A stretch of DNA of 53,380 nt from Alphaproteobacteria bacterium (GTDB lineage: Bacteria; Pseudomonadota; Alphaproteobacteria; Ferrovibrionales; Ferrovibrionaceae): positions 1 through 53,380 of the forward strand of contig CANJGB010000024.1 of NCBI GenBank assembly GCA_947473805.1, given 5' to 3'. Positions 1 to 53,380 of this stretch are shown in pieces. Numbering within the stretch: position 1 is the stretch's first letter; the number at the start of each line of letters is the position of its first letter. Under the pieces are notes generated by a model. That model did not search any database. It was given only the letters and a program-made list of their open reading frames with translations, and was not told the DNA's origin. The position numbers were made by a program, and so were the translations under genes.

Positions 1-66
1 CCGCGCCGGTCAGCTGCGCGGCGGTGTTCGGGCGTCCACATCGGGCATCTCCCACATCCGATTCGG

Positions 67-1236
67 ATGCCCGTAAGCGAATCACAACTGATTCCTCCGA
101 CTCAACAACTTTCCGGAACGGCTCTTAGTTTTGTGGCTGGCCTCACCTGGGGGCTCGGCGCCGCCTACGTGCTGCAATACGCCTCGTCGTTCGAGGCTGG
201 CATCGTTACCGCGATCATGGGCGGCACAGTGGCAGGCGGCGTGGCGAACGGCATCTACATGCCGGTCTTCCTCGCCTACATGCTGCCGGCCCTGCTGCCG
301 TTCGCGGTGGTCCAGTTCTCGAAACTGACGCCTGGCGACGCGCTGGTCGGACTGTTGTCCCTCGTCTTCATGGCGGTCACCACCTGGATCGCCTTCCGCA
401 CCGGCCGGTCGATTTCCGACGCCCTGCGCCTCAAGAACGAGCGCGCTTCACTGGTTGAATACCTGACCCAGGCCCGTCTGGTGGCGGAACAGGCCCGCGA
501 GGAGGCGGAGCGTGCCAATCGGGCGAAGAGCGAGTTCCTGGCGAATATGAGCCATGAGCTGCGGACGCCGCTGAATGCGATCATCGGTTTTTCAGCCCTG
601 CTCCAGACCCTGCCCGCCGCCGCCGCCAACCCGGAGAAAGTGGTCGAATACGCCGACGACATTCAGGCCAGCGGCCAGCACCTGCTGAGCCTGATCAACG
701 ACGTGCTCGACATGGCGAAAATCGAATCCGGCCGGTTCGATCTTCAGGAGGCCGAACTGGCGATCAGCCCGATTGCCGAGTCCTGCTTCTCGATGCTGGC
801 CACCAAGGCGAGGGTCGGCGAGGTCACCCTGGAGCGGTACCTGCCCACGAACCTGCCCGGACTGCGGGCGGACGAACGCGCCGTGAAGCAGATCCTGCTC
901 AACGTCCTGTCCAACGCGGTGAAGTTCACTCCGCCCGGCGGCCGGGTGACCCTCAAAGGGGACTGCGACAAGGGCAACGAACTGGTCCTGACGGTAACCG
1001 ACACCGGGATCGGGATCGAGCCGGAAGCCCTGCAGCGGATATTCCGCCCGTTCGAACAGGCCGAGAGTGGCATGGCCCGCCACTACGAGGGCACGGGCCT
1101 AGGCCTGTCGATCACCCGCAACCTGATGGAAATGCACGGCGGCACGATCGACGTCGTGAGTGAAATTGGCCGGGGTACAATGGTGCGCATAGGATTTCCG
1201 GCCAGCCGTGTAGTACAAGAGAAATCCGCCGCCTGA
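67..1236 (+). CDS. Sensor histidine kinase (membrane-bound; 5' end probably outside window)
   Basis: Autophosphorylating sensor kinase of a two-component system. From the ATG at 67 the protein has 389 residues: hydrophobic segments at about 15-110 (several membrane helices), a short coiled linker rich in Ala and Glu (about 130-155), then the H-box [10 protein letters not shown] with phospho-acceptor His163. The ATPase domain follows with an N-box ([11 protein letters not shown]), a G1 box (DTGIGIEPE) and a G2 box (GTGLGLSI). No receiver or PAS domain is seen. The frame stays open back to base 1, so the real start may lie left of the window and more membrane helices may be missing. No response regulator is adjacent in the window. 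The signal sensed is unknown. moaC follows after 15 bases. Confidence 0.85.
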
Positions 1237-1251
1237 ACCATCCGTAGCGGA

Positions 1252-1734
1252 ATGACCGACCCCAAACTCACCCACTTCGACGCGGCCGGAAATGCCGCCA
1301 TGGTCGATATCGGCGCCAAGGCGCCGACGCTTCGCATCGCCGTGGCCGAGGGCCGGGTCGTTATGCTGCCGGCGACCCTCGCCGTCATCCGGGGCGGCAC
1401 GGCAGCCAAGGGCGACGTCATCGGCACCGCCCGCCTGGCCGGGATCATGGCCGCCAAGCGGACCCACGAACTGATCCCGTTGTGTCACCAATTGGCGCTG
1501 GACCAGATGGCGATGGACTTTGAGTTCGATGAGGCCGTTTCGGCAGTGACCGTCCGCGCCACCTGCCGCCTGACCGCCCGTACCGGCGCGGAGATGGAGG
1601 CCCTGACCGCGGTCTCGGTAGCAGCACTGACCATCTACGACATGTGCAAGGCCATTGACCGCGGAATGCGCATCGATGGCATCCACCTGGTTCATAAATC
1701 TGGTGGAAAATCAGGTAGTTATAACGCGACATGA
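1252..1734 (+). CDS. moaC: Cyclic pyranopterin monophosphate synthase MoaC
   Basis: Second enzyme of molybdenum cofactor synthesis; with MoaA it turns GTP into cyclic pyranopterin monophosphate in the cytosol. The 160-residue length is normal for the family. Typical blocks are the N-terminal [13 protein letters not shown], the [28 protein letters not shown] core, and the DMCKAID stretch holding the conserved catalytic Asp and Lys. It overlaps moeA by four bases (ATGA at 1731), so the two are translationally coupled. In many alphaproteobacteria the trp genes precede this pair; here a histidine kinase does. Confidence 0.96.
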
Positions 1735-2930
1735 TTACGGTTTCCGAAGCCGTCGGGCGCATCTCAGGCGCTTTCTCGGCCGGCCCCGTAGAGGTGGTCG
1801 CCCTGTCGGATGCTGCCGGCCGCGTTCTGGCCGAAGACCTTGCCGCGCGCCGTACCCAGCCGCCGGTTGCGGTATCGGCCATGGACGGCTGGGCGGTGCG
1901 CTGTGCCGACGTCAACAAGGCTCCAGTAAAACTTAAGATCGCCGGCCAATCTGTTGCGGGGAAAGGATTTTCTGGCAATGTGGGGCCGGGCCACGCCGTG
2001 CGCATCTTCACCGGTGCGCCGGTGCCGGACGGTGCCGACGGCATCGTCATTCAGGAGGACGCCAGCGCCGACCCGGAGGGGGTAATCCTGCGCGAAGCTC
2101 CTACGCCGGGGCGCTGGATTCGCGCCGCCGGGCTGGACTTCGCCACCGGGAAGATTGGCCTCACCGCCGGTCGGCGGCTGACCACCCGCGACGTGGCGCT
2201 GGCCGCCGCAATGAACATCCCCTGGCTGCCGGTGCGCCGCGCGCCGCGCATTGCCCTGCTAGCCACCGGCGATGAACTGGTGCGCCCCGGCGAACCCTTG
2301 GGCCCGGCACAGATCGTCAACTCGAACAGCCATGGCCTGGCCGCCATGATCCGGGCCTGGGGCGGCCAGCCAGTCGATTTGGGCATCGCGCCGGACCGGC
2401 CCGATATCCTGGCCGCCATGGCCGCCAACGCCGTGGGCTGCGACCTGCTGGTAACCTTGGGCGGGGCCAGCGTCGGCGAGCACGACCTGGTGCAGAAGGT
2501 GCTGGCTGATGGCGGTGCCTCGCTCGACTTCTGGCGCATCGCCATGCGCCCCGGGAAGCCGCTGATGTTCGGCCGCACCGGCAGCGGTCTGCCCCTGCTC
2601 GGTCTGCCGGGCAATCCGGTATCGGCACTGGTTTGTGGCGTGCTTTTCCTTCGCCCGGCCATCGCGGCCATGCTGGGCGCCAATGAGGGGGATCCGACCG
2701 AACGCGCGGTACTGGGCTGCGACCTGGTTGCCAACGATTCGCGGCAGGACTATTTGCGATCGAAATTATCCACAGATTCGGACGGCAGGCTGGTCGCGAC
2801 GCCGTTTCCGAAGCAGGATTCATCCATGCTTTCCCTGCTGGCAGCCGCGGATTGCCTGGCTATCCGCCCGATCCACGCGCCGGCAGCGAAGGCCGGCGAG
2901 CCTGTGGATATTTTACGCTTGGCCCCTTGA
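1731..2930 (+). CDS. moeA: Molybdopterin molybdenumtransferase MoeA
   Basis: Inserts molybdate into adenylated molybdopterin, the last general step of molybdenum cofactor synthesis. At 399 residues it is full length. It starts with the MoeA N-terminal domain (VSEAVGRI ... [15 protein letters not shown] ... [14 protein letters not shown]) and continues through a MoCF-type core with LLATGDELV, the glycine-rich [14 protein letters not shown] and [14 protein letters not shown] blocks, ending in the small C-terminal barrel. It is coupled to moaC by an ATGA overlap. lexA follows after an 86-base gap that contains the SOS box. Confidence 0.95.
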
Positions 2931-2940
2931 CGCCCCCTGA

Positions 2941-2955
2941 GAACCAACGTAGAAC
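2941..2955 (+). promoter_or_regulatory. SOS (LexA) box, GAAC-N7-GAAC
   Basis: The bases 2941-2944 and 2952-2955 both read GAAC with exactly seven bases between them. This direct repeat is the established LexA operator of alphaproteobacteria (GAAC/GTTC N7 repeat), unlike the palindromic enterobacterial SOS box. It lies 62 bases before the lexA start, as expected for LexA autorepression. Confidence 0.85.
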
Positions 2956-3016
2956 GCTAGAAGTTGTTGCCAATTCGTTCCGTAGCCACAACGGAGCGGA
3001 ATCAGGGGAATCCGTC

Positions 3017-3733
3017 ATGCTGACCAAAAAACAGCACGAACTGTTGATGTACATCCACCGGCACCTTGAGCGGACCGGTGTGTCGCCGTCGTTCGACGAG
3101 ATGAAGGACGCCCTCGACCTGAAATCGAAGTCGGGCATCCACCGCCTGATTACCGGCCTGGAGGAGCGCGGCTTCATCCGCCGCCTCGCCCACCGCGCCC
3201 GCGCGCTGGAGGTGGTCAAGCTGCCGGACGCCGCGGTACCCAAGCGGGCCGACCTTGGAGGCGCGACAGCGCTGCGTCCGAAATTCTCGCCCAATGTCAT
3301 CGAGGGCAAGTTCCTCGGCGGCTCGGCCCCGCCCCCGCCCAGCACCCGCGAGAACTTCAGTCTGCCGCTGTACGGCCGCATCGCTGCCGGCACCCCGATT
3401 GAGGCCCTGCGCGACCATTCCAACCATATCGATGTCCCGGCTTCGCTGATCGGGAATGGCGATCACTACGCCCTGGAAGTGGCCGGCGATTCCATGGTCG
3501 ACGCCGGCATTCAGGACGGTGACACCGTCATCATCCAGCGCTGCGACACCGCCGACAACGGCGCCATCGTGGTTGCCCTCGTGGACGAGCAGGAAGCGAC
3601 CCTGAAGCGCATCCGCAAGAAGGGTAATTCCATCGCGCTCGAGGCGGCCAACCCGGCCTATGAGACCCGCATCTTCGGCCCGGACCGCGTGAAGGTGCAG
3701 GGCAAACTGGTCGGCCTGCTGCGCCGCTACTGA
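3017..3733 (+). CDS. lexA: SOS repressor LexA
   Basis: Represses SOS genes and cleaves itself when RecA filaments form on damaged DNA. The ATG at 3017 starts [18 protein letters not shown], the usual LexA start; longer in-frame starts lack this homology. The protein has 238 residues: a winged helix at about 1-65, a linker, then an S24 peptidase domain. The Ala124-Gly125 cleavage site (RIAAGTP), catalytic Ser159 (GDSMVDAG) and Lys197 ([10 protein letters not shown]) are all present. An SOS box sits upstream. The 3' end overlaps convergent comEC by 7 bases. Confidence 0.97.
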
Positions 3734-5931
3734 TCGGCAGGCGCGGCGCCCGTCCACAGACGGCGCCCGCGCTGCGCGCCCACGCTTTCCACCCGGATAC
3801 GATTTTTACCCAGCCACACGGCGTGGGCGCCGTCTCGGTTGAGGTCGCGGCGGTCCACGACCAGCCGTGCCGCCGGGCAACGTCCGCGCACCGGCACGGT
3901 CGCAAGGACCAGGTCCGCCGACTGGCAATCCTCCGCCGTCGCGGCCGTATCGCGCGGCAGGGCCACCATCCAGCCGTCAGCGCGGTAGGTGCAGCCGACC
4001 ACATCGCACCGCAGCCGGCCGTCGGCCGATACGGCCGGGGCCCGTGCGCCACGCCGCGTCAGCCGTCCGGCTTTGTTTTCGACCAGCTCACGATCGCCAG
4101 GCCATGGAGATGCGGTGCGTTCGCCGGCGCGGCGCAGCCACGTCTCGGCAACGATGCCGGCCCCGCCACCAATGGCCAGGCTGCCATCGGCCAGGGTCAC
4201 CGCCATCTGGCCGTCGGGATGGATCAACAGGTCCGGCGGCGGCGACAGGAACGGACTGGCCGCCGCAAAGCACAGCGGCACCAGGCCAAGCAGCCGCCAT
4301 TTCCGTCGCCACAGGCACAGCCACAGCCCGCCGAGCGCGACTGCCGCCAGCGTCCACTCCGGCATGGCGGGGATCAGGCTCACCGCGCCGGGCCAGGAAG
4401 CGACCTTGGCGGCGATCAGGTTCAGCCCCTCGACGCCCCAGCCCATCGGCCACAGGGCCAGCCGCTCCAGCCCGAACGGCATCAGCAGGAAGGCCAGCAC
4501 GCCCCACGGCATGATCCACAGGGACGCCAGCGGCACGGCCAGTACGTTGGCCACCAGCCCGAAATCCACGAAGCGTCCGAAATGGAAGGCGGCGAAGGGT
4601 GCGGTCGCCAGTCCGGCGATGACGGTCGTCGCCGCTGCGCCGGCGAGATAAAGGCCTGCGCGGACAACAATGCCGCGGTCGCCCGAGGCCGAGAGGCGCG
4701 TGCCGATCACCTCATATGCCGCGATCAAGGCGGCCACGGCGGCAAACGACATCTGGAAGCCCGCGTTGAGCAGGCTTTCCGGCATCAGCAGCAGGACCGC
4801 AAGTGCCGCCCACGCGACCGAGCGCATCGAGATCGCGCTGCGATCCACCAGCACGGCCAGCAGGACCAGGCCGGTCATCAGGAAAGATCTCTGCGTCGGA
4901 ACGTCCGCGCCCGACAGCATCATGTAGGCGAAAGTCGCCAGCAGCGCAGCGACTGCCGCCCATTTCTTGATCGGGTAGCGCAGCGCCACCCGCTCCCACA
5001 GGGCCAGCAGGAACCGCAACGCGGTGAATACGATGCCGGCGACGAGCGCAAGGTGCAGGCCGGAGATCGACAGGATGTGCGCCAGGCCAGAGTCGCGATA
5101 GGCGGCATCGACTTCGGGCGGGATGGCGCTGCGCTCGCCGGTCATCAACGCCGCCGCCACCGCGCCGGCCGGACCGGGCACCGCTTGCAGGATGCGCCGG
5201 GTCAGTGATTGCCGCGCGCCGTTCAGCCACAGCGTCGCCGAGGTCTGCCAGCCGTCGGTTGCCATACCGTCCGGCGCCTCAACGGGACGCGGGCGCGCCA
5301 CCGAAAAGCCAACCCCGCCCAATTGCTGGAACCACGCGAAACGCGCGAAGTCGAACGCGCCCGGCGCCGCCGGTGCGGCCGGCGGACTCAGCATGGCGCG
5401 CAGGCGCGTCCATGAGCCCACGGCGGGGACATCAACCTGTCCGCGGACCGTGACGCGTACGCGCTCCGGCACCGGATCGGTAAAACGCTCGATCTGCAGA
5501 CGGTCGAGCGTCAGGCGCAGGCCCCCCTCTTGTGCCTGCGCGTTCAACACCCGCGCCTCCAGCCAGACCGGCCCGGTCTCGCGCTTCAGAACCGGCGCCG
5601 CCACGGCGTTGGCGCGCCACTGTGCGGCACCGAAGCCGGAGACCACGAGCGCCGTCACAACAAGGCAAAGAAGACCGAGAGGACGCGCCTTGAGAAGCAA
5701 GGCCAGCGGCGCCAGCAGAACCAGCGCACCCATCGCCCACCAGGCGGACGGTTCGGCCGGGAGCAGGAAGTAGATCGCGATGCCCAGGCCGAACCAGACC
5801 GGCGCCCAGAGCGCCCAGCGGTCACGCTCGGCCAGCGCTTGTGCGGCAAGCCAAAGCATGGCCTGTGGCACGGTCAGGCGACCGGCCTGCGCAATGCCCT
5901 GTCCAATGCCGCGTGCGATACGTCCCGCCAT
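3727..5931 (-). CDS. comEC: ComEC/Rec2 family competence protein
   Basis: Inner-membrane channel protein that in competent bacteria carries single-stranded DNA into the cytosol. The 734 residues comprise an N-terminal DUF4131-type part (membrane helices at about 35-110, then a small beta domain), and a Competence domain with the signature [17 protein letters not shown] and many membrane helices to about residue 560. The C-terminal 170 residues resemble a degenerate metallo-beta-lactamase-like domain, but I see no HxHxDH metal motif. This shortened form is common in alphaproteobacteria. It converges on lexA (7-base overlap) and diverges from gltX. Whether the host is competent cannot be told here. 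Confidence 0.9.
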
Positions 5932-5958
5932 ATCCGGCGCCCGGATGGATTTATCCGG
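5932..5958. promoter_or_regulatory. Operator-like cluster of ATCCGG half-sites between comEC and gltX
   Basis: ATCCGG-CGC-CCGGAT forms a perfect 15-base palindrome at 5932-5946 directly next to the comEC start, and a third ATCCGG copy follows at 5953-5958. The site lies in the 83-base divergent region and could bind a dimeric regulator. No regulator is known to me for this motif; short GC-rich palindromes also arise by chance. Confidence 0.3.
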
Positions 5959-6014
5959 CCGCCATGCTACAACGCCGCCACATCTCCCCGCCCCCTGAAC
6001 AAAACGGCACCGCG

Positions 6015-7418
<1,404 letters not shown>

Positions 7419-7457
7419 CGTATCAATAAGGGACAGTCGCTTCCTGCGATTCAACGT

Positions 7458-7487
7458 TTTACCGCAACTGCGAACAAGCGATATATT
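7458..7487 (+). promoter_or_regulatory. Candidate sigma70-type promoter of gltA
   Basis: TTTACC (7458-7463) and TATATT (7482-7487) are separated by 18 bases within the 127-base gap before gltA and lie about 60 bases before its ATG. This is a consensus-like reading only. The rest of the gap shows no other clear structure. Confidence 0.35.
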
Positions 7488-7545
7488 GGTGCGATGCAGC
7501 GGGCCGTCCGGTCCAGTTTCCTTTTGATCCCGTCGAGGTAGCAGC

Positions 7546-8844
7546 ATGTCGGCAAATCCCTCCGCCACCCTGAATGTTCCCGAAGTCTCAAAGCCGGTCA
7601 CGCTGCCGACCATGCCCGGATCGCTCGGTCCGAAGGTGCTCGACATCCGCAAGCTCTATGCGGAAACCGGGATGTTCACCTACGACCCCGGCTTTACCTC
7701 GACGGCGTCGTGCGAAAGCAAGATCACCTTCATCGACGGCGACGAGGGCGTGCTGCTGCATCGCGGCTATCCGATCGAGGAACTGGCGCAGAAAAGCGAC
7801 TTCATGGAAGTCTGCTACCTGCTGATGAACGGTGAACTGCCGAACAAGGTCGAGAAGACCGAGTTCGTCAAGAACATCACCTATCACACGATGGTGCACG
7901 AGCAGATCAGCAGCTTCTTCCACGGCTTCAGGAGGGATGCGCATCCGATGGCCGTGATGGTCGGGGTGGTCGGCGCGCTGGCCGCGTTCTACCATGACAG
8001 CACCGACATCAACGATCCGCACCAGCGCCTGATCGCCAGCCACCGCCTGATCGCCAAGATGCCGACCATCGCGGCCATGGCTTACAAATATTCGGTCGGC
8101 CAGCCCTTCGTGTTCCCGCAGAACAGGTTCGATTACGCCGAGAACTTCCTGCAGATGATGTTCTCGGTGCCGTGCGAGGAGTACAAGGTCAACCCGATCC
8201 TCGCCAAGGCGATGGACCGCATCTTCATCCTGCACGCCGATCACGAGCAGAATGCCTCGACCTCGACCGTGCGCCTTGCCGGTTCGTCGGGCGCGAACCC
8301 CTTCGCATGTATCGCCGCCGGCATTGCCTGCCTGTGGGGCCCTGCCCATGGCGGCGCCAACGAAGCCGTGCTGAAGATGCTCGAGGAGATCGGTTCGCCC
8401 GACAAGGTCGGCGAAGTGGTCAAGGCGGCCAAGGACAAGAATTCCGGCTTCCGCCTGATGGGCTTCGGCCACCGCGTCTACAAGAACTATGACCCGCGCG
8501 CCAAAGTGATGCGCGAGACCTGCAACGAGGTGCTGGACGTCCTCGGCAAGCGCGACGAGCCGTTGCTGAAGCTGGCCATGGCACTGGAGAAGGTCGCGCT
8601 CGAGGACGACTACTTCGTCCAGAAGAAGCTGTATCCGAACGTCGATTTCTATTCGGGCATCATCCTCAAGGCGATGGGCTTCCCCATGTCGATGTTCACC
8701 GTGCTGTTCGCGGTCGCCCGTACGGTCGGCTGGATCGCCCAGTGGAACGAGATGATCGAGGACCCGTCGCAGAAGATCGGCCGTCCGCGCCAGCTCTACA
8801 CCGGCGCGGGAAAACGCTCCTTCGTTTCGCTCGACAAGCGCTAG
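7546..8844 (+). CDS. gltA: Citrate synthase
   Basis: Condenses oxaloacetate and acetyl-CoA to citrate at the entry of the TCA cycle. The 432-residue length fits the type II, NADH-sensitive hexameric form of Gram-negative bacteria. Active-site blocks are present: [26 protein letters not shown] and [14 protein letters not shown] with catalytic His and Arg, and the VDFYSGI block with the catalytic Asp. A GAGG ribosome site precedes the ATG. In many alphaproteobacteria lpxB is next to gltA; here about 10 kb of other genes lies between. Confidence 0.97.
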
Positions 8845-8858
8845 AGGGCGCTGTCGCC

Positions 8859-9047
8859 GTGGGAGGAACGGCAAAGAAAAAAGAGACCGCGGCGATGCAG
8901 GGCATCGCTGCGCACGTGCGCCGGCCGCCATTCGTGCGGCCGGCCAACGACAACATTGGGCCCTGGCACCGCCCGCTGCTGCGCATCTGCTTCTGGGGCC
9001 TGGCGATTGCGGCTATTGCGGCCGCCATCATGGCGCTGCGTCAGTGA
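8859..9047 (+). CDS. Small membrane protein with RPANDN motif
   Basis: A 62-residue protein if the GTG at 8859 is used (purine-rich GAGGG upstream), or 50 residues from the ATG at 8895. It has a basic N-terminus, the RPANDN motif (found in many short alphaproteobacterial proteins of unknown function), and one C-terminal membrane helix (ICFWGLAIAAIAAAIMAL). The stop overlaps the GTG start of the next gene, suggesting translational coupling. Function unknown. It may instead belong to the gltA transcript, as it starts 14 bases after it. Confidence 0.55.
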   Translation: MGGTAKKKETAAMQGIAAHVRRPPFVRPANDNIGPWHRPLLRICFWGLAIAAIAAAIMALRQ

Positions 9048-10000
9048 GAAAAATCGGCGCGCTGGCCCTGGCGCTTGCGGCGCTGGCGGTCACGCCGCAG
9101 GCTCGCGCCGAATATCCTGACCGCCCGGTCCATATCGTGGTCCCGTTCACGCCGGGCGGCGTGACGGACATCTGCGCGCGCATCGTGGCCAGCGGTCTGG
9201 AAAAGGCGCTGGGCCAGCCATTCGTCATCGATAATCGCGGTGGGGCCGGCGGCCTGACGGGCACGCAGCAGGTCGCGCAAGCCACGCCCGATGGCTACAC
9301 GCTGCTGTTCCAGGCCACCACCCTGCCCGACTATCCGGTGTTCACTAAGAACCCGGGGATCGACGTGGTGAAGGACCTGGCGCCCGTCTCGCTGATCGTC
9401 GATGGCGTGTTCGTCATGGCAGCCACGCCCAACGTGCCGTTCGATACGTTCAAGGACTTCGTCGCCTATGCGAAGGCCAATCCCGGCAAACTAAACTACG
9501 GCACCACGGGCCCCGGCGCGCTGATGGTCTATTTCGAAGCCATCAAGCAGAAGCTGGGCCTCGACATCGTGCAGATCAGCTATCGCAGTGCGGCCGCCGC
9601 GAACCAGGCGCTGCTGGCTGGCGAGGTGCAGTTGCAGTTCCCCGGCCTCGGCCGCCTGCTGGCCCAGGTGAAGGAAGGCCAGGCCAAGCCCCTGGCGGTC
9701 TCCGCCACCGCGCGCCTGCCGGAACTGCCGAACGTGCCGACGTTCCGCGAACTCGGCATCGAGGGCATCGAGAATTACTGGCTGGGCCTGCTGGCGCCAT
9801 CGGCGACGCCGCGCCCCGTTATCGACAAGCTGCGCGCCACGCTGGTGAAGGTCATCGCCGAGCCCGAGGTCAGGGCCGCACTTGAGAAACAGGAATTCCG
9901 CCCGGTGGTCTCCACGCCCGATGAATACGGCGCGCGCATCGCATCGGACGTGCGCTCGTGGACCGCGACGGCGCGCACCGCCGGCATCCAGCCGGAGTGA
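9044..10000 (+). CDS. Bug/TctC family tricarboxylate-type solute-binding protein
   Basis: Periplasmic binding protein of the Bug/TctC family, which usually captures carboxylated ligands for tripartite tricarboxylate transporters. It starts with GTG at 9044 and has a signal peptide of about 22 residues ending ARA. The mature protein begins EYPDRPVHIVVPFTPGGVTD, the hallmark of the family, followed by the VIDNRGGAGGLTGTQQVA ligand loop. At 318 residues it is full length. No TctA or TctB membrane subunit is near, so it is an orphan; such orphans are very common in proteobacteria. It converges on the CoA-transferase gene with a 4-base gap. Confidence 0.88.
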   Translation: MRKIGALALALAALAVTPQARAEYPDRPVHIVVPFTPGGVTDICARIVASGLEKALGQPFVIDNRGGAGGLTGTQQVAQATPDGYTLLFQATTLPDYPVFTKNPGIDVVKDLAPVSLIVDGVFVMAATPNVPFDTFKDFVAYAKANPGKLNYGTTGPGALMVYFEAIKQKLGLDIVQISYRSAAAANQALLAGEVQLQFPGLGRLLAQVKEGQAKPLAVSATARLPELPNVPTFRELGIEGIENYWLGLLAPSATPRPVIDKLRATLVKVIAEPEVRAALEKQEFRPVVSTPDEYGARIASDVRSWTATARTAGIQPE

Positions 10001-10004
10001 GTCG

Positions 10005-11219
10005 CTAGACGATTCCCGCCGCGCGCAGCCGCGCGATCTCGGCTGCATCCAGGCCCAATTCGTCGCGCAGCACCTCGTCGGTATGCTGGCCCATCGTCGG
10101 CGGCGCGGCATAGTCGGTGATCGGCGTCTCCGACAGCCGGATCGGATTGCGCACCAGCCGCAGGTCGTCGGCCTTGGCGTGCTCGACCTTCACCACCATC
10201 TCGCGCGCCAGCACCTGCTCGTCCTCGAACACCTGCGCGAGGTTGTTAACCGGCGAACAGACAATATTCGCGGCCTCGCACGTTTCGACCCAGTGCTTCA
10301 TCGATTGCGCCTGCATCAACGGGTTGAGGATCCCGATCAGTGCGGGCTTGTTGTGGAAGCGGTCGAGCCTAGTGCGAAAGCGTGGATCGTCCAGCAGCCC
10401 GGGCCGGCCGATCACCTTGTGGCACAGCCGCTCGAACTGCGGGTCCGTCGCCGCCGAGAGAAATACATCGCCATCCGAACATGGAAAGGTCTGCGACGGC
10501 ACCGATGCCGGCGTGCCGGTGCCGACGCGCTTGGGCACCTGACCTGAAACAAAGTAGTGCAGCGCCCGGTGCGACAGCATGGCGACCTGCACGTCGAGCA
10601 GCGCCATGTCGATATACTGTCCCTGCCCGCCCTGCGCATCGCGATGGTACAGCGCGGAAAGAATGGCCACGGCCGAATACATCGCGGTGGTGAAATCAGC
10701 GGCGACAATGCCGACGCGCTGCGGCGGACCATCGGGATCGCCAGTCAGGCTCATCATGCCACCCATAGCCTGGATGGTGCCGTCCAGCCCCGGCCGCTGC
10801 TTGTATGGGCCGGTCTGGCCAAACCCCGTAACCGAGCAATAGACGATGCCGGGATTCACCGCCTTCAGATCCGTGTAACCCAGACCATAGCGCGCGAGGT
10901 CGCCCACCTTGTAGTTCTCGACCAGCACATCAGCACGCTTCGCCAGCTTGAGAATCAGGTCGCGGCCCTCGGCTTGCGAGAAATCGATGGTAATGCCCTT
11001 CTTGTTGCGATTGGCGGCCAGATAGTAAGAAGACTCACTGGTGTCCTTGCCCTCGCGGTCCTTGAGGAAAGGCGGGCCGTAGCCGCGCATGTCATCGCCC
11101 TGCCTCGGACGCTCGACCTTGATCACCTCGGCGCCAAGGTCGGCCAGAAGCTGTGTCGTATAAGGGCCGGCAAACACGCGGCTGAGGTCGAGTACGCGGA
11201 TGTTGGAAAGCGGCGGCAT
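10005..11219 (-). CDS. CaiB/BaiF family (family III) CoA-transferase
   Basis: Predicted to move CoA between a CoA-thioester and a free carboxylic acid. The 404 residues begin LSNIRVLDLSRVFAGPYTTQLLADLGAEVIKVE, diagnostic of family III. The conserved PGLDGTIQAMGGMMSLTG block and the likely catalytic Asp175 in IVAADFTTAMY are intact. The C-terminus has the usual NPIRLSETP ending. Its neighbour encodes a carboxylate-type binding protein, which would fit uptake followed by CoA activation of an organic acid (inference). Related racemases share the fold, so the exact reaction is open. Confidence 0.88.
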   Translation of the reverse strand: MPPLSNIRVLDLSRVFAGPYTTQLLADLGAEVIKVERPRQGDDMRGYGPPFLKDREGKDTSESSYYLAANRNKKGITIDFSQAEGRDLILKLAKRADVLVENYKVGDLARYGLGYTDLKAVNPGIVYCSVTGFGQTGPYKQRPGLDGTIQAMGGMMSLTGDPDGPPQRVGIVAADFTTAMYSAVAILSALYHRDAQGGQGQYIDMALLDVQVAMLSHRALHYFVSGQVPKRVGTGTPASVPSQTFPCSDGDVFLSAATDPQFERLCHKVIGRPGLLDDPRFRTRLDRFHNKPALIGILNPLMQAQSMKHWVETCEAANIVCSPVNNLAQVFEDEQVLAREMVVKVEHAKADDLRLVRNPIRLSETPITDYAAPPTMGQHTDEVLRDELGLDAAEIARLRAAGIV

Positions 11220-11304
11220 CGGCTACGATCCTGCTGCACGGTGAAGCGGGCGCCGCTATCGTATAGTCTGGGCCGAGCGCGAAACAAAGAACGTCGGGGG
11301 AAAC

Positions 11305-12009
11305 ATGCCGGGCCAGAAATTCGTCGTCCTGTTGAAGGCGTCAGGGGATCGCCCCGCGTTCCGTCGCTGGGTCCTGGAACAATATGCACCAGGCCTGGTC
11401 AGTGCTCCCGATCTCACCGGCCTGACCGTCAACCTTGTCGATGTCACGCCCAATCTCGGCCAGCCCATGTCCACCGCCGGCGCAAAGCCGGCCGATGATG
11501 ACACGGCGTGCGATGCCACGCTGGAACTCTGGGCCAATGGCCGGCCGGCCACGCTCGACAAGCTGCTGAAGGATCGCACGCTCGCGGACAAGGCGAATAT
11601 TGTCGGCGCCTATCGCCTGTCGGAACATCCCAAGTTCGACCACCAGCCGGTAGCGAAGCCGGGCGCGCGCACCGTCGGCTTCAAGTTCCAGCCGCTGATC
11701 CAGTGGCGCGACGACGTCTCGGTGGCGGACGCGCGCCGCATCTGGGGCGAGCACATCTCCATCGTCCACGCCGTTCACCAGTACATGAGCAAGTACGTGC
11801 AGAACTGGGTCGAGGAGGAAATCGTCGCGGGTGACGTGCCGCGTAACGGCATGGCGCAGATCTGGTACAGCAACCTCGCCGACTTCGAGCAGCGCCACTA
11901 CGGCAATGACCAGGGTCTCGCCATCGTCCGCGCCGACACCACGCGTTTCATCAAGGGGGCGACACCGCTGTTCACCAGCGAATACGTGCTGAAGCGCCGG
12001 CCGCGCTAG
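11305..12009 (+). CDS. Two-repeat EthD/dimeric alpha-beta barrel protein
   Basis: A 234-residue cytosolic protein I read as two EthD-like ferredoxin-fold repeats. The first is FVVLLKASGDRPAFRRWVLEQYAPGLV (about 6-110); the second is GFKFQPLIQWRDDVSVADARRIWGEHISIVHAVHQYM (about 125-225). EthD-type barrels include small catabolic enzymes and accessory proteins that bind aromatic or oxidised ligands, but no function can be assigned here. A GGGGG ribosome site precedes the ATG. It diverges from the CoA-transferase gene and overlaps the 3' end of the LysR gene by 4 bases. Confidence 0.6.
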   Translation: MPGQKFVVLLKASGDRPAFRRWVLEQYAPGLVSAPDLTGLTVNLVDVTPNLGQPMSTAGAKPADDDTACDATLELWANGRPATLDKLLKDRTLADKANIVGAYRLSEHPKFDHQPVAKPGARTVGFKFQPLIQWRDDVSVADARRIWGEHISIVHAVHQYMSKYVQNWVEEEIVAGDVPRNGMAQIWYSNLADFEQRHYGNDQGLAIVRADTTRFIKGATPLFTSEYVLKRRPR

Positions 12010-12893
12010 GCCGTCTTCTGCGCCGACATCACCTCGACGAAGCGGGCGAGCGCCGGCGACTGGTTGTCGCGCCGCCATACGAGGTCAAGGTCCATCGGCA
12101 TGGCGAAGTCCGTCACCTTTTTCAGCACAACACCATCGGGCTTCTGGCTTTTCAGGGTTTCCAGCACGAAGTAGATGCCCATGCCCGCGGCGACGAGGTT
12201 GAGGATCAGCCCCTCCTCCACCGCCTCCTGCACCACCCGCGGCACGAAGCCGGCCGCCACGCAGCGCTCCATCCAGCGGTCGTACCAGTCGACCGAGACC
12301 GAACGTGGAAACCACAGGAAGTCCTCGTCGCGCAGGTCCGACATGACGATCTTGGCCCGCCGGGCAAGGCGATGGTGGCGCGGCACAGCCAACAGCCAGT
12401 CATCGACGCAGATGCGCTCGCTGGCCAGTTCCGGGTGGTCGGCCGGCAGGTAGAGCAGACCGGCATCCACCTCGCCTGAGCGCACTGCCTCCAGTTGCGG
12501 CGTCGTGGTCATCGGCAGCAGCTTCAGTTCAACGAACGGGAATTTGCGGCGAAAGGCGTTGAAAGCGGCAGGGATTTCCTTGTGGCGGGCAACCACCGGC
12601 TGGAAGCCGATCCGCAGCGTGCCGTGGTGCCCCGCCGCTGCCCGGCGGACCCGCTCGCTGGCCCGTTCGACATCCGACAGGATGCGCCGCGCCTCTTCAA
12701 GGAACAGGGTGCCCATGACCGACAGGCGGACCCGCTGGCGGCTGCGCTCAAACAGCTGCACGCCCAGCTCCCGCTCCAGGTGGCGAATCTGGTGCGACAG
12801 CGCCGACTGCACCAGGTTCAGCCGTTCGGCCGCCCGGTGGAAGTTCTCCAGTTCGGCGACGGCAACGAAATATCGAAGGTGGCGGAGTTCCAT
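12006..12893 (-). CDS. LysR family transcriptional regulator
   Basis: A 295-residue LysR-type regulator: N-terminal winged helix (MELRHLRYFVAVAELENFHRAAERLNLVQSALSHQI, about 1-60) followed by a two-lobed periplasmic-binding-like effector domain (about 90-290). It is transcribed away from the hydrolase-LLM operon starting at 13083, the classic layout for a LysR gene controlling its divergent neighbour. A T-N11-A site inside a GATGA-N10-TCATC inverted repeat lies 10 bases before its start. The effector is unknown; a substrate or intermediate of the adjacent operon is likely. Confidence 0.9.
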   Translation of the reverse strand: MELRHLRYFVAVAELENFHRAAERLNLVQSALSHQIRHLERELGVQLFERSRQRVRLSVMGTLFLEEARRILSDVERASERVRRAAAGHHGTLRIGFQPVVARHKEIPAAFNAFRRKFPFVELKLLPMTTTPQLEAVRSGEVDAGLLYLPADHPELASERICVDDWLLAVPRHHRLARRAKIVMSDLRDEDFLWFPRSVSVDWYDRWMERCVAAGFVPRVVQEAVEEGLILNLVAAGMGIYFVLETLKSQKPDGVVLKKVTDFAMPMDLDLVWRRDNQSPALARFVEVMSAQKTA

Positions 12894-12902
12894 GACCCTA
12901 GT

Positions 12903-12922
12903 GATGAATTATAATAATCATC
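12903..12922. promoter_or_regulatory. Candidate LysR-type operator
   Basis: GATGA-N10-TCATC forms an inverted repeat with an AT-rich centre and contains the T-N11-A core of LysR boxes (T12905, A12917). It sits between the divergent LysR gene and the hydrolase gene, just before the LysR start. This is the place where LysR proteins usually bind to repress themselves and activate the neighbour. Confidence 0.45.
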
Positions 12923-12939
12923 TTCTGCGTTTTATAACA

Positions 12940-12968
12940 TTGGACGGTACGCACCGCCTAGCCATAAC
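12940..12968 (+). promoter_or_regulatory. Candidate promoter of the hydrolase-LLM operon, followed by a hairpin in the leader
   Basis: TTGGAC (12940-12945) and CATAAC (12963-12968) are 17 bases apart and lie just downstream of the LysR-type site. Further on, an 8-base inverted repeat (12987-12994 with 13005-13012, 10-base loop) lies in the presumed transcript leader. No T-run follows it, so it is not a clear terminator. Confidence 0.3.
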
Positions 12969-13082
12969 CTCTCCACCAATTAACAACGGCGCGGTTTTGA
13001 TCCGCCGCGCCGTGTCAGGGAGGATCGACATCCGCTACGGTGTTCCTCCCTCGTTTGCGGGTAGCGTCTGGAGGAAACAGCA

Positions 13083-13892
13083 ATGTCGGTTGAACAGATC
13101 AACGTCGATCTGCCCCATGGCCGTGTGAACGTCTTGGCTTCCGGCAGCGGCCCCACTCTTGTCGTGCTCCACCGCGACAACGGCCGTTTCGGGTTCGGCA
13201 AGTTGCATGAACGGCTGGCAAAGTCGCTCCGCGTTGTTGCCCCCGCCCTGCCCGGCTACGACGAATCTGACCGCCCGACCTGGCTGCGCAATGTCCCCGA
13301 TCTCGCCGCCCTGACCGGCTTCGCCCTCGACAAGATGAACATCGGCCCGGTCGCGGTTCTGGGCTTGGGCTTCGGCGGCTGGGTCGCCGCTGAGCTGGCG
13401 GTCCACAGCCCGAAACGGGTCAACCAGTTGCTGCTGCACTCGCCGATGGGCGTGAAGCCGACCGAGGGCGAGATCGCCGACCAGTTCCTGTTCGAGCCGG
13501 AGAACTACGTGAAGCGGGGCTTTACGTCGATCGAAGCCCATGAGCGCAGCTTCCCCGGTGGCGATGCGAAGTACATGGAGCAGTGGGACAAGAACCGGGA
13601 AATGACCACCCGCATCGCCTACAAGCCGTACATGTTCGACCTGGCCCTGCCGCACCTGCTGAAGAGCCTGAACGTGCCGGCCCTGGTGTCTTGGAGCACC
13701 GGCGACAAGATCGTCCCGAAGTCCTGCGCCACCATCTACAAGGACGCGATTCCGGGCGCCAAATATGTCGAGCTGCCGAATACCGGCCACAACGCCGACT
13801 TCGAGACGCCCGACGCGGTCGCCGACATGGTGCTGCGCCACCTCGAGGCTACCGGCTACCTCAAGTCCGCTGGCAACCGCGCCGCCAGCTAA
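13083..13892 (+). CDS. Alpha/beta-hydrolase fold protein lacking the nucleophile
   Basis: A 269-residue alpha/beta-hydrolase fold protein. The nucleophile elbow reads VLGLGFGGW, with Gly96 at the place where Ser, Cys or Asp is normally found (codon GGC at 13368). The acid (Asp208 in WSTGDKIV) and His236 (NTGHNADFE) are kept. It may therefore not be a classical esterase; it might catalyse a nucleophile-free reaction, as cofactorless dioxygenases and hydroxynitrile lyases of this fold do with altered residues, or serve as a binding partner. It is first in the operon with the LLM gene 36 bases downstream. A GGAGG site precedes the ATG. Confidence 0.85.
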   Translation: MSVEQINVDLPHGRVNVLASGSGPTLVVLHRDNGRFGFGKLHERLAKSLRVVAPALPGYDESDRPTWLRNVPDLAALTGFALDKMNIGPVAVLGLGFGGWVAAELAVHSPKRVNQLLLHSPMGVKPTEGEIADQFLFEPENYVKRGFTSIEAHERSFPGGDAKYMEQWDKNREMTTRIAYKPYMFDLALPHLLKSLNVPALVSWSTGDKIVPKSCATIYKDAIPGAKYVELPNTGHNADFETPDAVADMVLRHLEATGYLKSAGNRAAS

Positions 13893-13928
13893 CCTCAACC
13901 TCTTAATTTCGCTGCGACGGAGACGCCG

Positions 13929-15170
13929 ATGTTCGTGTCGTACTTCACCGAACAGCCTTATTCGCCCCTGACACAGGACAAGGCGGATCAGCACTATCCC
14001 TGGGATCATCCGGCCCGGCGGCTGGGCGATAACGTCCTGCTGCACTCGAACCGGTTCGTGGACCCGAACGAACTCGCGAAGATCTACGCCGATCATATCG
14101 CGGAGTACCAGCTCGCCGACGAACTCGGCTTCGACGGCATTATGCTGAACGAGCACCACAACGCCTGTTATTGCACGCAGGCGCGCATCTCGATCATGTC
14201 GACCGTGGTCGCGGCCAAGACCAAGAACACCAAGATCGTGCAGCTGGGCAATCCGCTGCCGCTGTGGGAGAACCCGGTACAGCTGGCCGAAGACACCAGC
14301 ATGATCGACCTGATTTCCGGCGGCCGCCTGGTCGCCGGCATCGTCCGCGGCGGCGGGCCGGAGCAGTTGTCGAACAACGTCAACCCCGCCTTCAACCGCG
14401 ACCGCTTCCAGGAAGCGCACGACCTGCTGCTCCACGCCTGGACGGTGCCGGGCCCCACCCGCTGGGAAGGCGAGCACTATCAGGTCCGCGTCGTCAATCC
14501 GTGGGCCAAGCCGCTGCAGCAGCCGCATCCGCGCGTCTGGGTGCCGGGCATCGCGAGCAAGGAAACGGTCGAGTTCGCGGCACGCCATGCCTATCCCTAT
14601 GTCTGCCTGAACACGACACTGGAAGACACCAAGCGCATCTGGGGCCTGTACGACAAGGTAGCCAAGGAAACCGGCTTCGAGGCCGGGCCGCAGCACCGAG
14701 GCTACCTGATGCGCTGCCACGTGGCAGACACCGAGGAAAAGGCGCTGCGCCAGGCGCGCGAGTTCATGTGGCTCGCCGGCCAGTTCACCGGCTACGGCTC
14801 GCCGGCTTGGCTGGCGCCTTCTGGTTACAGCTCATGGGAGGCCCGCCAGGGCCGCCTCAACCTGGAAAAGACGCAGAACTCGTTCGAATCTCAGGTCGCG
14901 AACGGCACGATCATCGCCGGCACGCCGGACCAGGTGACCAAGAAGATCCGCTGGTGGCTGGAGAATACCCGCCCCGGCATGCTAATGCTGTGGGTCTATG
15001 ACGGCCGCCTCGATCGCAGGCTCGGCATGGAGAGCCTGAACTTGTTCGGCAAGGAAGTTCTGCCCGCCGTTCATGCAATGGGCAAGGAACTGGGTCTGCA
15101 CGACCCGTTCCAAATCAACGCGCCGGTCAGCTGGGACTATGCCAGCGGCAAGAAAAAGGTCGCCGCGTAA
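13929..15170 (+). CDS. LLM class flavin-dependent oxidoreductase (paralog 1)
   Basis: Luciferase-like (TIM-barrel) flavin-dependent monooxygenase of 413 residues. It starts MFVSYFTEQPYSPL and shows LLM landmarks FDGIMLNEHHN, VQLAEDTSMIDLISGGR, AGIVRGGG and HPRVWVPG. Such enzymes use reduced FMN (or F420) to oxidise sulfonates, aldehydes, amines or other organics. It is collinear with the protein at 17082-18320, sharing long identical blocks, so the two arose by duplication. It follows the nucleophile-less hydrolase, suggesting a shared pathway. No flavin reductase is visible nearby. Substrate unknown. Confidence 0.9.
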   Translation: MFVSYFTEQPYSPLTQDKADQHYPWDHPARRLGDNVLLHSNRFVDPNELAKIYADHIAEYQLADELGFDGIMLNEHHNACYCTQARISIMSTVVAAKTKNTKIVQLGNPLPLWENPVQLAEDTSMIDLISGGRLVAGIVRGGGPEQLSNNVNPAFNRDRFQEAHDLLLHAWTVPGPTRWEGEHYQVRVVNPWAKPLQQPHPRVWVPGIASKETVEFAARHAYPYVCLNTTLEDTKRIWGLYDKVAKETGFEAGPQHRGYLMRCHVADTEEKALRQAREFMWLAGQFTGYGSPAWLAPSGYSSWEARQGRLNLEKTQNSFESQVANGTIIAGTPDQVTKKIRWWLENTRPGMLMLWVYDGRLDRRLGMESLNLFGKEVLPAVHAMGKELGLHDPFQINAPVSWDYASGKKKVAA

Positions 15171-15212
15171 CGTTTGTTTGCGTTGCTACGTGTATCCACC
15201 TGGGAGGACAAA

Positions 15213-16427
15213 ATGAAGTCTGTAAAATTGCTTTCGTCTTTGGCGTTCGGCGCTTCCGCGCTGGCGCTGGTGCTCGCCGCCCCGGCCAGTGCCCAGACCA
15301 AGGAGCCGCTCAAGGTCGGCGCACTGATGTCGATGACCGGCAGCGGTGCATCGGTCGGCGCGGCCTCGCTGCTCGGCCTGCGCATGGCCATGTCCGAGAT
15401 CAACGCGGCCGGCGGTATCCTCGGCCGCCAGGTGCAGATCGTCCAAGGCGATGATGCCACCGACACCACCAACGCAGTGACCGAGGCCAAGCGCCTGCTG
15501 TTCCAAGAGAAGGTGCAGATCATGTACGGGCCGCAGTTCAGCCCGCCAAGTCTCGCCGTCGCCAATGCGGTCGCCAAGACCGAAACCGGCATCACGTACT
15601 GGAGCTTGGCCACTGCTTCGGCGTTCACCCCCGAGGTTGCGCGCACCGCCTTCTCGTTCGGCCCGTCCGGCGACGCGCTGGCGGAAGCGATGGTCGATTA
15701 TGCTATCAACACCCGCAAGGCGAAGTCGATCGGCTTCCTGTATGACGACGCGCAGCAGTCGGCTCTGATCTACGAAACGATCAAGGGCCTGATGAAGGCA
15801 GCGAACCGCGAGCTCGCCGGCGTCGACCAGTACCAGCTCAACGCGCCCGACGTTACCCCGCAGCTGCTGAACCTGCGCCGCAAGGGCGTGGACTTCGTGC
15901 TGTTGCAGGCACAGAGCCCGATCGATACCGCCACGGTGATGAAGAACACCGAGCAGATCGGCTGGGACATCAAGTACGCCGGCAACAACGGCGCCGTGGT
16001 GAACTTCCCGGTCATGGCCAAGAACGCGGGCCCGACCGCGATCAAGGCCCTCGTCGCCGGTGTCAGCGTCAAGGCCTTCTCGGCTTGCGCGGCCGACCCG
16101 CTCGGCCAGTCGGAATACGTGAAGTACACCGAGCGTCTGAAGAAGTTCGAGCCGAACCTCAATCCGCAGATCGGTCTCACCACCGTCGTGCAGTACTACG
16201 ACATGGCCTACCTGTCGAAGGCGGTTGCGGAAGCTGTCGGTTCCACCGACGGCATGAAGATGACCGAAATGCTCGAGCAGAACTCGGGCAAGTTCAAGAC
16301 CATCGTCGCGCCCGAACTGCGCATCACCCGCACCAACCACTTCCTCGCCACGGCCGCCGCGCTGACCATGGCCGAGGACATGGGCAATACACGTGCGGAC
16401 GGCCTGTACAAGCGGGCTGGCTGCTAA
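15213..16427 (+). CDS. Branched-chain amino acid-type ABC substrate-binding protein (orphan)
   Basis: Periplasmic type I binding protein (Peripla_BP_6/LivK family), 404 residues. The ATG at 15213 is chosen because GGGAGG at 15202-15207 precedes it and it opens a classic signal peptide, MKSVKLLSSLAFGASALALV, ending ASA-Q. The mature part starts LKVGALMSMTGSGASVGAASLLGLRMAMSEINAAGGILGR, diagnostic of the family. In proteobacteria this family binds many aromatic and organic acids as well as amino acids. No Liv-type permease or ATPase is nearby. Its place between two LLM paralogs suggests capture of the LLM substrate (inference). Confidence 0.88.
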   Translation: MKSVKLLSSLAFGASALALVLAAPASAQTKEPLKVGALMSMTGSGASVGAASLLGLRMAMSEINAAGGILGRQVQIVQGDDATDTTNAVTEAKRLLFQEKVQIMYGPQFSPPSLAVANAVAKTETGITYWSLATASAFTPEVARTAFSFGPSGDALAEAMVDYAINTRKAKSIGFLYDDAQQSALIYETIKGLMKAANRELAGVDQYQLNAPDVTPQLLNLRRKGVDFVLLQAQSPIDTATVMKNTEQIGWDIKYAGNNGAVVNFPVMAKNAGPTAIKALVAGVSVKAFSACAADPLGQSEYVKYTERLKKFEPNLNPQIGLTTVVQYYDMAYLSKAVAEAVGSTDGMKMTEMLEQNSGKFKTIVAPELRITRTNHFLATAAALTMAEDMGNTRADGLYKRAGC

Positions 16428-16437
16428 AGACGGAGCT

Positions 16438-16469
16438 GGCGCCGCGCGCAACCCGCGCGGCGCCTCTTT
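16438..16469 (+). terminator. Rho-independent terminator-like hairpin
   Basis: GGCGCCGCGCG (16438-16448) pairs perfectly with CGCGCGGCGCC (16454-16464) over a 5-base loop, followed by TCTTT. It begins 10 bases after the binding-protein stop. It may end or attenuate the operon before the SnoaL-LLM pair. Confidence 0.65.
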
Positions 16470-16550
16470 CGCAGACAATCGCGGTTCGGATCACGCCGGC
16501 CGCCAGCCGGTCGGGGTTTCCACTGTCGCCGAACGGCAGGGAGGTTGAAG

Positions 16551-17060
16551 ATGGATCTGGCTCAACGTCTCGAAGCGGTGGAAAAGCGCCTGCGCTACCT
16601 GGAAGACCAGGAAAAGATCCGCGAGTGCCTGCACACCTACGGCTTCAATGCCGATCTCGGCCGGTCCGAGAAGTGGGCAGATGGCTGGACGCCCGACGGC
16701 GTCTACGACCTCGAAGACCAGAAATGGCGCGGCCGGGACGACCTGCTCGACCTGATCGGCGCGCCGATGAACAATCACAAGCAGATCGAAAACCGCAGCC
16801 AGCACGCCATGCTGAACCTGTTCATCCGCATTGAGGGCGACACCGCCTGGGCGGAGGGCTATTCGGCGACCATCGTGCGCAAGACGCCCGAGAAGATCGA
16901 ACTGTGGACCTGCGCTTACAATCATTTTGAATTCGTCCGCTCAGGCGAACGCTGGCTGCTCAAATACCGGACCCGCCGAAACATCGGCGGCGACGAATGG
17001 GGCGGCAAGGCGATCCGGAAATACTTGGACGACGACGGCTCACATACCTCCGCGACCTGA
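16551..17060 (+). CDS. SnoaL-like (NTF2 fold) domain protein 1
   Basis: A 169-residue protein of the SnoaL/NTF2-like cone fold. The N-terminus is a short coiled helix (LAQRLEAVEKRLRYLEDQEKIRECLHTYGFNADLG), then the beta-rich cone with DGVYDLEDQKWRGRDDLLDLI and YNHFEFVRSGERWLLKYRTRRNIGG. The ATG at 16551 follows CAGGGAGG with 6-base spacing, preferable to the TTG at 16545. Relatives include polyketide cyclases, dehydratases and ring-hydroxylating dioxygenase small subunits. It sits 21 bases before an LLM gene. A similar protein at 47162 also precedes an LLM gene. Confidence 0.75.
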   Translation: MDLAQRLEAVEKRLRYLEDQEKIRECLHTYGFNADLGRSEKWADGWTPDGVYDLEDQKWRGRDDLLDLIGAPMNNHKQIENRSQHAMLNLFIRIEGDTAWAEGYSATIVRKTPEKIELWTCAYNHFEFVRSGERWLLKYRTRRNIGGDEWGGKAIRKYLDDDGSHTSAT

Positions 17061-17081
17061 ATTCAGCCAAGGAAGACCAAT

Positions 17082-18320
17082 ATGTTTCTCTCCTATTTCA
17101 CGGAACAGCCCTACTCGGCCCTGGACCACGAGGAGTCGAACAAGCTTTATCCATTCGACCATCCGGCCCGCCGTGCCGGCGATAACGTGCTGGTCCACTC
17201 GAACAAGTTCTTCAATCCCGTCGAAGGCGCCCGCCTCTACAACGAACGCCTGACCGAGTACGAGCTGGCCGACAAGGTCGGCTTCGACGGCATCATGCTG
17301 AACGAGCACCACAATTCGGCGTTCTGCATGCAGCCGCGCCTGACGGTCATGTCCTCGATGGTTGCGGCGCGCACCAAGCACGCCAAGATCGTGCAACTCG
17401 GCAACCCGCTGCCGGTCTGGGACAACCCGGTGCAGTTGGCCGAAGACACCGCCATGATCGACATGATCTCGGGCGGCCGCCTGGTCGCCGGCGTGGTGCG
17501 CGGTGGCGGCGCCGAGCAATTGGCCAACAACGTCAACCCCGCCTACAACCGCGACCGCTTCGCCGAGGCGCACGACCTGCTGATTGATGCCTGGACGAAG
17601 CCCGGTCCGTTCCGCTGGGAAGGCGAGCATTATCAGGTGCGCGTCGTCAATCCGTGGGCCACGCCGCTGCAGAAGCCCCATCCCCGCGTCTGGGTTCCGG
17701 GCCTCGTCAGCAAGGAGACGATCGAATTCGCCGCCGCGCACGGCTACCCGTATGTGTGCCTGAACACGACCGTCGAGGACACCAAACGCATTTGGGCCTT
17801 CTATGATTCGCTGGCCGCCAAGGCCGGCTTCGAGGGCGGCCCGGCCTATCGCGGCTACCTGATGCGTGTGCACGTCGCCGAGACCGAGGAAAAGGCCAAG
17901 CAGAACGCGCGCGAGTTCCTGTGGCTGGCCGGTTCGTTCGCGGGCTACGGCAGCCCGACCTGGATCTCGCCCACCGGCTATACCAGCTTCGAGGCGCGCA
18001 ACGCGCGCTCGTCGCACAACAAGGTGATGTCCGACTTCGAGGCCCAGCTGGAAATGGGCACCATTATTGCCGGCACGCCGAAGCAGGTGATCGAGCGCAT
18101 CGGCTGGTGGCTGAAGGAAACCAAGCCGGGCATGCTGATGCTGTGGCTCAACGACGGCCACATGGACCACCAGACGTCGATGAACTGCATCGGCATGATG
18201 GGGGAGTCCGTGCTGCCGGAACTGCGCAAGATCGGCAAGGAACTGGGCCTGCACGATCCGTTCGAGATCAACGCGCCGGTCAGCCTGAAGTATATGAAGC
18301 AGAAGAGCCACGCGGCCTGA
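17082..18320 (+). CDS. LLM class flavin-dependent oxidoreductase (paralog 2)
   Basis: A 412-residue luciferase-like monooxygenase, paralog of the protein at 13929-15170: same start (MFLSYFTEQPYSAL), same FDGIMLNEHHN, VQLAEDTAMIDMISGGR, AGVVRGGG and HPRVWVPG blocks and same C-terminal LGLHDPFEINAPVS. It is preceded by the SnoaL-like gene and followed after 7 bases by an SDR, so the three are likely co-transcribed. Divergence lies mainly in the 325-400 region and around the substrate side of the barrel, suggesting related but different substrates (inference). Confidence 0.9.
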   Translation: MFLSYFTEQPYSALDHEESNKLYPFDHPARRAGDNVLVHSNKFFNPVEGARLYNERLTEYELADKVGFDGIMLNEHHNSAFCMQPRLTVMSSMVAARTKHAKIVQLGNPLPVWDNPVQLAEDTAMIDMISGGRLVAGVVRGGGAEQLANNVNPAYNRDRFAEAHDLLIDAWTKPGPFRWEGEHYQVRVVNPWATPLQKPHPRVWVPGLVSKETIEFAAAHGYPYVCLNTTVEDTKRIWAFYDSLAAKAGFEGGPAYRGYLMRVHVAETEEKAKQNAREFLWLAGSFAGYGSPTWISPTGYTSFEARNARSSHNKVMSDFEAQLEMGTIIAGTPKQVIERIGWWLKETKPGMLMLWLNDGHMDHQTSMNCIGMMGESVLPELRKIGKELGLHDPFEINAPVSLKYMKQKSHAA

Positions 18321-18327
18321 TCCATCC

Positions 18328-19071
18328 GTGACGTTTAGGGGACTGGCCGGCAAGGTCGCGATCGTCACCGGTGCCGCGGGCGGCATCGGTGGCGCCGTGG
18401 TCGAGCGCCTGCTTGACGAGGGCGCGAAGATCGTCGCGGTCGATCTCCGCGCCCCGCAGCACGCCTCCCCCAATGTCCTCGGCGTCGCCGCGGATGTTTC
18501 CAACGAACAGGGCTGTAGCGACTATGTCGCTGCCGCGGTCGCAAAATTCGGCTCTGTCGATCTTTTCGTGAACAATGCCGGTATCGTCGGCCATCGCGCG
18601 CCGATGGTCGAGATCGAGGTTGCCGAGTTCGACCGCGTCCATGCGGTCAATGTACGTGGCGTGTTCCTCGGCCTGCGCGCCGTCCTGCGCCATATGATCG
18701 CGCAGGGCAAGGGTGGCGCCATCGTCAACACGTCGTCAGTTGGTGGCTTGAAATCATTTCCTGGCGCCACCGCCTATGGCAGCGCCAAGCGCGCCGTCAT
18801 TGCCCTGTCGCAGACTGCGGCACTTGAGAATGGCAGACATGGCATCCGTGTGAATGCGATCTGCCCCGGCCCCATCGCGACGGCGATGCTTGGCCCTGCC
18901 CTCGCCAGCGCCACGGGCGGCGATGGCAGCGGCACGTTCTCGCACCTGCCGATCCCGCGCGTCGCCGCACCGGCGGAGGTCGCGGCCTTCATCGCCTATC
19001 TGTTGAGTGACGAGGCCAGTTTCCAGACCGGCGGCGTCTATACCGTCGACGGCGGCCTGATGCTGCTCTAG
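18328..19071 (+). CDS. Short-chain dehydrogenase/reductase (SDR)
   Basis: Classical SDR of 247 residues, NAD(P)-dependent. GTG start at 18328. The cofactor motif is TGAAGGIGG, then NNAG, the catalytic Ser in NTSSVGG, YGSAK (Tyr and Lys), and a typical C-terminal TGGVYTVDGGLMLL. An acidic residue (VDLRAP) at the end of beta-2 suggests NAD preference. It is the last gene of the SnoaL-LLM-SDR run and overlaps the 3' end of convergent lpxB by 4 bases. Likely oxidises an alcohol produced upstream in the pathway (inference). Confidence 0.92.
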   Translation: MTFRGLAGKVAIVTGAAGGIGGAVVERLLDEGAKIVAVDLRAPQHASPNVLGVAADVSNEQGCSDYVAAAVAKFGSVDLFVNNAGIVGHRAPMVEIEVAEFDRVHAVNVRGVFLGLRAVLRHMIAQGKGGAIVNTSSVGGLKSFPGATAYGSAKRAVIALSQTAALENGRHGIRVNAICPGPIATAMLGPALASATGGDGSGTFSHLPIPRVAAPAEVAAFIAYLLSDEASFQTGGVYTVDGGLMLL

Positions 19072-20234
19072 GGCAGCGGCCGCACCTGTCCCAAGACCCG
19101 AAGGATCACATCCGCTGCACGCAGGCTGGGCGGATCGCCGCCTTGTCCCAGCATCGCCATCGCCTGGTTCGCTGCTGCCGCCTGCTCGGCGCGCATACGC
19201 GGGTCGTTCAGCAGCCGTTCAACGACGTCGGCCAGTTTTACCGGCTCGCAATCGTCCATGATCAGTTCCGGCACGACCAGCCGGTCGAGCAGGATGTTGA
19301 CCAGATTGGCAAAGCGCACGGTGATGAACCGCCGCGCCAGCCATGCGGTGATCGGATTGACCCGGTAAGCCACTGCCGACGGCACGCCGGCCAAAGCCAG
19401 TTCCAGCGCAACGGTACCCGATGCCGCGAGCGCCGCACTACTGGCGGCGAAAGCATCGTACTTCTCGCTTTGCCCGGTAATAACCAGGACCGGACCGGGC
19501 CAGTCCGCCACGCCCGCCCGGACCTGTGCGACGACGCCTGTCACGGTCGGGATCACCGTGTGAAACGGGCCGATCTTTTCCTGCAACCGCGCCATGGCGT
19601 CGCGGAAGACCGGCAGATGCCGCCGCACCTCGCCCTCGCGGCTGCCCGGCAGGACGGTGACGATGCGCGCATCTGCAGCAATGCCATGCTTCTGGCGGAA
19701 CAGGCCGCCATTGCCGTTGGCTGCGCCGGACTCCACCACCGGATGGCCGACGAAATCGGTCGCCAGGCCTTCGCGGGTGAACCAGTCCGGCTCAAACGGC
19801 AGCAGGCACAGCAGGCGGTCAAACAATTGCGCCGTGGTCTTCGCGCGTTTCGGCTTCCACGCCCACACTTGCGGCGCGACAAAATGGATCAGGCGGATGC
19901 CCTGCCCCTTCAAACGTCGCGCGAGGCGGAAGTTGAAGCCCGGGCTGTCGATAGTCACCACCGCATCGGGCCGCTCGGCCACAGCAAATGCCACGGTCTG
20001 CTTGACGCGGCCCAGGATGCGCCGCGCCCGCGGCAGCACCTCGAGGAAGCCCATGACCGAGAGTTCTTCCATCGGGAAAAGGCTGGTCAGGCCTTGCGCC
20101 GCCATCTGCTCGCCGCCGACGCCGATGAAATCGACGCCGCCCAGGCTGTGCAGTTTCAGCGCCGCCATCAGGCGCGCGCCCAGCAGATCGCCCGACGGCT
20201 CGCCCGCAATCAGCATGATGCGCAACCGGCTCAC
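19068..20234 (-). CDS. lpxB: Lipid-A-disaccharide synthase
   Basis: Joins UDP-2,3-diacylglucosamine and lipid X into the lipid A disaccharide at the inner membrane. The GT19 family protein has 388 residues, with the N-terminal IMLIAGEPSGDLLGARLMAAL motif, FVAPQVWAWKPKRA, VLPGSREGEV and the C-terminal sugar-nucleotide site near SGTVALELALAGVP. GTG start; overlaps lpxI by four bases (GTGA-type coupling). It is the last gene of the large minus-strand envelope operon. Confidence 0.96.
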   Translation of the reverse strand: MSRLRIMLIAGEPSGDLLGARLMAALKLHSLGGVDFIGVGGEQMAAQGLTSLFPMEELSVMGFLEVLPRARRILGRVKQTVAFAVAERPDAVVTIDSPGFNFRLARRLKGQGIRLIHFVAPQVWAWKPKRAKTTAQLFDRLLCLLPFEPDWFTREGLATDFVGHPVVESGAANGNGGLFRQKHGIAADARIVTVLPGSREGEVRRHLPVFRDAMARLQEKIGPFHTVIPTVTGVVAQVRAGVADWPGPVLVITGQSEKYDAFAASSAALAASGTVALELALAGVPSAVAYRVNPITAWLARRFITVRFANLVNILLDRLVVPELIMDDCEPVKLADVVERLLNDPRMRAEQAAAANQAMAMLGQGGDPPSLRAADVILRVLGQVRPLP

Positions 20235-21067
20235 GCGGGAAACTCCGCGCCGTCGAAGCCGAACAGGAACAGGCCTGCCGCATCGGCCGCCGCCACGACA
20301 CCGGCGCGGTCGAGGATCAGGGCGCTGCCGGCCTCCACCGCCACGCCGGCCAGCCGCGCCGCATGCACATTGTTGATGGTGCGGACGCCGATGGTCGGCA
20401 GATCGACCCGGCGCTCCTGGCCCGGCTTCACCAGCTTCACCAATACGCCGCCACGTCCGGCGCCATTCAGGCCGGCACAGCGCGCCAGCAGCGCATCCGT
20501 GCCGTCCGCCGCCTCAACGTCCAGCACCTGTCCGTCACGCACGACAGCGGCCTGGCCGACGTCCAGCCGGCCCAGCTCGCGCGCCGCGGCTATGGCGCGG
20601 GCGATGTCTGCCTTGTCGGCGTCGCCGGGGCGCACCCGTCCCAGCACGCCGGCGGACGCCAGCAGGCCGGCGGCGACCTGGTCTGCGCCGATCACGCGGA
20701 AACCCTGTTCCTCGAAATATGCGACCAGCGTTTTTAGCAGCGCGTCGTCACCCTGCCCCGCGGCGCGGATCACCCGGGGCAGCAGCTTGATGCCCTGCCA
20801 GTCGGGACGTAGCCGGGCAAAGTCGGGCCGGCCGATGCGACCGGCCATGACAACCTCGCCGCAATCATTCTGGCGCAGGTTTTCGATCACGCCGCCGACG
20901 GCGGCTATGTCCAGCCAGGCATGCGCCCGCCCCGCCACCGTGGCAGGGTCGCACTCACCGTTGATCGCGATGGTAAAGGTCCGGCGACCCTGTGCCTCGG
21001 CCGCCTGCAGCACTGCCGCCGGCAGCGTCCCGCCACCGGCCACGACCCCCAGGGCCGTGTCAGTCAC
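20231..21067 (-). CDS. lpxI: UDP-2,3-diacylglucosamine diphosphatase LpxI
   Basis: Hydrolyses UDP-2,3-diacylglucosamine to lipid X, replacing LpxH in most alphaproteobacteria. The 278-residue DUF1009 family protein starts GVVAGGGTLPAAVLQAAEAQGR and contains the conserved KLVKPGQERRVDLPTIGVRTI block and a C-terminal GVVAAADAAGLFLFGFD. GTG start at 21067; it overlaps lpxA by 8 bases and lpxB by 4, so expression is tightly coupled. Confidence 0.94.
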   Translation of the reverse strand: MTDTALGVVAGGGTLPAAVLQAAEAQGRRTFTIAINGECDPATVAGRAHAWLDIAAVGGVIENLRQNDCGEVVMAGRIGRPDFARLRPDWQGIKLLPRVIRAAGQGDDALLKTLVAYFEEQGFRVIGADQVAAGLLASAGVLGRVRPGDADKADIARAIAAARELGRLDVGQAAVVRDGQVLDVEAADGTDALLARCAGLNGAGRGGVLVKLVKPGQERRVDLPTIGVRTINNVHAARLAGVAVEAGSALILDRAGVVAAADAAGLFLFGFDGAEFPA

Positions 21068-21869
21068 CGGCGAGGACGGCGTCGGGCTTCGGCGTGCAGA
21101 TGCCGCGCGACGACGCCTTGCGGATGAAATCGACGACTTCCATGACCAGCGTGTTCGAGGCGAACAGTTGCGCCACGTCCTCCAGCCGCTCCTGCAGCGT
21201 GCCTTCCTCGGCGAACATCAGGCGGTAGGCCGTGCGCAGCTGATGGATCGCATCGCGCTCGAAGCCGCGGCGCTTCAGGCCCACGAGGTTCAGTCCCGAA
21301 AGGTGCGCGCGGTTGCCGATCACGGTGCCGTACGGAATGATGTCGTTCTCGACCGCCGACATGCCGCCGATCATCGCGTGGCGGCCGATGCGGACGAACT
21401 GATGCACCGCCGCCGCGCCGCCGATGATCGCGAAATCGCCGATCTCGATATGGCCACCCAGCAGGACGTTGTTCACCACCACGACGTTGTTGCCGATATG
21501 GCAGTCATGCGCCACGTGGGCGCAGGCCATGAACAGGCAGTTGTCGCCGGTGGAGGTCAGCATGCCGCCGCCCTCGGTGCCGGGATTCATCGTCACGAAC
21601 TCGCGGATCGTGTTGCGCTTGCCGATGGTCAGCTGCGACGGCTCGCCCTTGTACTTCAGATCCTGCGGCTGGTGGCCGATAGAGGCGAACGGAAAGATGC
21701 GCGTCGCCTCGCCCACGGTCGTGTGACCGGTCACGACCACGTGCGAGTGCAGATGCACGCCGTCATGCAACGAAACATTGGCGCCCACCGTGCAGAATGG
21801 GCCGATCTCGACATCGCTGCCGAGCTTCGCGCCGTCTTCGACCACGGCGGAGGGATGAATCTTGGCCAT
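21060..21869 (-). CDS. lpxA: UDP-N-acetylglucosamine acyltransferase
   Basis: First step of lipid A synthesis: 3-O-acylation of UDP-GlcNAc with hydroxyacyl-ACP. The 269 residues form a left-handed beta-helix of hexapeptide repeats (IHPSAVVEDGAKLGSDVEIGPFC ...) with the conserved ACAHVAHDCHIGNNVVVVNN active-site segment carrying the catalytic His, and a helical C-terminus. It lies 8 bases downstream of fabZ and overlaps lpxI. Confidence 0.96.
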   Translation of the reverse strand: MAKIHPSAVVEDGAKLGSDVEIGPFCTVGANVSLHDGVHLHSHVVVTGHTTVGEATRIFPFASIGHQPQDLKYKGEPSQLTIGKRNTIREFVTMNPGTEGGGMLTSTGDNCLFMACAHVAHDCHIGNNVVVVNNVLLGGHIEIGDFAIIGGAAAVHQFVRIGRHAMIGGMSAVENDIIPYGTVIGNRAHLSGLNLVGLKRRGFERDAIHQLRTAYRLMFAEEGTLQERLEDVAQLFASNTLVMEVVDFIRKASSRGICTPKPDAVLAGD

Positions 21870-21877
21870 GCGCCCTG

Positions 21878-22345
21878 CTACTCGTCGAGGATCATGGCCG
21901 AGAACGTGGCCTCGGCGGCAAGCTTGCCCTCGACGGTCACCTCGCCCACGAACTTCCAGACATTGCCGCGACGGCGGTCGCGTGTCACCTTGATGTGCAA
22001 CTGGTCACCCGGCACGATTGGCCGGCGGAAGCGCGCATTGTCGACGCCCATGAAGTAGACCAGCTTGCCTTCGGACGAGGCGCCAAGCGTATAGACCACC
22101 AGTACCGCGGCGGTCTGCGCCATGCTCTCGATGACCATCACGCCCGGGAATACAGGGCGCTGGGGGAAGTGACCCTGGAAGAACGGCTCGTTGATCGTGA
22201 CATTCTTGATGCCGATGGCGCTGTGATCGGCGCGCAGCTCGATGACCTTGTCGACCAGCAGCATCGGATAGCGATGCGGGATCATCTGCATGACCCGGTT
22301 GATGTCGGCCGTCCCGAGCGCGCCTTCCGTCGCGATCACGTTCAT
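21878..22345 (-). CDS. fabZ: 3-hydroxyacyl-ACP dehydratase FabZ
   Basis: Dehydrates 3-hydroxyacyl-ACP in fatty acid elongation. The ATG at 22345 ([20 protein letters not shown]) gives 155 residues, the family's length; the frame is open further upstream but without homology. The hot-dog fold signature [19 protein letters not shown] contains the catalytic His and Glu. The start overlaps the lpxD stop (ATGA), so lpxD and fabZ are coupled. It shares the hydroxyacyl-ACP pool with LpxA and LpxD, which explains the linkage. Confidence 0.95.
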
Positions 22346-23370
22346 GATTGTCGTCCCTTGTTTTCCGCCAGCCGTTTTACCGTGGCCACTTCCCTGAAGA
22401 ACTGCTTGATCGGCATTGCCGGCGAGCCGCACCAGATTTCGCCGCCTGGAATGTCGGTCATTACGCCGCTCTTGGCCGCGACCTGGGCGCCATCGCCGAT
22501 CCGCAGGTGACCGGCTATGCCACCCTGGGCGCCGAGAGCGACGAAATTCCCCAGCTTCGAGGAGCCCGCCACCCCGGACTGCGCCACGATGATGCATCCC
22601 CGGCCGAGCGTCACGTTGTGCCCGATCTGCACCAGATTATCAATCCAGCAGCCCGGCCCGATGACGGTGTCCGGTCCGGACCCGCGGTCGATCGTACTGT
22701 TCGCGCCGACGTCGCAACCGTCACCGATCACGACCCGGCCCAGCTGCGGCACCTTCACATGGCCGGCCGGATCGGGCGCAAAGCCGAACCCGTCCTGGCC
22801 GATCCGCACGCCGGCATGCAAGGTGACCCGGTCGCCGATGTCGCAATGACTGACCGACACCAGGGCGCCGATCCGGCAGTCGCGGCCGATCCCCACATTG
22901 GCGCCGATCACGCTGTTGACACCGATACTGGTGCCCGCACCGATCTTGGCGCCCGCCTCGACCACAGCGCCGGCGGCAATGCTGACGCCTTCGCCCAGAA
23001 CAGCCGTAGGGTCTACAATCGCACGGGCGTGGATGCCCGCGGCCGGCTGCGCAACCGGATAGAACGCCTGGGCCGCCAGGGCATAGGCGCGATAGGGCCG
23101 GTCGCTGAGCAGCAGGGCCACGCCGGGGGGCGCCGACTTCGCGTGCCTGGGCGCCACGATGCACGCCGCCGCAGACGTCGCCTTGAAGGCATCGACATAC
23201 TTTGCGTTGTCGAAGAAGCTCAACTGGCCGGGGCCAGCCCCTTCCAGAGGCGCGACATCGACGATCTCGATGTCGGGGTCTACGCCGGGGCCGAGGGTCG
23301 CGCCGCCACGTGCAGCCAGATCGCCGAGACGGAACGGGCCCTGGCGCGCGAAGAAGCGCGGATCCGCCAT
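22342..23370 (-). CDS. lpxD: UDP-3-O-acylglucosamine N-acyltransferase
   Basis: Third acyl step of lipid A synthesis: N-acylation of UDP-3-O-acylglucosamine. The 342-residue protein has an N-terminal uridine-binding domain ([21 protein letters not shown]) followed by hexapeptide repeats (about 110-300) with the [26 protein letters not shown] catalytic His region. It follows skp with a 7-base gap and overlaps fabZ. Confidence 0.96.
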
Positions 23371-23377
23371 CCCGCCG

Positions 23378-23941
23378 CTACTGGACCGCCGGGGCAGGCA
23401 TCTTGACGGTCGGCATGCGCTGGTCGAGACGCTTCAGCACCTCGGCGGTGATGTCGAGCTGATCGCTCGCAAACTGCACCTGGGCCTTGTCGATCACGAC
23501 AGTAATGCCCCGCTCGTTGCCAATGTCGTTGATGATCTGCTGCACGGCGCCCGCAATCGTGGCGCGGCCGGTGTTGACCGCGGTCTCGAGCGCGCGGCTG
23601 CGCTCCTGCACCTTGCGCTGCACGTCGCCGACACGGCGTTCGAAATCGCGGCGGCGCTGGTCGAACGCGTCCGGCGCCAGGATGGCACGCTGGCGCACCA
23701 GTTCCTGGTCCTCGCCACGCAACCGCTCCTCGTCCTTCTGGGCGTCGCCCTGATACTGCAGGCGATACTGCTCGAACTGCTGGCGCAGGCTCTTGAACGA
23801 GGCGGCGTCACGGAAAATGCGCTGGTTGTCGATGATGCCAATAACGGCCGGGGGAAGCTTCTGGGCGAAAGCCGGCAGCGCGCCGCCGACGACTGCAAAT
23901 ACAAGGGCCATTGAAAACAGCAAACGGCGTGTGGACGTCAT
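23378..23941 (-). CDS. skp: OmpH/Skp family outer-membrane protein chaperone
   Basis: Periplasmic holdase that escorts unfolded outer-membrane proteins to the BAM complex. The ATG at 23941 lies one base after the bamA stop and opens a signal peptide ([20 protein letters not shown] ... AFA-Q). The 187 residues have the [22 protein letters not shown] start of the family and long charged helices (about 50-130) that form the Skp tentacles. Location between bamA and lpxD is standard. Confidence 0.92.
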
Positions 23942-23942
23942 G

Positions 23943-26222
23943 TCAGAACCTGGTGCCAAAATTGAAACGGAAGTATTCGGTCTGGTCGAAGTCCTGCTTC
24001 ATCACAGGAAGACTGAAGTCGAGCTTGATCGGGCCCAGCGGGCTGCGCCACGACAGACCAACACCGACGGTGGCGCGCAATGCACTGCTTTCCAGCAGGC
24101 CGATCGCCGGCTCGTCCACATCGTGGGCCGAACCGACCAGGCCGAACACACGGCCCAGCATGCCGAATTCCTGCGGCAGACCCAGCGGGAACTGCGCCTC
24201 GGCCGTGGCGGTGTAGTAGATGTTCGCACCCAGGGCATCGCCGCTGGTCGCATCGCGGGCGCCGACGCCGCCGGCTTTGAAACCGCGGAAATTGTCGCCA
24301 CCGACATAGAAGCGGTTGGTCAGGCGGACATCGTCGGAGAGACCAAAGATATGGCCACCTTCCAGAGCGCCGCTCAACACCACCTGGTCGAAGATCGGGA
24401 AGTAGTGCGCGTATGAACCGGTGTGACGCACGAAATATTCCGTGCCGCCGACGCCGCCATACTCCTCGCCGAACTTGACGAGGTAGCCGTCGCTCGGATT
24501 GCTGCGGTCGTCCAGGCGGTCATAGACCAGCGTATAGCCCACGGTCGACGTGACGCTGCTGCCCTGTTGCCGGATCACCGCCGCCGAGGCTCCGGGCTTC
24601 ACGTTGTCGATGATGTCGCGACGGATGCGGTAGGCCGGGTTTGCAAATAGGTGCTCGGTAACCGGGAAGCCAAGGCGCAGGCCGCCACCGGTCGAGGTCT
24701 GGTCGTAGTTGCTGCGGTTCTGGAAGTCGTACTTCGTGTGGAACACGTCGTAACCGGCCAGCAGTTCGCGGTCGAGGAAGTAAGGTTCGGTAAAGCTGTG
24801 GTCGATCTGCTGGCGCGACTTCGACACCGACAGGTTCAGCTTCACGTCCTGGCCGCGGCCGAGGAAGTTGCGCTCGCGAAGGCCGATGTTGCCCAGGATC
24901 GCCTCGCTGGTCGAGAAGCCGGCGCCGACGGTCAGTTCGCCGGTCGACTTATCCTGGACGTTGACGTCGAGGACAATCTTGTCCGCCTCCGAGCCGCGGG
25001 TTTCGGCGATATTGACCTTCTCGAAGAAGGCCAGGCCGCGCAGACGGGTCCGCGACCGGTCCAGCTTGGCGCGGTTATAGGCGTCGCCCTCGGAGAGACG
25101 GAATTCGCGCCGGATAACCTTGTCGAGGGTACGGACGTTGCCCGTCACGTTGATGCGCTCAACATAGACGCGCGGACCTTCGTCGATCTGGAATGTGACG
25201 TCGATGATCCGCGTGTCGCGATTCTTGCGGACGTCAGGCTTCACATCGACAAAGGCATAACCCAGTTCGCCGAGGCGCGCGGTGATGTTCTGGATCGTGC
25301 GGTCCAGCTCGCCGGCATCGAAAGTATCGCCGGGGTCTAAGGTGACGGCGGGCTTGAACGCGGCAGTATCGGTCAGGCCCGGAATCGACGATTTCACATC
25401 GACAGTGCCGAACTTGTAGGCGTCACCTTCCTCGACCGTGAAGGTGATGAAAAACGCCTCGCGCGATGGCGTCAGTTCCGCCACGGCCGAGACAACGCGG
25501 AAATCGGCATAGCCATGCGACAGGTAGAACTTGCGCAGCTGCTCGCGGTCGTAATTCACGCGGTCGGGATCGTAGGTGTCGTCGTTCGACAGAAAGCGCC
25601 ACCAGGCGGTTTCCTTGGTCGACAGCACCTCGCGCAGGCGGCCGTCGGAATACTTGCCATTGCCGATAAAGCGGATGCGCTCGATCCGGGTCGCCGCGCC
25701 CTCGGTGATCTCGAACACGAGATCGACGCGGTTCTGCGGCAGCTGGATAACTTTCGGCTCGACGGTGGCGGCAAACCGGCCGGACCGGCGATAGAGCTGC
25801 AGGATGCGCTGCAGATCGGACTGAACCTTGCTGCGGCTGTAAACCTGCCGTGGGCGCAGCTGGACTTCCTTGAGTAGGACCTCTTCGGTCAGGCGCTGGT
25901 TGCCTTCGAAGGCCAGGCGGTTGATGATCGGGTTCTCGACCACGCGGACCATCAGGTTGTTGCCCTGGCGGCTGGCGGTTACGTCGGCAAACAGGCCGGT
26001 GGCGAACAAAGCCTTCAGCGAGCGGTCGATCTTTTCGTCGTCAAAGGGATCGCCAGGCGCAATCAACATGTACGAGCGGACCGTGTCCGCCTCGATACGC
26101 TGGTTGCCCTCGACATTGATGTCGCGCAGCGAACCGCCGAACTGGGCAAAAGCCGGCTGGGACAGGCCCAACAGGCCGGCGGTGGCCAACATCAGCAAAA
26201 TGGATCGGATCGCTCGCCGCAC
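23943..26222 (-). CDS. bamA: Outer membrane assembly factor BamA
   Basis: Core of the BAM machine that folds beta-barrel proteins into the outer membrane. I choose the GTG at 26222, which opens a clean signal peptide (RRAIRSILLMLATAGLLGLS ... AFA-Q) with a GAGGCGAG site upstream; GTG 26237 or TTG 26303 would add an unlikely leader. About 759 residues: five POTRA domains (INVEGNQRIEADTVRSYM, LAFEGNQRLTEE, IRFIGNGKYSDG and others) to about residue 420, then a 16-strand barrel with the conserved GGDNFRGF loop and a terminal Phe (FRFNFGTRF) recognised for assembly. Confidence 0.95.
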   Translation of the reverse strand: MRRAIRSILLMLATAGLLGLSQPAFAQFGGSLRDINVEGNQRIEADTVRSYMLIAPGDPFDDEKIDRSLKALFATGLFADVTASRQGNNLMVRVVENPIINRLAFEGNQRLTEEVLLKEVQLRPRQVYSRSKVQSDLQRILQLYRRSGRFAATVEPKVIQLPQNRVDLVFEITEGAATRIERIRFIGNGKYSDGRLREVLSTKETAWWRFLSNDDTYDPDRVNYDREQLRKFYLSHGYADFRVVSAVAELTPSREAFFITFTVEEGDAYKFGTVDVKSSIPGLTDTAAFKPAVTLDPGDTFDAGELDRTIQNITARLGELGYAFVDVKPDVRKNRDTRIIDVTFQIDEGPRVYVERINVTGNVRTLDKVIRREFRLSEGDAYNRAKLDRSRTRLRGLAFFEKVNIAETRGSEADKIVLDVNVQDKSTGELTVGAGFSTSEAILGNIGLRERNFLGRGQDVKLNLSVSKSRQQIDHSFTEPYFLDRELLAGYDVFHTKYDFQNRSNYDQTSTGGGLRLGFPVTEHLFANPAYRIRRDIIDNVKPGASAAVIRQQGSSVTSTVGYTLVYDRLDDRSNPSDGYLVKFGEEYGGVGGTEYFVRHTGSYAHYFPIFDQVVLSGALEGGHIFGLSDDVRLTNRFYVGGDNFRGFKAGGVGARDATSGDALGANIYYTATAEAQFPLGLPQEFGMLGRVFGLVGSAHDVDEPAIGLLESSALRATVGVGLSWRSPLGPIKLDFSLPVMKQDFDQTEYFRFNFGTRF

Positions 26223-26283
26223 TACCGCTCGCCTCACTCTACCGGTCGGGTTTGCCCCGAATGCCGCGCCAGAGGCAGCAGCA

Positions 26284-27417
26284 TCAGGAGAACAACCCGG
26301 CAACGAATTTTATCACCCCGTTCCGTCCCAGATCGTTCCAGGTGGCAAAAAGGAACAACGACAAAACGAAGGTCAACCCGATCCTGAATCCAACCTCTTG
26401 GGCGCGCTCGCCCAACGGCCGTCCCCGAATAGCTTCAAGGGCATAGAACAATAAATGCCCGCCGTCCAGCATGGGGATGGGAAACAGGTTGATGAAGCCG
26501 ATGGCGACCGAAAGTGTCGCCATAAGCGAGACCAGCGCCAACAGACTCAACCGGGCGACGTCGCCGGTAATTTTCGCAATTCCGATGGGCCCCGAAATCT
26601 GGTCGCCCGATTCGGCGCCGGTCACCAACCGCTTGATATAGGTCAGGTTGGTCGAGACCACCGCGCCGGTTTCCCGCACCCCCTGCCAGACCGCCGATAG
26701 CGGGTCGAGCTGGATGAATTCCGGCTTGCCGCCACCGATGCCCAGCTGGCCGACCTTGTGGCTGCCGCCGAAGCCATCCGGCACGTCCTTGCGGGCGGGT
26801 GTGACGGTCAGGGTCAGCGGCTGGCTGTCGCGCTCTAGGTCGACCTTGAGCGGCGTATCGGCATTGACCATGACGATGGCGCGCAGTTCTTCGAAGCGCT
26901 GAATCGTCGAGCCGTCGATGCGCAGGATGCGGTCGCCGGCCCGCAGGCCTGCCGTTTCTGCCGCGCTGCCCTCGGCAACGCTGCCAACAACGGGGGGCGT
27001 AAACGGCTGCCCAAAGAACGTGAACAACAGGGCGTAAATAGCTATTGCAAAAAGGAAATTCGCCGCCGGTCCCGCCGCAACCACGGCGCTGCGCTGCAAT
27101 ACCGACTTGCCGTGCAGCGAGCGGCTGCGCTCCTCCGGCGTCATCTGTGCCAGGGCCTCGGCAGGGTTCGAGGCGGCCGAGGCATCGCCGTAGAACTTGA
27201 CGTAGCCGCCCAGCGGCAGGGCGCTGATCTTCCAGCGGGTTCCGTGGCGATTGGTCCAGCCGAACAGTTCAGGGCCGAAACCGATGGAGAAGGTTTCGAC
27301 CTGCACCCCGTTCCAGCGGCCCACCCAGTAGTGGCCCAGTTCGTGGACATAGACGATAGCGGTCAGGACCGCGAGGAACGGGACGACGTAGAGGACAACT
27401 GAAAGCACTTCGCTCAT
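26284..27417 (-). CDS. rseP: Site-2 protease RseP
   Basis: Intramembrane zinc metalloprotease that cuts anti-sigma factors and signal peptide remnants. The 377 residues carry the HExxH motif (YVHELGHYWVGRW) in the first membrane helix, one clear PDZ domain (about 120-200, GDRILRIDGSTIQRFEEL), and the second metal motif FPIPMLDGGHLLFYALEAI near 320. One PDZ domain is typical of alphaproteobacteria. It lies 14 bases after dxr and 61 before bamA. Confidence 0.95.
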   Translation of the reverse strand: MSEVLSVVLYVVPFLAVLTAIVYVHELGHYWVGRWNGVQVETFSIGFGPELFGWTNRHGTRWKISALPLGGYVKFYGDASAASNPAEALAQMTPEERSRSLHGKSVLQRSAVVAAGPAANFLFAIAIYALLFTFFGQPFTPPVVGSVAEGSAAETAGLRAGDRILRIDGSTIQRFEELRAIVMVNADTPLKVDLERDSQPLTLTVTPARKDVPDGFGGSHKVGQLGIGGGKPEFIQLDPLSAVWQGVRETGAVVSTNLTYIKRLVTGAESGDQISGPIGIAKITGDVARLSLLALVSLMATLSVAIGFINLFPIPMLDGGHLLFYALEAIRGRPLGERAQEVGFRIGLTFVLSLFLFATWNDLGRNGVIKFVAGLFS

Positions 27418-27431
27418 GCCTGAATCCTAAT

Positions 27432-28640
27432 TCAGCGGGTCCCGACTAGGACAGCGGCAATACGGCGCGCCTCCTCGTCGGTGGCGCGTACTTCGTCCAG
27501 GGTCGATACCGGCGTGCGGGGCAACTGTTCGAGAGTTCGCTCCACAATTCGGGCAATATCGAGGAAGCCGATCCGGTTGGCCAAAAAAGCCTCGACGGCA
27601 ACTTCGTTCGCCGCGTTCAGGGTGGTGGGCACGGAACCGCCCGACCGCAGTGCGTGGCGGGCCAGGGTCAAAGCCGGAAACCTAGCCGGATCAGGCGTTT
27701 CGAAGCTCAAGCTACCAAGTACGGCGAGGTCCAGGCGCGGTGACGGTGCGGCCATGCGGCCCGGCCAAGCCAAGGCATGGGCGATCGGCGTCCGCATGTC
27801 GGGTGATCCCAATTGGGCCAGGACCGAGCCGTCGATATAAGCGACCATGGAATGTATTACGGACTGTGGGTGGATCAGGATCTCCAGCCGCGGCTCGGGC
27901 ACCGGGAACAGGAAACTGGCCTCGATCAGTTCCAGCCCCTTGTTCATAAGTGTCGCGGAATCGACCGAAATCTTGGCCCCCATGCTCCACACCGGATGGG
28001 CCACGGCCTGGGCTGGAGTGACATCGCGCATTTCCGCAAGGCTGAGCTTGCGGAACGGCCCGCCCGAAGCGGTCAGGATGATCTTTTCCACCGCCTCGAT
28101 GCGGTCGAAGTCGAACACCTGGAAAATGGCGTTGTGCTCGGAATCCACCGGAAGCAGGGTCGCACCGTGCTCACGCACCGCGGCCATGACCACATCGCCG
28201 GCACAGACCAGCGTCTCCTTGTTGGCGATGGCGACGACACCGCCCCGCCGGATGGCCGCGAGCGTCGGTTCCAGGCCGGCAGCGCCGACAATGGCCGCCA
28301 TTGTCCAGTCGGCCGGGCGGGCAGCGGCCTCCACCATGCCGCTCGGGCCGGCCATGACCTCGATTCCGGTGCCAGCCAGCGCCTCTTTCAGCGCCCCGTA
28401 GGCCTGCGCGTCACCAATGGCGACGCAGCGGGGACGCAGTTTGCGGGCCTGGGCCGCGAGGGCCTCGGCATTTGTATTGGCGGTTAGCACTTCGACGGTA
28501 AAGGCGTCGCCGCCCCGTTCGATCAGGTCGATGGTGTTGCGCCCGACCGAGCCGGTGGCGCCCAGGATGCTGATCCGACGCCGGTTACCGGCGCTCTGCG
28601 GCCGCTTGTGGTCGCGGAGGTTCGTGACTATTGGCGCCAA
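27432..28640 (-). CDS. dxr: 1-deoxy-D-xylulose 5-phosphate reductoisomerase
   Basis: Second step of the MEP isoprenoid pathway, making MEP from DXP with NADPH. Homology begins RRISILGATGSVGRNTIDLI. No ATG or GTG lies close before it; the best start is TTG at 28640, overlapping cdsA by 13 bases and giving 402 residues, a normal length. Active-site blocks ANKETLVCAG, VDSEHNAIFQ, TASGGPF, VDSATLMNKGLELIEA and the metal/loop region are intact. The rare start suggests coupling to cdsA translation. Supplies isoprenoid precursors for the neighbouring uppS. Confidence 0.93.
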   Translation of the reverse strand: MAPIVTNLRDHKRPQSAGNRRRISILGATGSVGRNTIDLIERGGDAFTVEVLTANTNAEALAAQARKLRPRCVAIGDAQAYGALKEALAGTGIEVMAGPSGMVEAAARPADWTMAAIVGAAGLEPTLAAIRRGGVVAIANKETLVCAGDVVMAAVREHGATLLPVDSEHNAIFQVFDFDRIEAVEKIILTASGGPFRKLSLAEMRDVTPAQAVAHPVWSMGAKISVDSATLMNKGLELIEASFLFPVPEPRLEILIHPQSVIHSMVAYIDGSVLAQLGSPDMRTPIAHALAWPGRMAAPSPRLDLAVLGSLSFETPDPARFPALTLARHALRSGGSVPTTLNAANEVAVEAFLANRIGFLDIARIVERTLEQLPRTPVSTLDEVRATDEEARRIAAVLVGTR

Positions 28641-29428
28641 GACACGACCAGAACGATGATCGCCACGACCGGCGCCGCCAGCAGGAGAGAGTCGAGACGG
28701 TCCAGCAGCCCGCCGTGCCCCGGAATCAGACTGCCGGTATCCTTTACCGTAAAGCGGCGTTTCAGCATGCTTTCGATCAGGTCGCCGATTTCGGCCGTGA
28801 GGGCGGTGCCGATACTGAGCAGGACGGCGGAGAGGATGCTTACCTTGGTCGACCACTGGGCAAACGCGACGCCGACGAGGATCGCCGCGATCAGGCCGCC
28901 AATGGCGCCCGACCAGGTCTTGTTCGGACTCCAGCGTGGTGCCAGTTTTGGGCCGCCGACCAGCCGGCCGACGAAATAGGCGCCGATGTCGGTGGCCCAG
29001 ACCACGAGTAACAGGGCCAGGACAACGTCACGCCCGACATGGGGCTTGTCGCGCAGCCACAGCATCGCCAGACAGGGAATGCCGATGTACAGGGTGCCGA
29101 GCGCCGGCCACAGGCGCACGCCATCGCGCGGGTGTCCGATCACACTGGTTACCACCGCGAGAACCAGCAGCAGCAGCAATCCCTGCGCCCAGCCGCCAAT
29201 CGCGCCCAGCGCCAGCGCGCCGATCAGCACGACGATTCGTACCCATTCCAGCGCCTTCAACCCGCCCGTTTCCGAAATCCTGATCCATTCAGCCTGCATC
29301 AGGACCGCAGCGAGCGCGATCAGGCACGGGAAAAACGGATCGCCAAACCAGACCGCCGCCAGGACAAGCGGTGCCATGACCATTGCCGAGCCGATGCGGA
29401 GCGCGAGTTCGCGGGAAAAAACTGCCAT
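28628..29428 (-). CDS. cdsA: Phosphatidate cytidylyltransferase
   Basis: Makes CDP-diacylglycerol, the branch point of phospholipid synthesis, in the inner membrane. The 266 residues contain about eight membrane helices and the family signature near the C-terminus, KDTGSLIPGHGGLLDRLDSL. It follows uppS with an 18-base gap and overlaps the dxr start, in the standard alphaproteobacterial order. Confidence 0.95.
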   Translation of the reverse strand: MAVFSRELALRIGSAMVMAPLVLAAVWFGDPFFPCLIALAAVLMQAEWIRISETGGLKALEWVRIVVLIGALALGAIGGWAQGLLLLLVLAVVTSVIGHPRDGVRLWPALGTLYIGIPCLAMLWLRDKPHVGRDVVLALLLVVWATDIGAYFVGRLVGGPKLAPRWSPNKTWSGAIGGLIAAILVGVAFAQWSTKVSILSAVLLSIGTALTAEIGDLIESMLKRRFTVKDTGSLIPGHGGLLDRLDSLLLAAPVVAIIVLVVSWRQ

Positions 29429-29446
29429 GCGGTGGGGTCCGGGTTC

Positions 29447-30181
29447 CTATTCGCCGCTGGCGCCGTAGCGGCGCTCACGGCGCTGGAACTCGGCCACGGC
29501 CGCCTGAAGCTGCGCCCGCCCAAAGTCCGGCCACAACGTATCGACAAACACCAGTTCGGCATAGGCCGCCTGCCACAGCAGGAAGTTCGACAGGCGCTGC
29601 TCGCCCGAGGTGCGGATCAACAGGTCGGGATCGGGAATGTCGGCGGTGTGGAGGTGCTGGCGGAACAGGTTTTCGTCGATGGCTGCGGGGTCCAGGGTCC
29701 CCGCCGCGGCTTCCGTCGCCAGACGCCGGCACGCGGCCAGGATTTCATTGTGGCTGCCATAGTTCAGCGCGATCACCAGCGTCAGTCCACGATTGCCGGC
29801 GGTGCGTTGCTGCGTTGAATCGATCAGTTCGATGATGTCGGGCGCCAGGCGCTCGCGGTCGCCGATAATGCGGATGCGCACGCCTTTCTTTTGAAGCTGC
29901 TCCAGTTCACGCCGGATGAAGAACCGCAGCAGGTCCATCAGGTCGCCCACCTCGGTGGCCGGCCGCTTCCAGTTCTCCGAGGAAAATGCGTACAGGGTCA
30001 GGTAGCCGATCCCCATGTCGCGACAGGTGACAACCACTTCGCGCACGGCTTCGGCGCCGCGCTGGTGGCCGACGAGCCGCGGCAGGCTGCGCGCCTTCGC
30101 CCAGCGGCCATTGCCATCCATGATGATGGCAATGTGCCGCGGCAGGGTCTGCGCGACGGGTTGGGGCGAGGCGACCGGCAT
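29447..30181 (-). CDS. uppS: Isoprenyl transferase (undecaprenyl diphosphate synthase)
   Basis: Cis-prenyltransferase that builds the C55 carrier lipid for peptidoglycan and O-antigen. It has 244 residues, with the substrate motif HIAIIMDGNGRWAKAR, the YLTLYAFSSENWKRP block and the C-terminal DLLIRTSGEQRLSNFLLWQ and ELVFVDTLWPDF. It starts one base after the frr stop, implying coupling. Confidence 0.95.
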   Translation of the reverse strand: MPVASPQPVAQTLPRHIAIIMDGNGRWAKARSLPRLVGHQRGAEAVREVVVTCRDMGIGYLTLYAFSSENWKRPATEVGDLMDLLRFFIRRELEQLQKKGVRIRIIGDRERLAPDIIELIDSTQQRTAGNRGLTLVIALNYGSHNEILAACRRLATEAAAGTLDPAAIDENLFRQHLHTADIPDPDLLIRTSGEQRLSNFLLWQAAYAELVFVDTLWPDFGRAQLQAAVAEFQRRERRYGASGE

Positions 30182-30182
30182 G

Positions 30183-30740
30183 TCAGACCTGCATGATCTC
30201 CTTTTGCTTGGACGCCAGCGCGTCGTCGACCTTCTTGATGTGCGCGTCGGTCAACGACTGGATTTCCTCCTGATAGAGGGTCTGGTCGTCCTCGCTCAGG
30301 TCGCCGTCCTTGAGCATCTTCTTCACGTCGTCCATGCCTTCGCGGCGGACGTTGCGAATTGCCACCTTGGCATGTTCCGCGTACTGGCCGGCGACCTTCG
30401 ATAGCTCCTTGCGGCGCTGCTCGGTCAGCTCCGGGATCGGGATGCGGATAAGCGAGCCCTCGCCCTGGGGGTTCAACCCCAGATTGGCGTCGCGGATCGC
30501 CTTTTCCACTGCCTTGGTATTGGCCTTGTCCCACACCTGCACGCTGAGCATGCGCGGCTCGGGGACGCTAATGGTCGCCACCTGGTTCAGCGGCATGCTG
30601 CCGCCATAGGCCATGACCTGGACCGGATCGAGCATGCTGCTCGATGCACGGCCGGTGCGCAGCCCGCCAAATTCGTGACGTAGAACCTCCAGCGCCTTGT
30701 CCATGCGGCGCGCAAGGTCGTCGGTATCGAGATCAGCCAC
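30183..30740 (-). CDS. frr: Ribosome recycling factor
   Basis: Splits post-termination ribosomes together with EF-G. It has the canonical 185 residues: three-helix bundle with [35 protein letters not shown] and the [24 protein letters not shown] block. GTG start. It lies 51 bases after pyrH and directly before uppS, as in many alphaproteobacteria. Confidence 0.96.
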
Positions 30741-30791
30741 TCGAAGGTCTCCCGCCGGCGATGCCCTGAAACGGGCGATTACCCTTTTGAT

Positions 30792-31511
30792 TCAGTCTTG
30801 TACCACGGTACAGCGGGCCTCGCCCGTCATTATCTTGGCGAACGCCCCGGGTTCGTGCAACGAGAACACGACGATCGGGATGGCGCTTTCGCGCGCCAGG
30901 CTGATCGCAGCGGCATCCATGACCTTCAGGTCACGGGACAAAACCTCCAGATAGCCCAGCGTCTCGAAGCGCACCGCGTTGGGATCTTTCTTGGGGTCGG
31001 CGCTGTATACGCCGTCGACCTGGGTTCCCTTCAGCAGCGCATCGCACTTCATCTCGGCCGCGCGCAGGGCGGCCGCCGTATCGGTCGTGAAGAACGGATT
31101 GCCGGTGCCGGCGGCGAAAATCACCACCCGCCCCTTCTCCAGATGGCGGATCGCCCGCCGCCGGATATATGGCTCGCAGACCGTCGTCATGGGAATGGCC
31201 GACTGGACGCGGGTCTCGATGCCCATGGTTTCAAGCGCGTGCTGCACGGCGATGGAGTTCATCACCGTCGCCAGCATGCCCATGTAGTCGGCCGAGGCCC
31301 GGGCCATGCCCTGGGTCGCGCCCGACATGCCGCGAAAGATGTTGCCACCGCCAATGACCAGGCAAACCTGGACGCCCAGTTCGTGCACCGCCTTGATGTC
31401 CTTGGCGATGCGGTCGACGGTCGCGAAATCAATGCCGTAGGCCTGGTCGCCCATCAGCGCCTCGCCCGAGCATTTCAGAAGGACGCGGCGATATTTAACC
31501 TGCTTGGACAT
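30792..31511 (-). CDS. pyrH: UMP kinase
   Basis: Phosphorylates UMP to UDP; bacterial amino-acid-kinase fold, hexameric, allosterically controlled. The 239 residues include [45 protein letters not shown] and the [18 protein letters not shown] block. In most alphaproteobacteria rpsB and tsf lie directly upstream; here a rhodanese gene does. It heads the minus-strand envelope operon. Confidence 0.96.
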
Positions 31512-31595
31512 GCAAACCCGGGGCGGAAGACGGTTGGCGTGGAGTCGCCCCCACTATAGCCGACCCCGGCGCCAAAAGCGCCAGTTTGGCACAGG

Positions 31596-32012
31596 TCAGC
31601 CGGCGGCCTTTGGCGGCTTCGGCGCCTTTTCCTCGACCGGCCCGCCCGCCGCCTTCCAGGCGCCAAACCCGCCGTCGAAATGCGCCACACGGTCCAGCCC
31701 CATGTCCTTGAGGGTTTTGGTGGTCAGGGCCGAGCGCCAGCCGGCCGCGCAGTACAGGACGAAGCGCTTGCCCGACGCGAATATCGGCTTGTGATAGGGG
31801 CTTTCAGGATCGACCCAGAACTCGATCATGCCGCGCGGCGCGTGGAACGCGCCGGGCACCAGCCCCTCCCGCTCCAGTTCGCGCGGATCGCGCAGGTCGA
31901 CGAACACGACATCCGGATCGCCATGCAGCTTGACCGCTTCCGCGACAGGCAGGGTCTCGATCTGACCCATCGCCTCGTCGAGCAGCGCCTTGTAGCCCTT
32001 CTTCATCGCCAT
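31596..32012 (-). CDS. Rhodanese-like domain protein
   Basis: Single-domain rhodanese of 138 residues. The active-site loop YCAAGWRSA holds the persulfide-carrying Cys, with the conserved VVFVDLRDPRELEREGLVPGA start and DGGFGAWKAAGGP end. Likely moves sulfane sulfur in the cytosol (thiosulfate or another donor); the acceptor is unknown. The C-terminus is a short Lys/Pro-rich tail. It lies 14 bases after ppx on the same strand and may be co-transcribed with ppk-ppx. Confidence 0.9.
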   Translation of the reverse strand: MAMKKGYKALLDEAMGQIETLPVAEAVKLHGDPDVVFVDLRDPRELEREGLVPGAFHAPRGMIEFWVDPESPYHKPIFASGKRFVLYCAAGWRSALTTKTLKDMGLDRVAHFDGGFGAWKAAGGPVEEKAPKPPKAAG

Positions 32013-32026
32013 GCCGCACTCCGTTG

Positions 32027-33532
32027 CTAACGCCGCCGTGTCTTTACCTCATACTGGCGGCCAAGAGCCTTGGCCAGCGCCTCGAGCCGGCGATTGACCA
32101 CATCGCCCATCAGCGGCAGCGCGGCCTCGCCAACTTCGAGCACCAGGCTCGCCCCGCCCGTCCGCAGGCGCAGCGCTTCCAGGGGGGCTTTGGTCCCCCC
32201 GCTGAACGTTTGCGCCAGACGCAAGGCGAGGCCCAGCACCGCCGCCCACTCCCGCCCCGCATCGCCCGCCAGCTGCCGCACAACGACCGTATCGTCGCTT
32301 GCAACTTCGCCGGTATAGCGGACGTACAAAGCCAGGGCGAGCGCGGCCCGTTCAGGATGATCAATGCCGGTGAACGGTTCATTGAGCACCCGGCTCAGCA
32401 CATGCTCGCCGCGATGATCAGGATGCATGCGCCACGCGGTGTCGGACAGGTAGCAGGCCGCCAGGCGCAGCCGGCGACGGGCCGGTGTCTCGCCCTCGAA
32501 CAGTGGCGAGGTAATGGCGAACAGCGCCTCGCCCTGGTTGCCGAAGCGACCGACTTGCTGCGCGATGTCGCGACACGCCGTCAGCAGCGGATCCTCGCGC
32601 TTGCCATGGTCCGACAGGGCGGCATGGCACAGGCCTTCGCGCAGGCCGTGCGCCGAGAAGATCACGCTCTTCGGATCGGCCGCGCGCACAAGGCGGCGCA
32701 GCACCAGCGCCGCGGCGGGAATGCCATCCAGCCGGCGGCGCGACACACCGGCAATACGGGCAAGCGAGTCCTTGCTCTGCCGCGACAGCAGGCGGGTGAT
32801 GTCGTCCGCTTCCGACGCCGAGATGCGGTAATGGTGAATGATGCGCAGCGGATAGTTGGTATGAGCCATGTGGATGCGGGCAATGCCGCGCCACGCGCCG
32901 CCAACAAGGTACAGCGACCGGCCCTTCGCCTTGCCGAGCCATTTCACCTTGTCCAGGTGGTTGTCCACGTGATCGCGCAGTAGATCGTTGTCGCGGATCC
33001 CGGCCAGGCGCAACGGACCCAGTGGCAAGGTCACGCTGTCGCCGGTCGCGCCCTTGTTCAGCGCCACCAGCTCCAAGCTGCCGCCACCCAGGTCGCCCAT
33101 GACGCCATCGGCCTCGGGAATGCCGCTCAACACGCCCTGCGCCGACAGCAAGGCCTCCTCGTTGCCGGAGATGACCTGGATCGGCAGGTTGCACTCGCGC
33201 TCGGCCTCGGCCACGAACGCTGCGCCGTTGCTGGCGTCGCGCACGGCTGCCGTCGCGACCGCCACGATTTCGCGAACCTCCATAAGGCGCGCAAGGCCCA
33301 CGAAGCGTCGCAGCGCCGCGATCGTCAGCTTCATCCCGTCTTCGTCGAGCTTGCCGGAATCCTCGAGGCCGCGGCCGAGGGCACACAGCATCTTCTCGTT
33401 GAACATCGGCACCGGCGCGCGCGGCGGGCCGGTGAATACGACAAGACGAACCGAGTTGGACCCGATGTCGATAACGGCGGCAGGCGCGCCCGGACCAGGA
33501 CGCACCGCCAGAACGCGGTCTGTTGAACGCAT
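32027..33532 (-). CDS. ppx: Exopolyphosphatase / guanosine pentaphosphatase (Ppx/GppA)
   Basis: Hydrolyses inorganic polyphosphate from the end and/or converts pppGpp to ppGpp. The 501-residue protein of the actin-like ASKHA fold has the first phosphate loop AVIDIGSNSVRLVVF and the second GDLGGGSLELVAL, then a C-terminal HD-like helical region (about 310-500). Position just downstream of ppk (10-base gap) supports a polyphosphate-turnover operon. Confidence 0.93.
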   Translation of the reverse strand: MRSTDRVLAVRPGPGAPAAVIDIGSNSVRLVVFTGPPRAPVPMFNEKMLCALGRGLEDSGKLDEDGMKLTIAALRRFVGLARLMEVREIVAVATAAVRDASNGAAFVAEAERECNLPIQVISGNEEALLSAQGVLSGIPEADGVMGDLGGGSLELVALNKGATGDSVTLPLGPLRLAGIRDNDLLRDHVDNHLDKVKWLGKAKGRSLYLVGGAWRGIARIHMAHTNYPLRIIHHYRISASEADDITRLLSRQSKDSLARIAGVSRRRLDGIPAAALVLRRLVRAADPKSVIFSAHGLREGLCHAALSDHGKREDPLLTACRDIAQQVGRFGNQGEALFAITSPLFEGETPARRRLRLAACYLSDTAWRMHPDHRGEHVLSRVLNEPFTGIDHPERAALALALYVRYTGEVASDDTVVVRQLAGDAGREWAAVLGLALRLAQTFSGGTKAPLEALRLRTGGASLVLEVGEAALPLMGDVVNRRLEALAKALGRQYEVKTRRR

Positions 33533-33542
33533 AAGGGGGACT

Positions 33543-35699
33543 TTACGAGTTACTCAGTACAAGACGGGGAATGGCGTCGCCACCCTTGAGGGCCTTGCCG
33601 CGGCCCGAAAGGCTGGGATTGGTCATGAAATAGGTGTGCGCGCTGAAGGCGCCGTCGCCGGCCGGCACGCGATGGTATTTGCCCTCGCCGTCCAGCCGCC
33701 AGCTCTGCGCCTCGTCCTTCAGGTTGGCGACCATGATCTGGTCCAGCACCTGCTCGTGCACGGTGGGATTCTCGATCGGCACCAGCACCTCGACGCGACG
33801 GTCGAAATTGCGGCCCATCCAGTCGGCGGAGGAAATGAACACCTTCGCCTTGGCCGACGGCAGGCCATGGCCGGCGCCGAAGCACACGATGCGCGCATGT
33901 TCGAGGAAGCGCCCGACGATGCTCTTGACCCGGATGTTCTCGCTAAGGCCCGGCACGCCCGGTCGCAGGCAGCAGATGCCGCGCACGACAAGGTCGATCT
34001 GCACCCCGGCCTGGCTGGCGCGGTACAGCGCATCGATCGCCGCGACATCGACCAGGCTGTTCAGCTTCACCCAGATCGCCGCCGGCCGACCGGCGCGCGC
34101 ATGTTCGATCTCCTCGTCGATCAGGCGCAGCAGGGTCGGCCGCAAGGTCGAGGGCGACATCGGAATGCGCTGCAGCGCTTCTGGCGCCGCATAGCCGGTC
34201 AGGAAGTTGAATACCCGCGCCACGTCGTGGGCAATTTCCTGGTCGTCGGTGAAGTAGCTGAGGTCGGTGTAAACCTTCGCCGTGATCGGGTGGTAGTTGC
34301 CGGTGCCGAGATGGACGTAGGTCCGCAACTGGCCGCCCTCGCGCCGCACCACCAGCGACAGCTTGGCGTGCGTCTTCAGCTCGATGAAGCCATAAACGAC
34401 CTGTACGCCCGCACGCTCCAGGTCGCGCGCCCAGCGGATGTTCGCCGCTTCGTCAAAGCGCGCCTTCAGTTCGACCAATGCCGTCACCGACTTGCCGGCC
34501 TCGGCCGCCTCGATCAGCGCCTTGATGATCGGACTGTCGTGCGAGGTGCGGTACAGCGTCTGCTTGATGGCGACCACGTTCGGGTCGGCCGTCGCCTGGC
34601 GCAGGAACTGCACCACCACATCAAAGCTTTCGTACGGGTGGTGCACGATAAAGTCCTTGGCGCGGATCGCCGCGAACGCATCGCCGCCGTAATCGCGGAT
34701 ACGCTCCGGCAGGCGCGCGGTGAACGGCGGGAACTGCAGGTCCGGGCGCTCGTCCACGATCAGCTGCTTGGTGTCGGCCAGGCCCAGCAGGCCATCGACC
34801 AGCACCACCGTGCCGGCCTCGGCCTCGACCTCGTCCTGCACGAATTTGCGCAGTTCGGCCGGCATGGCCGCGTCGATTTTCAGCCGGATCACGCTGCCCA
34901 GGCGGCGACGCTTCAGCGCCGTCTCGAACAGGCGGACCAGATCCTCGGCCTCTTCCATCACCTCGATGTCGCTGTCGCGGGTGATGCGGAACAGGCCGTG
35001 GCCGGTGCCGGCATATCCCGGGAACAGGCGCGGCAGGTAAAGGCCGACCAGGTTCTCGAGCGACAGGAAACGGATCGCCTCGCCCGGCAGCCGCACGAAC
35101 CGCCCGATCTGGGTCGGCAGCGGCAGTAGCGCGTTCAGCTGCTTGCCGTCCCGGTCGCGCCGCAACTGCAGCATCATGGCCAGGCCGAGATTGGGAATGA
35201 ACGGGAACGGATGCGCCGGGTCAATGGCCAGCGGCGTCAGCACCGGGAACACCTGCTGAAGGAAATAGCTCTCCAGCCACACATGGTCTTCGGTCGTCAG
35301 TTCGGCGACATCGACCACGGCAATGCCCGCGGCGCGCAATTCGACCAGCAGGGTGTTCCAGCAGCGCTGCTGTTCGGCCATCAGCACGCTCGACGCCTCG
35401 GCGATCAGGGCCAGCTGCTGAACCGGGCTCAGGCCATCCTGGCTCTGGGCGGTAATGCCGGCCCGCTTCTGGCCATGAAGGCCGGCGACCCGCACCATGA
35501 AGAATTCGTCGAGGTTGTTGGCCGAAATCGACAGGAAGCGGAGCCTCTCAAGCAGCGGATGGCGGGGATTGTTGGATTCCTCCATGACCCGCTGGTTGAA
35601 GGCCAGCCACGAAATTTCCCGGTTGATGAACCGCGAGCGGTCCTCGGGATCGAACGCCATAGGCTTGACCTCAGCCGCCGGAATCGGGTTGCTCGCCAT
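33543..35699 (-). CDS. ppk: Polyphosphate kinase 1
   Basis: Reversibly makes long polyphosphate chains from ATP. It is full length at 718 residues: N-terminal domain ([19 protein letters not shown]), head domain, and two phospholipase D-like C-terminal domains with the phospho-acceptor His in HLGTGNYHP and the [24 protein letters not shown] block. It precedes ppx. A promoter for the divergent sixA-like gene lies in the 97-base gap upstream. Confidence 0.96.
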
Positions 35700-35723
35700 T
35701 GTTTCGATCCTGTTTGTCGCCGC

Positions 35724-35754
35724 GCGACAGAAACGTGATTTTGGTAGCTATAAT
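35724..35754 (+). promoter_or_regulatory. Candidate promoter of the sixA-like gene
   Basis: A perfect TATAAT lies at 35749-35754, with a partial -35 match GCGACA at 35724-35729 (19-base spacing). Initiation would fall near 35761, about 36 bases before the ATG at 35797, in the divergent ppk/sixA gap. Confidence 0.4.
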
Positions 35755-35796
35755 ACCCCTTCGTGTCAAAGCCATGTCGGGGGAAACCGGGGGCGA

Positions 35797-36321
35797 ATGA
35801 AGAAAATCCTGTACCTGCTGCGCCACGCCAAGTCGAGCTGGGCGGACGCGGCCTCGGCCGATCATCAGCGGCCCCTCAATGCCCGCGGCCGCGAGGCCTG
35901 CCGCCTGCTGGCGCGGCACATGGACGGGCGCGGCATCCGCCCCGCCCGGGTCCTTTGTTCCTCGGCCGCCCGGACCCGGGAAACGCTGCAGCGGATCGGC
36001 GCCGAAATGGACTGGATGCCGTCGGTCGAGTTCATCGACATGCTCTATCTCGCCCCCATCCGGGTGGTCCTGCGCGAGATCGCGGCCCGCGGTGGCTCCG
36101 CCCCATCGCTGATGGTCGTCGGCCACAATCCGGGCCTTGAGGAACTGGCCGAACGGCTGACCGGCGAGCGGCTTATCGAGCTCCGCACCGACATGGCGCG
36201 GAAATTCCCGACCGGCGCGCTGGCCACCCTCAGCTTCGACATCCACGACTGGCGTGAGATCGCCCAAGGCGGCGGCACGCTGGAACATTTCGTCGTACCG
36301 GCCCAGCTGGCCGTATCCTGA
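35797..36321 (+). CDS. sixA: SixA-type histidine phosphatase
   Basis: A 174-residue protein of the histidine phosphatase (phosphoglycerate mutase-like) superfamily, SixA branch. The ATG at 35797 starts MKKILYLLRHAKSSW, with the catalytic Arg-His pair; the second His is in VVGHNPGLEEL. SixA of E. coli removes phosphate from phosphohistidine domains. The true target here is unknown. It diverges from ppk and lies 13 bases before the acyl-CoA dehydrogenase. Confidence 0.88.
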   Translation: MKKILYLLRHAKSSWADAASADHQRPLNARGREACRLLARHMDGRGIRPARVLCSSAARTRETLQRIGAEMDWMPSVEFIDMLYLAPIRVVLREIAARGGSAPSLMVVGHNPGLEELAERLTGERLIELRTDMARKFPTGALATLSFDIHDWREIAQGGGTLEHFVVPAQLAVS

Positions 36322-36334
36322 AAGTCACGTAACC

Positions 36335-37501
36335 ATGGATTTTTCCGCGAACCCCGACCACGAGGCGCTGCGCGAAGGCGTCCGCGCCATCACCAACCGC
36401 TTCGGCGACGACTACTGGCTGGCACGCGACCGCGACGCGGTCTATCCGCACGAATTCTACGAGGCCGTGGCCGCCGGCGGCTGGCTGGGCATCACCATGC
36501 CGAAGGAATATGGCGGCGCCGGCCTCGGCCTGGTCGAGGCGTGCGTGATGATGCACGAATTCTCGTCGCACGGCGGCGGCATGACCGCCGCCTCGGTCGT
36601 TCACGTCAACCTGTTCGGGCCGCACCCCATCGTGGTCTATGGCACGCCGGAACAGAAGCAGCGCTGGCTGCCGCCGCTGATCGAGGGCCGCGACAAGAGC
36701 TGCTTCGGCTTCACCGAGCCCGATGTCGGCCTCGACACCACGCGCATCAAGACCTTCGCCCGCAAGGTCGATGGCGGCTATCTGGTGAAGGGGCAGAAGG
36801 TCTGGACCTCGACCGCGCAGGTCGCCAACAAGATCATGCTGCTGACGCGCACCACGAAATACGAGGACTGCGCCAAGCCGACAGACGGCATGACGATCTT
36901 CTACACCGACATGGATCGCAACACGGTCAAGGCGCACCGGCTCGAGAAGATGGGCTGCACGGCGATGGATGCCAATTCGGTATTCATCGACGACCTGTTC
37001 ATCCCCGACGCCGACCGCATCGGCGAGGAAGGCCGCGGCTTCCGCTACATTCTCGACAGTCTTAACCCCGAGCGCATCCTGATCGGGTTCGAGACCGTCG
37101 CCACCGGGCAGGACGCCCTGCGCCGCGCGGTGAAGTACGCCAAGGAGCGGATCGTCTTCAATCGCCCCATCGGCATGAACCAGGGCATCCAGCATCCGCT
37201 GGCCGAATGCTGGATGGAGCTGGAGGCTGCCTACAACATGTCGATGAAGGCGGCGTGGCTGTACGACCAGAAGCTGCAGTGCGGACCCGAGGCGAACGCC
37301 GCGAAGCTGTTGGGCTCACGCGCCGGCTTCAACGCCTGCCAGCAGGCAATCATGACCCATGGCGGTTTCGGCTACGCCAAGGAGTACCACGTGGAGCGAC
37401 TGCTGCGTGACGTGATGATGATGCGGATCACTCCTGTGTCGGACCAGCTCATCCTGTCGCACGTGGCCGAGCGCGTGCTGGGTTTGCCCAAATCGTATTG
37501 A
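36335..37501 (+). CDS. Acyl-CoA dehydrogenase family protein
   Basis: FAD-dependent acyl-CoA dehydrogenase of 388 residues from the ATG at 36335. It has the helical N-terminal domain (MPKEYGGAGLGLVEACVMM), the FGFTEPDVG beta-domain loop, and the C-terminal four-helix bundle. The place where the catalytic Glu usually stands (RD...I.EGTNEI) reads RDVMMMRITPVSDQLILSHVAE, without that Glu; this variant ending (PVS..LIL...AE.VLGLPKSY) occurs in a subgroup of the family, which may use a base elsewhere. Substrate unknown. The gene precedes the ABC importer operon by 162 bases. Confidence 0.88.
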   Translation: MDFSANPDHEALREGVRAITNRFGDDYWLARDRDAVYPHEFYEAVAAGGWLGITMPKEYGGAGLGLVEACVMMHEFSSHGGGMTAASVVHVNLFGPHPIVVYGTPEQKQRWLPPLIEGRDKSCFGFTEPDVGLDTTRIKTFARKVDGGYLVKGQKVWTSTAQVANKIMLLTRTTKYEDCAKPTDGMTIFYTDMDRNTVKAHRLEKMGCTAMDANSVFIDDLFIPDADRIGEEGRGFRYILDSLNPERILIGFETVATGQDALRRAVKYAKERIVFNRPIGMNQGIQHPLAECWMELEAAYNMSMKAAWLYDQKLQCGPEANAAKLLGSRAGFNACQQAIMTHGGFGYAKEYHVERLLRDVMMMRITPVSDQLILSHVAERVLGLPKSY

Positions 37502-37610
37502 CGGATTGCCTTTCGCGCATGTGACCGCATCAGGAATTTAATGTAGGACGCTGGCCTCAAATAAGTGTAATTAACTAACCAATTCCAACGAGCCGAAACG
37601 GGGAGGTTCG

Positions 37611-37667
37611 ATGAGTTTCATGACTCGCGCGCGGGGTTGCTCCATGCCTGTTGGGCAGGGAAAATGA
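37611..37667 (+). CDS. Candidate 18-residue leader peptide
   Basis: A short frame, MSFMTRARGCSMPVGQGK, starts at an ATG after a strong GGGGAGG site (37600-37606 region) and its TGA overlaps the ATG of the ABC ATPase gene (ATGA at 37664-37667). Such a layout suggests a translated leader coupled to the operon. It holds one Cys in an Arg-Gly-Cys context. Whether it is truly translated cannot be shown from sequence; the remainder of the 162-base gap (37502-37610) shows no clear structure. Confidence 0.4.
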   Translation: MSFMTRARGCSMPVGQGK

Positions 37668-38470
37668 CCATGCACGGCACGGCCTCCTCCGCCCCCAAAA
37701 TCGAAATCCGCGGCGTCGCCAAGCAGTATCACTCGGCGCGCACGGTGCAGGCCCTCTCGAAGGTCGACCTGACGATTGCCGATGGCGAATTCGTCTGCCT
37801 GCTCGGCCCCTCGGGCTGCGGCAAATCCACCATCCTTCGCATGCTGGCTCGCCTGCACAAGCCGAGTGACGGCGAGATCATCATCAACACTGCCGGCGGC
37901 CGCGTCACGCCTACCGCCATGGTGTTCCAGGACTATGCCGTCTTCCCGTGGAAGACCATCGAGCAGAACGTCCGCTTCGGCCTCGAAATGGCCGGCGTGC
38001 CGATGCCCGAGGCCAACGAGCGCACGCACCGCTGGCTCAAGAAGATGGGCCTCTCCGACTTCGCGAAGAACTATCCGCCGACGCTGTCGGGCGGCATGCA
38101 GCAGCGCGTCTCGATCGCGCGCGCACTGGCGACCGAGCCGGAAATCCTGCTGATGGACGAGCCGTTCGCCGCGCTCGACGCGCAGCATCGCCGCATCATG
38201 CAGGAGGAACTGCTCCAGCTCTGGCAGGAAGACCGCCGCACCGTGGTGTTCGTCACCCACAGCATCGAGGAAGCCATCCTGCTGGGCGACCGCATCGTCG
38301 TGATGTCGGCGCGCCCCGGCCGCATCATGGCCGAGTTCAACGTGCCTTTCGCCCGTCCGCGCTCGCCGGAAATCCGCACCGATCCGCACTTCGCCCAGCT
38401 GGAACAGGAAATCTGGAACATGCTGCGCGACGAAGTCGAGCGCGCCTATGGAGAGGGTGGCCACAAATGA
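37664..38470 (+). CDS. ABC importer ATPase (sulfonate/nitrate/taurine type)
   Basis: ATPase subunit of an SsuB/TauB/NrtD-type importer, 268 residues. Walker A GPSGCGKST at 48-56, signature LSGGMQQRVSIARAL, Walker B LLMDEPFAALD, and H-loop FVTHSIEEA. The ATG at 37664 has GGGCAGGG upstream and overlaps the stop of the leader candidate; earlier in-frame codons lack support. It overlaps the permease gene by four bases (ATGA). Ligand not predictable from the ATPase. Confidence 0.92.
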   Translation: MTMHGTASSAPKIEIRGVAKQYHSARTVQALSKVDLTIADGEFVCLLGPSGCGKSTILRMLARLHKPSDGEIIINTAGGRVTPTAMVFQDYAVFPWKTIEQNVRFGLEMAGVPMPEANERTHRWLKKMGLSDFAKNYPPTLSGGMQQRVSIARALATEPEILLMDEPFAALDAQHRRIMQEELLQLWQEDRRTVVFVTHSIEEAILLGDRIVVMSARPGRIMAEFNVPFARPRSPEIRTDPHFAQLEQEIWNMLRDEVERAYGEGGHK

Positions 38471-39318
38471 CCAGCCAGACCGAAACCTCCCCGACCGCGC
38501 TGCGCATCGAGCCGGGCATGGCCGAGCGCGATCCCAGCACGTTCCTGCGCCGGCGTGGCCGGGTGGAATTCGCCCTGTCGCTCGCCACGCCGATCATCTT
38601 CGTGCTGGCCTGGGAATTCGCCTCGCGCATGGGATGGATGGACAAGCGCTTCTTCCCGGCGCCGACCAACATCTTCGACTCCGCCGTCAACATGTACCAG
38701 ACCGGCCTGCTGGAAAAGGACCTGATCGCCAGCACGCTCCGCATCCTCGCGGGCTTCGCGTTGGGCGTGGTGTCGGGCCTTATCGCCGCGCTGGCGCTCG
38801 GCCTGTCGCGCAAGACACGCGCGGCGCTCGAACCGTTTCTGTCGGCGCTCTACACGGTGCCGAAGCTGGCGCTGCTGCCGCTCCTGTTGCTGATCTTCGG
38901 CCTCGGCGAATTTCCCAAGGTGCTGCTGGTCGCGATGACGGTGTTCTTCCAGGTCTGGATCAGCTGCATGGAAGCCATCCTGACCATACCGGAGACCTAC
39001 AAGGAGGCGGCCCGCTCGTTCGGCGCGAAGGGCTGGAGCATGTTCCGCCACGTCACCTGGCCGGCACTGCTGCCCCAGCTATTCATCAACATGCGCATCT
39101 CCATCGGCATCGCGGTGCTGGTCATCGTCGGCGTCGAGTTTGTGCAGGCCAGCGAAGGCATCGGCTACCGCATCTGGCACTCCTGGTCGCTGTTCCAGGC
39201 GAACCGCATGTATGTCGGCATCTGCGTCGTCGCCATCATGGGCTACGTGTTCGGCTACGCCGTGCGCTGGGTCGGCATCTGGGCGCTGCCCTGGACGCGG
39301 GCCCGCACCAAGGTCTGA
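38467..39318 (+). CDS. ABC importer permease (sulfonate/nitrate/taurine type)
   Basis: Membrane subunit of the importer, 283 residues, BPD_transp_1 family, about six helices. The cytosolic coupling motif reads EAARSFGAKGWSMFRHVTWPALLP, as in SsuC/TauC. The ATG at 38467 overlaps the ATPase stop; longer frames run inside the ATPase gene out of register. Two permeases would form the channel as a homodimer. Confidence 0.92.
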   Translation: MTSQTETSPTALRIEPGMAERDPSTFLRRRGRVEFALSLATPIIFVLAWEFASRMGWMDKRFFPAPTNIFDSAVNMYQTGLLEKDLIASTLRILAGFALGVVSGLIAALALGLSRKTRAALEPFLSALYTVPKLALLPLLLLIFGLGEFPKVLLVAMTVFFQVWISCMEAILTIPETYKEAARSFGAKGWSMFRHVTWPALLPQLFINMRISIGIAVLVIVGVEFVQASEGIGYRIWHSWSLFQANRMYVGICVVAIMGYVFGYAVRWVGIWALPWTRARTKV

Positions 39319-39366
39319 GGGCCTTCACCGCCAAACAAAACAAACGTCGCTAGGGAGGACAAAACG

Positions 39367-40389
39367 ATGACAAGGAAATGGTTCACGCTGTCCGCGATTG
39401 TCGCGGGCCTCACGATGACGGCCGGTGTCGCGCTGGCCCAGGCCAACATGCCGGCGCCGCAGCCGCTGCCGAAGCGTGAGAAGGTCAAGGTCATCCTGGC
39501 CGCGAAGTTCGAGGCGTTCGCCCCCGTCTATGTCGCCGACAAGAAGGGCGAACTGGCGAAGGAAAACCTCGAGGTCGAGTACGTCATCGCCAAGACCGCC
39601 GACCAGTTCCTGCTGCTGACCACCGGCCAGGGCGATGTGGGCTTCACGTCCGCCTCCGCCGGCTTCTTCAACGCCGTCGCCAGCGGCGCCGAGATGAAGG
39701 TCGTCGGCCCGGGCCAGATCCAGGCACAGGACAACAAGCAGGGCCTCTACATCTCCAAGGCCTATCTCAACGGCCGCCCCTACTCCCCCGCTTTGCTCAA
39801 GGGCACCACGATCGGCTCCACCGTGGGCGTCGGTTCGACCGTCACCCACTGGATCCAGAAGGAACTGCAGAAGGGCGGGCTTAGCCTGGCCGACGTGAAG
39901 TTCCGTCAGACCGGCGCGGCCGACATCCTGATCGCCGTCGAGAACGGGGCGCTCGAGGCCGGCTTCATCAGCGACCCGTTCTGGACCAAGGCCGACCCCA
40001 ACAAGGTGCAGTTCGTCACCGGCCTGTATGGTGAGTTCGCCAGCGGCTGCTTCATCTATGGCAAATCGTTCCTGGAGCCGCAGCGTCGCGCCGCCGCCGA
40101 GGCCTTCATGCGGGCCATCGTCCGCACCACCCGCACCTACCTGCAGGGCGACATCCACAAGAACGAGGATATCCTGCAGCTGATCGCCAGCGAAGTCGGC
40201 GTGCCGGCCGACGTGCTGCGGCCGAACGTGGCGCCGATCTTCACGCCGAATCTCGACATCGGACCCGAGGTCGCGATCGAACTGCAGAAGACCTACCGCA
40301 TCGTCCCGGGCGTCCTGAGCTACGACAAGGACCTGCCGGCGGACAAGGTCATGGACCTCAGCTTCGTGGAAAAGGCCCGCAAGGGCTAG
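39367..40389 (+). CDS. ABC importer substrate-binding protein (SsuA/NMT1-like)
   Basis: Periplasmic binding protein of 340 residues, NMT1/SsuA-type (type II fold). Signal peptide of about 27 residues (WFTLSAIVAGLTMTAGVALA-Q). The mature protein has the ligand lobe VKVILAAKFEAFAPVYVADKKGELAKENL and TTGQGDVGFTSASAGFFNAVASG. A GGGAGG site precedes the ATG. It completes the importer and is followed by a strong terminator. The family takes up sulfonates, taurine, nitrate, or thiamine precursors; the ligand here is unknown. Confidence 0.88.
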   Translation: MTRKWFTLSAIVAGLTMTAGVALAQANMPAPQPLPKREKVKVILAAKFEAFAPVYVADKKGELAKENLEVEYVIAKTADQFLLLTTGQGDVGFTSASAGFFNAVASGAEMKVVGPGQIQAQDNKQGLYISKAYLNGRPYSPALLKGTTIGSTVGVGSTVTHWIQKELQKGGLSLADVKFRQTGAADILIAVENGALEAGFISDPFWTKADPNKVQFVTGLYGEFASGCFIYGKSFLEPQRRAAAEAFMRAIVRTTRTYLQGDIHKNEDILQLIASEVGVPADVLRPNVAPIFTPNLDIGPEVAIELQKTYRIVPGVLSYDKDLPADKVMDLSFVEKARKG

Positions 40390-40396
40390 GCGTACC

Positions 40397-40434
40397 CGGC
40401 CGGCGTCCATCGCGCGACGCCGGCCGTTTTATTT
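40397..40434 (+). terminator. Rho-independent terminator after the ABC importer
   Basis: CGGCCGGCGTC (40397-40407) pairs perfectly with GACGCCGGCCG (40416-40426) across an 8-base loop and is followed by TTTTATTT. It begins 8 bases after the binding-protein stop and separates the importer from the twin barrel genes. Confidence 0.85.
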
Positions 40435-40460
40435 CAGATCGGATATTTCGGAGCGAGCCG

Positions 40461-41174
40461 ATGGCGAAGAAGAACGAGCGCGTCTACCTGCACGAATATA
40501 TCGACATCATCCTTCACCATCGCGCTGACTATTTCGAGCACATGACGGTGGGCTGGAAGGAAGCCGCCGCCGAGCGCGGCAGCCGCACCGTCGGCATCTG
40601 GGGCAGCTTCGGCAGCACCGGCCGGTGGCCCGAGGTGGTCAACCTCTGGGAATACGACAACTGGGAGATGGTCGCGAAGATCTTCGCCCATGAGAGCGGC
40701 GGCAAGAACATGCAGGACCCCACGCTCAAGGAGTGGTGGGCCAAGGCGCAGGCGTTCCGCAGCGGCGGCTGGGACCGTCTCCTGCTGCCGACCGACTACA
40801 CGCCGGGCATCGAGGAGATCTGCCAGAAGGGCATGATCAAGCATCGCGTCTATTGCCAGGAACGCATCAACATCACGCCGGGCCAGTCGGAAACCTATCT
40901 CGACATGCTGGGCGAGCATTTCCTGCCCATCGCCAAGGAGCTGGGTATGGACCTGATCGGCGCCTACAACACGGCGCTGCGCAACGATTCCGAAGCCTTC
41001 GTCATCTGGGGCATCAAGACCTGGGAAGACTGGGCGCGGATCGAACAGGCCTACCAGAAGTCTGACAAGATCAAGGCGTGGCGCGCACGCACCAGCGGCA
41101 TCGCCCTCGACTGGGTGAACCTGCTGATGTGCAACGCGCCGCAATCGCCGCTGGAGACCGGGCGCCAGCCCTGA
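40461..41174 (+). CDS. Two-repeat NIPSNAP-like alpha/beta-barrel protein, copy A
   Basis: A 237-residue protein that looks like two ferredoxin-fold repeats of the NIPSNAP/dimeric alpha-beta barrel type. Repeat one: VYLHEYIDIILHHRADYFEHM ... IWGSFGSTGRWPEVVNLWEYD (about 8-70). Repeat two: RVYCQERINITPGQSETYLDML ... LIGAYNTALRNDSEAFVIWGIKTWEDW (about 128-205). No signal peptide or catalytic motif I can name. It is a tandem paralog of the next gene, with the same ending NAPQSPLETG. It follows the importer terminator. Function unknown. Confidence 0.7.
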   Translation: MAKKNERVYLHEYIDIILHHRADYFEHMTVGWKEAAAERGSRTVGIWGSFGSTGRWPEVVNLWEYDNWEMVAKIFAHESGGKNMQDPTLKEWWAKAQAFRSGGWDRLLLPTDYTPGIEEICQKGMIKHRVYCQERINITPGQSETYLDMLGEHFLPIAKELGMDLIGAYNTALRNDSEAFVIWGIKTWEDWARIEQAYQKSDKIKAWRARTSGIALDWVNLLMCNAPQSPLETGRQP

Positions 41175-41208
41175 TCTTCACCCTGCCGATATTTTGAGGA
41201 GTTCGACC

Positions 41209-41922
41209 GTGGGCAAGAACAAGAAAGTCTACCTGCACGAATACATCGACATCATCCTGCACAATCGCGGGAATTATTTCGAGCACATGACCATCGGCTG
41301 GAAGAAGGCGCAGGCCGAGCGCAAGCAGCGCACCTTCGGCATCTGGGGCACGTTCGGCAGCACCGGCCGCTGGCCCGAAGTGGTGAACCTGTGGGAGTTC
41401 GACAGCCTCGAGGACATGGCGTTCGACTACAGCCACGAAACCGGCGGCAAGAACATGCAGGACCCGTCGCTGTTCGAGTGGTGGGCCAAGGCGCAGACGA
41501 TGCGCAGCGGCGGCTATGACCGCATCCTGTATCCGACGGATTACTCCATGGGCATCCAGGAGATCTGCCAGAAGGGCCTGATCAAGGACCGCGTCTACTA
41601 CCAGCAGCGCATCGCCATCACGCCCGGCCAGGCCGACACGTATCTTGAAATGCTCGGCGACCACTGGATGGACACCGCGAAGAAGGATTTCGGCATGAAC
41701 CTGCTCGGCGCCTACAAGACGGCGCTGCGCAACGATTCCGAGGTCTTCGTCCTGTGGTCGTTCAAGACCTGGGAGGAATGGGCGGCCATGGAGAAGGCCA
41801 CCCGCACGTCGGACAAGATCAAGGCGTGGAACGCCCGCACGCAAGGCATCGCCATCGACTGGCTGAACACCTGTTTGTGCAACGCGCCGCAATCCCCGCT
41901 GGAAACCGGCCACGCCCCCTGA
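41209..41922 (+). CDS. Two-repeat NIPSNAP-like alpha/beta-barrel protein, copy B
   Basis: Tandem paralog of the preceding gene, same length (237 residues from the GTG at 41209; GAGGA at 41197-41201). It shares VYLHEYIDIILH, FGSTGRWPEVVNLWE, GGKNMQDP and the NAPQSPLETG ending, in collinear order. The main differences lie in the central loop at about 70-110. Two similar subunits kept side by side suggest a heteromeric complex or two related ligands. Function unknown; an accessory role to the importer or the acyl-CoA pathway is inference. Confidence 0.7.
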   Translation: MGKNKKVYLHEYIDIILHNRGNYFEHMTIGWKKAQAERKQRTFGIWGTFGSTGRWPEVVNLWEFDSLEDMAFDYSHETGGKNMQDPSLFEWWAKAQTMRSGGYDRILYPTDYSMGIQEICQKGLIKDRVYYQQRIAITPGQADTYLEMLGDHWMDTAKKDFGMNLLGAYKTALRNDSEVFVLWSFKTWEEWAAMEKATRTSDKIKAWNARTQGIAIDWLNTCLCNAPQSPLETGHAP

Positions 41923-41929
41923 TGGGGTG

Positions 41930-41960
41930 CGGCGGCGGCTACATGGTGTAGCTGCCGCCG
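41930..41960. terminator. Hairpin between convergent genes (possible two-way terminator)
   Basis: A 14-base stem (41930-41943 with 41947-41960, one G-T pair, 3-base loop) lies in the 76-base gap between the copy B barrel gene and convergent hdaA. No T-run follows on either strand, so termination would be weak or Rho-dependent. Confidence 0.4.
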
Positions 41961-41998
41961 ATCTCGATATCCTTGGCGGTTACCGTTCTGGTGGCTGA

Positions 41999-42664
41999 CT
42001 AAAGCAGTCCCGGATTTTGCATCCGTTCCAGCACGCGCCGCGCCAGCGGCAGGCCGATCTCGCTGCGCTCCGCCAGTGCGGCACTATCGAGTGCCGCGAC
42101 TAGGTTACGCGCCGCCGCAAACGAGCGCTCCATCCGCGGCACCAGATAGGCAATCAGGTCCGCGCCTGCGCGCAATTGCCGGTCGGAAAAATGCTTGGCC
42201 AGCACCGCGGCCAGCAGTTCGTCGTCCGGTGCCGCGATCCCTGCCCCGGGCGCGGCGATCAGGCGCGAACGCAGGTCCGGCAGGTCGACCTTCCATTGCG
42301 CCGGCGCACTGCTGGCGGTCAGCAGCAGCCAGCCGCCGCTTTGCTGCACAACGTTGTGAAGATGCAGCAATGTCGCCTCGGGCACGTCGCGGTCGGCGTC
42401 ATCCAGCAGCACGGCCTGGCCGTTCGCAGCAGCCGGATCAATGGAGCGCTCCAGCCGCGTGGCATTGGCCCGCACCCGCCAGATTTCGCCCAGGTGGGTC
42501 TTGCCCGATCCTGCCGGCCCCCACAGGACCAGCACCCGGCCCTGCCAGTCCGGCCACCGTTCGATGGCGGCCAGCGCCTGGCGGTTGCTGTCGGCGACAA
42601 CGAAGTCCTGCCGGGTCAGCGCCGGCGTCAGCCCCATGGCCAGGGCGAATTGCGCTGTGGTCAT
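41999..42664 (-). CDS. hdaA: DnaA-related ATPase HdaA
   Basis: Hda-type AAA+ protein that stimulates ATP hydrolysis by DnaA and so limits replication starts. The 221 residues from the ATG at 42664 contain Walker A GPAGSGKT (49-56), Walker B VLLDDAD and the sensor region DLRSRLIAAPG; no DNA-binding domain IV, as expected. The ATG overlaps the perM stop (TCATG arrangement, 4 bases). In alphaproteobacteria it usually sits between perM and ppk; here accessory genes separate it from ppk. Confidence 0.9.
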   Translation of the reverse strand: MTTAQFALAMGLTPALTRQDFVVADSNRQALAAIERWPDWQGRVLVLWGPAGSGKTHLGEIWRVRANATRLERSIDPAAANGQAVLLDDADRDVPEATLLHLHNVVQQSGGWLLLTASSAPAQWKVDLPDLRSRLIAAPGAGIAAPDDELLAAVLAKHFSDRQLRAGADLIAYLVPRMERSFAAARNLVAALDSAALAERSEIGLPLARRVLERMQNPGLL

Positions 42665-43749
42665 GGCAGCGGCGGCGATGTCTCGTCGGCGTCGCGATAG
42701 AACGAACTGGCCAGATAGCGCATCAGACCGAAACGGATCGCGACCCCGACGACCGCTACGATCGGCACCGCGATCAGTACGCCGACAAAGCCGAACAGCG
42801 CGCCACCGGCCATCAGGCCGAAGATCACCCAAACCGGATGCAGGCCGACCTTCTCGCCGACCAGCTTGGGTACCAGGACATAGCCCTCGATCATCTGGCC
42901 GATGACATAGATGGCCGCGATGACGCCGATCATCGTGTAGTCGGGCCAGAACTGGACCAGCGCGATGCCAACCGAGGCGACGAAGCCAAAGATGGTGCCG
43001 ACATACGGGATGAAGGTCAGCACGCCCGAAATGATGCCGATGACCAACCCGAATTGCAGGCCCGCCAGCGACAGGCCGATGCCGTAGAACAGCGACAGGC
43101 TGAGGCACACCAGCGACTGGCCGCGCACAAAGCCCGCCAGCACACGGTCCACCTCCCGCGCCTGCGCCCTAATCGTTTCCGCATGGCGGCGCGGCAGCCA
43201 TGAGTCGACCTTGTCGACAATCAGGTCCCAGTCGCGCAGCAGATAAAACGCCACGACCGGCGTGATGACTGCCAGCGACACCAGGTCAATCAGGAACAGG
43301 CCGCCGCCCAGCACGCCGTTCAGTAAACTGCCGGCCATGTTCGCGGCCCTCTCGGCCAGACCGCCCAAAGCTGCTTTCACATCCTGCCCGCCCGCCTGGT
43401 CGGCGAGCGAAATCAGCCGGCGGATATGCGGCAGCATCACGTTGCGCAGCGTCTCGATATAGCCAGGCAGGCGCTGGACGAAGCCGTCGAACTGGTCAAT
43501 CAGGGCCGGCACCAGCAGGATCAGGCCCAGGGCGACGATGGCGAAGAAGCCGAACACGATGACCGCCGTCGCCGCGCTGCGTGAAATGCCCCAGCGCTGC
43601 ATCCGGTCGGCGGCCGGATCCAGAAAATAGGCCACCGCCATGCCCGCCACGAAGGGCAGCAGCATCGATCGCAGCAGCCAGATGGTCAGCAGCGCGATGA
43701 CCGCCGTGACCAGCCAGAAGCGCAGATGGGTTGGCGGCTGATCGGTCAT
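42661..43749 (-). CDS. AI-2E family transporter (PerM-like)
   Basis: Inner-membrane protein of 362 residues and about eight helices, of the PerM/YdiK/TqsA family. Conserved blocks: FVAGMAVAYFLDPAADRMQRWG near the start, LSLFYGIGLSLAGLQFGLVIGIISGVLTFIPYVG in the middle, and LVPKLVGEKVGLHPVWVIFGLMAGG. Family members export autoinducer or exchange ions; the substrate here is unknown. It overlaps pgsA-like and hdaA genes by 4 bases each, a conserved alphaproteobacterial trio. Confidence 0.9.
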   Translation of the reverse strand: MTDQPPTHLRFWLVTAVIALLTIWLLRSMLLPFVAGMAVAYFLDPAADRMQRWGISRSAATAVIVFGFFAIVALGLILLVPALIDQFDGFVQRLPGYIETLRNVMLPHIRRLISLADQAGGQDVKAALGGLAERAANMAGSLLNGVLGGGLFLIDLVSLAVITPVVAFYLLRDWDLIVDKVDSWLPRRHAETIRAQAREVDRVLAGFVRGQSLVCLSLSLFYGIGLSLAGLQFGLVIGIISGVLTFIPYVGTIFGFVASVGIALVQFWPDYTMIGVIAAIYVIGQMIEGYVLVPKLVGEKVGLHPVWVIFGLMAGGALFGFVGVLIAVPIVAVVGVAIRFGLMRYLASSFYRDADETSPPLP

Positions 43750-44288
43750 GTCGTCGTCCCCGTTCCGTGCATGCGCGTCCAGTTGACCAGATAGCCGGCG
43801 CCGGATGCCACGGTGGTTATCGCCACCGCGTAGACGAGAATTTGCAGCAGATCGGGCGGCAGGGGCAAGCCGGCGAGGAAACCCAGCGCCGTGCCCGCCA
43901 GGGCGATCTGCACCACCGTGTTGACCTTTCCGGGCAGCGAGGGCGCGATCCTCAGCTCAATGCCCATGGCCAGCGACAACAATATGCCGCCGACGATCAG
44001 CAGGTCGCGCGACACCACCATGATGACCAGCCACAGCGGCAGATGGCCGTGGAAACCGAGAACGAGGTAAATGCTGACCAGCAGCGTCTTGTCTGCCAGC
44101 GGGTCGAGAAACGCGCCCAGTTCCGTCTTCATGTCGTGGTGCTTGGCCAGATAGCCGTCCAGCGCATCCGACAGGCCGGCGGCGATGAATAGCGCAAGGG
44201 CCGGCAGCCAGCGTTCCTCGAAGATCAGCCAGACAGTGACGGGCACCGAAAGCAGGCGTGCCAGGGTAATGAGGTTGGCGGCATTCAC
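43746..44288 (-). CDS. pgsA: CDP-alcohol phosphatidyltransferase (PgsA-like)
   Basis: Membrane enzyme of 180 residues with about five helices. The family motif D-G-x2-A-x(n)-G-x3-D-x3-D is present as DALDGYLAKHHDMKTELG followed by AFLDPLADK. Most likely makes phosphatidylglycerol phosphate from CDP-diacylglycerol, but other head groups are possible within the family. The GTG start overlaps the DUF2066 stop. Confidence 0.85.
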   Translation of the reverse strand: MNAANLITLARLLSVPVTVWLIFEERWLPALALFIAAGLSDALDGYLAKHHDMKTELGAFLDPLADKTLLVSIYLVLGFHGHLPLWLVIMVVSRDLLIVGGILLSLAMGIELRIAPSLPGKVNTVVQIALAGTALGFLAGLPLPPDLLQILVYAVAITTVASGAGYLVNWTRMHGTGTTT

Positions 44289-45355
44289 GGCCGCGACGAC
44301 GACGCCAGCTGCAGGGTCCAGAAGCCGTTGCGTTCCGCCAGCGCCAGGCCATGTCCCCGCAAAGCCAGGGAGAGCCGGCGGGGATCGCCGAAATACCTGA
44401 TGATAAGGCGGGCCTCGCGGCTCGTCAGGCCGACGATCTCATAGCCGCCGATCTCGGCCGTTTCGCCCAGCTTCTGCCGCACCGCGACCCAGTCGGCCAG
44501 GCCGCCCAGCGGAACCGTGGCGGCCAGCGTCGCCGGCGTGTCGCGGCGCAGGACGGTCTGGCGCTTCCAGTCGTCCTCCATCCTGACGGCGACCTCGCGC
44601 ACCGCGTTGGCATAAGATGCCGCCGCCGTGGCCGGGCCCGTCAGGTTGTAGCTGTCCACCGTATTGCTGCCGTCGCCGCGCAGGACCGAAACGCCGATAG
44701 CATCGCCCGTCGGCGTCAGGGTGGCCTGGACCACCAGGGCGTCGCCGCCGTAGCGGTCGCCGACCTGTTTCAGGGCATTCATGTCGCCCGCAACCGCCTG
44801 TTCCGCGGTCAGGGACTGCACGTCCTGCAGGTCACCGACCGGGATGGTGAAGCGGACCGTGCTCTCTCCTTGGTCGCCCCGCGCGGCCCAGGCGTCACGC
44901 CACGGATTGGGATCGTTCCACAGCGCCTTGCCCTGCTCGCCATCCAGCACCGCCAGCACGACCAGGGGGGAACTCTGGGTTTCACTATAGAGGATGCCGT
45001 TCTGACGCAGCAGGCCGCGCACCGCATTGGGGCGGAAACTGGCTGTCAGCTTGGCGATATAGCGCGTCGCCGAGGTCCGCTCGTCGGCGATTTCCACCCC
45101 CTGGACCAGGTCGGTCAGCAGGGCGTCGGTCACTGCCGGCAGGCGGCGCTGGTCCTCCCGCAAGGTCAGGCGCTGCATCAGGGTGCGATAGGCGGTGCGC
45201 TGCCCGGCCGCCAGGGCGGCGTTCCGGGCTTCCGAGGCCGAGGCGGCGGTCTGGTCCATCGGCACGGCGGCGACCGTAAACAGGTCGGCCGCCGAAACCG
45301 GGCCCGAAAGAGCCAGGACGACCAGCGCGAGAAGCCATTTCAGGGAGTGGCGCAT
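44285..45355 (-). CDS. DUF2066 domain-containing exported protein
   Basis: A 356-residue protein with a signal peptide ([23 protein letters not shown]). The rest matches the DUF2066 pattern: [56 protein letters not shown] and [10 protein letters not shown]. Function unknown; it is conserved beside purM and the PgsA-like and PerM genes. The ATG at 45355 is preferred over an earlier codon at 45373 because it begins the signal peptide. It diverges from purM with 56 bases between the starts. Confidence 0.85.
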
Positions 45356-45411
45356 CGTTGCAAACCCGAACAAATCCAGTATGTTGCGCCGGCGGCCGAC
45401 GGGCGCGCATC

Positions 45412-46503
45412 ATGCGGCAGGAGGCCGCCATCAGCAACAGCCAAACATACAAGGATGCAGGCGTCGATATCGACGCTGGCGATGCCCTCGTCGAAGCGAT
45501 CAAGCCGCTGGCCGCCGCCACGCGCCGCCGCGGCGCCGACGCTGCGCTTGGCGGGTTCGGTGCATTGTTCGACCTTAAGGCCGCCGGCTTCAAGGACCCC
45601 GTCCTCGTCGCCTCGACCGACGGTGTCGGCACCAAGCTGAAGGTCGCCATCGAAACCGGCCTGCATGACGGCGTCGGCATCGACCTGGTCGCCATGTGCG
45701 TCAACGACATCGTGGTCCAGGGCGCCGAGCCGCTGTTCTTCCTCGACTATTTCGCGACCTCACGCCTCGACGTGACGATGGGCAAGGCCGTCGTCGCCGG
45801 CATCGCCAAGGGCTGCGAGATTGCCGGCTGCGCACTGATCGGCGGCGAGACCGCCGAAATGCCCGGCATGTACGCCAAGGGCGATTACGACCTTGCCGGC
45901 TTCTCGGTGGGTGCGGTGGAACGCGACCGCCTGCTCACCGGCAGCAACATCAAGGTCGGCGACGTGCTGCTGGGCCTCGCCTCGTCCGGCGTGCATTCCA
46001 ACGGCTTCTCGCTGGTCCGCCATCTCGTCACCCGCTCGGGCCTGTCGTATGACGCACCGGCGCCGTTCGCGCCGGGCAAGACGCTGGGCCAGGCGCTGCT
46101 GGAGCCCACGCGCATCTACGTGAAGCCCTGCATAGCCGCCATCAATGCCGGCCTGATCAAGGGCCTGGCGCATATCACGGGCGGCGGCCTGGTCGAGAAC
46201 ATTCCCCGCGTCCTGCCCAAGGGCACCGTCGCCGCCATCGACGCCACCAAGTGGGAGCGGCCGAAGGTGTTCGACTGGCTGCAGGAGATCGGCCAGGTCA
46301 CCGACCACGAAATGGCCCGCACGTTCAACTGCGGTATCGGCATGGTCCTCGTCGTCCCCGCCGTGCATGCCGGCAAGGCGAAGGGCATGCTCGAGGGCGA
46401 AGGCGAGACCGTGTTCGAGATTGGCCGCCTTGAGGCCGGCGCCAGCGACACTGCCGAGGCGGAAACTCGCCTCACCGGCACGGAGCGCGCGTGGCACGGC
46501 TGA
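45412..46503 (+). CDS. purM: Phosphoribosylformylglycinamidine cyclo-ligase
   Basis: Fifth step of purine synthesis: closes FGAM to AIR with ATP. The 363 residues from the ATG at 45412 start [21 protein letters not shown], followed by [36 protein letters not shown] and [13 protein letters not shown]. Upstream codons extend into the divergent promoter region. It overlaps purN by 13 bases, as commonly seen. Confidence 0.96.
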
Positions 46504-47135
46504 AGGTCGGGGTGCTGATATCGGGCCGGGGCAGCAATATGGGCGCGCTGCTTGAGGCCTGCGCCAACCCGGCCTTCCCGGCCGAAATTGTCACCGTCAT
46601 TTCGAACAAGGCCGACGCCGCCGGCCTCGCCACCGCGCACGCCGCGGGCGTGCCCACTGCAATTGTCGATCACCGCAACCGCAGCCGCGAGGATTTCGAG
46701 GCCGAGCTCAATGCCGCGCTGAAAAGTGCCGGCGTCGAACTGATCTGCCTCGCCGGCTTCATGCGCCTGCTCACCGCCGGTTTCGTCACCCCGTGGTACG
46801 GCCGCCTGATCAACATCCATCCCAGCCTGCTGCCCGCCTTCCAGGGCATCAACGTGCACGCGCGCGCGCTGGCCGCCGGTGTCCGCTTCACCGGCTGCAC
46901 CGTGCATTTCGTGCGGCCGGAAATGGATGACGGCCCGATCATCATACAGGCCGCCGTGCCCGTCGCGCCGGGCGACACGCCCGAGACGCTGGCCGCCCGC
47001 ATCCTCGTCGCCGAGCATCGCATCTATCCGCAGGCGCTGCGCTGGATCGCCGAGGCGCGCGTGCAAATCGACGGGAACATTGTCCACCTTGCCGGCGCCC
47101 GCGCCGTGGAGGAGGCTGTTATCAACCCGCAATAA
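46491..47135 (+). CDS. purN: Phosphoribosylglycinamide formyltransferase PurN
   Basis: Third step of purine synthesis, using 10-formyltetrahydrofolate. The 214 residues from GTG 46491 show [17 protein letters not shown], the catalytic Asn/His in [20 protein letters not shown], and the Asp in [14 protein letters not shown]. It overlaps purM by 13 bases. It marks the right end of the conserved core; an accessory block follows after 26 bases. Confidence 0.96.
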
Positions 47136-47161
47136 GCTTGCCGTAACCGGGAGGAAAGAAA

Positions 47162-47653
47162 ATGGCCGACATCAACGCACGGCTCGACGCACTGGAACGC
47201 CGCGTCCGCGAACAGGACGACATCCTCGCCGTCTACCAGGTTGTCGCCGCCTATGGCCCCTGCGTCGACAGCCTGAACGCCGACGCCGCCGCCGACCTGT
47301 GGACCGACTCTGGCATCTACGACACGATGCGCGAGGCCAAGGGCCACGCGGACATCGCGTCCCTGTTCAAGAATCCGCCACACACCAACATTGTCGCCAC
47401 CGGCGCCGCCCACGTCATGTCGCTGCCGCTGGTGCAGATCGACGGCGACACGGCCGTCGCCACCGGCTACTCGACCGTGTTTACCCACAAGGAAGGATCG
47501 TACCGGCCATGGCGCGTGTCCGCCAATCGCTGGGAGCTAGTCCGCACGCCAAAGGGCTGGAAGGTGCAGCACCGCATGAACCGCGTGCTGGACGGCGACG
47601 AACTGGCCCGCAAGATCCTGCATGACGGCATCGCTCCGGGCGTCCGGTCGTGA
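47162..47653 (+). CDS. SnoaL-like (NTF2 fold) domain protein 2
   Basis: A 163-residue SnoaL/NTF2-fold protein. It opens with a coiled helix (INARLDALERRVREQDDILAVYQVVAAYG), then the cone fold with GIYDTMREAKGHADIASLF, GDTAVATGYSTVF and RWELVRTPKGWKVQHRMN. It resembles the protein at 16551 in architecture and again lies immediately before an LLM gene, here with an overlap (GTGA at 47650). A GGGAGG site precedes the ATG. Likely acts with that LLM; activity unknown. Confidence 0.75.
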   Translation: MADINARLDALERRVREQDDILAVYQVVAAYGPCVDSLNADAAADLWTDSGIYDTMREAKGHADIASLFKNPPHTNIVATGAAHVMSLPLVQIDGDTAVATGYSTVFTHKEGSYRPWRVSANRWELVRTPKGWKVQHRMNRVLDGDELARKILHDGIAPGVRS

Positions 47654-48561
47654 CCCTGCGCGTCGGGCTGCAGATCGTCGGCGCCGAGAAATTCTTCGGC
47701 GGCGATGTAAAGGGCCTGCTCGACATCGCCAAGCGCGCCGACGCCCGTGGCATCGACGTCATCTCCATCGGCGACCACGTGGTGATGAGCGGTACCGACG
47801 TCGCCACCTACAAGACCGCGCCAAAATTCCCGCTGCCGCTCGACCAGCCATTCTTCGAAGTCATCTCGCTGATGAGCGCGATTGCCGTGCTGACCAAGCG
47901 CATCCGCCTCTCGGCCAATGTCCTGCTTTCGCCGCTGCGCCCGGCGGTGCTGATGGCCAAGCAGCTCGCCACCCTCGACGTGCTGTCCGATGGGCGCGTC
48001 GAGATGGCGCTCGGCACAGGCTGGCAGAAGGCAGAGTACGATGCTTCCGGTATCGACTTCGCTTCCCGCAACGGCCATCTCGCCGAACAGGTCGAGGCCT
48101 TTCGCGTGCTGTGGAGCGGCGGTCCGGCCAGCTACCACGGCAAGCACGTCAACTTCGACGATCTCTACTGCTATCCGCTGCCGGTACAGGGGGCGAAGAT
48201 GCCCGTGTGGCTCGGCGTCTCGGTGCACGGCCGCAATGGCGAGCGCCTGGTGCGGCTCGCCGATGGCTGGGCCGCACCACCCACGAAACCGGACAAGTTC
48301 GCCGATGACATGGCCCATCTGCGCAACCTCTGCGCCAGGCAGGGGCGCGCGCCCGCCAGCCTCGGCATCCGCGTCTCGATCATGCCGGCGCGCCATGCGG
48401 ACGGCACGCCCGACCCGGAGACATCGTTCAAGGATGCCCCGGCATTGATCGCCGCCGGCGCCGACACGATCATGGCGTCGGTCATCAACTTCTGCCCCAC
48501 CGCCGCCGACATCGACCCGTTCCTCGACCGCATGGTCGAACTGAAACGAACCGGCCGCTAG
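47650..48561 (+). CDS. LLM class (F420-type) oxidoreductase, copy 3
   Basis: Luciferase-like oxidoreductase of 303 residues resembling the Rv2161c-like group often annotated as F420-dependent. Landmarks: ADARGIDVISIGDHVVM, LTKRIRLSANVLLSPLRPAVLMAKQLATLDVLSDGRVEMALGTGW and KMPVWLGVSVHGRNGERLVRLADGW. GTG start inside the SnoaL stop, so the two proteins are made together. Cofactor (FMN or F420) and substrate cannot be settled from sequence. It converges with the next LLM gene (4-base overlap). Confidence 0.88.
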   Translation: MTLRVGLQIVGAEKFFGGDVKGLLDIAKRADARGIDVISIGDHVVMSGTDVATYKTAPKFPLPLDQPFFEVISLMSAIAVLTKRIRLSANVLLSPLRPAVLMAKQLATLDVLSDGRVEMALGTGWQKAEYDASGIDFASRNGHLAEQVEAFRVLWSGGPASYHGKHVNFDDLYCYPLPVQGAKMPVWLGVSVHGRNGERLVRLADGWAAPPTKPDKFADDMAHLRNLCARQGRAPASLGIRVSIMPARHADGTPDPETSFKDAPALIAAGADTIMASVINFCPTAADIDPFLDRMVELKRTGR

Positions 48562-49514
48562 AGCTTGCGCAGCGCAGGCCCCAGTTCGTCCTTGTAGAAC
48601 TTGATGAAGGCGTCCTGGTTCGGGCCGATGGCGGTGATCGCCACGTGGTCGAAGCCCGCCTTCACATAGGCCTTGATCGCCTTCAGGTGCGTTTCGACAT
48701 CCGGGCCGCACGGGATCTCGGCGATGTCTTCTTTGCGCACGCTCTTCACCGCCGCATCGAAACTTCCCGGCGTCGCCAGTTCCGCATTCACTTCCCAGCC
48801 CAGCGTGCCGAAGCGAAAGCGTTCGTGCGCAACGGTCAGCGCCTTGTCCACGCTGGCCGCGTAGCTGATCGCCACCTCACCATAGCGGCTACCCTTGCCG
48901 CCTGATTTACGCCAGGCATCGATCAGCTTCTTCTCGGGCTCGGTGCCCATGATGCCGCTGCCCGTCTCCGCCGCCAGCGCAGCCGACTTGTCGCCGCTGA
49001 TGCCGACGACGATGTCAATCGGCTTGGCCGGCAGGTCGTACAGGCGCGCCCGCTCCAGCTGGTAGTAGCTGCCGAGATACGAACACTGCTCGCCCTGCCA
49101 CAGCAGCCTGATGATCTCGATCGCCTCGCGCAGGCGCTCGTGCCGCTCATCGACCGCCGGCCAATGCTCGCCGGTAATATGCTCATTCAGCCGCTCACCT
49201 GCGCCCAGCGCCAGGGTGAAGCGCCCGTCGCACATCACCGCCACCGTCGCCGCCGCCTGCGCGACGATGGCCGGGTGATAGCGGATCAGCCGACAGGTCA
49301 GGCCGGTCGCGATGCCGACCTTCCTGGTCGCCTGCGCCACGCCGCCCAAGACGCTCCACGCAAACGGCGAATGGCCCTGCGCCTCGTGCCACGGCAGGTA
49401 ATGATCCGAGATAGCGACGAAATCGAAACCGGCCTCCTCGGCCAGCACCGCGTTGCGCACGAGGGCCTTCGGACCGTGCTCCTCGGACATCAGCTTGTAA
49501 CCGAATTTCGTCAT
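48558..49514 (-). CDS. LLM class F420-dependent oxidoreductase (G6PDH-family type), copy 4
   Basis: A 318-residue protein of the F420-dependent glucose-6-phosphate dehydrogenase-like LLM group. The start FGYKLMSEEHGPKALVRNAVLAEEAGFDFVAISDHYLPW, GLTCRLIRYHPAIVAQAAATVAVMCDGRFTLALGAGERLNEH and IVVGISGDKSAALAAETGSG are typical. That group normally uses cofactor F420, so its presence hints that the host makes F420 (inference). It is the last gene of the minus-strand MFS-MFS-OYE-LLM run. Confidence 0.88.
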   Translation of the reverse strand: MTKFGYKLMSEEHGPKALVRNAVLAEEAGFDFVAISDHYLPWHEAQGHSPFAWSVLGGVAQATRKVGIATGLTCRLIRYHPAIVAQAAATVAVMCDGRFTLALGAGERLNEHITGEHWPAVDERHERLREAIEIIRLLWQGEQCSYLGSYYQLERARLYDLPAKPIDIVVGISGDKSAALAAETGSGIMGTEPEKKLIDAWRKSGGKGSRYGEVAISYAASVDKALTVAHERFRFGTLGWEVNAELATPGSFDAAVKSVRKEDIAEIPCGPDVETHLKAIKAYVKAGFDHVAITAIGPNQDAFIKFYKDELGPALRKL

Positions 49515-49580
49515 GCCAGACCTCCGCGTTCATCGACGGTGATGTCGATAAACAGCGGGGACCGCCAATCGGTTCCGCGC

Positions 49581-50732
49581 TCAGGTCAGGCGGGTGGTCA
49601 CGCTCTTGTCGAACGGCACGAACGGCTCGCCCAGGCGCACGCGGCGGGCGAAGCCCGGGTCAGCCAGCAGCGAGCGGCCAACCGCGACCAGGTCGAAGTC
49701 GCCGCGGTTGAACCGTTCCATCACGGCCGGAATGTTGTTCACCGGCGCACTGCCGGCCTTCCACATTTCCGGCAGGGTGTTGTTCAACCCGACACTGCCC
49801 ACCATCATCGACGGCTTGCCCGTCACCTTCTTTGCCCAGCCGGCGAGGTTCAGCGGCGAGCCATCGAACGCCGGCAGTTCGAACTTGCGGGTGCTGGCGT
49901 CGAACACATCGACACCCGCTTCCGCCAGCGGAACCAGGATGTCTTCCAGCGCCCGCGGCGTATCGGCCAGACGTGCGGCATAGTCCTGCGTCTTGTGCTG
50001 CGAGAAGCGGTACATGATCGGCATGCTGGGCCCGATGGCGGCGCGGATCGCCTTGACCACCTCGACGCCAAAGCGCGTCCGCCCGCGACGGTCGCCACCC
50101 CACTTGTCGGTGCGGGTATTGGTCTCGCCCCAGAAGAAGCTGTCGATCAGGTAGCCGTGGCCGGCATGGATCGCGATGCCGTCGAAGCCCAGCGCCTTGG
50201 CATAGCCGGCCGAGCGCGCATAGGTTTCGATCACATGGGCGATCTCCGCCTCGGTCATCGGCACAGTCGGCGCGGCCACGCTTTCGACATAGGCTGGGTC
50301 CAGCGAGTTGTGTCCCAGCGGCCCCCACAGGCCCGAGGGACGCCGACCCAGCAATTCCGGATGGGCCGAAATACGCGCATCGCGCAGCACGCCCTGGTGC
50401 CACAGCTGCGGGAAGATTTTCGCCCCGCCCGCATGCACCTCGTCGACCACCCGCTTCCAGCCCTTCAGCGGCGCGCCTTCGCGCAGCACAGGAATGCGGA
50501 GATTATCGGTCGAGGCGAGGTCCTCGGTGCCGACGCCCTCGGTAATGATCAGGCCGACTTCGCCCTCCGCCCGCCGGCGGTAATAGGCAGCGACATCCTC
50601 GCCCGGAACGCCATCGGGCGAATGCGCCCGCGTCATCGGCGACATGACGATGCGGTTCTTCAGCGTGACGTTCTTAACGGTGAACGGCTGGAACAGCGGG
50701 GCGACGATGGCGGCCATGTCGGCATTGGTCAT
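49581..50732 (-). CDS. NADH:flavin oxidoreductase (Old Yellow Enzyme family)
   Basis: FMN-dependent ene-reductase-type TIM barrel of 383 residues. From the ATG at 50732: FQPFTVKNVTLKNRIVMSPMTRAHS, PQLWHQG, the catalytic pair in GIAIHAGHGYLIDSFFWGETN, RTDKWGGDRRGRTRFGVEVV, and a phosphate site near VGRSLLADPGFARR. Reduces activated double bonds or xenobiotics with NAD(P)H. The frame is open far upstream inside the MFS gene, but homology starts here; MAAIV at 50717 is an alternative start. Co-directional with both MFS genes and the downstream F420-type LLM. Confidence 0.93.
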   Translation of the reverse strand: MTNADMAAIVAPLFQPFTVKNVTLKNRIVMSPMTRAHSPDGVPGEDVAAYYRRRAEGEVGLIITEGVGTEDLASTDNLRIPVLREGAPLKGWKRVVDEVHAGGAKIFPQLWHQGVLRDARISAHPELLGRRPSGLWGPLGHNSLDPAYVESVAAPTVPMTEAEIAHVIETYARSAGYAKALGFDGIAIHAGHGYLIDSFFWGETNTRTDKWGGDRRGRTRFGVEVVKAIRAAIGPSMPIMYRFSQHKTQDYAARLADTPRALEDILVPLAEAGVDVFDASTRKFELPAFDGSPLNLAGWAKKVTGKPSMMVGSVGLNNTLPEMWKAGSAPVNNIPAVMERFNRGDFDLVAVGRSLLADPGFARRVRLGEPFVPFDKSVTTRLT

Positions 50733-50749
50733 GGTGGGAGAACGGCTTT

Positions 50750-51931
50750 CTAGGTTGAAGGTCGGGTGTCGTACTGGAGGAAAAACTGGCCCATGCCGCA
50801 AAGCACCACCAGGAAAAGGGCGGTCGGCAGCAGGGAATGATCGTAGATCATGCTGGTGACCGCCGCGCAAATCCCGCCGATGAACTGCAGCGCCGCCGCG
50901 AACAGGCCGGATGCCGTGCCGGCCAGGCGCGGCTCTCCGGCCATCGACACGGCCATCGCATTGGGCATCATCATGCCGTTGCCGGTCAGTAGCAGGGCCG
51001 ATGCCGCGGTGACAGTGACGACATTCAGGCTGCCCGTCAGATGGACAATCAGCAGCATCGGCCCGGCCGTAAGGCCAACCAGGCTGCCGGCCACCACCAT
51101 GCTGCGCGGCCCCACCCGGCCGACCAGCCGCAGCGACAGGAAGACGCCGAGGGTAAAGCCCAGCGCCAGGACCAGCAGGCACGCGCCGATCTGCCCGGAC
51201 GACAGGCCCAGGACCTCCGCGTAGATGAACGGCAGGGTCGCGAGCAGGGTGTAGACGGCACCCACGGCCACCGCGCATCCCAGCATGTAGCCACGGAACT
51301 GACGGGTGCGCAGCAGCACGCCGATCCCCTCGATCATGCCGCGCTCCACCGCGCCACCCGGCGCCGGTCGTCGCGTTTCGGGCAGTTTCCAGTAGCAGAT
51401 CGCCAACATCGACAGGGCGAACCACGCCATGAACTGGAATATCCCGCGCCAACCCGTGAACTCCGCGATCAGACCGCCGATCAGCGGCGCCAAAACCGGT
51501 GACCCCGACACGGCGAGACCCAGCACCGCGATCTGGCGCGCCGCGTCGGTCGTATCGGCCGCGCCGTCCTTTGCCATGGCGCGGCCGACGACCGGCGTGG
51601 CCGATGCGCCAAGCGCCTGGAACAGTCGCGCAGCAAGAAGGGACCCCATATTGTCCGCGAACGCCGCGCCGAACGACGCCACGACGAACAGCACCAGGCT
51701 GGCCAGCATGACCGGGCGACGGCCGAACCGGTCGGACCATGGGCCGACGAACAGATGGCCGACGGCAAGGCCTGCCGCGTAGATGGTGAAGTTGAGCTGC
51801 ATCGCGCCCGGCGTCACGCCCAGTTCGCGCGCCGCCGCCGGCATGGCGGGGGAAAAGACGTGCGCGCCGAACGAGGCCACGGCGGTCACCGCCATCAGCA
51901 GCCCAATGTTCGGCTTCGCATAACTAGTCAC
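50750..51931 (-). CDS. MFS efflux transporter, Bcr/CflA type, copy 1
   Basis: Twelve-helix major facilitator of 393 residues. Motif A between helices 2 and 3 reads GPWSDRFGRRPVML; motif C region GLAVSGSPVLAPLIGG follows in helix 5. The Bcr/CflA branch exports drugs such as bicyclomycin and small sulfur compounds by proton antiport. The GTG at 51931 overlaps the stop of the upstream paralog (GTGA). The substrate may be a product of the adjacent oxidoreductases or an unrelated toxin. Confidence 0.9.
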   Translation of the reverse strand: MTSYAKPNIGLLMAVTAVASFGAHVFSPAMPAAARELGVTPGAMQLNFTIYAAGLAVGHLFVGPWSDRFGRRPVMLASLVLFVVASFGAAFADNMGSLLAARLFQALGASATPVVGRAMAKDGAADTTDAARQIAVLGLAVSGSPVLAPLIGGLIAEFTGWRGIFQFMAWFALSMLAICYWKLPETRRPAPGGAVERGMIEGIGVLLRTRQFRGYMLGCAVAVGAVYTLLATLPFIYAEVLGLSSGQIGACLLVLALGFTLGVFLSLRLVGRVGPRSMVVAGSLVGLTAGPMLLIVHLTGSLNVVTVTAASALLLTGNGMMMPNAMAVSMAGEPRLAGTASGLFAAALQFIGGICAAVTSMIYDHSLLPTALFLVVLCGMGQFFLQYDTRPST

Positions 51932-53196
51932 GATCCTGCCCCACCCCTCGCCGCACGCGTGCCGTAGTGCAGGATTGCATGTCCGGCCAGCGTCACCAAG
52001 ATAAGCAGCAGCGCGGTCGGGCGGACCGAGCCATCGTACCAGGCGCTGATCGCCACCGTGCACAGCGCGCCGGTCCCCTGCATCAGGAAACCGAACAGGC
52101 CCGATGCCGCCGCCACAAAGCGCAGGTCCACGCTCATCGCCCCGGTCAGCACATTTGGCATCACCATGCCATTGCCGAACACCAGCAGCATCATCGGCAG
52201 GGTCACCGTCAGCACATTGACCTCGTGGGTCAGGTCCACCGCCAGCAGCAGGAAGGCGGAGGCCACGCCGCACAGGGCGCCACAGATCGCGCCGCTCCGG
52301 TTGCTGATCCGCCCTGCCAGCCGTCCGGCGATGAAACTGCCGGCCGAAAGGCCCAGCATCAGCAGCAGGTAGTACAGGCCGACATGGTCGGCCCGGATTT
52401 GCAGCAGGTCGCCATAGATGAATGGCGCCGCGGCGAGAAAGGCATAGGTCGATCCGACCGACAGCGCACCGCCGAAGGCATAGCCGACATAGAGGCGCGA
52501 GCGCAGCAAGACACCGATGCCCTCGATCAGACGGGGCTGCTTCGCCGGGAGGTCGCCGGTGCGCCGCGTCTCGGGCAGCACCAGCAGGCACATCAGCAGC
52601 ATCGCGACGCCGAATACCGTCAGGCCGTAGAAAATCCACCGCCAGCCCAGCAGCGCGGTCACATAGCCGCCGATCACCGGCGACAGCGCCGGCGAACCCG
52701 ACATGACAAGGCCCAGAAAGGCCAGTTGCCGGGTCGCCCCCTTCGCATCGCTGACGTCGCGGATCATCGCCCGCCCGACGACCGGTCCCGCCGCGCCCGC
52801 CAGTGCCTGGCACAGCCGCGCCGCGAGCAGCCCGCCCAGCGAGTCCGCCAGCGCCGAGCCGAGGGCCGCCAGCGTGTACAACGCCAGTGCGCCCAGCACG
52901 ACCGGCCGCCGGCCAAAGGCATCGGCCAGCGGGCCGTAGAACAGGTGCCCGAAGGCGAAGCCCACGAGATAGATGGTCAGGGTGAGCTGCATCGCACTCG
53001 GCGTCACGCCTATATCGCGCGCAGCCTGCGGCATGGCCGGGCCGAAAATGTGCGTGCCGATGGTGCCGACCAGCGTCACCAGCACCAGCAGGGTAAAACT
53101 GGGGGCTGCCACGGCCAGCAGCGGTTTGCGGAAAAGGGTCAACGAATGCGCCTGGGACGAAGACTCCGGCGAACGCCGGCGCCCCGATCCTAGCAC
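51928..53196 (-). CDS. MFS efflux transporter, Bcr/CflA type, copy 2
   Basis: Paralog of the preceding transporter, 422 residues from the GTG at 53196. Motif A reads GPLADAFGRRPVVLG and motif C region GLVMSGSPALSPVIGG. The two share layout and many positions and arose by tandem duplication. The start is uncertain: the first 18 residues are hydrophilic and could be leader, with TTG at 53142 an alternative. The gene starts about 40 bases from the end of an IS element, so its native promoter may be displaced. Confidence 0.88.
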   Translation of the reverse strand: MLGSGRRRSPESSSQAHSLTLFRKPLLAVAAPSFTLLVLVTLVGTIGTHIFGPAMPQAARDIGVTPSAMQLTLTIYLVGFAFGHLFYGPLADAFGRRPVVLGALALYTLAALGSALADSLGGLLAARLCQALAGAAGPVVGRAMIRDVSDAKGATRQLAFLGLVMSGSPALSPVIGGYVTALLGWRWIFYGLTVFGVAMLLMCLLVLPETRRTGDLPAKQPRLIEGIGVLLRSRLYVGYAFGGALSVGSTYAFLAAAPFIYGDLLQIRADHVGLYYLLLMLGLSAGSFIAGRLAGRISNRSGAICGALCGVASAFLLLAVDLTHEVNVLTVTLPMMLLVFGNGMVMPNVLTGAMSVDLRFVAAASGLFGFLMQGTGALCTVAISAWYDGSVRPTALLLILVTLAGHAILHYGTRAARGGAGS

Positions 53197-53238
53197 GTGG
53201 CGACGTGCGCGGGGAAACCGGGTCTGGACATTCCTTAG

Positions 53239-53380
53239 AGCCGTTCCGGAAAGTTTAGATTCCCGTTGAGTGAGTTGGCTTTGCGAGGCGCCTGAGCATG
53301 ATGCGGATCATGGCGAGGCGGACGAAGGCGGCCACCTTGCGGGCATGGCGTTCGAAGTCGCGGGCAAGCCTGCGGTTGCG
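53239..53380. mobile_element. End of an IS5-family insertion sequence (cut by window edge)
   Basis: The element's end appears to lie near 53239, where TTAG (53235-53238), matching the YTAR target preference of IS5-type elements, abuts AGCCGTTCCGGAAAGTTTA, a plausible terminal inverted repeat. The transposase tail follows inside. The second end lies outside the window, so the boundary and target duplication cannot be confirmed. Confidence 0.6.
53255..53380 (-). CDS. IS5-type transposase, C-terminal 41 residues
   Basis: The minus-strand frame from the right edge reads RNRRLARDFERHARKVAAFV then RLAMIRIMLRRLA and ends at TAA (53255-53257). The RNRRLA+DFE element with trailing helices is the usual C-terminus of IS5/IS4-like DDE transposases. 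The catalytic part lies outside the window, so activity cannot be judged. Confidence 0.8.
   Translation of the reverse strand, partial: RNRRLARDFERHARKVAAFVRLAMIRIMLRRLAKPTHSTGI

Follow-up and report, generated by a model that had tools for sequence, protein, structure and literature searches.

Two places in the window (the whole 53,380-nt stretch of alphaproteobacterial DNA analysed here) carry a SnoaL-like gene directly upstream of a gene for a luciferase-like oxidoreductase (LLM). This raises the question of whether the two neighbours form a dedicated two-part oxidoreductase, as the original prediction proposed, with the cone-fold SnoaL protein in complex with the LLM and either binding its product or completing the reaction, or whether common enzymes came together separately at each place. 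We consider the latter probable: the two adjacencies would be independent arrangements of common catabolic enzymes, and the core of locus 1 would be a module of a hydrolase and an LLM.

Two SnoaL-LLM pairs and their surroundings

The window genome (G000) comprises 3.31 Mb in 58 contigs and is 95% complete. The predicted arrangement, a SnoaL-like gene directly before an LLM gene, was confirmed at both loci (Table 1). At locus 1, the genes of SnoaL_4 protein 1 (SnoaL-1) and LLM copy B (LLM-B) are separated by 21 bases, and at locus 2, those of SnoaL_4 protein 2 (SnoaL-2) and LLM-2 overlap by 4 bases. A GGGAGG sequence, read by eye and resembling a ribosome-binding site, precedes the ATG of SnoaL-1. 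SnoaL-1 and SnoaL-2 scored 76.4 and 82.2 bits against PF13577 (SnoaL_4, cut-off 24), while LLM-B and LLM-2 scored 146 and 140.6 bits against PF00296 (cut-off 27.9). The two remaining window LLMs, among them LLM copy A (LLM-A), are also over this cut-off (145.4 and 143.2 bits).

Table 1. Features of locus 1 and locus 2, with positions in the window
Locus	Feature	Position	Strand	Basis
1	Putative LysR-like regulator	12006..12893	-	Gene call; divergent to the operon
1	Alpha/beta hydrolase without nucleophile serine (GLGFGG, Gly96; Asp208 and His236 kept)	13083..13892	+	Pfam Abhydrolase_6/1; alignment A4; serine column of PDB relatives
1	LLM copy A, 413 aa	13929..15170	+	PF00296
1	ABC substrate-binding protein (Peripla_BP_6)	15210..16427	+	Pfam
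1	Perfect 11-bp G+C-rich hairpin	16438..16464	+	Between the binding-protein gene and SnoaL
1	SnoaL_4 protein 1, 169 aa	16551..17060	+	PF13577; profile A3 matches PDB 2rfr, BaiE
1	LLM copy B, 412 aa	17082..18320	+	PF00296
1	Short-chain dehydrogenase (SDR)	18328..19071	+	7 bases past LLM copy B
2	Formyltransferase (purN-like)	46491..47135	+	One Formyl_trans_N match in the neighbour tally, presumably this gene
2	SnoaL_4 protein 2, 163 aa	47162..47653	+	PF13577
2	LLM-2, TIGR03619 subfamily, 303 aa	47650..48561	+	PF00296 and TIGR03619
2	Convergent LLM, TIGR03557 subfamily	48558..49514	-	PF00296 and NCBIfam

The two LLM partners belong to different subfamilies, as had been predicted. LLM-2 passed the TIGR03619 cut-off (192.5 vs 166.9), none of the 19 NCBIfam matches of LLM-B was over its cut-off, and the LLM tree placed the two proteins in separate clades. 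With the SnoaL proteins only 30% identical and the LLM clades different, the copying of one cassette to both loci was rejected, in agreement with the original prediction. The coiled N-terminal helix that the prediction ascribed to both SnoaL proteins is real, but it is general to this SnoaL_4 group and no mark of pairing, since five of the seven members of alignment A3 that have it lack an adjoining LLM.

The plus-strand genes of locus 1 form a co-directional run of hydrolase-like protein, LLM-A, ABC binding protein, SnoaL-1, LLM-B and SDR, which presumably is one operon and would be transcribed as such. We take the divergent regulator to be LysR-like from its N-terminal sequence, read by eye. 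The 53-nt stretch holding the hairpin folds at -30.2 kcal/mol (z -3.8 vs shuffles), and the hairpin was absent from the output of the terminator scan. It is a possible attenuator or mRNA stabiliser, and the two halves of the operon may be expressed differently.

LLM-A and LLM-B are 67% identical, and both have the Asn-Glu-His-His that is invariant in their group (hereafter LLM-1). In the simplest history, the LLM gene would have been duplicated, and the binding-protein and SnoaL genes would have ended up between the copies, in that presumed direction and order of time. That LLM-B is a degenerate copy was rejected: alignment A5 has 122 columns without variation among the other eight LLM-1 homologues, and LLM-B departs at 5 of them, all outside the Asn-Glu-His-His motif. 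The corresponding figure for LLM-A is 10 of 127.

At locus 2, SnoaL-2 starts 26 bases after the purN-like gene, so that read-through from a purine operon may reach the pair. Elsewhere in the window (40461-41922), two similar neighbouring genes, the first a NIPSNAP match, lie behind an NMT1/THI5-like transporter protein.

Frequency and inheritance of the SnoaL-LLM adjacency

G000 has 30 SnoaL_4 and 43 LLM genes over the cut-offs, and a same-strand LLM lies directly downstream of 3 of the 30, against 0.2-0.4 expected under uniform placement. The Poisson p of about 0.001-0.007 is optimistic, because two of these three pairs had prompted the question; the third is at C2:109290-110684. Two class genomes of a single genus, G261 and G340, have four and two same-strand pairs with fewer than 500 bases between the domains (expected 0.18 and 0.19), which brings the three genomes together to nine pairs vs about 0.57 expected. 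Since two of the G261 pairs are tree sisters of both G340 pairs, the independent cases are fewer. G340 has three further pairs within 800 bases, of which two are on opposite strands and two involve weak or partial SnoaL matches. The genome survey that the original prediction called for therefore came out in its favour as far as uniform placement is exceeded in G000, G261 and G340, but that model is blind to the clustering of catabolic genes.

Such clustering, together with chance, could by itself have produced the pairs, with SnoaL and LLM functionally unrelated. The two families are large in G000, and locus 2 stands behind a housekeeping gene of the formyltransferase type. Among same-strand neighbours of SnoaL_4 genes (gap <150 bases), SDR families outnumber PF00296 (12 vs 7 of 65, as raw counts uncorrected for family size). 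Of 105 SnoaL_4 genes, 91 were located, and the tally covers their 65 distinct neighbours. Our gene caller, an in-house composition heuristic whose start codons, and hence some overlaps, are unreliable, missed the other 14, including the G261 C253 pair. Against this explanation, both window pairs are co-directional and tightly spaced, and uniform placement is exceeded; we regard it as unlikely.

Co-variation of the two families, a further expectation of the original prediction, did not appear. We compared totals in 11 genomes, having counted adjacency itself in G000, G261 and G340 and taken the other eight by totals only. SnoaL_4/LLM counts were 30/43 in G000 (over cut-off) and, at E<=0.001, 37/53 in G261, 41/49 in G340, 4/42 in G003, 4/4 in G014, 2/59 in G028, 4/53 in G083, 10/50 in G084, 2/55 in G202, 6/32 in G142 and 4/19 in G245. 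Abundant LLMs stand alongside few SnoaL_4 proteins, and the Spearman rho was -0.20 (p 0.55) in this non-random sample, eight of whose 11 genomes were chosen for their LLM-1 homologues.

We then considered how the pairing is distributed on SnoaL_4 trees. The label "beside an LLM" changes six times on a tree of 40 proteins, ten of them LLM-adjacent, and seven times on a tree of 105 rows, where contig ends and one split pair inflate the number. Among the "unpaired" rows of the larger tree, G340 C230 stops at a contig edge and G340 C5:10248 is followed by an LLM after about 1.1 kb; three of 108 SnoaL_4 matches (G340 C117, C42 and C234) were excluded from it as short or weak. The labels are more clustered than in shuffles, of which 8 of 500 and 0 of 500 gave as few changes, a result to which near-identical orthologues contribute.

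Five of the ten LLM-adjacent proteins form one group (G000 C2; G261 C101 and C294; G340 C5 and C10; support 92/86), which two unpaired G000 proteins join in the 105-row tree. Their LLMs come from a single clade that also contains LLM-2. The SnoaL gene comes first in G000, and the LLM gene comes first in G261 and G340. Judged from these trees, a SnoaL_4/LLM cassette at these five places looks inherited. Across 385 class genomes, profile A1, built on the group, matched 24 places, all in seven genomes, and among its 19 other places an LLM-labelled gene lies within the 1.5-kb flanks at two (G261 C213 and its G340 counterpart). In G261 C101 (L085, 1613-3891) and G340 C10 (L083, 1248-3526), an LLM, a SnoaL_4, a CrcB (PF02537) and a second SnoaL_4 gene follow one another on one strand. 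PF02537 is the fluoride channel family, and the place of such a channel between two folds of the lyase type is a possible hint of organofluorine chemistry.

SnoaL-1 and SnoaL-2 fall outside this five-member clade. The closest paralogues of SnoaL-1 (C1:92426 and C13:25240) and of SnoaL-2 (C1:43148, C1:263914 and C15:36815) have no LLM nearby: four lie 11.7-130 kb from the nearest one, and the C13 contig has none. At E<=1e-25, searches for orthologues of either protein in the family (18 genomes each) returned own-genome matches only, and SnoaL-1 had no match in another genome among 337 of the class, its own included, leaving no orthologous locus for comparison. Scanned with SnoaL-1, genome contigs yielded a single locus (L028), weak and partial, in which no gene is labelled LLM. 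Against plasmids, SnoaL-1 found no match and LLM-2 matched one record. Such paralogues and six to seven label changes do not support co-inheritance of the partners at the window loci. Seven of ten G000 genes in the LLM-2 clade have no SnoaL neighbour, vs two that have one; the remaining gene was not called.

Taken together, it now appears improbable that the window loci encode a dedicated two-part system. In favour of such a system are the short gap or overlap at three G000 loci, the same-strand pairs of G261 and G340, and the SnoaL_4 clade that pairs with the clade of LLM-2. Against it are counts that do not co-vary, the repeated label changes, the varying gene order, window SnoaL proteins outside the inherited-looking clade with paralogues away from LLMs, an LLM-2 clade mostly free of SnoaL neighbours, and a conserved neighbour of LLM-1 that is a hydrolase. 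The excess in three genomes and the one inherited-looking clade still make functional coupling likely at some loci. The SnoaL-LLM adjacency is, as a system, ordinary, and a separate cassette elsewhere in the class remains a candidate.

An alpha/beta hydrolase is the conserved partner of the LLM-1 subfamily

The search for LLM-1 homologues at E<=1e-80 gave 17 places, spread over 11 of 337 class genomes, own genome included; three of the places are in G000. At 15 of the 17, the next gene upstream, on the same strand, matches our hydrolase profile, and in the window such a gene precedes LLM-A. Of the two exceptions, one starts at a contig end; the other is LLM-B, which has SnoaL-1 instead. The conserved partner of this subfamily is an alpha/beta hydrolase, not SnoaL. 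Within G000, where 42 of the 43 LLMs were called, the hydrolase precedes 7 of 8 LLM-1-clade genes vs 0 of 34 other LLMs, although the profile was built from LLM-1 partners and unlike hydrolases near other LLMs would escape it. The label is that of our own profile, and Pfam confirmed six members and two plasmid ones, among them the archaeal one described below. In a reverse search, nine hydrolases of the glycine type described below found eight places in 3 of 398 phylum genomes, with an LLM directly downstream at all eight; three of these places belonged to the query.

The pair also occurs on plasmids of named Alphaproteobacteria and Actinomycetota. Eight of the 32 plasmid records that contain an LLM-1 homologue were examined, with homologues 29-38% identical to LLM-B. 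A same-strand gene annotated as an alpha/beta hydrolase adjoins the LLM in seven, on either side; in the eighth, which is archaeal, the hydrolase lies one gene away and belongs to another Pfam family (Abhydrolase_3). A flavin reductase is annotated near the LLM in two of the eight, and none was found among the six scanned genes of the window operon. On Agrobacterium tumefaciens plasmid pAtCFBP6625a (L203, 1515-5176), an alpha/beta hydrolase, an LLM, a SnoaL protein of another family (PF07366) and a flavin reductase share one stretch. Its SnoaL gene overlaps the end of the LLM gene by 4 bases, the only SnoaL-adjacent case among the eight and a further point for a dedicated system. Around one hydrolase-LLM pair of G083 (L050, 3-12140), our profile labels ten genes as LLM in a space of about 12 kb.

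The window hydrolase lacks the nucleophile of a serine-type enzyme (Ser, Cys or Asp at the elbow), having Gly96 in this position. Profile alignment places this glycine on the serine of GNSLGG in PDB chains 5jz9 and 7zjt, which we take to be HsaD. Among 15 aligned partner hydrolases, the elbow residue is glycine in nine, the window's included, and serine in six. The nine glycine-type rows (A4) have the elbow motif GLG(F/L)GG, and in all of them Asp208 and His236 are invariant and align with the Asp and His of the PDB relatives. A motif scan found the serine in five of seven G000 partner hydrolases; as these and six of the 15 partners keep it, only a subgroup has lost the nucleophile. From the aligned residues, a classical serine-esterase mechanism is unlikely for the window hydrolase and possible for its relatives, and an esterase or lactonase annotation of the closest partners is probably wrong. 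A single-sequence AlphaFold model of the hydrolase reached a pLDDT of 41 and was set aside.

A hydrolase-fold protein without its nucleophile beside an LLM is a more unusual feature than the SnoaL-LLM adjacency. The idea of a SnoaL-LLM system is weakened for the window loci, and the better-supported association is that of an LLM subfamily with an alpha/beta-hydrolase-fold partner.

A putative pathway for locus 1 and its likeness to known systems

Locus 1 is best read as a hydrolase-LLM module within a catabolic operon whose enzymes would work successively on a single imported substrate. We propose that the LLMs, as FMN-dependent enzymes, would oxygenate this substrate, which might be a ketone undergoing a Baeyer-Villiger reaction. 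With its Asp-His pair, the hydrolase-fold protein might then process the product by general acid/base chemistry. SnoaL-1 could act on a later intermediate as a stand-alone, BaiE-like lyase or dehydratase, and the SDR would supply a redox step, in whatever order these steps may follow. If the LLM-hydrolase pair is a Baeyer-Villiger module, the loss of the nucleophile raises the question of how the product is opened. A bolder version, which we hold to be a long shot, has the hydrolase act on the oxygenated product as an acid/base lyase through its His and Asp, and lets SnoaL-1, with its conserved Tyr, Asp and His, replace it beside LLM-B, so that two unrelated folds would serve the same step for paralogous oxygenases.

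Within the literature searched, no title or abstract opening names a SnoaL-LLM pair. In the portions available of three papers, snoaL appears in the references only (PMC8093152), both products are among the regulated genes under distant locus tags (PMC10413115), or both belong to one antibiotic gene cluster and are non-adjacent in its table (PMC10697411).

Two catabolic systems resemble parts of locus 1. In uracil catabolism, one operon encodes the LLM RutA and RutD, an alpha/beta-hydrolase-fold protein with a non-canonical nucleophile. RutA was a PDB match of LLM-2 and is not listed for LLM-B; the likeness to RutD is one of description. In the limonene pathway, LimA, a cone-fold epoxide hydrolase, acts on the product of the LLM LimB. 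LimA belongs to a family other than SnoaL_4, PF07858, and this likeness too is one of description.

For SnoaL-1, the invariant residues of A3 are Tyr30, Asp35 and His85, which presumably resemble the active-site residues of BaiE. The A3 profile matches BaiE at E 1.4e-5, with the SnoaL/NTF2 cone fold in common, but comes closest in the PDB to 2rfr (E 9.7e-43), a chain of an uncharacterised protein. For LLM-B, 3,6-diketocamphane monooxygenase is a weak sequence match (E 1.5e-7); RslO1 (7bip), alkanal monooxygenase chains and 2i7g match more closely in the PDB, and the matches to RslO1 and alkanal monooxygenase, the best, fit an FMN-dependent oxygenase. A histidine of the Asn-Glu-His-His motif is catalytic in luciferase.

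In PMC13101464, BaiE and SteC, both SnoaL/NTF2 proteins, are described as dehydratases on steroid rings. The LLM of the Caenibius tardaugens pdc cluster converts progesterone to testosterone acetate (PMC12239570); it and the diketocamphane monooxygenases, as type II Baeyer-Villiger monooxygenases, have the PF00296 fold in common with our LLMs. In Sphingobium sp. AntQ-1, the LLM gene and the Abhydrolase_6 gene of the pair sphantq_4473/4474 are contiguous and are induced by anthraquinone; PMC9836352 proposes Baeyer-Villiger oxidation of anthraquinone and then hydrolysis of the lactone. Likened by description rather than by sequence, this pair shows the same contiguity of LLM and hydrolase as locus 1, where the hydrolase lacks the nucleophile serine.
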